Shown: piece after piece, positions 1 to 35,932 of the stretch
Layout: each line of letters begins with the position of its first letter
Numbering within the stretch: position 1 is the first letter of the stretch
Virus record (IMG/VR): IMGVR_UViG_3300029309_000125
Location: 1 to 35,932 of that record
Strand: one strand, 5' to 3'
DNA length: 35,932 nucleotides
DNA from: a virus
Translations under genes and position numbers: made by a program
The notes under the pieces: generated by a model
The model's database searches: none
What the model was told of the DNA's origin: nothing
Seen by the model: only the letters and a program-made list of their open reading frames with translations

Positions 1-100
1 CTATAACTTACAGAGGTCTTGAAAAGGTTATCTCTTTCGTTAATAAATTTTGTACTAAAAGTAAATCTTAACTGTCAAGCTAAAAAATTACAAATCATCT
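1..100. repeat. Left copy of terminal overlap (circular closure)
   Basis: Bases 3-100 are identical to 35835-35932. Base 1 also matches 35833, and only base 2 differs (t against g at 35834). The scaffold gene that begins at 957 runs into this end, and the capsid gene, its expected downstream neighbour, sits at the other end. The overlap therefore most likely marks a circular or circularly permuted genome closed by assembly. A true short terminal repeat cannot be excluded from sequence alone. Confidence 0.9.
49..78 (-). promoter_or_regulatory. Candidate sigma-70 promoter for the capsid gene
   Basis: Reading leftward, TTGACA lies at 78-73 and TACAAA at 54-49, separated by 18 bases. The site lies just after the scaffold stop codon and upstream of the capsid gene (35729 downward, across the closure point). 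It is repeated in the right-hand overlap. Extra transcription of the most abundant virion protein would make sense, but this is inferred from the motif only. Confidence 0.45.
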
Positions 101-957
101 CCAAGCTTTTCCATCAGGTCTTTTCTCTTCTGTGCAATATGAGGAGGTATTGGTGAACCTTGTTTAAGATACTCCATTACATCCATATTAACTTCAGCTA
201 GTTGATCCCTAACACCAGCGATTGTTTTAGTTTGCAAATGTCCTATTTCTGGATCATCAGCAAATCTGTTTGCAATATTGCCAAGAGTAATAGCTAATGT
301 TGGCTCATTTAATATACCTGATTGTTTAGCCCATTCGATATGCTCATCTTCCATACCATTATTTCTTAATAAACCCTCAATGCTTTTAGTCATACCATTA
401 TAGGATTCACCCCAGGCTTTTTTTAACTCGTCAGTTTTTTGTTGTTCAGCTGCTTCAAAAGCTTCTTTAGTTTCTAAAGTTGTATTAGCTGCTCTTTCTA
501 AATACCAATCAACTAATCCCTCTGCTTGATCTGCACTTGCACCTAATTTAAATATTTCTTTTTTAAAGTCTTCAATAGCAGTTGCATATGAACCAGCAAC
601 TTCTTCACCAACTATGTCAGCAAAATCCTGGTTGATACTAAAATCATATCCCTCTACATCTTCAGGTCTACCCATCTTTTTATAAAAAGCATTCCACTCT
701 TCTTCTGTAGCATCTGACTTTGGAATATCACCTTTTTTACCAGCAAAACTTTGTAGCTCTTTAATATACTGACCTACTTCGTTTGCATTTTTGCCTTGTA
801 AGTTTTTCCAAAAACCAGCTCCTTTTACATCTTCATCATCTATTTGTTCTAACATAGAATCAACAAATGCAACTGAACCGGCATCTTGTTCTGTGGTTTC
901 TTCAACAGGTGTTTCTACTACTTCTTCAGTAGACTCTACTACTTCTTCTTCACTCAT
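88..957 (-). CDS. Capsid assembly scaffolding protein (T7 gp9-like)
   Basis: This 289-residue protein has a very acidic start (residues 1-25 are rich in E, V and T), a predominantly helical charged middle, and a charged C-terminal end (about residues 274-289, with RKDLMEK). Podovirus scaffolds have this composition. The call rests mainly on order: it follows the portal (2871-1225) and precedes the capsid gene across the closure point, exactly where T7 has gp9. The start at 957 is supported by GAGGAGG about eight bases upstream. The start overlaps the end of the 91-residue gene by eight bases. Scaffold proteins guide procapsid assembly and are absent from the mature particle. Confidence 0.8.
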   Translation of the reverse strand: MSEEEVVESTEEVVETPVEETTEQDAGSVAFVDSMLEQIDDEDVKGAGFWKNLQGKNANEVGQYIKELQSFAGKKGDIPKSDATEEEWNAFYKKMGRPEDVEGYDFSINQDFADIVGEEVAGSYATAIEDFKKEIFKLGASADQAEGLVDWYLERAANTTLETKEAFEAAEQQKTDELKKAWGESYNGMTKSIEGLLRNNGMEDEHIEWAKQSGILNEPTLAITLGNIANRFADDPEIGHLQTKTIAGVRDQLAEVNMDVMEYLKQGSPIPPHIAQKRKDLMEKLGDDL

Positions 958-1225
958 TAGTGTCCTCCTCTATGGGTTTCATATTTATTTGATTTTTAAT
1001 TCCTAATATAACATTTCTTAATGCGTTCATCTTTGCTTCTATTACAGGATCATTGTATTCTGTTTGATCTTGCCATTTACAAACACCTATTAGAAACTTC
1101 ATAACTAATATCGCATTATTGTTTGATGGATCGAAAAGGTCTACAAAAGCTTTTCTAGTTTCTTCTGATAAATCCCTCTCGTTATCCCACTCAAAATCGT
1201 AGGTAACTTTATCTATTATGTCCAT
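950..1225 (-). CDS. Small acidic phage protein between portal and scaffold
   Basis: This 91-residue protein is acidic at both ends (MDIIDKVTYDFEWDNERDLS at the N-terminus) with a more hydrophobic middle around ILVMKFLIGVCKW. I do not recognise a family with certainty. Its start overlaps the portal stop as TAATG and its end overlaps the scaffold start, so it is translated with both and is probably a virion-assembly accessory. No catalytic motif is visible. Confidence 0.7.
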   Translation of the reverse strand: MDIIDKVTYDFEWDNERDLSEETRKAFVDLFDPSNNNAILVMKFLIGVCKWQDQTEYNDPVIEAKMNALRNVILGIKNQINMKPIEEDTNE

Positions 1226-2871
1226 TATTGTTGTTCTACTCCTAGTTGTTCCATTAATGCAGCTGCACCACTACCTCCCTCAGGGGATTTAGTAGTTTTA
1301 GAATATAAGTCGCCCATACTTTGAGCTTCTTTCATCTGGGCCATCTGTTGTGCTTGAGCAGCTTGTGCTTCTCTTTTTTGAGCAACTTCTTCTTGAGAAG
1401 CTTGTAAAGATATTGGAACCATATTTACTTCTTGTATAAATCTAGCTGTTTCATCAGGATTTATATTATCAAGTATCTCTGGTTTAAATTGTGCAATTTG
1501 CATCATTTGTTGCATAGCAGTCATTGTTCCAAACAATTCTATTTGTCTTGATGCTATAGATGCTTTACCTACTAAATCAAACTCTAGGTCAGCACCAGAT
1601 AATTCTTCAATATCTAATTCTTTAAACATATTAGCTCGTAACATAATACCAAATGCTCTTTCTAATGCTGGTGTTACAAAATATTTATTTAATCTGTTAA
1701 CTGCTGGTGATAAAAATTGTAATGATAGATTTAATCTTTCAGCAGATTCAAACGCTGTCATATTTTTTCTATTCATTAATGGATTAAACAATGGTACATA
1801 GAAAGCATCTAATATATCTTCTTCTTTTTTCTGAATCATTGCATCATTAACAACAACATTATCTTGGGGCCGTAATTGTTCTGGTTTAGATAATGGATTA
1901 CCAGCATTCCAATATATAATAGCACCTTGATCATTAGATATACGTCTAACACTACCATCATTAGGAGCTAACCAAGGAGGATTAGATACTCTTTCAGCAC
2001 CACGAATACGAGATACTTCCATTCTATTTATCATTGGAAGAGTTGCAGCTACTTCTAACGCTGGACTACGGCCATACTTTTCGTAGTTTGTTTTATAAAA
2101 TCTACCAACAGAGTATGGCATTTCATCATAACCAGATTCCAATACTATCTCTTTGCTTTTTAATTCAATGTATATAGAAGCTACTTTCTTTTTACTTTTG
2201 ATTTGTTCTGTAGGAGAAGCATTTTCCCTGGGCATTACAATATGAATAAAGGTATATTCTTTTGTAGATGTTTTAGGATCAGTTGATTCTTCTAAAATAT
2301 TTCCAGGAAGAGATTCTCCAAACTGTTGAACAGCCTGACGAGCTGAAAGTTTAAACTCACGAATAACAGTATCTACTTCTCCCAGATAATTTTCACAAAA
2401 ATAAAATTGATTTATGTAATGTGATCTCCAGTTTAATACTCTTTTTGATGTTGATTCACAAAATAAAGCTGTTGTTCCTATGTATGCACAATGATCAATA
2501 CATTGACCCATCTCTTCATAAAAATTAGAATCTTCAATCGCTCTCATAAACTTAGAAGTAGTTGCACTTAATGCTCTAACTACATTATCGCTTTCCATTA
2601 ACTCACGATTTGAAGTAACTATTCTAATCCAATTTTGTCCCTGAGGAAAAAGATGTGACATCATGCCAGCTGTAAACATACGTCTAGCTTTTATACCAAT
2701 ATCTGTGATTCTTTGTGCATCATCTCGCTGACCTTTTGATTTTCGGTCCTGTATATTATCTTTACTTGGACTACAAAATTCTGCAGCTGCTTGATATAAA
2801 GTTTCAAAGTTAGCTCGCTCTGAACTAGTCTTCTCACGTTTATACATTTCAATAAGTGAGTTTACATTCAT
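1225..2871 (-). CDS. Portal protein (head-tail connector, T7 gp8-like)
   Basis: At 548 residues this matches the usual length of T7-type portal proteins (about 510-560). The N-terminal third contains the typical ARRMFTAGMMSHLFPQGQNW stretch (about residues 62-82), which resembles the podovirus portal segment that precedes the clip domain. The C-terminal 60 residues are rich in Q, A and M (EEVAQKREAQAAQAQQMAQM), as is common in this family. The portal forms the dodecameric ring through which TerL pumps DNA and to which the tail tubes attach. It starts in an ATGA-type overlap with the proline-rich gene upstream, and its stop overlaps the next start. Confidence 0.9.
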   Translation of the reverse strand: MNVNSLIEMYKREKTSSERANFETLYQAAAEFCSPSKDNIQDRKSKGQRDDAQRITDIGIKARRMFTAGMMSHLFPQGQNWIRIVTSNRELMESDNVVRALSATTSKFMRAIEDSNFYEEMGQCIDHCAYIGTTALFCESTSKRVLNWRSHYINQFYFCENYLGEVDTVIREFKLSARQAVQQFGESLPGNILEESTDPKTSTKEYTFIHIVMPRENASPTEQIKSKKKVASIYIELKSKEIVLESGYDEMPYSVGRFYKTNYEKYGRSPALEVAATLPMINRMEVSRIRGAERVSNPPWLAPNDGSVRRISNDQGAIIYWNAGNPLSKPEQLRPQDNVVVNDAMIQKKEEDILDAFYVPLFNPLMNRKNMTAFESAERLNLSLQFLSPAVNRLNKYFVTPALERAFGIMLRANMFKELDIEELSGADLEFDLVGKASIASRQIELFGTMTAMQQMMQIAQFKPEILDNINPDETARFIQEVNMVPISLQASQEEVAQKREAQAAQAQQMAQMKEAQSMGDLYSKTTKSPEGGSGAAALMEQLGVEQQ

Positions 2872-3071
2872 AAGTTATAATTTCCAGATTGACTACCGAG
2901 TTTAGTATTAGAGCTTCCCATTGACTGGCCTTTAGTAACAAATAAAGATTGATTGCCTTGCTTTTCTTTAGTTTGTTTTTTAGTTGCTCGTGCAGCTTGC
3001 TCACCCTCTACTACTGTTGCTATAGGTGGTGGAGGTGGAGGTGGTGGCGGTGCTTTAGGTTTTGATCCCAT
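2868..3071 (-). CDS. Proline-rich small virion-module protein
   Basis: This 67-residue protein begins MGSKPKA, followed by nine consecutive prolines (residues 8-16). A polar tail rich in Q, K, S and N follows (ending GSQSGNYNL). Short proteins with an N-terminal polyproline run just before the portal gene recur in marine podoviruses. The function is unknown; a link to the portal or head is inferred from position only. It overlaps the previous gene at its start and the portal gene by four bases at its end. Confidence 0.75.
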   Translation of the reverse strand: MGSKPKAPPPPPPPPPIATVVEGEQAARATKKQTKEKQGNQSLFVTKGQSMGSSNTKLGSQSGNYNL

Positions 3072-3381
3072 AAATTTTTCTCCGTAATCTTTCTAAATTA
3101 TAAACTTTTAATTTGCCATCAAATCTTTCAAATACAGCATATTCTAATTCTACTGGCATTAACGCAAATAGGCGTTTTAGGTTGCCTGCGAAATAGTGAA
3201 CAAAATAACAATCACATCTGTCAAGCTTATTTAATTCTTTTTTACCCAGTAACACATCTTTGTTATGGTAAATTGCCATCACAAATGTTTTATCGTCACT
3301 GTATACTATTCCATTTTTTAAATAATAATCAAAAATCTTTTCGAAATCTTTGCCATAATGGTTTTTCGCTTTGTTTATCAT
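3055..3381 (-). CDS. Small packaging-module protein of unknown function
   Basis: The start chosen gives 108 residues (MINKAKNHYGKDFEKIFDYY at the N-terminus). An open frame extends upstream to 3420, but AGAGGA lies about ten bases before the ATG at 3381, and the shorter form reduces the overlap with the TerL end. The protein mixes acidic and basic residues, contains CDCYFVHYFAGNLKRLFALM in the middle and ends in a basic segment (RLRRKIYGIKT). Its position between TerL and the portal suggests a head or packaging accessory. I see no definite family. Confidence 0.7.
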   Translation of the reverse strand: MINKAKNHYGKDFEKIFDYYLKNGIVYSDDKTFVMAIYHNKDVLLGKKELNKLDRCDCYFVHYFAGNLKRLFALMPVELEYAVFERFDGKLKVYNLERLRRKIYGIKT

Positions 3382-4753
3382 TAAACCAATTGTCCTCTGC
3401 GTATTTTTCTGAACTACCAACTTGTTTTGGTAGCTTTATATTACTTTCATTAGATAAATATACTTGAACTAAATTTAAATGTTTAGCCATAATCATTGTT
3501 CTAAAAGCATCAGCACCATGAGAATGTTTATCATGCACAGGTCTACCAGATGTATTCTCTCGATAGTTTTCTAAATGATTCATTAAATCTTCACACAAAG
3601 TAGATATATAAACTTTTTTCATATTACGTCTACATATTTCTATATCTTCTAAAATAGAATTAGTTTTTGGTACACGTCTAAAATCTATACCTACTTCTTT
3701 TGCTTTTGTAACTAAATCACCAAACAACATACGCTTAGATACATCGTGTGGTGCATAGTGTCCGCCATATTTGTAATTTTTACTATGAATAACTATACCA
3801 TAGTCTTCTATTTTTTTACCACTAGACTCATGATAATCAATAATATAAAAATTATCGTTTACTATTTGAGCAAAAATAATTGATGTAGCATCACTAGTAC
3901 CTAAATCCCAAAAAGTATACACATGATTACTAGAAGTTTCTATAGAATCATATCTGTTTTCTCCTTTCATAATATCTAATTCATGTCCGTAGTATGAATT
4001 TTCAACTTGAGATACAGCTTCATTCATATACTCCTGGCGAGCCATAGAGTAAGATATAATTCCAGAGTCTATTTCTTCTTGAATGTTTTTATAAGGTTTT
4101 TGATCGTAAGGACTAATTTGTCCCTGTAATTCTTTATTAATGTTAATGTCGTCATTAATCCAAAAGTTAGTTTTTGTATCAGCCAACGTAAGCCATTGCG
4201 TAAACCAGTTACTGCGTTCTTTATTATTTTCATATAATCTCCATAAATGATTTCCTCTACCACGAAGTGTTCCATTAAATGTGACAAATGCACTACCCTC
4301 TGTTAAGATTGGTGCAAGGAATCCAGATACTTCTTCTTTGTGTAGAGAAAATTCTGATAATACATATCCTGATCCACCTTGTCCTACGAAATTTAAATTG
4401 TCTGTACCATCAATCTTTATTCTACTGCCATTAATCAAGTCAAGAAAGAAGTCTGAATTGTTTTTACGAGCTACTATTTGTTCTGGACAAATAAGGTCTA
4501 CTAGTTTTTTACCACCAGCCCACTCACATATGTTATCCCACAATGCTCTAGCTGCCCAAGCCCTGGTCGGAAATAAATAATAATAGTTACCTGGTGTTTC
4601 AATTGCTTTATTTACTAAACACGCAAATGAGGCCACATCTTTACCAGCCCTCCTGGGCCAACTTATCAACGAATACTGTACTCCATTATCAAATGCTTTG
4701 AAATATGGAAGTTGATAATCTCTAGGCTGAATTGTGGGTAGTGTTATTTTCAT
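3329..4753 (-). CDS. terL: Terminase large subunit (packaging ATPase-nuclease)
   Basis: TerL drives DNA into the procapsid at the portal and cuts it. The 474-residue protein shows a Walker A-type loop WPRRAGKD (residues 32-39), a Walker B-type strand VLSEF (131-135), and an RNase H-like nuclease half with FWDLGTSDAT (281-290, Asp283), DYHESSG (306-312) and HSHGADAFR (410-418, Asp415). Length and motif order fit phage TerL. No strong Shine-Dalgarno sequence precedes the ATG at 4753, so translation may be coupled to the small upstream ORF ending at 4722. The packaging strategy cannot be told from the sequence; the circularly closed assembly is compatible with permuted ends. Confidence 0.93.
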   Translation of the reverse strand: MKITLPTIQPRDYQLPYFKAFDNGVQYSLISWPRRAGKDVASFACLVNKAIETPGNYYYLFPTRAWAARALWDNICEWAGGKKLVDLICPEQIVARKNNSDFFLDLINGSRIKIDGTDNLNFVGQGGSGYVLSEFSLHKEEVSGFLAPILTEGSAFVTFNGTLRGRGNHLWRLYENNKERSNWFTQWLTLADTKTNFWINDDININKELQGQISPYDQKPYKNIQEEIDSGIISYSMARQEYMNEAVSQVENSYYGHELDIMKGENRYDSIETSSNHVYTFWDLGTSDATSIIFAQIVNDNFYIIDYHESSGKKIEDYGIVIHSKNYKYGGHYAPHDVSKRMLFGDLVTKAKEVGIDFRRVPKTNSILEDIEICRRNMKKVYISTLCEDLMNHLENYRENTSGRPVHDKHSHGADAFRTMIMAKHLNLVQVYLSNESNIKLPKQVGSSEKYAEDNWFNDKQSEKPLWQRFRKDF

Positions 4754-4886
4754 CTATACTATTTGCGAAACACATCATACATAAAGATTTAATTAAAATA
4801 TCTCCATCAAACTCTTCAAAGATTGGATTATCTTTAGAGTCTACACAACAACACTCTTCACAACTTTTACTTCTCTTCTTTTTCAT
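4722..4886 (-). CDS. Cys-rich 54-residue protein, probable zinc-binding
   Basis: The frame encodes 54 residues with CEECCC near the N-terminus (residues 9-14) and CMMC (36-39), the spacing expected of a small treble-clef or zinc ribbon. It overlaps the preceding 61-residue gene by 20 bases and the TerL start by 32 bases. No strong ribosome-binding site is visible. The paired Cys motifs make it more than a chance frame. It may be a small packaging or regulatory factor. Confidence 0.5.
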   Translation of the reverse strand: MKKKRSKSCEECCCVDSKDNPIFEEFDGDILIKSLCMMCFANSIDENNTTHNSA

Positions 4887-5052
4887 ATTCAAACTCTAAT
4901 CCACAGTATGGACAATACAATGGGTCGTTTAAAAAACTTTCACATATTACATGAACGAAAAAATAATTTTTACATTTCAAACATATGATATAATCCATAT
5001 CGGTTATTTCTAGTTTTAGTATTTCATCTGGTCTTAACATTGTAAATCTCAA
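4867..5052 (-). CDS. Small zinc-ribbon protein
   Basis: This 61-residue protein has CLKC (residues 24-27) and CPYC (48-51), two CxxC knuckles about 20 residues apart, then an acidic and lysine-rich tail (LEFEYEKEEK). This is the layout of a small zinc ribbon that could bind nucleic acid or protein. It lies in the leftward run from the TerS candidate to TerL. No specific function can be given. Confidence 0.65.
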   Translation of the reverse strand: MRFTMLRPDEILKLEITDMDYIICLKCKNYFFVHVICESFLNDPLYCPYCGLEFEYEKEEK

Positions 5053-5064
5053 ATTTTTAAAAGT

Positions 5065-5178
5065 TTATTCATGGTCTAAATACCAAACAAATTTATTTGT
5101 TGCAGCCTGATGCCCCCCAATAATTAATGCCCACCCCCTTTTGCTAGGTTTTTGTGCGTTTTTGTTAATGTTTTGCAT
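5065..5178 (-). CDS. 37-residue conserved-looking small protein
   Basis: An ATG at 5178 opens a 37-codon frame. It starts MQNINKNAQK and contains KRGWALIIGGHQ followed by NKFVWYLDHE at the end. The ATG lies two bases after the stop of the upstream 58-residue frame, with AGGCAGG about seven bases before it. It fills what would otherwise be a gap in the TerS-to-TerL block. I do not recognise a family. Confidence 0.5.
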   Translation of the reverse strand: MQNINKNAQKPSKRGWALIIGGHQAATNKFVWYLDHE

Positions 5179-5180
5179 AG

Positions 5181-5357
5181 TTATACCTGCCTGTTCAGCT
5201 CTCCTGTTAGCTCCTGTCCCTGCACAGCTCCCTGCACAGCTCCCTGCAGCATACCTAACTCGCTGCCTGACTCATGACTATCATTGGTTTCTATTTTGGT
5301 ATCTCCCTGATGAATTATATTTTGTGTTGCTATTATTATATTTTGGTAAGGCCCCAT
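5181..5357 (-). CDS. 58-residue small protein with internal QGAV repeats
   Basis: The frame runs from ATG 5357 to the stop at 5181-5183. It encodes a polar peptide whose C-terminal half carries LQGAVQGAVQGQELTGEL, produced by an exact 12-base tandem repeat in the DNA. The frame stays open upstream of this ATG for some 20 codons, so the true start is uncertain. The gene sits between the TerS candidate and the 37-residue gene, all in one direction and tightly packed. No function can be assigned. Confidence 0.4.
   Translation of the reverse strand: MGPYQNIIIATQNIIHQGDTKIETNDSHESGSELGMLQGAVQGAVQGQELTGELNRQV
5197..5246. repeat. AGCTCC(C)TG direct-repeat cluster
   Basis: Four copies of an AGCTCC-type unit lie at 5197, 5209, 5226 and 5238. 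The last two sit in an exact 12-base tandem (5222-5233, 5234-5245). A related three-copy cluster occurs in the control region at 8611-8640. Here the repeats also lie inside the 58-residue frame, so they may be coding, regulatory or both. The local GC content is clearly higher than that of the neighbouring DNA. Confidence 0.6.
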
Positions 5358-5413
5358 CACTACCAGAATCTTTACTAGTATCGTTGTTCCAGGAGCAATG
5401 TGACCATCCTCAG

Positions 5414-5506
5414 CTAGAGATCATATGGATCTCTTTTTTTCCGCAAATTATTATGCAAATCAGCAAATGCGAAAGATTGCGGTCGGCTATTATTTCTGAC
5501 ACTCAC
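5414..5506 (-). CDS. Possible 30-residue ORF or out-of-frame TerS extension
   Basis: In the frame shifted relative to the end of the upstream gene, a GTG at 5506 opens 30 codons ending RKKRDPYDL, preceded by FAFADLHNNL. The GTG is preceded by GGAGAGTGTG. The composition looks protein-like. It could be a tiny separate gene, a frameshifted extension of the 114-residue protein, or chance. Support is weak. Confidence 0.3.
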   Translation of the reverse strand: MSVRNNSRPQSFAFADLHNNLRKKRDPYDL

Positions 5507-5834
5507 CACACTCTCCACAGTAGGTCTTCCTGATAATAGTAATGTCTTGGGAATCTTCGCCGAGGTTAGCGAGCTGTCCAAGTTTAGCTGAAGCTTGAGC
5601 ATTACCTTTGGATGACTCTTCGAATAGATGCTCCAATATGCGTGTGCGTAGGAGGTCTTTGTCTTGTAATATATGAGAGAGGTCTACACCCCCTGATTTT
5701 TTTGTCTTGTCTTTCTCTCTCTCTATATATGTTTCTAATCTCTTATGAATGTTTGCGTATGTGTTAGCTAGTGACCATAACTGTTTGTTATCTGATGATT
5801 TAATCTCGTTGTATATTTCTTGTTGTGTTTTCAT
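5490..5834 (-). CDS. Candidate terminase small subunit
   Basis: This 114-residue protein is helical and charged: an N-terminal helix (MKTQQEIYNEIKSSDNKQLW), a basic middle (REKDKTKK), then an alanine-rich segment (GNAQASAKLGQLANL) and a Cys-rich tail (YCGECGEC). Small size, helical oligomeriser character, the alanine-rich segment and location as the first gene of the leftward packaging block suggest TerS, which recognises the packaging site and activates TerL. I see no diagnostic helix-turn-helix, so the call is positional. Upstream, a terminator at 5981-6010 separates it from the early genes. Confidence 0.45.
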   Translation of the reverse strand: MKTQQEIYNEIKSSDNKQLWSLANTYANIHKRLETYIEREKDKTKKSGGVDLSHILQDKDLLRTRILEHLFEESSKGNAQASAKLGQLANLGEDSQDITIIRKTYCGECGECQK

Positions 5835-5980
5835 ATCAGTAGAGTAATTGATTTGTTTCCTCTGAATAAATGTAAATCTATAAAAAACGGCTTACGAGGA
5901 TTGCGTATAATCGACTTTCTCTTATGAAGTAATGCTACGGGTCATCTGATATTTGAGGATTTTGTTATTGCTAGAAATAT

Positions 5981-6010
5981 AAAAAAAAAGGACACCATTT
6001 CTGATGTCCT
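5981..6010 (-). terminator. Rho-independent terminator, end of early leftward genes
   Basis: On the minus strand AGGACA (6010-6005) pairs with TGTCCT (5994-5989) around a ten-base loop, followed by a run of nine T. It lies 20 bases past the 23-residue membrane peptide and about 150 bases before the TerS candidate. It separates the early leftward genes from the packaging block. Confidence 0.8.
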
Positions 6011-6029
6011 CTCTGATACTTTGTTATGG

Positions 6030-6101
6030 TTAAGTTATAATTAAAACAAACAATACAACTATCAACAGATATAACAAAGTTGCACCGATTGTTTTATCCA
6101 T
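6030..6101 (-). CDS. 23-residue single-span membrane micropeptide
   Basis: ATG at 6101 opens 23 codons: MDKTIGATLLYLLIVVLFVL then IIT. Apart from the first five residues it is one hydrophobic helix. It starts inside the stop of the upstream gene (ATGGATAA overlap), a coupling also used by the 29-residue membrane peptide at 14226, and it ends just before the terminator. Holin-like or membrane-disturbing function is possible but unproven. Confidence 0.5.
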   Translation of the reverse strand: MDKTIGATLLYLLIVVLFVLIIT

Positions 6102-6744
6102 TTGTACTCCAAGTTTTATAGCCATTAAAATAACAACAATCATTCTCATTATTTTGTTGAATGATAGTCAACACATCCTCAAACCAATCAATCAATTTAG
6201 AGGGCGTATATTCTCTTTCGTATTGTGTGCATCTTTTACGAAGAGTAACACCTTTCATAGCATATGTGCCACTGATTGATTTTTTAGGCGTTTCTAGTCG
6301 TCTAGGAGGCAAGCTTGGTAACTGTTCCCTTGAACATCCTACAATATATAATTTAGTAGGTTTAGATGCGACATGACCGAAATCGAATTGGTCAATCTCA
6401 ATTACGAATCCACCAAAATTATCATAGTCATTAATCAATGGTAATCTGTAATCCGCATCGCCATTATATTTATGCTTGAATAATTTTGACCCATGAGGAT
6501 GTTCCAAGATACCACCACGTTCACGGATAATATCAATAGACCACAACGCCAATTCTTTCTCGTCTAATCTTGGCTTAGACATATGAGATAACTGACCCCA
6601 TGCACGACATGGAGGATGACACACAACGGGAAAATTCCCATTGTATGTTTTTGCACCCCTATCAATATCATAACAATCCCAAGACTCCCTTAACTTGTAA
6701 GAAGAATCTCTACGAACAAACAACGCCACGAATTTCTTAAACAT
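6094..6744 (-). CDS. Cytosine-methyltransferase-like phage protein lacking motif I
   Basis: The start at 6744 is chosen because GGAGG lies six bases upstream; an open frame extends to 6807. The 216 residues include CHPPCRAWGQLSHM, resembling the catalytic PPC motif of C5-cytosine methyltransferases, then GGILEHPHGSKLF, resembling the ENP/ENV motif, and FGHVASKPTKLYIVG. The glycine-rich SAM-binding motif expected near the N-terminus is not evident, so the protein may be a diverged or non-catalytic relative. Similar proteins occur in many phages without known function. It overlaps the upstream 135-residue gene by eight bases. Confidence 0.6.
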   Translation of the reverse strand: MFKKFVALFVRRDSSYKLRESWDCYDIDRGAKTYNGNFPVVCHPPCRAWGQLSHMSKPRLDEKELALWSIDIIRERGGILEHPHGSKLFKHKYNGDADYRLPLINDYDNFGGFVIEIDQFDFGHVASKPTKLYIVGCSREQLPSLPPRRLETPKKSISGTYAMKGVTLRKRCTQYEREYTPSKLIDWFEDVLTIIQQNNENDCCYFNGYKTWSTNG

Positions 6745-7144
6745 TATTAACCTCCATTGCTGATTTTTCTTTATGGTTATAACATCTAAGTAATGATGAC
6801 ATTCCATAACCTTGTGAAATGAAATAATCTATATTTCTTTCATTAAGATATTTACCTAAGAATAATATAGTAGAAGAAGAATCGTTTGCACCGATATTCC
6901 AAACATCAATATCCTTGGTTGGTGTCCCACCCTCTCCACAATAATTTACTCCGTCTTTCCAATTGTATATTCTGAATACATTTCCAGAATCACAATCTTC
7001 AAGAATCCATTCAGCATCGATCTTATAGTCATCCCCCGTAGAGTTAGGAAGACCGAATGCTTCAACAAGTTTCTGATAGCTAATAACAATGTAGCCAATA
7101 TTACTACCATTGATAACATCAGAAAATTTAACCTCATGTTTCAT
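6737..7144 (-). CDS. Conserved-looking early phage protein, unknown function
   Basis: This 135-residue protein contains DDYKIDAEWIL, then FRIYNWKDG and the segment DIDVWNIG. A NWKDG next to a W-I-G element is a pattern I associate with small phage proteins of unknown role. RBS GATGAGG sits about seven bases before the ATG, in a 20-base unit repeated upstream at 7314-7333. The end overlaps the methyltransferase-like gene. No membrane segment or catalytic motif is seen. Confidence 0.65.
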   Translation of the reverse strand: MKHEVKFSDVINGSNIGYIVISYQKLVEAFGLPNSTGDDYKIDAEWILEDCDSGNVFRIYNWKDGVNYCGEGGTPTKDIDVWNIGANDSSSTILFLGKYLNERNIDYFISQGYGMSSLLRCYNHKEKSAMEVNNV

Positions 7145-7333
7145 ATTTATACCTCATCTTTCTTTTTAACTTTTTTACTAGCAACTTTTTTCCACGTTCG
7201 TTTCTTTTCAACTTCTTCAACGTGAACAACATTACCCTCTACTTTATATCCCATATCAGATAATGCTTGTAGTATCGAATTGCGATACTCAATGTCTTTC
7301 TTTGTACTTCTCAATTTATACCTCATCTTTCTT
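7145..7333. repeat. 20-base direct repeat at two gene junctions
   Basis: Bases 7145-7164 and 7314-7333 are identical (20 bases, 169 apart). On the minus strand each copy encodes the same C-terminal KKDEV and stop of one gene, and supplies the GATGAGG ribosome-binding site of the next. The first copy ends the 72-residue gene, the second the 59-residue gene. It looks like a duplicated end-and-start cassette. Confidence 0.8.
7147..7326 (-). CDS. 59-residue basic early protein
   Basis: The frame from ATG 7326 encodes 59 residues with a lysine-rich C-terminal end (KKRTWKKVASKKVKKKDEV). An in-frame TTG four codons later (7314) has better spacing from GATGAGG and may be the true start, giving 55 residues. 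The middle segment SDMGYKVEGNVVHVEEVE resembles a small alpha-beta fold. The basic tail suggests nucleic-acid contact. The family is unknown. Confidence 0.55.
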   Translation of the reverse strand: MRYKLRSTKKDIEYRNSILQALSDMGYKVEGNVVHVEEVEKKRTWKKVASKKVKKKDEV

Positions 7334-7534
7334 AATTGAATCTATGAATGATTTTTTAAAAACTCGGTAGATAATACTATGATCATCCCACCAATCATCC
7401 TTATCTAATTTTGCTAATACTTTTTCTACCTCATCGGCTGTACTTCCGTCATCACCGACAACGATGTCAATAGCCTCTTTGATTATAGGCGTTGTGTACA
7501 TCATTGTATCTGTGTATTCATCTTCATTTGTCAT
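7316..7534 (-). CDS. 72-residue acidic early protein
   Basis: The start at 7534 (MTNEDEYTDTMM) is preferred over the longer frame at 7567 because AAAGGA lies about six bases upstream. The protein is acidic, with DDGSTADEVEKVLAKLDKDDWW in its middle, and ends KKDEV exactly like its downstream neighbour. No family is recognised. It is the first gene after the terminator at 7596-7627, so it may depend on read-through or on an unseen promoter. Confidence 0.6.
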   Translation of the reverse strand: MTNEDEYTDTMMYTTPIIKEAIDIVVGDDGSTADEVEKVLAKLDKDDWWDDHSIIYRVFKKSFIDSIKKDEV

Positions 7535-7595
7535 AATTTTCCTTTCATTAAAAAAACAATCTACCATGACCTGTAAAACTTATCGAGAACATAAT

Positions 7596-7627
7596 AAAAA
7601 AAAACTCACCATTTTACTGATGAGTTT
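7596..7627 (-). terminator. Rho-independent terminator within early leftward genes
   Basis: Minus-strand AAACTCA (7627-7621) pairs with TGAGTTT (7608-7602) around a 12-base loop, followed by a run of T down to about 7596. It follows the 66-residue Cys gene and separates 8509-7678 from the genes below 7534. A partial terminator would let expression drop along the early unit. Confidence 0.75.
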
Positions 7628-7677
7628 CTGCTGCACGTCTGTCCTGTAAAAAATTTGGATCAAAACTTCCACGCAAA

Positions 7678-7878
7678 TTAAGATACCTCCTTGTCAAATT
7701 TATCCCATTCAGCTTCTTGTTTAGCACAACAATCACCACAAATCCACCCCTCGATTACGGCGTTATCTAATTCAAGATAACCACTATACCGATTGACAAA
7801 TCTACCACTACCAAAATGACACATCTGATAACAGATTAAACACTCTTCAATATCATGTACATCTTTGATCAACTCCAT
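7678..7878 (-). CDS. 66-residue zinc-finger-like early protein
   Basis: The protein contains CLICYQMC (residues 13-20) and CGDCCAKQEAEW (48-59), two Cys pairs set about 30 residues apart. This pattern suggests a small zinc-binding fold. It starts in overlap with the stop of the 143-residue gene. Downstream lies the terminator at 7596-7627. A role as a host-takeover or regulatory factor is typical of such early genes but is not shown here. Confidence 0.6.
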   Translation of the reverse strand: MELIKDVHDIEECLICYQMCHFGSGRFVNRYSGYLELDNAVIEGWICGDCCAKQEAEWDKFDKEVS

Positions 7879-8309
7879 TATTTTATCCTTATATTATATG
7901 TTATAAACTCACGAATCACGTTATGAATTTTGTTATAACATTCATCGTCTTCATCAGTATTACAATCAGTTTTATATTCTTCTCGAAATATATCCATGAT
8001 TGTATTAGTTAACTCATCAGTCACTGCATTCAGACAAGACAATCGTTCCCACCAAATATCTTTAACTACTCTAGTCATAGAGTCATCCCAAAACATATTC
8101 TTTCTTTCATCAAAAGGATTATCTTTATCAAACCCTACAACGTGTTCAACAACACCCATCTTTGCTGCTTCTTCAGAGGGCAAATTTAATATAGTATCCA
8201 CTGTTGATTTACCAGTAGTTTCAAAAGTTTGTGAATACTCATTATCCCCATCTCTGATAGTCCATCCTATACGATATGGCATATCATAATTTATCTTTGG
8301 CACTGCCAT
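7878..8309 (-). CDS. 143-residue early protein of unknown function
   Basis: The N-terminus (MAVPKINYDMPYRIGWTIRD) is followed by a GKSTVDTILNLPSEEAAKMG segment and a long acidic C-terminal helix region (YKTDCNTDEDDECYNKIHNV). The GKST here lacks the rest of a P-loop and is not a Walker A motif. I do not recognise the family. A GGAGG-type site precedes the ATG at 8309. The gene is linked to the next one by a one-base overlap. Confidence 0.65.
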   Translation of the reverse strand: MAVPKINYDMPYRIGWTIRDGDNEYSQTFETTGKSTVDTILNLPSEEAAKMGVVEHVVGFDKDNPFDERKNMFWDDSMTRVVKDIWWERLSCLNAVTDELTNTIMDIFREEYKTDCNTDEDDECYNKIHNVIREFITYNIRIK

Positions 8310-8509
8310 TATATTACCTCCTTTTTAATAATTTTATAATCAGTATTAGCACCCAATTTTTTCTTCATAAGGGTACGTTCAGATAAGTAATCATATACAG
8401 AAAACTCGTGACCTAATTTGTTATATGTTTCTTCATCAACAATTACTTCATGTGTTTCTGTTATTTCTTCATATATTTCTATATTGAATTTAACTTTTTT
8501 TGTACTCAT
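8309..8509 (-). CDS. 66-residue first gene of the early leftward unit
   Basis: The ATG at 8509 (MSTKKVKFNIEIYEEITETH) is preferred over the longer frame at 8554, since AGAGAAAGG lies about seven bases upstream. The protein alternates beta-like charged strands and ends KKEVI. No family is recognised. It is the gene nearest the control region on its left side. No clear TTGACA promoter for it is visible. Confidence 0.6.
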   Translation of the reverse strand: MSTKKVKFNIEIYEEITETHEVIVDEETYNKLGHEFSVYDYLSERTLMKKKLGANTDYKIIKKEVI

Positions 8510-8610
8510 TTGTTTACCTTTCTCTAATTCAAAAAGGAAAGTATCAAACGACATTTACATTTAAAAGAAAATAAATAACTTTTTTTTCAGGCGAACCTGG
8601 TAGATTTTTT

Positions 8611-8640
8611 AGCTCCCGCTCAGCTCCCTGACAGCTCCGA
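8611..8640. repeat. AGCTCC triple repeat in the control region
   Basis: AGCTCC occurs at 8611, 8622 and 8633, an 11-base period close to one helical turn, which would place bound protein on one face. The same unit occurs at 5197-5246. It lies between the leftward early genes and the GCAAAT iterons. It may be a regulator site or part of an origin. Confidence 0.65.
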
Positions 8641-8660
8641 ATTGAACCGGCATCCTCCAC

Positions 8661-8740
8661 GCAAATTGGCAAATAGGCAAATTGGCAAATTAGTTTTTAG
8701 CAAATAGGCAAATTTAGGTTTGACATATAAACGCAAATAG
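8661..8740. repeat. GCAAAT iterons, candidate replication origin
   Basis: Four contiguous 8-base units GCAAAT(T/A)(G/A) fill 8661-8692. Two more contiguous units lie at 8700-8715 and one at 8733-8740. This is iteron organisation in an AT-rich, gene-free stretch at the divergence point of the two operons. It precedes a replication operon with an initiator-like protein and a DnaB-type helicase. That placement suggests an origin or a multi-site operator. The last copies overlap the candidate promoter at 8720. Confidence 0.7.
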
Positions 8741-8748
8741 TTTTACAT
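8720..8748 (+). promoter_or_regulatory. Candidate rightward early promoter
   Basis: TTGACA at 8720-8725 is followed after 17 bases by TTACAT (8743-8748), a weak -10. It precedes the HTH gene at 8805 and the entire replication operon. Iteron copies lie immediately upstream of and within the spacer, so a protein bound there could repress or activate it. Confidence 0.55.
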
Positions 8749-8764
8749 ATCCCAGGATAAAAAC

Positions 8765-8786
8765 AAACAGATAATTAAGTCTGTTT
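8765..8786. promoter_or_regulatory. Inverted repeat ahead of the HTH gene (operator or leader hairpin)
   Basis: AAACAGA (8765-8771) and TCTGTTT (8780-8786) form a perfect seven-base inverted repeat around taattaag. It lies between the candidate promoter and the ATG at 8805. It could be an operator for the encoded HTH protein or another regulator, or a hairpin in the leader RNA just before the GAGG ribosome-binding site at 8792. Confidence 0.5.
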
Positions 8787-8804
8787 AAAACGAGGATAAT
8801 TAAT

Positions 8805-8999
8805 ATGCAAAATATTGAAACAACACTACTAGATATTAATCAGGTAGCTGAATACCTGAATGTATCTCCAAGAACTGTAAGACGATTAATGAAAGTTAAA
8901 AACCTACCTCATCATAAGGTTGGTCAAAAACTTGTCAGATATAACAAATCACAAATAGATAAGTGGTTAACTAAATACTCAAAAGGAGGTGTAGAATAA
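8805..8999 (+). CDS. Excisionase/MerR-type helix-turn-helix DNA-binding protein
   Basis: The 64 residues contain LLDINQVAEYLNVSPRTVRR (residues 8-27), then HHKVGQKLVRYNKSQIDKWL. This is the classical HTH_17 or excisionase-family layout: a winged-helix reader with a basic recognition helix and a closing wing. Such proteins bind short repeated or palindromic DNA. It is the first gene of the rightward operon, directly behind the iterons and the 8765 inverted repeat, so control of the early promoters or origin is likely. With no integrase in the genome, a true excisionase role is unlikely. Confidence 0.8.
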   Translation: MQNIETTLLDINQVAEYLNVSPRTVRRLMKVKNLPHHKVGQKLVRYNKSQIDKWLTKYSKGGVE

Positions 9000-9322
9000 A
9001 AAGAAAAACAAAAGCTGAAGTTGAAAGAGATAATATGTGGTCTCGCAAGCTAAAGAGTAAACACCAGGATCAATGGCCCATAGTTTTTGCTTTGTTAGAT
9101 TTAAACGAGCAAGAAAAAATAAAGGTGGCCTGTATTGTTTGGTGGGATTGCTATAAAGCACAAGAAGAGTATGACTGGACCTTTGTTAAATCAAAAGTAA
9201 AAGAGTACAAGTTTGATGAGAGTCAAATGAATCACGATAACATTGCAAGTGCATTGTGTCATATTGGTTATCCAAAAGAGATAGCACAACATAGAGCAAT
9301 AATAAAGAGAGGTAGGTTATAA
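8996..9322 (+). CDS. Early protein of unknown function, possible AUA start
   Basis: The first ATG is at 9035 (95 residues) but has only a weak upstream site. The frame is open to an ATA at 8996, six bases after a perfect GGAGG (8985-8989) and overlapping the previous stop as ATAA. The extra residues (RKTKAEVERDN) look like normal protein. An AUA start giving 108 residues is therefore possible. The protein has a Trp-rich core (KVACIVWWDCYKAQEEYDWT) and a basic C-terminus. No family is recognised. It joins the next gene with a one-base overlap at 9322. Confidence 0.6.
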   Translation: MKRKTKAEVERDNMWSRKLKSKHQDQWPIVFALLDLNEQEKIKVACIVWWDCYKAQEEYDWTFVKSKVKEYKFDESQMNHDNIASALCHIGYPKEIAQHRAIIKRGRL

Positions 9323-9543
9323 TGGCCCTAGAAATTAGTTACAATGAGAAAGAAGACAAGTATAATATTAGTGGTTTAAATTATTCACCTGAAGAGGCTG
9401 AAACCATTGCACGTTTTATTGAATCAAATGAGTTTGATAAGTACGTCAAGAATAACCCAGAGTACTTGAAAGAAATAATACCTAATCCATTAGATGATGA
9501 TGGTTTCTTACAGTTAAAGGAGAAAAAAAATGATGATAATTAA
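9322..9543 (+). CDS. 73-residue acidic early protein
   Basis: The protein is acidic, with YSPEEAETIARFIESNEFDK in its middle and a charged tail (LKEKKNDDN). It starts in overlap with the previous stop and ends 14 bases into the next gene. An AAGGAG-like site sits near its end for the following gene. No family is recognised. Confidence 0.6.
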   Translation: MALEISYNEKEDKYNISGLNYSPEEAETIARFIESNEFDKYVKNNPEYLKEIIPNPLDDDGFLQLKEKKNDDN

Positions 9544-9919
9544 TTTAGCTGGCATTCAAAGTATTGACTACAAGTTTCCTATTGAAAAGGATATGGATGT
9601 TGAAGTCTTACATGATGTTGATAACAAGTATCAAAGCAAAGAAGAAAAAGCATTGGTTGTTAAGCACGATAACTTCATAGTTGGTTATCTTCCACGGCCA
9701 TCTACATTGAAAGAATGGATGGAGGATGCCAGGAAGATTGGCAATCATCAGAAATATGATTACAACAAGGATAGATTTGTAGCTGCCACATATGTTAGAG
9801 ATCAGATTGAATGTGATTTGTTTCGAAATGATATGCCAGTAACAGGAAAGATATATCGTGTAGGTTATTCTGACCAGGGAGATGTGCAAAGCATCTCTTG
9901 TTCATTTGATTATATGTAG
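9530..9919 (+). CDS. HIRAN-like domain protein
   Basis: In this 129-residue protein, residues about 24-56 read VEVLHDVDNKYQ, then ALVVKHDNFIVGYLPRPS. This follows the HIRAN pattern of a hydrophobic strand, an acidic and Asn-Tyr-containing turn, a valine-rich strand, and G-x-LPR. HIRAN domains bind DNA 3-prime ends in fork-remodelling enzymes and also occur as stand-alone phage and bacterial proteins. Location ahead of the replication genes fits a DNA-end or stalled-fork role. The match is by eye, so moderate. The ATG at 9533 is an alternative start. Confidence 0.5.
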   Translation: MMIINLAGIQSIDYKFPIEKDMDVEVLHDVDNKYQSKEEKALVVKHDNFIVGYLPRPSTLKEWMEDARKIGNHQKYDYNKDRFVAATYVRDQIECDLFRNDMPVTGKIYRVGYSDQGDVQSISCSFDYM

Positions 9920-9929
9920 AGGAGGAGTT

Positions 9930-10160
9930 ATGCCAAAGTTAAAAAGAAAAGTAATGGTGAAAGCTATTGTCCCATCAAGACAAAGTGTTTCACAAGATTG
10001 GGTTGAGGAATTAGGAGATAGAATACAGTATGTTGGACAAGAGTTTATGTCTGTTTCAGAAGCAGCTAGAGCGTTAAAGGTTGGTCGAACACATATACTT
10101 GCTAATTTATCTGGTAAAGTACAACACGTCAAAGGCTTCGTATTTAAGAGGTGTTCATGA
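9930..10160 (+). CDS. NUMOD1-like helix-turn-helix protein
   Basis: The start at 9930 is chosen because GAGGAGG lies just upstream; a longer frame begins at 9882. The 76 residues end in SVSEAARALKVGRTHILANL followed by KGFVFKRC, which matches the NUMOD1-type DNA-binding helix found in homing endonucleases and as free phage proteins. The N-terminal part is basic (MPKLKRKVMVKAIV). It may act as a regulator or as a DNA-binding accessory to replication. The end overlaps the next gene by four bases. Confidence 0.6.
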   Translation: MPKLKRKVMVKAIVPSRQSVSQDWVEELGDRIQYVGQEFMSVSEAARALKVGRTHILANLSGKVQHVKGFVFKRCS

Positions 10161-10759
10161 AAGAAGCCCATGCGTTTATTGTAAGGGATGCGGTGGAGTA
10201 TGGTTTAGATAAGGCCATACTTCTTCAGCATATTCGTTTTTGGATTAATCAGAATGACGGCAAGAAAACACATACACATGATAATAAAGTATGGATGTAT
10301 CAATCAGCTTCTGATATGACTAAACATTATCCTTATTGGTCTAGGCAGAAGATTAGTAGACTGCTCAGGGAAATGGAGGATGATGGATTGATTGTATCTG
10401 GTAACTTTAATAAGTTAGGTTACGATCAAACTAAATGGTACACTATCCAATGTTCAGAATTAAACAATCGAAGTTTTGAAATTGAGCAACCTATACCATA
10501 TACTAAACAAGATACTAAAACAGATATATTGTTTGATGAATGTTGGGCTATGTATGGTAAGAAAGGTAACAAGAAAACTGCTATTAGATATTGGAAGAAA
10601 TATTCTGAAGAAGATAAGTTAAGTATTCAATCAAAGATTATTCCTTATATTAGTAGTAGAGAGTATAAGTATCGTAAAGATTTTCAAGGATGGATTAATC
10701 CTATATATAGAATGTGGGAAGACCAAATAGAAGAAAAAGAAAAGAGGATAAGTATATGA
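10157..10759 (+). CDS. Replication-initiator-like winged-helix protein
   Basis: The ATG at 10157 (MKEAHAFIVRDAVEYGLDKA) has AAGAGG upstream; a GTG two codons earlier is less likely. Residues about 1-95 show a helical DNA-binding core (SASDMTKHYPYWSRQKISRL, then LREMEDDGLIVSG) resembling the winged-helix domain of phage replication initiators of the O or DnaD type. The C-terminal half is basic and ends with KKAIRYWKKYSEED-like and GWINPIYRMW elements, the latter resembling a DnaD-type motif. With the DnaB-like helicase two genes downstream, a role in opening the origin and loading helicase is likely. Confidence 0.6.
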   Translation: MKEAHAFIVRDAVEYGLDKAILLQHIRFWINQNDGKKTHTHDNKVWMYQSASDMTKHYPYWSRQKISRLLREMEDDGLIVSGNFNKLGYDQTKWYTIQCSELNNRSFEIEQPIPYTKQDTKTDILFDECWAMYGKKGNKKTAIRYWKKYSEEDKLSIQSKIIPYISSREYKYRKDFQGWINPIYRMWEDQIEEKEKRISI

Positions 10760-10989
10760 TGGAAAGTTGGGAAGACCATGAGATTAGAGAGCAAGAGATT
10801 CAAGAGAATCTTGAGCGACAAGAGGGTGAGTGGCGAAAGTTAGAGAAAGCTGCTGACCCTAGTTTTTTATCTGGACCAGTGCCAGATGATATTCCCATAC
10901 GAGTGTATGATGAAAACTGTAAGTGTATTTATGATTCAAGAAAGGATGGCGACTATGAACAATGGAAATCCTCATTGCCTGGAGAGTGA
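10756..10989 (+). CDS. 77-residue acidic protein between initiator and helicase
   Basis: The ATG at 10756 overlaps the previous stop and has AGAGGAT upstream. The protein is very acidic (WEDHEIREQEIQENLERQEG, helical and probably coiled-coil) and then carries IPIRVYDENCKCIYDSRKDG. Its 3-prime end overlaps the helicase start. Helicase loader or adaptor is conceivable from position only. Confidence 0.5.
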   Translation: MMESWEDHEIREQEIQENLERQEGEWRKLEKAADPSFLSGPVPDDIPIRVYDENCKCIYDSRKDGDYEQWKSSLPGE

Positions 10990-12229
10990 GCGAGGAATAC
11001 TAGGGTCAATGCTTATTGATCCAGAAAGAGTTATTCCTAAAACTGAATTATCTAATACTGATTTTTATATGGTTAAACACCAGGTGTTATATGAAGCATT
11101 AAAAAATATGTATATAAATAATTGCACTATGGATATGATAACTATAAAGAATTATTTAAAAGATAATAAATCATTAGAACAATGTGGTGGAGATGATTAC
11201 CTTTTAGATTTACAAGATTCTATAGTTGTTTCTAGTCATTCACAAGCATATGCAAAAAGGGTAGAGGAGTTATCTGAATTAAGAAATGAATTAGATATTC
11301 TTGAGTCTGGAAAAGATATGGTTTATCAGGGCAAGAGTTGTTCAGATTTTATTATGAGTAGTTTGATTAGAAAGACTACTGATAATCAACAACAATCTAT
11401 CTACGAATTAGGAGAAGAATGGATAGACAAAGTTGCTTCTGGTAATACAGGTCATTTAAATTGGTGGTGTGCTGAGTGGGATAGTTATCTTACTAAATTA
11501 AGTAGTGAGGTTTGTATTATTCATGCACCACGTTCAACTGGTAAGACCGCTTGGTTGCTACAATATATATGTTATTTACATCAACAAGGATTGAAGTGTA
11601 GTTTTGCATCTATTGAAATGATTAAACAAGAATTACTACCAAGATTGATAGCACATCTCGGTCAGATTAATACATACAATATGCGTACTAGAGGTTTCAT
11701 TAAAGAACATGAAAGACAAGCTTCATTGAAAGCTAATGAAAAGCTACGGGACCTTAACTTGAATGTCCGAGATGGTAGTATGAATATATTTCAATTACGT
11801 TCCTGGGCTTTGAGTGAAAAAAAGAAAGGAGCAGATGCTATATTTATAGATAATCTTTTGTGTATCAATGATGGTGGTAGAAATTATGTAAACAGAACGG
11901 CCATGTATGATTATTTTATACAACAGATTATTGATCTTCGTAATGATATTAAGATACCTATCTTTTTACTCGCTCATCCTAACGCTGATCATGGTGTATC
12001 TTATAGTAAGAACATTGAAAACTTGTGTGATATAATTATTTATTTACACAACGTGCCATCAGAGGGTATAGATGTTGAGGGTAAAACAATAATGCCAAGG
12101 ATGGATATTCCAGGAGATACAGTTTGTTGTAGATTCCAGAAGAATAGACAAGGCAGATCACCATGTGCATTATTATCTTTAGATAAACAAACACAAACAT
12201 TTAAACATTTAAGTTGGGAGATAGAATAA
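10955..12229 (+). CDS. dnaB: Replicative DNA helicase, DnaB family
   Basis: The start at 10955 (MNNGNPHCLESERGILGSML) has AAAGGA upstream and gives 424 residues, slightly shorter than bacterial DnaB (about 450-470). The N-terminal domain (residues about 12-110) has the ESERGILGSMLIDPERV opening typical of DnaB. The RecA-type motor has Walker A APRSTGKT (191-198), Walker B ADAIFIDN (293-300), an AHPNAD sensor (340-345) and a FQKNRQGRS arginine-finger region (394-402). It unwinds the fork 5-prime to 3-prime for the host replisome, since no phage polymerase is present. No primase domain is fused. Confidence 0.92.
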   Translation: MNNGNPHCLESERGILGSMLIDPERVIPKTELSNTDFYMVKHQVLYEALKNMYINNCTMDMITIKNYLKDNKSLEQCGGDDYLLDLQDSIVVSSHSQAYAKRVEELSELRNELDILESGKDMVYQGKSCSDFIMSSLIRKTTDNQQQSIYELGEEWIDKVASGNTGHLNWWCAEWDSYLTKLSSEVCIIHAPRSTGKTAWLLQYICYLHQQGLKCSFASIEMIKQELLPRLIAHLGQINTYNMRTRGFIKEHERQASLKANEKLRDLNLNVRDGSMNIFQLRSWALSEKKKGADAIFIDNLLCINDGGRNYVNRTAMYDYFIQQIIDLRNDIKIPIFLLAHPNADHGVSYSKNIENLCDIIIYLHNVPSEGIDVEGKTIMPRMDIPGDTVCCRFQKNRQGRSPCALLSLDKQTQTFKHLSWEIE

Positions 12230-13086
12230 TGAAACAAGATATATTTAATTTTGTTAAAGAAGATTGTGCTATTCTTACAGGAGATTGTTTAAAAACTTTA
12301 GCATTATTACCAGGGGATAGTGTTAACTGTTGTGTTACTTCTCCGCCTTACTATAATTTAAGAAACTATGATGATGATAACCAGATTGGTATGGAATCAA
12401 GTCCAGAAGAATACATAGATAATCTTGTTAAAGTATTTAGAGAAGTCAAAAGAGTTTTAAGAGATGATGGTACACTGTGGTTAAATCTAGGAGATACATA
12501 TCGTAGAGATAAAAATTTATTAGGCATCCCCTGGAGAGTTGCCTTTGCATTACAACAAGATGGTTGGTATTTAAGACAAGATATAATATGGCATAAGCCT
12601 AATCCAATACCAGAATCTGTAAAAGATAGATGTACTAAAGCACATGAATATATATTTCTATTTAGTAAATCTCCTAAATATTATTATGACTACAAAGCCA
12701 TTAGAGAAGATAGTGCTAATCCAGAAGAAACGGCCAGGAGAATGAAGCTACCTGTAATGACAGGAAACAAACATGAGTCTGGAGGCTTCTCAAAGAATGG
12801 ATCAAAGCATACTCCTGGTATAAAACCATTTGATGGTAAGAAGAATAAAAGGTCTGTATGGACAGTGAATGTAAAGTCATACAGAGAAGCCCATTTTGCA
12901 ACGTATCCTCCTAACTTAATACAACCTTGTATATTAGCTGGTTGTCCTGAGAAAGGTGTCGTGCTTGATCCATTTGCTGGTGCTGGTACGACAGGTTTAG
13001 TTGCATTAAGTAATAATAGAAAGGCAATGCTTTGCGAGTTAAATAAAGACTACGTTGAGATAATAAAACGTAGGTTGTTAGATTGA
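12229..13086 (+). CDS. DNA methyltransferase, N6-adenine or N4-cytosine type
   Basis: The ATG at 12229 (TAATG overlap with the helicase stop, GGGAG upstream) gives 285 residues. The catalytic motif SPPY is at 38-41 and the SAM-binding motif DPFAGAGTTG near 247-256, so catalysis precedes SAM binding in the chain. That is the beta-class order of N4/N6 methyltransferases. A HKPNPIPESVKDRCTKAHEY segment lies between. No partner endonuclease is seen. The enzyme probably shields phage DNA from host restriction or alters host control sites. The target sequence cannot be deduced. Confidence 0.9.
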   Translation: MKQDIFNFVKEDCAILTGDCLKTLALLPGDSVNCCVTSPPYYNLRNYDDDNQIGMESSPEEYIDNLVKVFREVKRVLRDDGTLWLNLGDTYRRDKNLLGIPWRVAFALQQDGWYLRQDIIWHKPNPIPESVKDRCTKAHEYIFLFSKSPKYYYDYKAIREDSANPEETARRMKLPVMTGNKHESGGFSKNGSKHTPGIKPFDGKKNKRSVWTVNVKSYREAHFATYPPNLIQPCILAGCPEKGVVLDPFAGAGTTGLVALSNNRKAMLCELNKDYVEIIKRRLLD

Positions 13087-13110
13087 CAGTAAAGCATATT
13101 TTGTTAAAAT
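13083..13110 (+). promoter_or_regulatory. Candidate promoter for SSB-like and NinG genes
   Basis: TTGACA (13083-13088) overlaps the methyltransferase stop. A 16-base spacer precedes TAAAAT (13105-13110), a strong -10. GGAG at 13128-13131 then serves the ATG at 13138. It could boost the SSB-like protein, which is usually needed in quantity. Confidence 0.6.
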
Positions 13111-13137
13111 TAAATCTTAAATATAAAGGAGAAACAT

Positions 13138-13788
13138 ATGAGTCTATCAGAAGAATACATTAAACCTGCTGACACTAATCCAATTAGTGCTTATGCTAGA
13201 TGGAAAGGTGCTAAGGGTTTATGGGAAATATACTCTAAAGATACTGGACAAACTGTGCTAACACAAAAGCTAGATTTTGTTATACTAGATCAGCTCAATT
13301 CTGTTAGAGGTTTTACCAGATCGAAAGGATTATATTCCTGTGCTGAAGTTAAAGATATTCATTCTCAACTTATGAGCGTATATCTAACAGAAAATGGTAA
13401 GTCTACTTTATTCAAAGAGGGTCTGTATAATGAGATAAAAGCAGACCTGAAAGAAAAAGGTATTAAGTTTCAAAAAGTTGTTTATGCTATGGCTAATGAC
13501 AACCATGAAAATTCTACACTAAATAATGGTATTATCAAATTAGAATTGCAAGGTGCAGCTATGTCCGCTTGGTTTGAAACTGGAGCATGGGAGGGCCATA
13601 GAATTGAAATGGGTGAAGCTACTCATCAAGATGGTGCTATTAGTTATTACATTCCTAAATTTATAAGCACTAAAGCAACTGACAATATGTTAGAAAAAGC
13701 TAAGGGTAAGGATGTAGTACTTCAAGAGTATCTCAAAAAATTCAGAGATAATAAGGAGGAGGAATCTCAAGAAGAGATACCTTTCTAA
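13138..13788 (+). CDS. Single-stranded DNA-binding protein with SSB-type tail
   Basis: The 216-residue protein ends EEESQEEIPF. An acidic run closed by IPF is the C-terminal hallmark of bacterial SSB, which uses it to recruit host replication and repair proteins. The body contains a polar aromatic region (YSCAEVKDIHSQLMSVYLTE) and a long beta-rich middle (KFQKVVYAMANDN), but no typical OB-fold signature is obvious by eye. Placement after helicase and before NinG in the replication operon supports ssDNA binding. It has its own promoter and a strong ribosome-binding site. Confidence 0.65.
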   Translation: MSLSEEYIKPADTNPISAYARWKGAKGLWEIYSKDTGQTVLTQKLDFVILDQLNSVRGFTRSKGLYSCAEVKDIHSQLMSVYLTENGKSTLFKEGLYNEIKADLKEKGIKFQKVVYAMANDNHENSTLNNGIIKLELQGAAMSAWFETGAWEGHRIEMGEATHQDGAISYYIPKFISTKATDNMLEKAKGKDVVLQEYLKKFRDNKEEESQEEIPF

Positions 13789-13789
13789 T

Positions 13790-14233
13790 ATGACCAAGAA
13801 GAGAAAGCGATCCATTAAGTCTGCTAAACAAGGTGCTTGGGTTGCTTTCTCTAAATATATTCGCTTGCGAGATTCTCTTGCAACAACTAACACCACTGAC
13901 CAATGCGTTTGTATTACCTGTAAAGAAACTGTACCCACTAAATATGTTCCTGGATTTAACACGTTACAAGCTGGACATTCTATAGCTGGAAGATCAAAGA
14001 ATATTTTATTTGATGAGGATTTAGTATACGGACAATGTGCTGCCTGTAATTGTATACATGGTGGTAGACTGTCAGAGTTTGCTATTATTATGATAGATAA
14101 GTTTGGTAAAGAATGGTTTGAGGAGAAATGTTTTATATCCAGAAAACCATCAGAAACCAGGTGGTCTATTCAAGAGTTAGATGAAATAAAACAAAAGTAT
14201 AAACAAAAATATGAGGAGTTATTAAATGGATAA
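13790..14233 (+). CDS. ninG: NinG/Rap-type recombination nuclease
   Basis: The 147 residues show CITC (41-44), QAGHSIAGRS (60-69, His63) and CAACN (83-87), together the zinc-binding HNH-like core of lambda NinG, where a GHF-type motif and a Cys pair form the site. The N-terminus is strongly basic (MTKKRKRSIKSAKQGAW) and the C-terminus helical (EIKQKYKQKYEELLNG). NinG acts on recombination intermediates such as Holliday junctions. One base separates it from the SSB-like gene, which suits joint action on forks. Confidence 0.85.
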   Translation: MTKKRKRSIKSAKQGAWVAFSKYIRLRDSLATTNTTDQCVCITCKETVPTKYVPGFNTLQAGHSIAGRSKNILFDEDLVYGQCAACNCIHGGRLSEFAIIMIDKFGKEWFEEKCFISRKPSETRWSIQELDEIKQKYKQKYEELLNG

Positions 14234-14315
14234 ATATCAACTTATGTATGCAGTATTTATTATTGTAATGGCATCAGTAGTTTTAGTTGGTTTAATGGAG
14301 ATGTTAAATGTATAG
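14226..14315 (+). CDS. 29-residue single-span membrane micropeptide
   Basis: ATG at 14226 lies inside the NinG stop (ATGGATAA overlap), and the frame ends inside the next start (ATGTATAG). It encodes MDKYQLMYAVFIIVMASVVL then VGLMEMLNV, one hydrophobic helix with few charges. Tight coupling on both sides argues for a real gene. The role is unknown; holin-like or host-membrane activity is possible. Confidence 0.6.
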   Translation: MDKYQLMYAVFIIVMASVVLVGLMEMLNV

Positions 14316-15126
14316 TCTTAAAAAAGCTAAAGAAATATATAATAGTGTAGTAGATATTGGTATCGCAGAAACTTCCCAGAAATATGGCATATCAGTAGAG
14401 TCAGTTAAACGAGCTGTACGAGAGCTAAAGTTAAAACAAAATATGCCAATTCCAATAGAACAATGTGTTGTTACAGGGAACCAAAAAGTCTTATGTATTG
14501 GTGATTTACATTGTCCATTTGATCTAGATGAATACTTTGATTTTGTTAAGGATGTCAGAGATGAATATAATCCTACACAAATTGTATTTATTGGTGACGT
14601 TATTGATAATAACTATGCTTCATACCACGAAACTGATCCTGATGGTATGGGTGGTGGTGCTGAATTAGAAGAAGCTATACATAGATTAAAAAGATGGTAT
14701 AAAGAGTTTCCTAATGCTTATGTTACTATCGGGAATCATGACAGATTAATTATGCGTCAATGCAAAACAAATAACATTCCTAGCAAATGGATTAAATCAT
14801 ACAAAGAAGTATTAGGTACACCTGGTTGGGTGTTTACTGATCATGTAGATATAGATAATGTTCAATACATACATGGTGAAGCTGGCACTGCTCGTACTAA
14901 ATGCAAGGCTGATATGATGAGTACAGTACAAGGACACCTACATACTCAAGCCTATACCGAATGGGTAGTAGGTAGGAAGTTTAAGATATTTGGTATGCAA
15001 GTAGGTTGTGGTATTGATTTTGATACTTATGCTATGGCTTATGCTAAAGCTGGTAAAAAACCAGCGGTAGGTTGTGGTGTAATAATTAATGGTAAAGTAG
15101 CAATTAACAGGATGATGGAGTTATGA
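14308..15126 (+). CDS. Calcineurin-like metallophosphoesterase with N-terminal HTH
   Basis: The 272 residues have an N-terminal helix-turn-helix-like region (TSQKYGISVESVKRAVRELK, 22-41). A complete metallophosphoesterase set follows: GDLH (65-68), GDVID (96-100), GNHDR (142-146), HGE (189-191) and GHLH (209-212). These residues coordinate two metal ions. Such phage enzymes may be nucleases or phosphatases acting on nucleotides or proteins; the substrate here is unknown. Coupling to NinG and an attached DNA-binding segment favour a nucleic-acid substrate. Confidence 0.85.
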   Translation: MYSLKKAKEIYNSVVDIGIAETSQKYGISVESVKRAVRELKLKQNMPIPIEQCVVTGNQKVLCIGDLHCPFDLDEYFDFVKDVRDEYNPTQIVFIGDVIDNNYASYHETDPDGMGGGAELEEAIHRLKRWYKEFPNAYVTIGNHDRLIMRQCKTNNIPSKWIKSYKEVLGTPGWVFTDHVDIDNVQYIHGEAGTARTKCKADMMSTVQGHLHTQAYTEWVVGRKFKIFGMQVGCGIDFDTYAMAYAKAGKKPAVGCGVIINGKVAINRMMEL

Positions 15127-15317
15127 TGAAAATAACTATAGAAGATGATGATACAATTGTTGGTATCAAGGATAAACATTGTTGGACATTAGAAGATGCG
15201 GTTAGTGTCTTTGAAACTACCCTCAATAAATTCTTTGGTAGTGATGTTGAAGTATCTGTTAAAGCTAAACAAAAAGCTACGATTGAAGTACCTGTACAAG
15301 AAGCAGAGGGTATGTAA
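15123..15317 (+). CDS. 64-residue acidic protein ending the rightward operon
   Basis: The protein begins MMKITIEDDDTIVG and contains LEDAVSVFETTLNKFFGSDV, with a beta-rich C-terminal part. ATG at 15123 or the adjacent 15126 may be used; both overlap the phosphoesterase stop. No family is recognised. It is the last gene before the separate riboswitch unit. Confidence 0.55.
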   Translation: MMKITIEDDDTIVGIKDKHCWTLEDAVSVFETTLNKFFGSDVEVSVKAKQKATIEVPVQEAEGM

Positions 15318-15323
15318 TTAAGC

Positions 15324-15352
15324 TTGACAAGATATATAACTAAATGTAAATC
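15324..15352 (+). promoter_or_regulatory. Candidate promoter of the riboswitch unit
   Basis: TTGACA (15324-15329) is followed after 17 bases by TAAATC (15347-15352), a weak -10. It lies seven bases after the stop of the previous gene and a few bases before the riboswitch, so the riboswitch-peptide-terminator unit would be transcribed on its own. Confidence 0.5.
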
Positions 15353-15363
15353 TATGTCATAAC

Positions 15364-15431
15364 TCGTTCAACCTACATGGTCGGAAGTAGCAGAAAATCT
15401 GTGAAGGAACGCTAACATTGGGAGGCCATCA
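15364..15431 (+). promoter_or_regulatory. Glutamine-II riboswitch (glnA / Downstream-peptide RNA)
   Basis: The leader contains CGTTC (15365-15369) pairing with GAACG (15407-15411) as P1, the conserved CGGAAGTAG (15382... 15390, reading ggtcggaagtag) and GAAGGAACG (15403-15411), and a short P2 hairpin CAGA/TCTG (15391-15394, 15398-15401). These are the hallmark elements of the glutamine-II riboswitch class, known in marine cyanobacteria, their phages and marine metagenomes, where it usually precedes a short peptide ORF. Here ATG 15432 follows a GGGAGG site (15420-15425). A CCT at 15372-15374 could pair with AGG in that site, in line with glutamine repressing translation. The RNA family match is by eye. 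Confidence 0.8.
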
Positions 15432-15488
15432 ATGGAAGTTATCCTTTATTATCGAGGAGTAGCATACAAGAAAATCCTAAAGAGGTAG
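15432..15488 (+). CDS. 18-residue YRGV micropeptide under riboswitch control
   Basis: ATG at 15432, six bases after GGGAGG, opens 18 codons: MEVILYYRGVAYKKILKR. The YRGV-x-Y core resembles the short DUF4278-type proteins (YRGVxY) that follow glutamine-II riboswitches of the Downstream-peptide kind. A terminator follows ten bases after the stop. The function is unknown. The complete promoter, aptamer, ribosome-binding site, ORF and terminator unit is strong evidence that it is expressed. Confidence 0.75.
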   Translation: MEVILYYRGVAYKKILKR

Positions 15489-15635
15489 TATGCGAATGTG
15501 TCCCATTTCGGTGGGACATATTTTTATACCCATTTGCTTACTAGCCTTTCTTTTAATTTCTGCATTATCATACTTATCTACTTCTACTATACATTCTTTT
15601 CCTGATTCCTTGTGAACAATACGATACATAGACAT
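15477..15635 (-). CDS. Possible 52-residue convergent small protein
   Basis: Minus-strand ATG at 15635 with GGGAG about four bases upstream opens 52 codons (MSMYRIVHKESGKECIVEVD at the N-terminus, NAEIKRKASKQMG later). It lies on the opposite strand across the terminator and overlaps the end of the 18-codon gene by 12 bases. The good ribosome-binding site supports it. The overlap with the terminator weakens it. Confidence 0.35.
   Translation of the reverse strand: MSMYRIVHKESGKECIVEVDKYDNAEIKRKASKQMGIKICPTEMGHIRILPL
15499..15526 (+). terminator. Rho-independent terminator of the rightward unit
   Basis: TGTCCCA (15499-15505) pairs with TGGGACA (15512-15518) around tttcgg, a stable seven-base stem, followed by tatttttat. 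It ends the riboswitch unit and shields the convergent late genes. On the minus strand there is no T run. Confidence 0.85.
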
Positions 15636-15756
15636 AACTCCCTTTTAATTTTAAATATGAATAAGATGTGACTTGAGAGTTTTACTGCTGAGTCACGCAA
15701 CAGAGAAAGGTATAATGAATACCCTAGATTACTCTCTAACTACTGAGGTAATAAAT

Positions 15757-16185
15757 TTAACTTTTTACTTGGCTACTGCCAAAATAAAATCCTACTAAAG
15801 CCAGCATTGTTTGTCTTACTTCTGGTAATAATACATACCCATTAAGTTCTATCCAACCATTGCTTTTAGAAAACATATCTCCAATGAACATATGTAATAA
15901 TCCGCTACCTTTATTAGCTTCTATAGTAACAGGCTCATTAAAGAAAGCGAGGATAAAAGGTGCAAAAATTACAGCGAACAATGTACAGATGGCTATTACT
16001 CGTCTTACAACAGCACCAGCTTGTCCTGTTCTTTTTGCTGCTTTGTCTGCACTTTCATCCGCAGCTGTTTGTTTCTTTAGCATACCCTCAAGCATAGCTG
16101 ATTGTGATTGTGCCTGGGCAGCTATCAGCTTCATAACAAATCCTGATAAGCTACCACCTAACATGGCTAATAATTCTACGCTCAC
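15757..16185 (-). CDS. Membrane protein, candidate holin
   Basis: The GTG at 16185 overlaps the stop of the 46-residue gene (GTGA). The 142 residues have an N-terminal helix (LLAMLGGSLSGFVMKLIAAQ), a charged helical linker rich in A, K and E, then a clear membrane span (AVIFAPFILAF) after IAICTLF, and a less hydrophobic C-terminal end (TMLALVGFYFGSSQVKS). Two or three possible membrane segments and position at the end of the late block suit a holin. No hydrolase is found nearby, so the call is tentative. Confidence 0.45.
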   Translation of the reverse strand: MSVELLAMLGGSLSGFVMKLIAAQAQSQSAMLEGMLKKQTAADESADKAAKRTGQAGAVVRRVIAICTLFAVIFAPFILAFFNEPVTIEANKGSGLLHMFIGDMFSKSNGWIELNGYVLLPEVRQTMLALVGFYFGSSQVKS

Positions 16186-16322
16186 GCCATACCTTTTTTC
16201 TTGGTAAACTTACGTTTCTTTTTACCTTTTAATGCAGTAAAGTCTGACGCTTCAATTTTATTTGGATTACCAGATGCTTTAGCTATCTTCATTTGTTTTG
16301 GTGAATACATTTTTCCTGGCAT
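16182..16322 (-). CDS. 46-residue basic small protein (YSPKQ type)
   Basis: ATG at 16322 overlaps the preceding stop as TAATG. The peptide MPGKMYSPKQMKIAKASGNP continues to a lysine-rich tail (KGKKKRKFTKKKG). This YSPKQ-x-x-IA pattern is familiar from small proteins of marine phages. It belongs to the compact run of lysine-rich proteins 17274-16182. DNA or RNA binding is possible; the function is unknown. Confidence 0.6.
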   Translation of the reverse strand: MPGKMYSPKQMKIAKASGNPNKIEASDFTALKGKKKRKFTKKKGMA

Positions 16323-16408
16323 TATTTAGCTCCCTTTTTTTTCTTATCCTTTTTTTTCTTAGTGGTATATTTAGTACCACCTTTTTTCATACCACCACTA
16401 CCATACAT
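16322..16408 (-). CDS. 28-residue lysine-glycine micropeptide
   Basis: The ATG at 16408 opens 28 codons (MYGSGGMKKGGTKYTTKKKK, then a lysine tail ending KKKKGAK). Both ends overlap neighbouring genes as TAATG, which argues for translation. The charge is extremely positive. The role is unknown, perhaps DNA binding in the head. Confidence 0.55.
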   Translation of the reverse strand: MYGSGGMKKGGTKYTTKKKKDKKKKGAK

Positions 16409-16581
16409 TATGTACCTACTTTCTTTTGTGCTTTTTTATGTGCTTGTGTAAACGTCTTACCAGCTAACATTTCTTTAGTCATCATATCCATATGTTTTTT
16501 GCTATGATGCTTTGAATGTTTTTTCATAGTATCTTGTTGACGCTTGGTTAATTTTTTTGTGAATTTTGTTTTCTTTTTCAT
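16408..16581 (-). CDS. 57-residue Lys/His-rich small protein
   Basis: The ATG at 16581 forms TAATG with the preceding stop. The frame runs further upstream to a TTG at 16605, which seems less likely. The residues include KLTKRQQDTMKKHSKHHSKK and GKTFTQAHKKAQKKVG. A K-L-T-K-R-Q opening with a HSKHH centre matches small conserved proteins seen in marine phages. No function is known. Confidence 0.65.
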   Translation of the reverse strand: MKKKTKFTKKLTKRQQDTMKKHSKHHSKKHMDMMTKEMLAGKTFTQAHKKAQKKVGT

Positions 16582-16844
16582 TACCATTTTACCTTGTTTG
16601 CCCAATATGCTGCAGATGACTTACCTTTAGCTATATTCTTTCTATGGCGTGCTTTAAATGACTTAGCTCGTTTAGTCATAGTACGATCTCCTGTCTTACC
16701 TTGTTGACCAAATCGAATTGTTTTTGGTTTACCATTAACAACAGTAACCACTACATGAGATTTAGTTGGATGATTAGGTGTACGTTTTGGTTTATCGATA
16801 CCACTAACTCCAGCTCTTTTAATACTTGCTGTATATTTACCCAC
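16581..16844 (-). CDS. Basic 87-residue conserved phage protein
   Basis: The protein begins MGKYTASIKRAGVSGIDKPK and has a C-terminal element KSFKARHRKNIAKGKSSAAY followed by WANKVKW. This RHxKNI-x-KGK-x-SAAYWA-x-KVKW pattern is shared by many marine myo- and podoviruses. It is strongly basic and may bind nucleic acid in the virion. Its start overlaps the 79-residue gene and its end the next. Confidence 0.75.
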   Translation of the reverse strand: MGKYTASIKRAGVSGIDKPKRTPNHPTKSHVVVTVVNGKPKTIRFGQQGKTGDRTMTKRAKSFKARHRKNIAKGKSSAAYWANKVKW

Positions 16845-17083
16845 TACCTAAACCTCGCTGTTTTCTTTGCTATATACTTTGGTTGTTTACTAAATTGTTT
16901 GCCCTGAGCTTTTGCTTTTCTTTTAGCTCTGGTAGTAGCTGCGTATTCAGCACTAGATAAAGACTTGATTGCTTTCTCTGGTAAATATCTTTCTCCTGTT
17001 ACAGAAGATTTCTTACCAGATTTTGTGGTCCACTTTTGCTTACCCCAATCCTTTAATGATTTTTGTGATTTAGCCAGGGCCAT
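16844..17083 (-). CDS. Basic 79-residue conserved phage protein (DUF5872-like)
   Basis: The residues include SLKDWGKQKWTTKSGKKSSV, then TGERYLPEKAIKSLSSAEYA and a lysine-rich end (KKTARFR). The KDW-x-x-QKW-x-TKSGK plus GERYLPEKAI pattern is one I associate with DUF5872, a family common in marine viruses. The assignment is from memory of the pattern. The function is unknown. It joins the neighbouring genes by one-base overlaps (TAATG). Confidence 0.7.
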   Translation of the reverse strand: MALAKSQKSLKDWGKQKWTTKSGKKSSVTGERYLPEKAIKSLSSAEYAATTRAKRKAKAQGKQFSKQPKYIAKKTARFR

Positions 17084-17274
17084 TACTTATAACCTCCTCC
17101 AGCTTTCTTATATGCTTTAGCTAAAGCTTGTGCTTTCCTGGCCGACCATTGACCAGCTGCGGTCCCGTGAGAAGCTTGTGCTTTTATACGATTAAAAATT
17201 CTTTTTCTCATACTTGGCTTTGTATAGTTACCAGCTTTATTAACTGTTGATTTCTTTTTAGTATACTTAGCCAT
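17083..17274 (-). CDS. Basic 63-residue conserved phage protein (DUF6321-like)
   Basis: The C-terminal half reads KAQASHGTAAGQWSARKAQA followed by LAKAYKKAGGGYK. The SHGT-x-AGQWSARKAQ-x-LAK-x-Y-x-x-AGGGYK pattern resembles the small DUF6321-type proteins of marine viruses. The N-terminus is basic. Function is unknown, with nucleic-acid binding plausible. The start overlaps the 50-residue membrane gene as TAATG. Confidence 0.7.
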   Translation of the reverse strand: MAKYTKKKSTVNKAGNYTKPSMRKRIFNRIKAQASHGTAAGQWSARKAQALAKAYKKAGGGYK

Positions 17275-17426
17275 TACTTACCTAGCTTTGTTTTAATACT
17301 TACTACTAAATATATTATAGTTAATACAGATATTACAAATGATAACAATGGATTAATTGCTTGTAAATTCCAACTGCTTATAAAGCCTACTGTTCCTACC
17401 AAACTCTTTTCAATACAATCATTCAC
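17274..17426 (-). CDS. 50-residue single-span membrane protein, holin-like
   Basis: GTG at 17426 overlaps the stop of the PEP-CTERM-like gene (GTGA). The peptide has a polar start (VNDCIEKSLV), then SSWNLQAINPLLSFVISVLT and a long hydrophobic segment IIYLVVSI with a basic end (KTKLGK). This SWN-x-x-x-INP-x-LSF layout with one span is common in small holin-like proteins of marine phages. A lysis function is possible but unproven. Confidence 0.55.
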   Translation of the reverse strand: MNDCIEKSLVGTVGFISSWNLQAINPLLSFVISVLTIIYLVVSIKTKLGK

Positions 17427-18028
17427 GACATTTTCCTTTTAGCTATTAATAAACCTGCACCACCTAGTAGTATCAAGCTTATAGCTTGTGCTTCAGGTAT
17501 AATACTTAATGGCTGATTACTTGTTACTGTAAAATCTACTGTACCTACAACGTATGGATCATAACTAGATATAACTGCTACTAACTGATTATGTATCTGT
17601 ACATCATCTAAATAAAAATACAATCCCTCAGGACTATTCTCGTTGCTGTCATCATCTTCATCAAACAATGAAAGCTGTACTGACCCACTACCAAACCCAA
17701 CAAAGGCAGACTCTTCTATTTCATATAAATAAAGGTATGGGTCATTAAAATTAAAGTCAGGGTTACTACTACCTAAATCAGCATTATAGTTATCAAAAGC
17801 CAGGGTTGCATAACCATCTGTTTGTATATGAAATATATCATAATAGAATGCTTCCTGGTCTACATAAGTAACATTGTTTTCTGTAAGTGTAGCTTCTAAA
17901 TCATATACATATAAATCTGCTTCTGATTTCATAGCTGATGCTAAAAATAAAATTATAAATATAAGAACAATCCATATAACTTCTATACGATTCCATAATT
18001 TTCTTATTAATTTTTCTTTTATATTCAT
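17423..18028 (-). CDS. Secreted protein with PEP-CTERM-like sorting tail
   Basis: The ATG at 18028 overlaps the previous stop (ATGA); a GTG five codons earlier is less likely. The 201-residue protein has a basic N-terminus, a hydrophobic stretch (VIWIVLIFIILFLASA) and a cleavage-like MKSEA, which together form a good signal peptide. A beta-rich, acidic body follows. The end reads IPEAQAISLILLGGAGLLIA followed by KRKMS: a P-E-A motif, one membrane helix and a basic tail, the architecture of PEP-CTERM sorting signals handled by exosortase in Gram-negative bacteria. A phage gene with such a tail is unusual. Its role on the host surface is unknown. Confidence 0.7.
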   Translation of the reverse strand: MNIKEKLIRKLWNRIEVIWIVLIFIILFLASAMKSEADLYVYDLEATLTENNVTYVDQEAFYYDIFHIQTDGYATLAFDNYNADLGSSNPDFNFNDPYLYLYEIEESAFVGFGSGSVQLSLFDEDDDSNENSPEGLYFYLDDVQIHNQLVAVISSYDPYVVGTVDFTVTSNQPLSIIPEAQAISLILLGGAGLLIAKRKMS

Positions 18029-18171
18029 TTCTTTTTTATCCACTTTATAAGTTTAAATATCTTCCAATGTCTTGGCATAAACATACTCAACGTACATATG
18101 AATCCACCTAATCCAATACAGATACCTGTAAGGTGTGGCTTTATATGTTCTATGATTATATCAAAGTGCAT
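18025..18171 (-). CDS. 48-residue single-span membrane protein
   Basis: ATG at 18171 overlaps the stop of the 179-residue gene as TAATG. The peptide has a hydrophobic middle (LTGICIGLGGFICTLSMFM) flanked by charged ends, with a strongly basic tail (KLIKWIKKK). One transmembrane helix with the positive end on the C side is likely. Holin or surface-related function is possible. Confidence 0.5.
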   Translation of the reverse strand: MHFDIIIEHIKPHLTGICIGLGGFICTLSMFMPRHWKIFKLIKWIKKK

Positions 18172-18710
18172 TATTCCATGCTCGCTTCTTTTTCATTAAA
18201 ATCATTTACACCAGGACTTCTTGCTGATCTTACCATAGTTTCTTCAGCTTTTCTTTGCTCATCTGTTTTAGCTCTTTCTTCTCCAACCTTAACACCAAGG
18301 AATGTTTTAACTACAGGTATCTCCTGGCCATACTTACTATGTCCCTCAGGTATAGTATCTTGTATCGTACCTGTTTCTACTAGCTCTGTTATCATCGGTG
18401 TAGCTTTCTCTACCGCTTGCGTTGTATGGTCGTGCATATGTTCTACTTGAAAGGCCCCAGCACTACCCACAGCTATTAATCCAGATGCACCAAGATTAGC
18501 TACCTGTGTTTGTACTTGTGTAACTACAGCTTGTATTCCACTTTGTGTTGCTTGACTTACTACTTCTGTTGTAGCTGTTTCTGTAACTGTAGATTCTACT
18601 GCTTCTTTACCACCTTTAGATTTATATATGTCATCATCTTTGCGGTGGTCAAACATACCATCTTCATACAGCACACCTTTGATAGTTACATTTTTACCTT
18701 TCTTACTCAT
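18171..18710 (-). CDS. 179-residue protein downstream of the tail-fibre genes
   Basis: The protein begins with a charged region (MSKKGKNVTIKGVLYEDGMF), has Ala/Thr/Gln-rich helices (ATQSGIQAVVTQVQTQVANL) and a short hydrophobic stretch (GASGLIAVGSAGAF), and ends acidic. I do not recognise a family. Coupling to the 64-residue gene and the tail-fibre block suggests a tail or particle accessory. A weak membrane contact is possible through the Gly/Ala-rich stretch. Confidence 0.6.
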   Translation of the reverse strand: MSKKGKNVTIKGVLYEDGMFDHRKDDDIYKSKGGKEAVESTVTETATTEVVSQATQSGIQAVVTQVQTQVANLGASGLIAVGSAGAFQVEHMHDHTTQAVEKATPMITELVETGTIQDTIPEGHSKYGQEIPVVKTFLGVKVGEERAKTDEQRKAEETMVRSARSPGVNDFNEKEASME

Positions 18711-18901
18711 GGCAATAAATCTTTTTCTGTTACGATTGTGTTAGGTATATCATCTATAGTTGTAATAAGTTCTAAATCATTATCATCATAAGTATCTTTA
18801 TAAAGTAAAGAGTAAGAGCCATCACACTCTAATTTTAACTTACCATTTTCTTGAGCGGTAACAGTTACAGTTTTTTCATTGTATATAATATCGTATGTCA
18901 T
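18707..18901 (-). CDS. 64-residue tail-region accessory protein
   Basis: The protein has alternating beta-like segments (YDIIYNEKTVTVTAQENGKL) and an acidic C-terminal half. ATG at 18901 overlaps the stop of the 267-residue gene (ATGA), and its own stop overlaps the next start (ATGA). No family is recognised. It may act as a fibre chaperone or small tail component. Confidence 0.6.
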   Translation of the reverse strand: MTYDIIYNEKTVTVTAQENGKLKLECDGSYSLLYKDTYDDNDLELITTIDDIPNTIVTEKDLLP

Positions 18902-19701
18902 AATGCCATTACCCTTAAATCTGTAAATGTTATAGTAGAAGTATCAGGAAATTGAGATGTACCCGAAGTAGTAAAATTTAATCCACTTGCGTCAGTTGAT
19001 GCTGTAATTCCTGAGGCCTTACTTCCTACTGTTTGGTCAAACGAATGACCTAATATCGAAGAATTTCCCGCAAAACCTAAAGCACCTGTCATTACAGGAG
19101 TTACACCACCAAAAGCAATAGTAAATGAAGTAGTGCTTGTTATACCTGTAGTAGCTCTTTTATAACCAACTGCAAACTTATCTCCATCAGATAGAGTATT
19201 ATCTCCAAATGTAAATACTTTATGGTTTGAACTACTACTAGATGTTAATGTAACTGAATTGGTTGTTCTAGCAGTTTCAGAACAATTACTAGTAGTATTT
19301 AAATCTTGTTCTGTTATAATAGTTTTAAATCCTAATTGAGGAACAGGAGCAATACCATTACCACCTGTAGTAACCCAACCTGTTTGTGGTGGTGTACTCG
19401 ATTTTGCAGGATTAGTATAAGCTACTCCCGCTGTAGAATATATAACCCAAGTATTATCACTGGTTTTTCTTAATAATTTACTTTTAAAAGTATCAAGACC
19501 CACCCAAGGATATATCTGCCACCAATAATTATCATAGTATCCTGATAGTCCATGAGCAGAATGTTGTAATTCAAATATACCATTACAGTTTAAACCAACT
19601 GCGGGTTGACTACCTGAATGTTGTCTACCCGCATCCATAGACCCTATAAACTTTGGTATATTAAAATGCGTAGTAATATTACCTAATCGTAAATTTAACA
19701 T
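18898..19701 (-). CDS. Tail-associated, possible receptor-binding protein
   Basis: The 267 residues are rich in Ser, Thr, Gly and aromatic residues, with a Trp/Tyr-rich patch (GYYDNYWWQIYPWVGLDTFK) and many repeats of SSTS type later. Beta-rich composition with surface aromatics is typical of phage receptor-binding or fibre-tip proteins. It sits directly downstream of the gp17-like fibre and a small fibre-type protein. The stretch GMTATSD-like near the end suggests a beta-sandwich, but no family is certain. Confidence 0.6.
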   Translation of the reverse strand: MLNLRLGNITTHFNIPKFIGSMDAGRQHSGSQPAVGLNCNGIFELQHSAHGLSGYYDNYWWQIYPWVGLDTFKSKLLRKTSDNTWVIYSTAGVAYTNPAKSSTPPQTGWVTTGGNGIAPVPQLGFKTIITEQDLNTTSNCSETARTTNSVTLTSSSSSNHKVFTFGDNTLSDGDKFAVGYKRATTGITSTTSFTIAFGGVTPVMTGALGFAGNSSILGHSFDQTVGSKASGITASTDASGLNFTTSGTSQFPDTSTITFTDLRVMAL

Positions 19702-20000
19702 TACAACTCTCGTATATTAATTACATTCTCACCACGAATATTAGTATTATCACCAGTCTTAAATGGTCTTGTTGTACCATATGGAGGTATGTAAAATGCA
19801 CCTGATGTAGAGCTATCTACTGCACTACCAATACTTGAGTCACTTAATAATACATAAGACCCAGTTCCACTAGTGTCACATACTTCTATAATTGTATTTG
19901 CACTAATAGATACATTAGTATTAGCATTACCTTTTACAGTCATACCACCGACTTGAATACTTTCCCCTGTGTTAGGGAACTTTTGTGCTTCTATTGACAT
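19701..20000 (-). CDS. 99-residue small tail-fibre accessory protein
   Basis: The residues include IQVGGMTVKGNANTNVSISA and IYIPPYGTTRPF-like features near the C-terminus (FYIPPYGTTRPF). The protein is beta-rich and Gly/Ser/Thr-rich. Position between the fibre and the putative receptor-binding protein suggests a fibre component. A GGATAA-type site precedes the ATG at 20000. Confidence 0.6.
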   Translation of the reverse strand: MSIEAQKFPNTGESIQVGGMTVKGNANTNVSISANTIIEVCDTSGTGSYVLLSDSSIGSAVDSSTSGAFYIPPYGTTRPFKTGDNTNIRGENVINIREL

Positions 20001-20021
20001 AATATTATCCTTTTTTTTAAA

Positions 20022-21239
20022 TTAAGTACCAAATGCTATTCCAGTTACTGTAAGCGTACCATCATAAGCGTCTGATCTATTATAAGTAAATCCACTTAAT
20101 GACGAACTTGATAGTGTGCCTAAAGTATCAGATATATCTATAAATAAAAGTGTATTAGGAAATGCGGTTGCAAATGTATAAACTTGATCACCATCTTCTG
20201 TTGACGCTAATGTAAAAAATTTAATAATTAATTTATTTGTTCCTGTTCCTATAGTTATAATTTTAGCATTAGTAAGTGTACCAGTACCACTACCTGTACC
20301 TGATCCTGTACCATCTGTAAGAACGCCTCCAATTACTAAATCACTTATTGCTGTTGAAGCAACGTGTTCAGGATTACCTGTACCACTAGTTGTTCTACCA
20401 ATAAAGGAATTTTGTGCTATCTGTGCCATTGTAGCTAGACTAACTGCATTACCAGCTAACTCTGAAGAACCTACTGCACCATCAGATATTTGTGCTGATC
20501 CAACTGCATTACCAGCTATTTTAGAAGCTGTAACTGCATTGTTACCTATCTTAGCTTCTGTTACTGCACTATCTTTTATTTCTGCTGTATCAACAGAATC
20601 TGAAGCTAATGCTAATTCACCTGAATTAAATGTAAAATCACTTGTAACATCTACTGATATATTATTAGCAGTAATATCTATACCATTACCACCAGTAACA
20701 GCATCACCTGCTACAGATGAAAATGTTTTAGCTTCTATATTTCCTGTGTCATCAAATCCAATAACTTTATTTACCCTAGATGTAGATGATTCAGTAATAT
20801 TATAAGTAATACTATCAGCATCACTTACAGGAAAACTTAAACTGTTATCTAGTATTTGTTGTTGTTGTTGATTTTGTGCTACTGCTCTATCTAATCCTGT
20901 GTTTAATGCAGTAGGATCAATAGCTGATCCATTTTGTAAATCATATTCCTGGGTCATTGCAACTATTCTTTCAATAGTTACTTTATCTCCACTACCATAT
21001 CCAGCACCACCAATAGTAACAGTACCACCATTTGATGGATCACCACCTGTTTCAACTTTATATTCTGTATTATTTGATGGACTAGAAACTCTACTTAAAG
21101 TTACCTCTGCTGTAGCTCCTGATGCTAACGCTGTAACAACAATATCAGCTTCATTAAAAAACTTAATATTAAAGTTATAAACTGTCGTAGGCGAGCTAGG
21201 ACTAAACTGTAATTTATTGCTTGTATTCGATAAAGACAT
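20022..21239 (-). CDS. Tail fibre protein (T7 gp17-like N-terminus)
   Basis: The 405-residue protein begins with a tail-attachment region (TVYNFNIKFFNEADIVVTAL, residues about 18-37, then SRVSSP and YGSGDKVTI), which is the T7 gp17-type N-terminal domain that docks the fibre to the tail. It carries AVT-x-x-KI-x-x-x-AV-type repeats (DSAVTEAKIGNNAVTASKIA), as in trimeric fibre stalks, and a Gly/Thr-rich C-terminal part. It binds the host surface. A TTGACA-type promoter and CAGGAGA ribosome-binding site lie upstream. Confidence 0.85.
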   Translation of the reverse strand: MSLSNTSNKLQFSPSSPTTVYNFNIKFFNEADIVVTALASGATAEVTLSRVSSPSNNTEYKVETGGDPSNGGTVTIGGAGYGSGDKVTIERIVAMTQEYDLQNGSAIDPTALNTGLDRAVAQNQQQQQILDNSLSFPVSDADSITYNITESSTSRVNKVIGFDDTGNIEAKTFSSVAGDAVTGGNGIDITANNISVDVTSDFTFNSGELALASDSVDTAEIKDSAVTEAKIGNNAVTASKIAGNAVGSAQISDGAVGSSELAGNAVSLATMAQIAQNSFIGRTTSGTGNPEHVASTAISDLVIGGVLTDGTGSGTGSGTGTLTNAKIITIGTGTNKLIIKFFTLASTEDGDQVYTFATAFPNTLLFIDISDTLGTLSSSSLSGFTYNRSDAYDGTLTVTGIAFGT

Positions 21240-21259
21240 ACTATCTCCTGTTATTTAAA

Positions 21260-21288
21260 TTTCTAATTTTTAGCATTGACAATGTCAA
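21260..21288 (-). promoter_or_regulatory. Candidate promoter for the tail fibre unit
   Basis: On the minus strand, TTGACA (21288-21283) is followed after 17 bases by TAGAAA (21265-21260). The -35 element is one arm of a perfect inverted repeat TTGACA-n-TGTCAA (21276-21288), so a regulator might bind there. It lies in the gap between the 2115-residue gene and the fibre gene. Confidence 0.55.
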
Positions 21289-21293
21289 GCTTA

Positions 21294-24200
21294 TTATAAT
21301 TCTCTTAGCCTTTTCTTTCTCTTTTCTATTCCATATAGAATATCACCACCTAATGGTATATCTCTTAACCATTCAAAATCATGTGGTTTATCTTTAGTTT
21401 TATCTAAAACCATATTTTTATACATAGATTCTATTATTCTTGTACCAAAGAACGGAGCTATGTTTACAAATGAATTTACAAATTTATCAACGTCACCAGT
21501 TTCTAATAATCTTACTATTTCAAATCCATTGAAAAAAGGATTTATACCCATGATAGCTTTAAAATATTGAGTACCTATACTAGCTTCTTGGATTTCTTCT
21601 ACCTCATATTCGTCTGGTTCTACTTTAGCTAGCTGTGCTAACTCTTTAATTCCTTTTCTAACTGCTTGTTCAATAATTAATGTAAGAACTATAAACTGTA
21701 CTGTTCCTTTAAATCCTTGTTTAAGTTGTTCTTCACCTACACTTTTAAGTGCTTCATTATTAGTACGGCCCCCAGCAATCATGTTTTCTGTACCAGATAA
21801 TAATAAACTTACACCTTGTCTTCCAAATCTATCACACATTTTAAATGCAAAACTTTGTAATACTAATAATGGTCTAGCCCAGGGATTATCAATATAAAAT
21901 TTTATATGATCAGATGTTGTAATAGGATGAAACTCTGCCATTTCCATATACAATAATAATTTAACATCTTCTGATAATACATTTTTTCTTAAATCATTTA
22001 TGACTCCTTGAATCCAGGTATCATCCACCCATTTATCTTTTAGTATGTCATATAATTTTTGTGGATCATTATGTGCTAAATTTGTATATTTAATAGTTAC
22101 TGATTTAACTAAAGATGATTTACCTATAAAGTCAGCACCTCCTAATGGTGCAAACAATCTCTTCGTTAAATCTATTATTCCTTGTTCAAACTTTTTACCA
22201 AATTTTATTTTTGCTCCTGGGTTAGACATTCCCTCCTGAAACTCAATATCATATTTTTCAATACCAATTTCTTCTAATCCAAGTTTTAAAGCTTTTCCAG
22301 CTCGATCAGTTAATCCTTTTATAACTTTACCAGATTTAGCTACAGCTCCTATTCCATTATATACAGCTGAAATAGCAATATCTGCTAACTGTAATAATAT
22401 AGTATCAGGTTGTAATATATTTACTGCTGATGTCATTGTTCTATATCTTGTAGCTAATCTTCCAGCTGGCCTATAGTTGATAGCAGATTTTAAAAGTCCT
22501 ACTAATTCTTTAATTTTTATATATGACTCTGAAGTTGTATCTAAACTAACTATTGGATTACCATCTTTATCAGTAGAAGTTTTTAAAACAGATTTATCTT
22601 CTAGTAATTCAATTAAAATATTAATTATATCACTTTCAGTTGCATCATCATTACCATCTCTATCATTTATCTCAAAAACACCATTAGATATTTCTACTGC
22701 TTGAGGCCCCTTTCCTAAAAATTGTGATCTTGCTGATATTCTAGCTGCTCTTGAAAAATAATTTTCCATATATGATATAGGATTTCCATAAAACTTAACC
22801 ATTTCTGGAGTAACTGTTTCTACTGTTCTTCTTTGTAAAAGAGCATCATGTGTTTTAGTATCAGTTAAATATGATCTAATTATATTTTTCTTCTCTCTTG
22901 GAGTTAAAATTGCTTTTGGATTACTTTCTCTTTTCTTTTTTAAAGCTTCTCTAAATCTAGATTGTAAAGCATCAGTTGGAGATTTTTCCATGTACTTTAC
23001 TAGTCCATCATAATCTACAACTTCACGTCTAAAATAATTTATATTAGATGGAAATCCTAATCTTTGTGCAATATCTGCAAAAACTTCTTGTGTTGATGTT
23101 ATAGCTTCATCACTTATACCAAACTTTTTAAGTGTGGCCCAATCTCCATTTAATGTAGCTGCAATAAATTCAGCTGCTTCTTTTGGTTTTAATGTTTTTT
23201 TAATTGTTTTAAATTCTTGTTCAAATGATGCAAAAGCTAATTTAAACTCTCTTAATAATAATTTTTCATTTTGATGAAATCTCATTAATGCTAAAAATGC
23301 TTTAGGAGAAATTGCTTTTATTCTAGTTGTTAAATTACTAGGTATTAAGAATCTAAAGAAACCTCTTGCTTTTTCAAACATTTCATTTGTTGGAATACCA
23401 AGTGTAGGTCTACTTACAGCATCTTCATATTCATCACCCAATAAATCTATTCTTGTATCAATAACTAACTCATCAGGTTTTTCTTCTGCCATTGTTTTTT
23501 GTGGTAAATAACCAGGATCATCAAACTTTTTAATTTCTTGTAAACTTTCTGCAATTTCTTTTTGCATTGTAAGATCTATGTTTTCTTCAAGATTTTTAAG
23601 AAGCTTTAATTCTTTTTCACCAAACATAGTTAACTTCATATCAGAATCTACTCTTAAAAATTCTCTTAAAGCGTTAGAGGGACTATCTAAAGCATCCCCT
23701 ACAGTTGATGCTTCTGTAGGAAAATAATACGGACCATCAATTGTTCCATCATCTTTTACTAAATCTATAGCTATAAAATTATTTATTACACCATCTTTTC
23801 TTGTAACCTCAATAATCCTCATGCTTTTTTGTCTTTCATAAGGAGCATCTTTAATTATATCTATTTCTTTTGTATCATAAGTAAATTCTTGTTCTGTTTC
23901 TAGTGTTTGATTTTCTCTTAATTCTGTTTCTAATGCCTTAACCATTTGTTTTTTTAATTCTTTTTTCTTTAGCTTTCTCCAATTCTTTGGCATCTTTTTA
24001 TATGTTCTAGCTATATCTTGTAACTCTTTTAATGTTGGTAGTTTTCCACCAAAAAATTTTCCAGCAAAATGATCTTTTAAATCTTTTATTTCTTTTTGAA
24101 TTTTTTCTTCTGTGATTGCTTTGTCAAATAAGAAACTTCTATCTTGTTTATCAATTCCTGTTTTTCTTCGAATATCATCTTTTTTAAATTCTACTTTTGC

Positions 24201-27200
24201 TGGTTTTTTCTTAACAAACGCTTCTTTAAAAGAAACAATACCTTTTCCATATTGTCTAGCACCTTTTGTTAAGTCTTCAGTATTTGCTCCAGGTTCTTTA
24301 TTTCTTGTAAATAAAATAGCTGAGATTATAAATTCTTTTTCAAAGTCTTGCAGTGTGTTGCCATTATCTTTGTACTGTTTATAAATTGAATTAAATGTAG
24401 CTTCATTTAAGTCTTTATTAGCTACATTAAGTAACTCATTAATTTTTAATTGTCTTAACTTATTTCTTTGTTTTTCTGTACCAACTTCGTCAAAGATTCT
24501 ATCTGTTCTAGCTGTTGTTCTTAGAATATCTTGTTCTAAAGGAATACCTTGAAAATTAGATTGTTCAAGAAAAGCATTATAGATTGCATCTCTACTTGTT
24601 CTTGCTTCTGTTGGAATTTTTATACCCAACTCTTTTGCTTTTCTTAAAAGTTTAGGAATAGTATAAACTTGCTTACCTTTTATTTTACTATCAAAATTTC
24701 TTAATACTGAAATTATTGCATTCCTGTGATTATTAAACTGTTGTATAGTATTAAAATCAGAAAGGTATTGTTGATAAGCATTATCTGTTGGTCTTCCTGG
24801 CATTTTAGTAGCCATTTCTCCAAGATTTCCTAAATCTAAAATTACATCAACAGTTTCATCTAATAAAGTAGTTTTTCCTAATTTGCCATATCCAAATATT
24901 TTTCTAACAAGAGCTTTAAATTCATTCCATAATGTTTGAGTTTTACTTTGTGGCATTACAATAGATGACATTTCTGCTTGAAATGCAGGGTCCATGAAAG
25001 CTTCTGTTACAAACTCAACCATAAAAGCCCCACCATAACTTAACAATCTATCACCATCATAAGTACCTTTTCTATAATGCTGTGATAGTGTAGCCATTCT
25101 ATTACCAAATCTTTGTACAAAAATATCTTGTCCAGTTTCGTTTAAATATATTTCAATTAATCTTGCTAGTTGAGCCATTTCATTATCTGCATTAGACATA
25201 TCTTTAAAATATTGTCTTAAATTATCTAAAGTAAAACCATCATCTTTGGTATAATCTTGTGCTTTTGAAATAATTCCTTTATTAACAGCGTTTCTTTCAA
25301 GAGCGTACATAGCTCGTAAAGTAATTCCATGTATCATTTCATGTAGTAAAGTTTCTAAAGTTGGAGTATTTGTTAACAATAATATGTTTCGTTCAGGATT
25401 AAAAGAACCAGCTACTCTTGAATCAGATGATTTATAAACTATTTTTACTTCATTAAATATACTAGGAAATGTTCTTTGTAATGCTTTTATTGTTTTCTTT
25501 AATGTTTTTGTTTTTGCAGTATTCATTGGTGTGTTATCTAACATATCATCTATAACATCGTTAAACATACCTACTTCACTTTTACCTGATTTTGTTTCTC
25601 CTTTATTTTTACCTTTAGTAGAAATATGACCGCCTTTTACTTTGTTCATATTTATTCCAGTATCTTTTGATCTAGTACGAGCAAGATCGTGAGTACCAGA
25701 AGTCCTTACTACACCTTTAGGTAATGGCTCATCTATAAGTAATTGAGGATCATAAACATGATAATCTAATACAGCTGTTCCTTTTTGATTTATATCAAAA
25801 TGAAATACATCTTTATTTGATAGCCTTTGCATTTTAAGTAACTCTTCAACAAATTTTGCATCATCTAAATTAGTTAAATCTTCTCTTTCGATAGTGTTTA
25901 TAACATCACCATTTTCATCATATTCTATTGCTATATGTTTTCCATCGTTATAACCAAAAACAATTTTGTTAGTTAAGTTTTCTTTAACAGATTCGTTAAC
26001 ACTATTTATAGATTCAGTTAAGGCCCCTACAGTTTTTTTATTAGGATTTTTTGCTACATCAGCTCTAGCTTTTGCAAACTTATTATTAACACCAGCTAGA
26101 GTATTTACAGCTCCAGAAATACCTACATCTAAAACTGCTCCTAATGTAGCTGCTTCTGCTAATCCCTCAGTTAGTAATGTACCCTCTCCCCATAGTTTGT
26201 GATTTAAATTACTACCAAACTGAGCAAGAGTTTCTGATCCAGCACCTGTAGCTGCAGCTTTACCTACATTTTTAAGAAATGTAAGTCCACCTCTAGTAAT
26301 TTGCTTTTTAACTAAAGGTTTTAATATTACATCTAATTCAAACTTTTCACTTAATGCTTCTACTGCTCCATCTATAACAGGCATAAATGCTGCTTTATAT
26401 ATTTGATTAACATCGCCATCATCACTAGCTGATGCTGCACCTGATGCACTAATACCCATATATAATGCACCAATTCTTTTAGAAGCTTTAAAAGAAGCAT
26501 CTCTAATTTCTTGTTTAGCTAATAATTTTTCAGCTGTAGTTTTTACTTTTTCATCTATTTCTTTACCTATTGCTTTTTTAATTTTTTTTCCACCAACTGC
26601 TTTTGCACCACTAAGACCAGCACCAACATAATTACCTGTAAAAAAAGATAGTGCTGTAACACCAAGTTGAATTAATATTCTTGGTGCTTCAAATGCAATA
26701 CCAGCCATCATCCATTTACCAAAGTCTTGCATCTCTTGAATAGTCGCTGTTCCTGTGGCCATTCTTTTATATGTTAATTCTACATCTACATCAGGTGTCC
26801 ATTTAGATCGTATTTCACTTTGTTCTTGTGCAAGCTGTTGTCCTAGTTTATTTAGTCTTTCATATCTTTCTATAGCATTATCTAAACCCTCTGCATCACC
26901 TATATTAAGTGTATCTCTACCAATAATATCAATTGCTGAAAGTATTTCTTGTCCTCCTGTTACTTCCATTTTTACTTGTTCATCAATATTTTTAAAAGAT
27001 TCTGTCCATAAACCCCAAAACCATTCTAATCCACTAGCATCATTTTCATAATAAAGACTATCCATAACATCTGGTGAATAATCTTCATCTGGATCATATG
27101 TGTTATTAATTTGATTTGTTAAAACTACACTAGTAGTAGTATCAATTACATCTTGATCCGTTAAATAAGAAGATTCTAACTCAGAATCACCAGAACTATT

Positions 27201-27641
27201 ATTTTTATAATAAGCATTTATTTCACCAAAAGGTGGAGTTTTTAATGGCCCTGGTTTAGTTACAATTGAGTTAGATGAATTAACACCTTTCCAGGTATAG
27301 TTATCTCCATATTCATACTTTGCTCTTGCTTCTAATAAATAATCATCATGGTCAACTTGATACTTAGCATTATAATATGCTCTAGCTTGTTCTCTTTCTC
27401 TATCATCATCAGTAGTAGATTCAAGTATAATTGAAGATTTATCTGGTCCAGATACTGAAAGAGGATCATTCTTCATAACATTAGCAGAGTTATTAGTAAT
27501 AGATGGTAAAAAAGAAGTAAACTTTCCTGGATTATTTGCTATAGCTTCAGTAGCTATTGTAACATCATCTTGACTTCGTAAGTGTGGATATTGAGCTTTT
27601 AATGAACGAGCTATATTTGTGTATGCTTGTAATGAACTCAT
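21294..27641 (-). CDS. Very large internal virion protein (gp16-like) with HExxH motif
   Basis: The 2115-residue protein, preceded by the gp15-like gene and followed by the tail fibre, occupies the place of T7 gp16 (about 1318 residues), the ejectosome component that lets DNA enter the cell, but is much longer. It has a hydrophobic Gly/Ala-rich region (around residues 315-345, VTALSFFTGNYVGAGLSGA) and, at 767-771, HEMIH within TLLHEMIHGITLRAM, the HExxH zinc site of metallopeptidases. Long helical and charged regions follow. It may combine ejection, membrane spanning and wall or protein cleavage. No transglycosylase signature is obvious. Confidence 0.8.
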   Translation of the reverse strand: MSSLQAYTNIARSLKAQYPHLRSQDDVTIATEAIANNPGKFTSFLPSITNNSANVMKNDPLSVSGPDKSSIILESTTDDDREREQARAYYNAKYQVDHDDYLLEARAKYEYGDNYTWKGVNSSNSIVTKPGPLKTPPFGEINAYYKNNSSGDSELESSYLTDQDVIDTTTSVVLTNQINNTYDPDEDYSPDVMDSLYYENDASGLEWFWGLWTESFKNIDEQVKMEVTGGQEILSAIDIIGRDTLNIGDAEGLDNAIERYERLNKLGQQLAQEQSEIRSKWTPDVDVELTYKRMATGTATIQEMQDFGKWMMAGIAFEAPRILIQLGVTALSFFTGNYVGAGLSGAKAVGGKKIKKAIGKEIDEKVKTTAEKLLAKQEIRDASFKASKRIGALYMGISASGAASASDDGDVNQIYKAAFMPVIDGAVEALSEKFELDVILKPLVKKQITRGGLTFLKNVGKAAATGAGSETLAQFGSNLNHKLWGEGTLLTEGLAEAATLGAVLDVGISGAVNTLAGVNNKFAKARADVAKNPNKKTVGALTESINSVNESVKENLTNKIVFGYNDGKHIAIEYDENGDVINTIEREDLTNLDDAKFVEELLKMQRLSNKDVFHFDINQKGTAVLDYHVYDPQLLIDEPLPKGVVRTSGTHDLARTRSKDTGINMNKVKGGHISTKGKNKGETKSGKSEVGMFNDVIDDMLDNTPMNTAKTKTLKKTIKALQRTFPSIFNEVKIVYKSSDSRVAGSFNPERNILLLTNTPTLETLLHEMIHGITLRAMYALERNAVNKGIISKAQDYTKDDGFTLDNLRQYFKDMSNADNEMAQLARLIEIYLNETGQDIFVQRFGNRMATLSQHYRKGTYDGDRLLSYGGAFMVEFVTEAFMDPAFQAEMSSIVMPQSKTQTLWNEFKALVRKIFGYGKLGKTTLLDETVDVILDLGNLGEMATKMPGRPTDNAYQQYLSDFNTIQQFNNHRNAIISVLRNFDSKIKGKQVYTIPKLLRKAKELGIKIPTEARTSRDAIYNAFLEQSNFQGIPLEQDILRTTARTDRIFDEVGTEKQRNKLRQLKINELLNVANKDLNEATFNSIYKQYKDNGNTLQDFEKEFIISAILFTRNKEPGANTEDLTKGARQYGKGIVSFKEAFVKKKPAKVEFKKDDIRRKTGIDKQDRSFLFDKAITEEKIQKEIKDLKDHFAGKFFGGKLPTLKELQDIARTYKKMPKNWRKLKKKELKKQMVKALETELRENQTLETEQEFTYDTKEIDIIKDAPYERQKSMRIIEVTRKDGVINNFIAIDLVKDDGTIDGPYYFPTEASTVGDALDSPSNALREFLRVDSDMKLTMFGEKELKLLKNLEENIDLTMQKEIAESLQEIKKFDDPGYLPQKTMAEEKPDELVIDTRIDLLGDEYEDAVSRPTLGIPTNEMFEKARGFFRFLIPSNLTTRIKAISPKAFLALMRFHQNEKLLLREFKLAFASFEQEFKTIKKTLKPKEAAEFIAATLNGDWATLKKFGISDEAITSTQEVFADIAQRLGFPSNINYFRREVVDYDGLVKYMEKSPTDALQSRFREALKKKRESNPKAILTPREKKNIIRSYLTDTKTHDALLQRRTVETVTPEMVKFYGNPISYMENYFSRAARISARSQFLGKGPQAVEISNGVFEINDRDGNDDATESDIINILIELLEDKSVLKTSTDKDGNPIVSLDTTSESYIKIKELVGLLKSAINYRPAGRLATRYRTMTSAVNILQPDTILLQLADIAISAVYNGIGAVAKSGKVIKGLTDRAGKALKLGLEEIGIEKYDIEFQEGMSNPGAKIKFGKKFEQGIIDLTKRLFAPLGGADFIGKSSLVKSVTIKYTNLAHNDPQKLYDILKDKWVDDTWIQGVINDLRKNVLSEDVKLLLYMEMAEFHPITTSDHIKFYIDNPWARPLLVLQSFAFKMCDRFGRQGVSLLLSGTENMIAGGRTNNEALKSVGEEQLKQGFKGTVQFIVLTLIIEQAVRKGIKELAQLAKVEPDEYEVEEIQEASIGTQYFKAIMGINPFFNGFEIVRLLETGDVDKFVNSFVNIAPFFGTRIIESMYKNMVLDKTKDKPHDFEWLRDIPLGGDILYGIEKRKKRLREL

Positions 27642-27642
27642 A

Positions 27643-30291
27643 TTATTCTTCTTCTATTTGTTGTTTATACTTATTGCCAAACATTCCTTTTCGAGCCATA
27701 GCTGTAAAATCACCTATATTAACACCAAGTGCTTTTGCATATACTTGTCCATATAAATTACCTTGAGCTATTTTTGTATAACCATCTCTTAGCTTTCTAA
27801 ATATTGGCATTAATCCAGTTATTTGTCTTCGCCCTTTTTCAAATCCAATTACTGGATAGTATGTCATTGGAATTGGTTGATCTATTGTCCAAGCATCTGG
27901 GTCAAAATCATCTGGTTCTACAGGAATAAAGGTTACTTTTGAAAGCTCAGCTTCTTGAACTTTTCTTATATCACTCGCTATTTTTCCTGTATCTTTACTT
28001 AAATCATCACCATCATATATATCATTTTCATAATCATATACTTTATTTTCAAATTGTTTATAAACTATAGTTTCATCTGTTTTAGGATGACTTATCATTT
28101 CATGCCTTTTTATTTTTTCTTCTATAAATGTTTCTGGAAGACCAAAGGTTGTCATTAATTTTCTACTTTGTGGAGTATGAACTAAATCTCCATGAACAGT
28201 TTTTGTTGTTATCCCTGATCCCTCGCTTTTCATTTCTCTTTGCATAAAATTAATAACAGCTAATGCTCTATCATCTTCCATTTCTTTTCTTTTTTCAAAT
28301 GCTAATGCAGCATCTCTATAAGGTTTACTCTTTTTACCACCACGTTCAGTTATTCTAATATCATTTAATACAGCTTCTACTTCTGTATAACCTTTATCAA
28401 ACATTACTAATCCATCAATAACAGTAGCTCCTGGGCCATACATTGCTTCAGCATTGTCTACTGACATATTACTTCCTACAAATCCAACATCATCTTCAGT
28501 TAAGAAATCTTCACCACTAGTATTTATAGGTATATCAACTAAAACTACACCTGTTCCTAAATTACTCCAATTCACAGCTTTACCTTGTCCTGGTATAACA
28601 AAATCATCACCTGAAACAATGTCATCTAAATCTTGGCTTTCGTTTATAAATGTAGGGGCCTCATCTCGTTCTACAAATTTATATGGAGATACAGTTTTTC
28701 TCATACCAGGTGTTCCATATATATCCTGGAATGTTAATGTCCTATAATCATTTTCAATTATTTTATTTGCATCTTCTGTAAATTCTTCTTTCATAAATTC
28801 TTGAAAAGTAATATCTCTATTACCTTGATGCCACGCTTGAAATTTTTTTAATTTATTAGTAATAAATATAGCTTCTTGTTTATCATCTTGAATCATATTT
28901 TGTTTTTCAAATAAAGCTACATAACTACCTATTTGCCTCCAAAAGGTTGCTGTTTCACTATCAAGTTGTATTTTATTACCTTTTCCATCATATATCATTT
29001 TATACATACCATTAGAATCTCTTTCACCTAACTCTCTAGAGAAATCAGAAAATACAAACCACATTAATTCTCTAGTCATAGGGTCTTTTACTTTACCAAT
29101 AGCTGTATAAACGTCTTTTAAACCAACATTTCCACCATTAATAAGTGTGGTTATTCTTTCATAAGCTGTGCCAACAGCATCATCTTCAGTAACTTTTGGA
29201 TCAGCCCTAAGACCAATTTCACCAAGCGTCATTGATATAAAACTATTTTTTAAATATTCTGGCATATCTGCTGTTCTTCTAGTTAGTTCTTCAGCAACAA
29301 ACATTTTGTTTTGAAAATTACCCTTTTTAATATCTAAAGCTGTTGCAGAGTATATCCTATTATATTCCGTAACAATTTCATCTGTTGCTATAGTTTCTTG
29401 TGCTAACAATAAATTATTTAATTCCATAGAATGTTTACCCATTAAAGGTGCATCTTCTCCACCCTCACTTAATCTATTTATTTGACCTCTAATTTTATTT
29501 AAAACTTGTATTCTTTCATCACCTTTTAATAAATTACCAGCTACATCTTTTTGATATTGTCTAATTGATTTTTCAATAGTTTGATATAAAACTAAACTTT
29601 CAACTTGTTCAGCGTCACCAGGATCACTTATTTGTTTTAAGAAATCTATATTTGATTGTTGATTAAGACTTAATTCTTCCAAAGTAGCTTTATCTGCATC
29701 AGACATTACAGCAGTTGAATCATCACCATATTGATCTTGTAGATCTAAAATCTTTCTAGTATCAGAAATAATAGATTGTTCTAAATCAAACTTCTTTTGA
29801 GATACATCTCTTTTAAATTCTACCTGATCTCTTTTTACATCAATTTGTGAGAAAATTTTATTTTTTGTAGAATTAATATAATTTAATTCATCTCTAGTAT
29901 ATTTTTGTTCTGATAACCAGTTTTCATATTCTTGTTTAGCTGGTGTAATAACTACTGATTCTATGTCTTCAAATGGTACTCTATTTTCAGTTATAGTACC
30001 ATCAGGGTTTGTAGTAGGAGCATATTGTCCTTTTCCTAATAAAGCATCTTGTTGTTGTCTTTCTAAATTTACCTGAAACTCATCTGTTTCTTTATCAAAA
30101 GCAACTCTTCTTGCTCTTGAATCTAATTCATTTTTTGTTTTAAGAACTTGTTGAATTGATGATCCAACCTTTTCTGCTGCTTGAGATAGTGCTTGTCCTG
30201 GTAGTCCAGCTGTTCTAAGACTACCCTCTACACCTCCAGATTCACCTGATGGTTTTACTTGTTGATTATATTTTTTAAGTTGTATGGCCAT
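27643..30291 (-). CDS. Internal virion protein (gp15-like)
   Basis: The 882-residue protein lies between the gp14-like and gp16-like genes, the order seen in T7. It is long and mostly helical with charged repeats (for example KRDQVEFKRDVSQKKFDLEQ) and a proline/acidic-rich C-terminal end. It is predicted to form part of the inner core and the channel that delivers DNA. The call rests on position and composition; no short motif is diagnostic. Confidence 0.75.
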   Translation of the reverse strand: MAIQLKKYNQQVKPSGESGGVEGSLRTAGLPGQALSQAAEKVGSSIQQVLKTKNELDSRARRVAFDKETDEFQVNLERQQQDALLGKGQYAPTTNPDGTITENRVPFEDIESVVITPAKQEYENWLSEQKYTRDELNYINSTKNKIFSQIDVKRDQVEFKRDVSQKKFDLEQSIISDTRKILDLQDQYGDDSTAVMSDADKATLEELSLNQQSNIDFLKQISDPGDAEQVESLVLYQTIEKSIRQYQKDVAGNLLKGDERIQVLNKIRGQINRLSEGGEDAPLMGKHSMELNNLLLAQETIATDEIVTEYNRIYSATALDIKKGNFQNKMFVAEELTRRTADMPEYLKNSFISMTLGEIGLRADPKVTEDDAVGTAYERITTLINGGNVGLKDVYTAIGKVKDPMTRELMWFVFSDFSRELGERDSNGMYKMIYDGKGNKIQLDSETATFWRQIGSYVALFEKQNMIQDDKQEAIFITNKLKKFQAWHQGNRDITFQEFMKEEFTEDANKIIENDYRTLTFQDIYGTPGMRKTVSPYKFVERDEAPTFINESQDLDDIVSGDDFVIPGQGKAVNWSNLGTGVVLVDIPINTSGEDFLTEDDVGFVGSNMSVDNAEAMYGPGATVIDGLVMFDKGYTEVEAVLNDIRITERGGKKSKPYRDAALAFEKRKEMEDDRALAVINFMQREMKSEGSGITTKTVHGDLVHTPQSRKLMTTFGLPETFIEEKIKRHEMISHPKTDETIVYKQFENKVYDYENDIYDGDDLSKDTGKIASDIRKVQEAELSKVTFIPVEPDDFDPDAWTIDQPIPMTYYPVIGFEKGRRQITGLMPIFRKLRDGYTKIAQGNLYGQVYAKALGVNIGDFTAMARKGMFGNKYKQQIEEE

Positions 30292-30300
30292 AATTATTTC

Positions 30301-30840
30301 CTAAGCTATGTTAGGTGCGTTACCTAAATTAATATCTCCTTCAAAACCACCTGTTCCTCCTCCAGGAGATTGTAGTTTATATGCTTGTGATAAATTATAA
30401 GCTGTTCCTACACCTTGTAAGAACGTACCAGCTGCTCCTATTCTAGATGTATATCTAGCTACTCTTCCCTCATAAATAGATTGTTGGGCTTTTGATTCTC
30501 CACCTAACTGTGCAATATCAGACTGACGTTTTAATTCTAATTGATCTAAACTCATTTTTGCAGCTTCATCGGCTAATGCTAATAAATCTCCACCCTCTAA
30601 CATACCACCTGTAGCACCTACTGCCATTTGTTGGCTACCTCTTAATTCTCTTTGATCTCTAGCAAGTCTTCTACCTCTTTCAGCAATAGCCATTGATTCA
30701 GCATCTGCTTGTTGTCTAGCTACTTTAGCATTATATTTAGCCATTGCATCTTGTGCTTTACCAGATTGATATTGACCATAAGCTGATATACCAGCTCCAG
30801 CTATAGCTACTCCAGCTGCTATTGTTGTTAATGCTGCCAT
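30301..30840 (-). CDS. Internal virion protein (gp14-like)
   Basis: The 179 residues open with a hydrophobic Ala/Gly-rich segment (MAALTTIAAGVAIAGAGISA) that may act as a membrane-inserting helix. They continue with a long helical Gln/Ala-rich region (DQRELRGSQQMAVGATGGML). This is the pattern of T7 gp14, which enters the outer membrane during DNA ejection. The gene is in the T7 order between gp13- and gp15-like genes. Confidence 0.8.
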   Translation of the reverse strand: MAALTTIAAGVAIAGAGISAYGQYQSGKAQDAMAKYNAKVARQQADAESMAIAERGRRLARDQRELRGSQQMAVGATGGMLEGGDLLALADEAAKMSLDQLELKRQSDIAQLGGESKAQQSIYEGRVARYTSRIGAAGTFLQGVGTAYNLSQAYKLQSPGGGTGGFEGDINLGNAPNIA

Positions 30841-31238
30841 TATATAATCCTCATCATGTTTACCATATCTCGATCTGTTGCTTTAAAATTATGTTTACCA
30901 TATAACTTAACTAAACTTTTTTTATTAACAGAGGTCATTAAAAATTTAAGCTTTAGTATTTTTGATAATACAGCTGCTTCCTCTACTAATAGTTTTACAG
31001 TTTTTAAACTTTCTTTATTTGTATTTTGAGGATTAGTTACCATCCATTCCATCCATCCAATCGGAGAAGATTGATCAGCATACACCCATACACCACCAAA
31101 AATATAGTCATCATCATTATTAACGCAAACAACTCCTGTAATGGGGAGTATGACTTCTGGAACAGCTTCCCAATCATGTCCTTTCCAATAAGAAACAAAT
31201 TTATGATAGTCTTCATCTTTATATCCTCTACAATACAT
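30840..31238 (-). CDS. GNAT-like protein in gp13 position
   Basis: The 132 residues carry a DDYIFGGVWVYADQ strand, IGWMEWMVTN, a helix EAAVLSKILKL and YGKHNFKATDRD near the C-terminus, a layout like the N-acetyltransferase fold. In T7, gp13 is a small virion-assembly factor in the same place between gp12 and gp14. The protein may lack acetyl-CoA binding, so the enzyme activity is uncertain. The start at 31238 is coupled to the tail tube B stop. Confidence 0.6.
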   Translation of the reverse strand: MYCRGYKDEDYHKFVSYWKGHDWEAVPEVILPITGVVCVNNDDDYIFGGVWVYADQSSPIGWMEWMVTNPQNTNKESLKTVKLLVEEAAVLSKILKLKFLMTSVNKKSLVKLYGKHNFKATDRDMVNMMRII

Positions 31239-33545
31239 TTAAGCTCCCTCCGCATCTACCCATAATGCTAAGCTGATTACAGTCATAGGATAAGGTAAAT
31301 CTTGTTTTACTTCAAGTATTTTTTCGTTTGTCCAATCATTACGAATAAAGAATTTAAACTGACCTGTTTCTACATTTATTGGTTGGCCTGTTATGTCGCT
31401 TGTATTTAATACAGGTAAATTACTAAGTTGTTTATTAAACTCTCCTACCTTTGCTCCCTTTGTATTTCTAAATCTTAATATTGCTTTAGTTAAACCTTTA
31501 ACTCTAGAGTTAGGTAATCGTTGAGCTAAAGTAGGTTCTATAGGTAAGGTCCTCATAATGCTATCATATTTTAAACCAGCTATAATAGTAGTTGATTGTT
31601 TATCTATAGTAATACTACCACCAGATACAGTTTGTTCAGAATGAAAGTTACCATCTGCTATTACTTGTACTGTTTTACCCTCTAGATGATTTAATCCACT
31701 AACAGAAGTAATATTGCTTCCTGTAGCTGAAACACCACTATCTACAAACCAATCTAAATCTCTTACAGGTTTAAATTTTTCTACACAATGAATAGGAGAA
31801 TCAGTTGTACCACGATTAACACATAACCATATAGAATCATCAGATGTACCAGATACAGCTGCACCACTTACAATATCACCATTAGTTGTTAATCTAGACC
31901 ATCCAATAACTTCCTGGTTTCTTTCATATAATAATGAAGCTATATCTCCATCATTCTTAACACACCAGAATACTTGATTTGGTTGTTTTTGTAAAAATGT
32001 TTCAACTACACCAGTATTATCTGATCCCTCTAATATAACATCACTTAATATATTTAAATCATTTGACTGAAAAGATGCTGTTTGTGAATTAAATATTAAC
32101 TCTCTTATTTTAAAATTATCCTTTTGTGTATATAAAACAGCATTACCAGCAAGAAAACCTTGCATAGTAGATGATCCAAAAGCATTTTCTGGAATAGTTT
32201 TTATATTAGTTGATGTTACTATTTCATCTGTTGTACTAGCTGGTGATACATTTATTATTGATCCTGATGTACCAGCAAATAAATTTTCTTTTGATTCTAA
32301 AAATCTTGTAGCTTCTGGAGAGTTAGGTACTCTTTTAATTGCAAGGTCACCAAAGCTACCTTGTAAATTGTTAAAGAAATCACCAGACACACTACCATAA
32401 ATTGTACCAGGTTCTGCTGATGTACCTGAAAAAAATAATCTATTTTGAAAAAATGCTGATGTCCTGGGAAAACCATTATCAACACTAAACGCACTTAATG
32501 ACCAATCTTTAGTAGCATCTGTACTAATTATTTTACTAACTATTGTACCAGTAACTACAGTTGCAGAAGTAAATCCTGTTACTTTCATAATACCCTCAGA
32601 ATAAATAGATTCTGCTGATATTTGATAATCCATACCTCCAGAGCTATCTACTTCAGAAATAGAACTATAATCAATTCTAATTAAAGTTGTAGGCCCCTCT
32701 GTCAAAGGTGAATTAAATATAAAGTTTTTATTTGCTGTACCAGTAGTATCAAACTCTGCAAACACATCAAAACTTGCACCATTATCTATAGACCTCATAA
32801 CTTTTACAACACCTGTCCAGCTAGAAGATGTTTCAAATTTCCAATCAGAAAAAGATACATCAAGTGCAGTTTCTGATGTAGTACTTCCTGTTTCGTTTTC
32901 TCCTGTAACACGTTTAGTTGCACCCTCTCTAGGATGACGTACTTTAATAAAAGTTTCTTTTCCTGAATCATCCATTGTATTTGTAAATAAATCAGCACTA
33001 GCGGTAAGAGTTGCACTACCACCTACAGTTAATGTTCCTGATGGTGTTATTGTTGTAGATGTAGTATTCTCATCAAGAAAAGGAGGATAGATAAAATCTA
33101 TTGGTGATATAGCGAATTCATTAGCAGTAGAAGTCCTTTGTAATTGTTGTGGAGGATGATTAGGATGTGTAAGAATTAATGTATCAAATCTTGATATAAA
33201 TTGTATATCTCTAATCTCTGCTTGAAGATATGGTACTGTACCACTAACAGCATAACTTGTACCAGCAGAATCAAATACTCTAGCATAAGCATTACCAATT
33301 TCTACTACATAAACTACATCAGTAGAAAATTCAAAAGGTATTAATCTAGCAGCTGCACTACCATTGCCGTTATTTGTTTTAGCTATAAATTGCGTTCCTG
33401 GTCTTCTTTCTATTCCTCCCTGAGGAAGTATAGTAAAGTTTTCTAAATGACTAACACCTTTTTTATATATTTGTAAATCTGTACGGCCATCCATATTAGG
33501 AGATAGCTCGCCAGAATTAAAAGCTGTTGTATAAGCTATAGCCAT
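31239..33545 (-). CDS. Tail tubular protein B (gp12-like)
   Basis: The 768-residue protein begins FNSGELSPNMDGRTDLQIYK and then has NFTILPQGGIERRPGTQFIA (about residues 36-55). The ELSP-x-x-x-GR-x-D-x-x-x-Y plus QGG-x-x-RRPGT pattern is the classic start of podovirus tail tube/stabilisation proteins. Length is close to T7 gp12 (794). It forms the lower tail nozzle. It overlaps the tail tube A gene by one base. Confidence 0.92.
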   Translation of the reverse strand: MAIAYTTAFNSGELSPNMDGRTDLQIYKKGVSHLENFTILPQGGIERRPGTQFIAKTNNGNGSAAARLIPFEFSTDVVYVVEIGNAYARVFDSAGTSYAVSGTVPYLQAEIRDIQFISRFDTLILTHPNHPPQQLQRTSTANEFAISPIDFIYPPFLDENTTSTTITPSGTLTVGGSATLTASADLFTNTMDDSGKETFIKVRHPREGATKRVTGENETGSTTSETALDVSFSDWKFETSSSWTGVVKVMRSIDNGASFDVFAEFDTTGTANKNFIFNSPLTEGPTTLIRIDYSSISEVDSSGGMDYQISAESIYSEGIMKVTGFTSATVVTGTIVSKIISTDATKDWSLSAFSVDNGFPRTSAFFQNRLFFSGTSAEPGTIYGSVSGDFFNNLQGSFGDLAIKRVPNSPEATRFLESKENLFAGTSGSIINVSPASTTDEIVTSTNIKTIPENAFGSSTMQGFLAGNAVLYTQKDNFKIRELIFNSQTASFQSNDLNILSDVILEGSDNTGVVETFLQKQPNQVFWCVKNDGDIASLLYERNQEVIGWSRLTTNGDIVSGAAVSGTSDDSIWLCVNRGTTDSPIHCVEKFKPVRDLDWFVDSGVSATGSNITSVSGLNHLEGKTVQVIADGNFHSEQTVSGGSITIDKQSTTIIAGLKYDSIMRTLPIEPTLAQRLPNSRVKGLTKAILRFRNTKGAKVGEFNKQLSNLPVLNTSDITGQPINVETGQFKFFIRNDWTNEKILEVKQDLPYPMTVISLALWVDAEGA

Positions 33546-34165
33546 TAAAACCTCGGTGTATCTTCATATCTTGATAAAAGCATTTCGCTTTCTGGTTGAT
33601 TATAATCACTACTTTCAAAAGTATCTATACTTCTTGCGTATGGTAGGACTACTTGTTCTAATTCTTTTAATATAGAGTTTTCTATCTTATCATCAAGTTG
33701 CATTGGATATGCTAACTTTAAAGCTAGTTTTAGTATTACTACTTGAGCAGCTAAAGAATCTAAATGTGTAATATCTGCTGGAACAGCTGCATATTTAATA
33801 AAAATCTTTTCTGATTCACACAGAATATTTTTACCCTCAACAACATATTTTAATCTATCATTATAACCATTGTCATTATCAAATACATCTATAACTCTAA
33901 CACAATCATTAGGTAATAAGAATGCAAACTTATATTCAAAGGTTGGTGCATCACTTAACTTAACAGGTATAGCTCTTTTTTTACAGGAATTAAAAGGATA
34001 TACTCTAATTGATTCTTCTAATGCTTGATCAAAGAATACATTACATAAAGATGCACTTCGTATATGTGCGTCTGTTGAACTAGTTGATGTATCTAGTGAA
34101 GCAATCATATCAGCTCCTACTTTTAAAAGTGCTTGATTGCAAATATCTATTTTTGTAAGGGCCAT
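33545..34165 (-). CDS. Tail tubular protein A (gp11-like)
   Basis: The 206 residues start MALTKIDICNQALLKVGAD, followed by SASLCNVFFDQALEESIRVYP. The ICN-x-AL-x-x-x-G-A opening and the VFFDQALEE-x-IR-x-YP segment are hallmarks of T7 gp11-type gatekeeper proteins, which join the portal to the tail nozzle. Length fits the family (about 195-210). Confidence 0.92.
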   Translation of the reverse strand: MALTKIDICNQALLKVGADMIASLDTSTSSTDAHIRSASLCNVFFDQALEESIRVYPFNSCKKRAIPVKLSDAPTFEYKFAFLLPNDCVRVIDVFDNDNGYNDRLKYVVEGKNILCESEKIFIKYAAVPADITHLDSLAAQVVILKLALKLAYPMQLDDKIENSILKELEQVVLPYARSIDTFESSDYNQPESEMLLSRYEDTPRF

Positions 34166-34234
34166 ATTTCTCCTGATAAAAGGTAGGACTTATACTAAAC
34201 GAGAAGGATGTTTAGATGCCTACTGAATTACTTG

Positions 34235-34723
34235 TTATACAGCAACATAGTAAAAGATTTGACCAGTAAGATTAACTGATCCAGATACTGTGTTTGATCC
34301 ACTTGCTACAAGAGTAACAAGACCTATTCCTGTAGCAGCTACAGGTGCTTGATCCCACCCTGAATGTACTTGAACAGCACCAGAGTTTATAGCACCCATA
34401 CCACCAGCTTGTCCGATTTGTACGCCATCAATTTTAAAATTGACTCTTGTACTACTATCGCTACCTAAAGCTGCACTAGTTTGTAAAGTTGCATTAAGAA
34501 CAACTGCACCTTGTGGTAATACTGTTAATTGGAATGTGTCTTGAGCAGCAGAAGCTGAAGTAACATCAAACTTTGCAGTTTTAATTTCAACTGCATTAGT
34601 GTTTGAATCAAACAACTTTTGCGTACCATCTTTAGCACTTGAAGCAGTAATGGTATCTACACCTGTTGCACCAGCTGTTCCACCATACACTTCAATAATC
34701 TGTGTTGAATTTTGATTTCCCAT
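34235..34723 (-). CDS. Small protein between capsid and tail, possible head decoration
   Basis: The 162 residues are rich in Ala, Thr, Gly and Val with beta-strand character (for example FDVTSASAAQDTFQLTVLPQ and NFKIDGVQIGQAGGM). Position between capsid and tail tube A and the beta-rich sequence suggest a capsid decoration or head-completion protein. A GGAGAA site lies upstream of the ATG at 34723. No family is certain. Confidence 0.55.
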   Translation of the reverse strand: MGNQNSTQIIEVYGGTAGATGVDTITASSAKDGTQKLFDSNTNAVEIKTAKFDVTSASAAQDTFQLTVLPQGAVVLNATLQTSAALGSDSSTRVNFKIDGVQIGQAGGMGAINSGAVQVHSGWDQAPVAATGIGLVTLVASGSNTVSGSVNLTGQIFYYVAV

Positions 34724-34736
34724 CTAATTATTCTCC

Positions 34737-35729
34737 TTATACGCCAGCTGCGTCATTACCTGATTCTTTAACACCGATTTGAACAACTTTCTTTTCTTCC
34801 ATACGAACAGCACCTGTTCTCATGCAAGAGTAAGCATAGTAGTTAAATCTCTTATCGTCACGCTTGCTAATCTCTGTCATAATTTGAGGATTAACAACTT
34901 GACGCACGGCAGAACGAGTATATGCAACACAAGCTCTCTTACCAGCAGTAGTTGATCCACCACTTGCTGCAACAGGAAGATCGTCAGATGCTCCCCAAGA
35001 AAGGTTTGCTATATGGTTTGTTCCGTCAGCATCATTTGCATCATTTACAAATGGAAGCTGATTAGACTTGATGATTTCGAATCCAAAGAATGTATTCATA
35101 TCACCACTAACTAAAGACTTAATATTATTGAAGTCAATAGAAGCAACAGTTGTGTTAGTCAATAAGTCTTGTAAAGCTTTAGGACTAACAGCAAGATATG
35201 GTTTGTTTAATGGATCATTTAAATCAACTCCATTAGATTCCATAATCTCTCTTGCTTGTGCAATTTTATCAATAGTTAAGCCAGTATTGTTGTGAGCAAT
35301 CTTATTAGCAGCAGCTAAATCAGCAGTACCAGCACCTGTTTTACCAGTTTGTGCAGTACCGAATAATCCTTTTAAGAACTCAATGTCATACTTACGCATA
35401 AGTGCAGTTACTTGTTGCTGAACATATTCTGATTCAGGATTTACAAGCATTTGAACTTTATCGAACTTATCTAACATTAATCCAACGTCATACGCAGTAG
35501 CTGTAACTCTACGTCTGTCGTGAGATATGTCATTTTCAGGAGAATCAGCATAGCGAGAAGTAACCTCGTCAGCAATAACTGATCCTAACTGATCGTAATA
35601 TTTTTCTTCACCCTCAATAGACTCTTCAAGGTGAGTGCCTTTAAATTTACCACCGATTGTTTGAGTAAGTAAATCTAGAGTAGCACCATACTGCTTTACG
35701 AATGCAGTTGTTATACTAGTTGAAGCCAT
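34737..35729 (-). CDS. Major capsid protein (T7 gp10-like, HK97 fold)
   Basis: The 330-residue protein begins MASTSITTAFVKQYGATLDL and contains YDVGLMLDKFDKVQMLVNPE (about residues 78-97). Podovirus major capsid proteins have this length (about 330-350) and this central helix region (EYVQQQVTALMRKYD). The gene follows scaffold across the closure point. Its ribosome-binding region AAAGGAGATATAAA is very strong, as expected for the most abundant virion protein. Confidence 0.88.
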   Translation of the reverse strand: MASTSITTAFVKQYGATLDLLTQTIGGKFKGTHLEESIEGEEKYYDQLGSVIADEVTSRYADSPENDISHDRRRVTATAYDVGLMLDKFDKVQMLVNPESEYVQQQVTALMRKYDIEFLKGLFGTAQTGKTGAGTADLAAANKIAHNNTGLTIDKIAQAREIMESNGVDLNDPLNKPYLAVSPKALQDLLTNTTVASIDFNNIKSLVSGDMNTFFGFEIIKSNQLPFVNDANDADGTNHIANLSWGASDDLPVAASGGSTTAGKRACVAYTRSAVRQVVNPQIMTEISKRDDKRFNYYAYSCMRTGAVRMEEKKVVQIGVKESGNDAAGV

Positions 35730-35832
35730 TTTATATCTCCTTTTTTAATAATTGGCTAATTAATTTACACGACTAATCGGCTCTGATTATCTCCAAAAGG
35801 AGGTCTTGCCTGCCAGTTTACGTCTGGTTTGA
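35730..35832 (-). other. Capsid gene leader
   Basis: This stretch holds the leader RNA from the candidate promoter at 78-49 (across the closure point) to the capsid ATG at 35729. It contains AAGGAGATATA just before the start and two short hairpins: CCAG/CTGG near 35812-35826 and CTCC/GGAG near 35791-35802. They may protect the message. No gene is seen. Confidence 0.5.
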
Positions 35833-35932
35833 CGATAACTTACAGAGGTCTTGAAAAGGTTATCTCTTTCGTTAATAAATTTTGTACTAAAAGTAAATCT
35901 TAACTGTCAAGCTAAAAAATTACAAATCATCT
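35833..35932. repeat. Right copy of terminal overlap (circular closure)
   Basis: This is the second copy of the 1-100 overlap, with one mismatch at 35834. It contains the same candidate promoter (rightmost copy at 35881-35910) and the last 13 bases of the scaffold gene (35920-35932). It is an assembly or permutation overlap rather than a separate locus. Confidence 0.9.

Follow-up and report, generated by a model that had tools for sequence, protein, structure and literature searches.

The stretch of virus DNA analysed here (IMG/VR record IMGVR_UViG_3300029309_000125, 35,932 nucleotides, hereafter the window) carries, where its early and late genes converge, a small unit that we interpret, with a probability of about 0.6, as a self-contained glutamine-responsive micropeptide gene, in which a translational ON switch would control a peptide bearing the YRG motif of DUF4278. 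This interpretation is directly supported by the class of the aptamer, the covariation of its helices, the coding selection on the open reading frame (ORF), the conservation of a hairpin around the start codon and the stand-alone layout. That a phage senses the glutamine of its host and answers with a micropeptide is plausible. The parts of the unit, and the gene that faces it, are the following:

15324-15352, plus strand: promoter-like box (TTGACA at 15324-15329, 17 nt, TAAATC at 15347-15352)
15363-15415, plus strand: type 1 (glnA) glutamine riboswitch aptamer, RF01739, with covariation in P2 and P3
15365-15369/15407-15411, plus strand: aptamer helix P1 (CGTTC/GAACG)
15371-15373/15379-15381, plus strand: aptamer helix P2
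15390-15394/15398-15402, plus strand: aptamer helix P3
15403-15447, plus strand: start-codon hairpin, candidate expression platform (z -3.66; in 13 of 13 leaders of subfamily i, the window's own)
15420-15425, plus strand: Shine-Dalgarno site GGGAGG, 6 nt before the ATG
15432-15488, plus strand: ORF of 18 codons, MEVILYYRGVAYKKILKR, a single-YRG, DUF4278-like micropeptide
15499-15527, plus strand: intrinsic terminator (stem TGTCCCA 15499-15505/TGGGACA 15512-15518, then the tail TATTTTTAT)
15477-15635, minus strand: convergent 52-aa gene from the ORF list, at the end of the late strand

The unit would function as follows. Its own promoter would drive a short transcript that has the type 1 aptamer at its start. 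As long as glutamine is absent, the first codons of the ORF (GAA GTT ATC CTT) would be base-paired with the 3' strand of P1 and with the conserved C behind it, so that the AUG would be locked inside a long hairpin. With glutamine, P1 would be held closed, which would block the outer part of this hairpin and make it easier for ribosomes to start. The product, made when glutamine is plentiful, would be a basic peptide of 18 residues with the YRG motif from the N-terminus of DUF4278, and it would either adjust the nitrogen metabolism of the host or compete with host YRG proteins.

The genome around the unit is that of a podovirus. A direct repeat of at least 60 nt is common to both ends of the record (3-62 and 35835-35894), so the genome is probably complete; IMG/VR classes the record as linear. 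Between 8805 and 15317 lie the early and replication genes, which point rightward; the late genes point leftward. The cassette closes the early strand, at the place where the two groups converge. A head-tail connector and the tail tubular proteins A and B were recognised (phrog_332, phrog_394 and phrog_376), together with a DnaB-like helicase and an initiation protein for replication, while the largest ORFs encode a tail protein of 768 aa and products of 882 and 2115 aa without a Pfam match. The preliminary description had spoken of a T7-like podovirus devoid of photosynthesis genes. The portal and tail-tube genes are indeed podoviral and no recognisable photosynthesis gene was seen among the ORFs scanned, but no T7-type single-subunit RNA polymerase gene was found in the window, which makes "T7-like" a loose term. 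The nearest structural relatives among phage records are pelagiphage podoviruses: HTVC203P, HTVC024P, Skadi and Greip have homologues of the portal, tail-tube, capsid and terminase genes in the same order, but at only about 25-36% protein identity and with different replication genes. None of these four genomes matches any Rfam family at the gathering threshold, and no glutamine riboswitch was found in them. Among the marker genes that may hint at the host, pelagiphages are indicated by the tail tube, a Puniceicoccales phage by a late protein of 142 aa, and roseophages and cyanophages by a basic protein of 87 aa. We also observed that the product of the gene at 17423-18043 (minus strand) ends in PEAQAISLILLGGAGLLIAKRKMS, which resembles a PEP-CTERM sorting signal after a secreted-type sequence and which, if real, is a possible host clue; Pfam and NCBIfam did not report PEP-CTERM in this product.

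The covariance models assign the aptamer at 15363-15415 to the type 1, and not the type 2, glutamine riboswitches. In a scan of the whole window, RF01739 matches there with 45.7 bits (cutoff 35, E 4.8e-7) over the full model (1-53), the result is unchanged when the region alone is scanned, and this is the single Rfam family found in the 35,932 bases. The unit had been described as glutamine-II, the class of RF01704 (Downstream-peptide), and this has to be corrected: a search of the window record with RF01704 yields zero candidates when E-values as high as 10 are allowed, and the family is also absent from an all-family Rfam scan of the region at E up to 1. That a riboswitch of the glutamine class is present was correct, and so were the elements given for it, namely P1 (CGTTC/GAACG) and the conserved blocks CGGAAGTAG (15382-15390) and GAAGGAACG (15403-15411); the core CGGAAGTA...GAAGGAACGC is intact. 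Among 37 distinct aptamers, the outer three pairs of P2 are formed in all 37 and those of P3 in 36-37, and pairing is kept through A-T/T-A and G-C/C-G exchanges to an extent that exceeds all 500 shuffles. Compensatory changes are thus seen in P2 and P3, while P1 is invariant across the set by construction of the search. Given the score and E-value of RF01739 and the covariation in P2 and P3, the aptamer is not a chance resemblance, and it would be expected to bind L-glutamine. Some aptamers of subfamily ii (loci L233, L367 and L384) carry an insertion of about 40-50 nt in P2, with an extra hairpin, and retain the conserved core.

The relatives of the unit were collected with two patterns. A DNA pattern built on the conserved blocks found at least 120 viral stretches, and a second one, combining the end of the aptamer with an E[VI][TI]LxYRG peptide, found 55 stretches in IMG/VR, which together with the window make 56 loci in three subfamilies. 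Subfamily i, to which the window belongs, has peptides of the form MEVIL[TY]YRGVAYKKILKR (16 loci, 9 distinct ORFs); subfamily ii has MEVTLNYRG[AS]TYVKVIKLDK and similar (24 loci), and subfamily iii M[KR]E[VI]TLVYRGV[KT]YTKKV and similar (16 loci). The peptides of all 56 loci have 15-20 residues (one ORF runs into the end of its contig), and these are the smallest natural versions of the YRG motif in the present data set. The pattern of substitutions marks the 18-codon ORF as a gene under coding selection. Indeed, the variable codons of the 9 distinct ORFs of subfamily i comprise 5 with synonymous changes only against 1 that changes the residue; the corresponding counts are 13 and 2 in subfamily ii, and 5 and 6 in subfamily iii. 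Across 16 different peptides, the Met, the Glu, the Tyr-Arg-Gly and the second Tyr are invariant. The window's ORF contains YRGVAY and its peptide is basic, so that the YRGV peptide of 18 residues that had been proposed as the riboswitch product is borne out as a genuine one, and we expect it to be produced. The match to the covariance model, the ORF and the P1 pairing, the loss of any of which had been named beforehand as speaking against the unit, all survive. A DNA search of phage records returned no close relative of the window, and for the 541-nt neighbourhood of the cassette it gave weak unrelated matches only; tblastn of the peptide against phage records returned nothing, a query of 20 residues being too short for this to be informative.

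This coding selection also bears on the notion that the peptide is a decayed host gene, a functionless DUF4278 fragment left with its riboswitch, which the correspondence of the peptide to the N-terminus of longer DUF4278 proteins could suggest but which is extremely improbable in view of the purifying selection across many diverged phages, the retention of the hairpin and of the promoter-like box, and the existence of three separate subfamilies.

The kinship of the peptide with DUF4278 is confined to its start, where the N-terminal LxYRGxxY motif of this family is found, downstream of a glutamine riboswitch. In an hhalign comparison, the micropeptide profile aligns with the start of the DUF4278 profile with a probability of 88.8 and an E-value of 2.5e-6, over 11 columns only. 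The Pfam model of DUF4278 (PF14105) does not match the 18-mer alone, being 57 positions long and thus longer than the peptide, nor does it match the 20-aa relatives. It does match longer phage peptides that have several YRG motifs and follow the same aptamer, with 36.9 and 26.5 bits (cutoff 25.3). The second YRG motif about 20-30 residues further on is absent, as the ORF of the window ends at residue 18, and a search for DUF4278 among solved structures gave no convincing match. In cyanobacteria, DUF4278 forms the N-terminal part of IF17, an inactivating factor of glutamine synthetase, in which it is dispensable for inhibition but stabilising (PMC6316151). The target of the peptide may thus be something other than glutamine synthetase. 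Most likely, the peptide is a small binding partner and would adjust host nitrogen metabolism, or would compete with host YRG proteins; we propose this role in nitrogen control because of the kinship with DUF4278 and of the sensor, and the function that had been given as unknown is narrowed to that of an N-terminal DUF4278 motif.

We now turn to the hairpin that could connect the aptamer to translation. It is made of an outer helix (GAAGGA 15403-15408 with TCCTTT 15442-15447, that is codons 4-6), which overlaps the 3' strand of P1, of a middle helix (GCT 15411-15413 with AGT 15437-15439), which takes C15412, and of an inner helix (CATTGG 15416-15421 with TCAATG 15429-15434), which holds the AUG. 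C15412 is the base directly 3' of P1, and we take it to make a pair that is important in the ligand-bound state, as in the published type 1 structure. In the predicted folds, the hairpin and P1 are mutually exclusive. The stretch 15401-15449 folds at -16.3 kcal/mol (z -3.66), with none of 200 shuffles equally stable, and the same fold is found in the 13 distinct leaders of subfamily i, all with z below -2; in subfamily ii, 10 of 13 leaders have z below -2, and in subfamily iii folding does not form the hairpin. The codons tell a similar story: in subfamily i, codons 2-5, which lie inside the hairpin, show zero synonymous variation, while codons 6-9, 11 and 13 vary. ATC CTT, which pairs with the P1 strand, and the neighbouring GTT are thus invariant even at synonymous sites. 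The last codons of the peptide are also invariant in subfamily i, but there the convergent gene overlaps them.

When the aptamer is forced in the folding model, the unpaired fraction of the AUG rises on average from 0.01 to 0.28, and it goes up in 14 of 14 leaders, while the openness of the Shine-Dalgarno site falls from 0.71 to 0.48, and the interval from the Shine-Dalgarno site to the AUG shows no average change. In subfamily ii the same constraint moves the AUG from 0.07 to 0.11 only, which is almost no switching. The aptamer is predicted to be less stable than the alternative fold by about 6 kcal/mol. At equilibrium, weak ligand binding could not make up for this difference, and switching would therefore need to occur while the RNA is being transcribed. 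The conserved start-codon hairpin therefore suggests a translational ON switch acting during transcription, which the folding model backs only partly. The same numbers leave room for the opposite direction, an OFF switch in which the closed aptamer would leave the inner CATTGG/TCAATG hairpin in place and allow new pairings to cover the Shine-Dalgarno site, so that glutamine would lower translation. The fall in openness of this site would fit it, as would the type 1 aptamers found in marine proteobacteria ahead of amt, glnA and gltD, genes that one would expect glutamine to repress by feedback. We consider this direction a serious rival but unlikely, since the AUG is predicted to open in all 14 leaders of the subfamily and since both cyanobacterial cases examined by experiment, type 1 in gifB and type 2 in Prochlorococcus, are ON, the gifB switch of Synechocystis having been shown to be a translational one (PMC6316151).

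The ON switch would be part of a unit that is self-contained, as had been proposed: the promoter-like box, the aptamer, the ORF and the terminator are all present. The TTGACA promoter of the preliminary description holds for its -35-type box, which is exact and conserved in the subfamily, but its -10 box, TAAATC at a spacing of 17 nt, is weak and was not reported by a consensus promoter scan of the region. Of the distinct upstream regions, those with TTGAC number 13 of 13 in subfamily i (against 5.7% of shuffles), 9 of 16 in subfamily ii and 0 of 8 in subfamily iii, a distribution that fits a stand-alone promoter in subfamily i, often one in subfamily ii, and expression within an operon in subfamily iii. 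The GGGAGG site lies where it had been reported, and a site of the GGAG/GAGG type precedes the ATG in nearly all relatives. The strong terminator is likewise upheld: its hairpin folds at -18.6 kcal/mol and its stem shows compensating variation in the relatives, even if a simple terminator scan of the region did not report the hairpin at 15499-15518. The final codons of the peptide and the terminator fall within the 3' end of the convergent 52-aa gene, and homologues of this gene (67-73% identity) occupy the same place in other loci of subfamily i, where the cassette stays on the early strand with the 52-aa gene at its end. Subfamily ii is mixed: where late-gene homologues are within reach, some loci have them mostly upstream of the cassette and co-directional with it, and other loci have them on the other side, so that both orientations of the unit occur at the same junction. 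Most loci of subfamily iii have the cassette right behind a homologue of the window gene at 16581-16844, with another gene next.

This layout argues for the peptide as the product, because there is no plus-strand gene behind the terminator to control and because the early/late junction of related phages has the unit now on one strand, now on the other. A leader peptide that controls a downstream gene through its own translation, by attenuation or translational coupling, would suit subfamily iii, in which the next gene begins about 10-40 nt past the peptide stop with no terminator between them. It is nonetheless very unlikely, as the window and the rest of subfamily i have a terminator and no plus-strand gene beyond it, and as subfamily ii mostly has GC-rich inverted repeats directly after the stop. 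One could also imagine that the RNA itself is the product, interfering with the end of the convergent late operon or acting as a small RNA, with the ORF as an incidental feature; the transcript would indeed end inside the convergent gene at 15477-15635, which the last codons overlap. Such a role is highly improbable, given that three subfamilies preserve the Shine-Dalgarno site, the start and the frame, with synonymous changes, and that the unit is found on the opposite strand at the junction in subfamily ii and within a late operon in subfamily iii.

The aptamer of this micropeptide gene is also found in bacteria. The same pattern occurs at cyanobacterial DUF4278 genes and, in marine proteobacteria, at genes for an ammonium transporter, glutamine synthetase and a glutamate synthase subunit (identified by eye from the protein starts). 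The cyanobacterial glutamine aptamers are located mainly before DUF4278 genes (PMC6316151). RF01739 was found in 106 of 162 genomes from the order of one Pelagibacteraceae MAG, and DUF4278 in 0 of these 162, in 0 of 299 genomes sampled from its phylum, and in 16 of 59 cyanobacteria. A 224-kb SAR86 single-cell contig (L338, about 4446-4160, minus strand) has tandem type 1 aptamers and a 56-residue ORF with three YRG motifs among ordinary bacterial neighbours, and a contig from a Porticoccaceae MAG (L298) is arranged in the same way. DUF4278-like peptides with a type 1 switch thus seem to occur outside cyanobacteria. This distribution, including the SAR86 exception, keeps cyanobacteria among the possible hosts of the window phage.

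In viruses, a survey with the exact aptamer pattern and a simple ORF rule, which biases it by sequence, found that among the matches listed 110 of the 113 ORFs behind type 1 aptamers have at most 70 residues (median 38), that all 113 encode a net positive charge (median +7), and that 23 contain YRG. The pattern suggests that phages have used this strategy repeatedly and that the window is not an isolated curiosity. The small basic ORFs (loci L001-L120) look like several unrelated families, for instance MDRFTxWCxKxLIKxH..., MTLWTxYCR..., MNYRDFELARKK... and a GTSGY family. The latter is also seen in cultured pelagiphages such as HTVC019P, HTVC011P and HTVC027P (L416-L420 and L422), where no Rfam riboswitch was found beside the GTSGY gene. 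We can tentatively imagine, as a possibility that remains rather doubtful, a general glutamine-sensing effector system of marine phages, in which type 1 switches would control the making of tiny basic proteins from several unrelated families and the YRG peptide would be a minimal DUF4278 unit acting on host nitrogen control. If so, the riboswitch would signal to the phage when glutamine suffices to make small basic effectors.

Among the viral loci examined, a type 2-like aptamer goes with the two-YRG peptides of cyanophages. In Prochlorococcus phage P-HM2, PHM2_181 (L421, about 940-1126) encodes a 41-residue, two-YRG, DUF4278-like protein annotated as a "hypothetical protein", and a type 2-like core, GGACGCAAAAGCCGACTGAAGGAACG, is found just upstream of it. 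RF01704 scores at best 21.1, 16.4 and 13.6 bits on viral type 2-like records (L124, L159 and P-HM2; cutoff 33), and this model may miss viral members whose conserved blocks are visible in the sequence.

Glutamine riboswitches in phages and switches before short peptides are already known. The former have been described in Melnitz, Mosig, Prochlorococcus phage AG-345-P14 and T4-like cyanophages (PMC9004378, PMC9964418), and the type 2 Downstream-peptide motif, known since 2010, precedes ORFs of 17-100 residues (PMC2864571). The Melnitz switch is linked to the tmRNA gene and the others are reported without a micropeptide, whereas the window has a stand-alone micropeptide gene in a clade of 36-kb podoviruses. 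A close parallel is the type 1 switch (RF01739) of cyanobacterial gifB and other DUF4278 genes, with the same aptamer class before a product that starts with the YRG motif. There the ON direction has been shown (PMC6316151), while for the window we propose it. The window unit further differs in lying in a podovirus, in encoding 18 residues with one YRG, IF17 having 149 (PMC7760959), and in having a hairpin at the start codon to which codons of the peptide itself contribute. The picocyanobacterial type 2 switches (RF01704) are similar in structure and also lie upstream of short ORFs, including DUF4278 genes, but belong to another class. Tiny proteins tied to the nitrogen state, as proposed for the peptide of the window, include IF7/IF17 and the 23-residue archaeal sP26, which regulates glutamine synthetase (PMC7760959); the phage peptide, however, resembles only the N-terminus of IF17, a part that is not needed for inhibition. 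For the combination of a type 1 switch with a single-YRG micropeptide, for its start-codon hairpin and for the small-basic-protein pattern, we found no report in the searchable literature, which mostly excludes subscription papers.

Riboswitches have rarely been described in phages, and the literature cases that we found are in the tmRNA region or in cyanophages. Here, a known amino-acid sensor is tied to one of the smallest conserved phage proteins, and some phages appear to make tiny proteins in response to the nitrogen state of the infected cell. Both a direct reading of the host nitrogen status by a phage and the role of the YRG motif of DUF4278 are now testable. A last observation concerns the 62-kb contig IMGVR_UViG_3300030090_002183 (L049/L386), which contains two different copies of the cassette, 35580 bases or about one genome length apart, and which is for this reason probably a chimera or a concatemer of two related phages.
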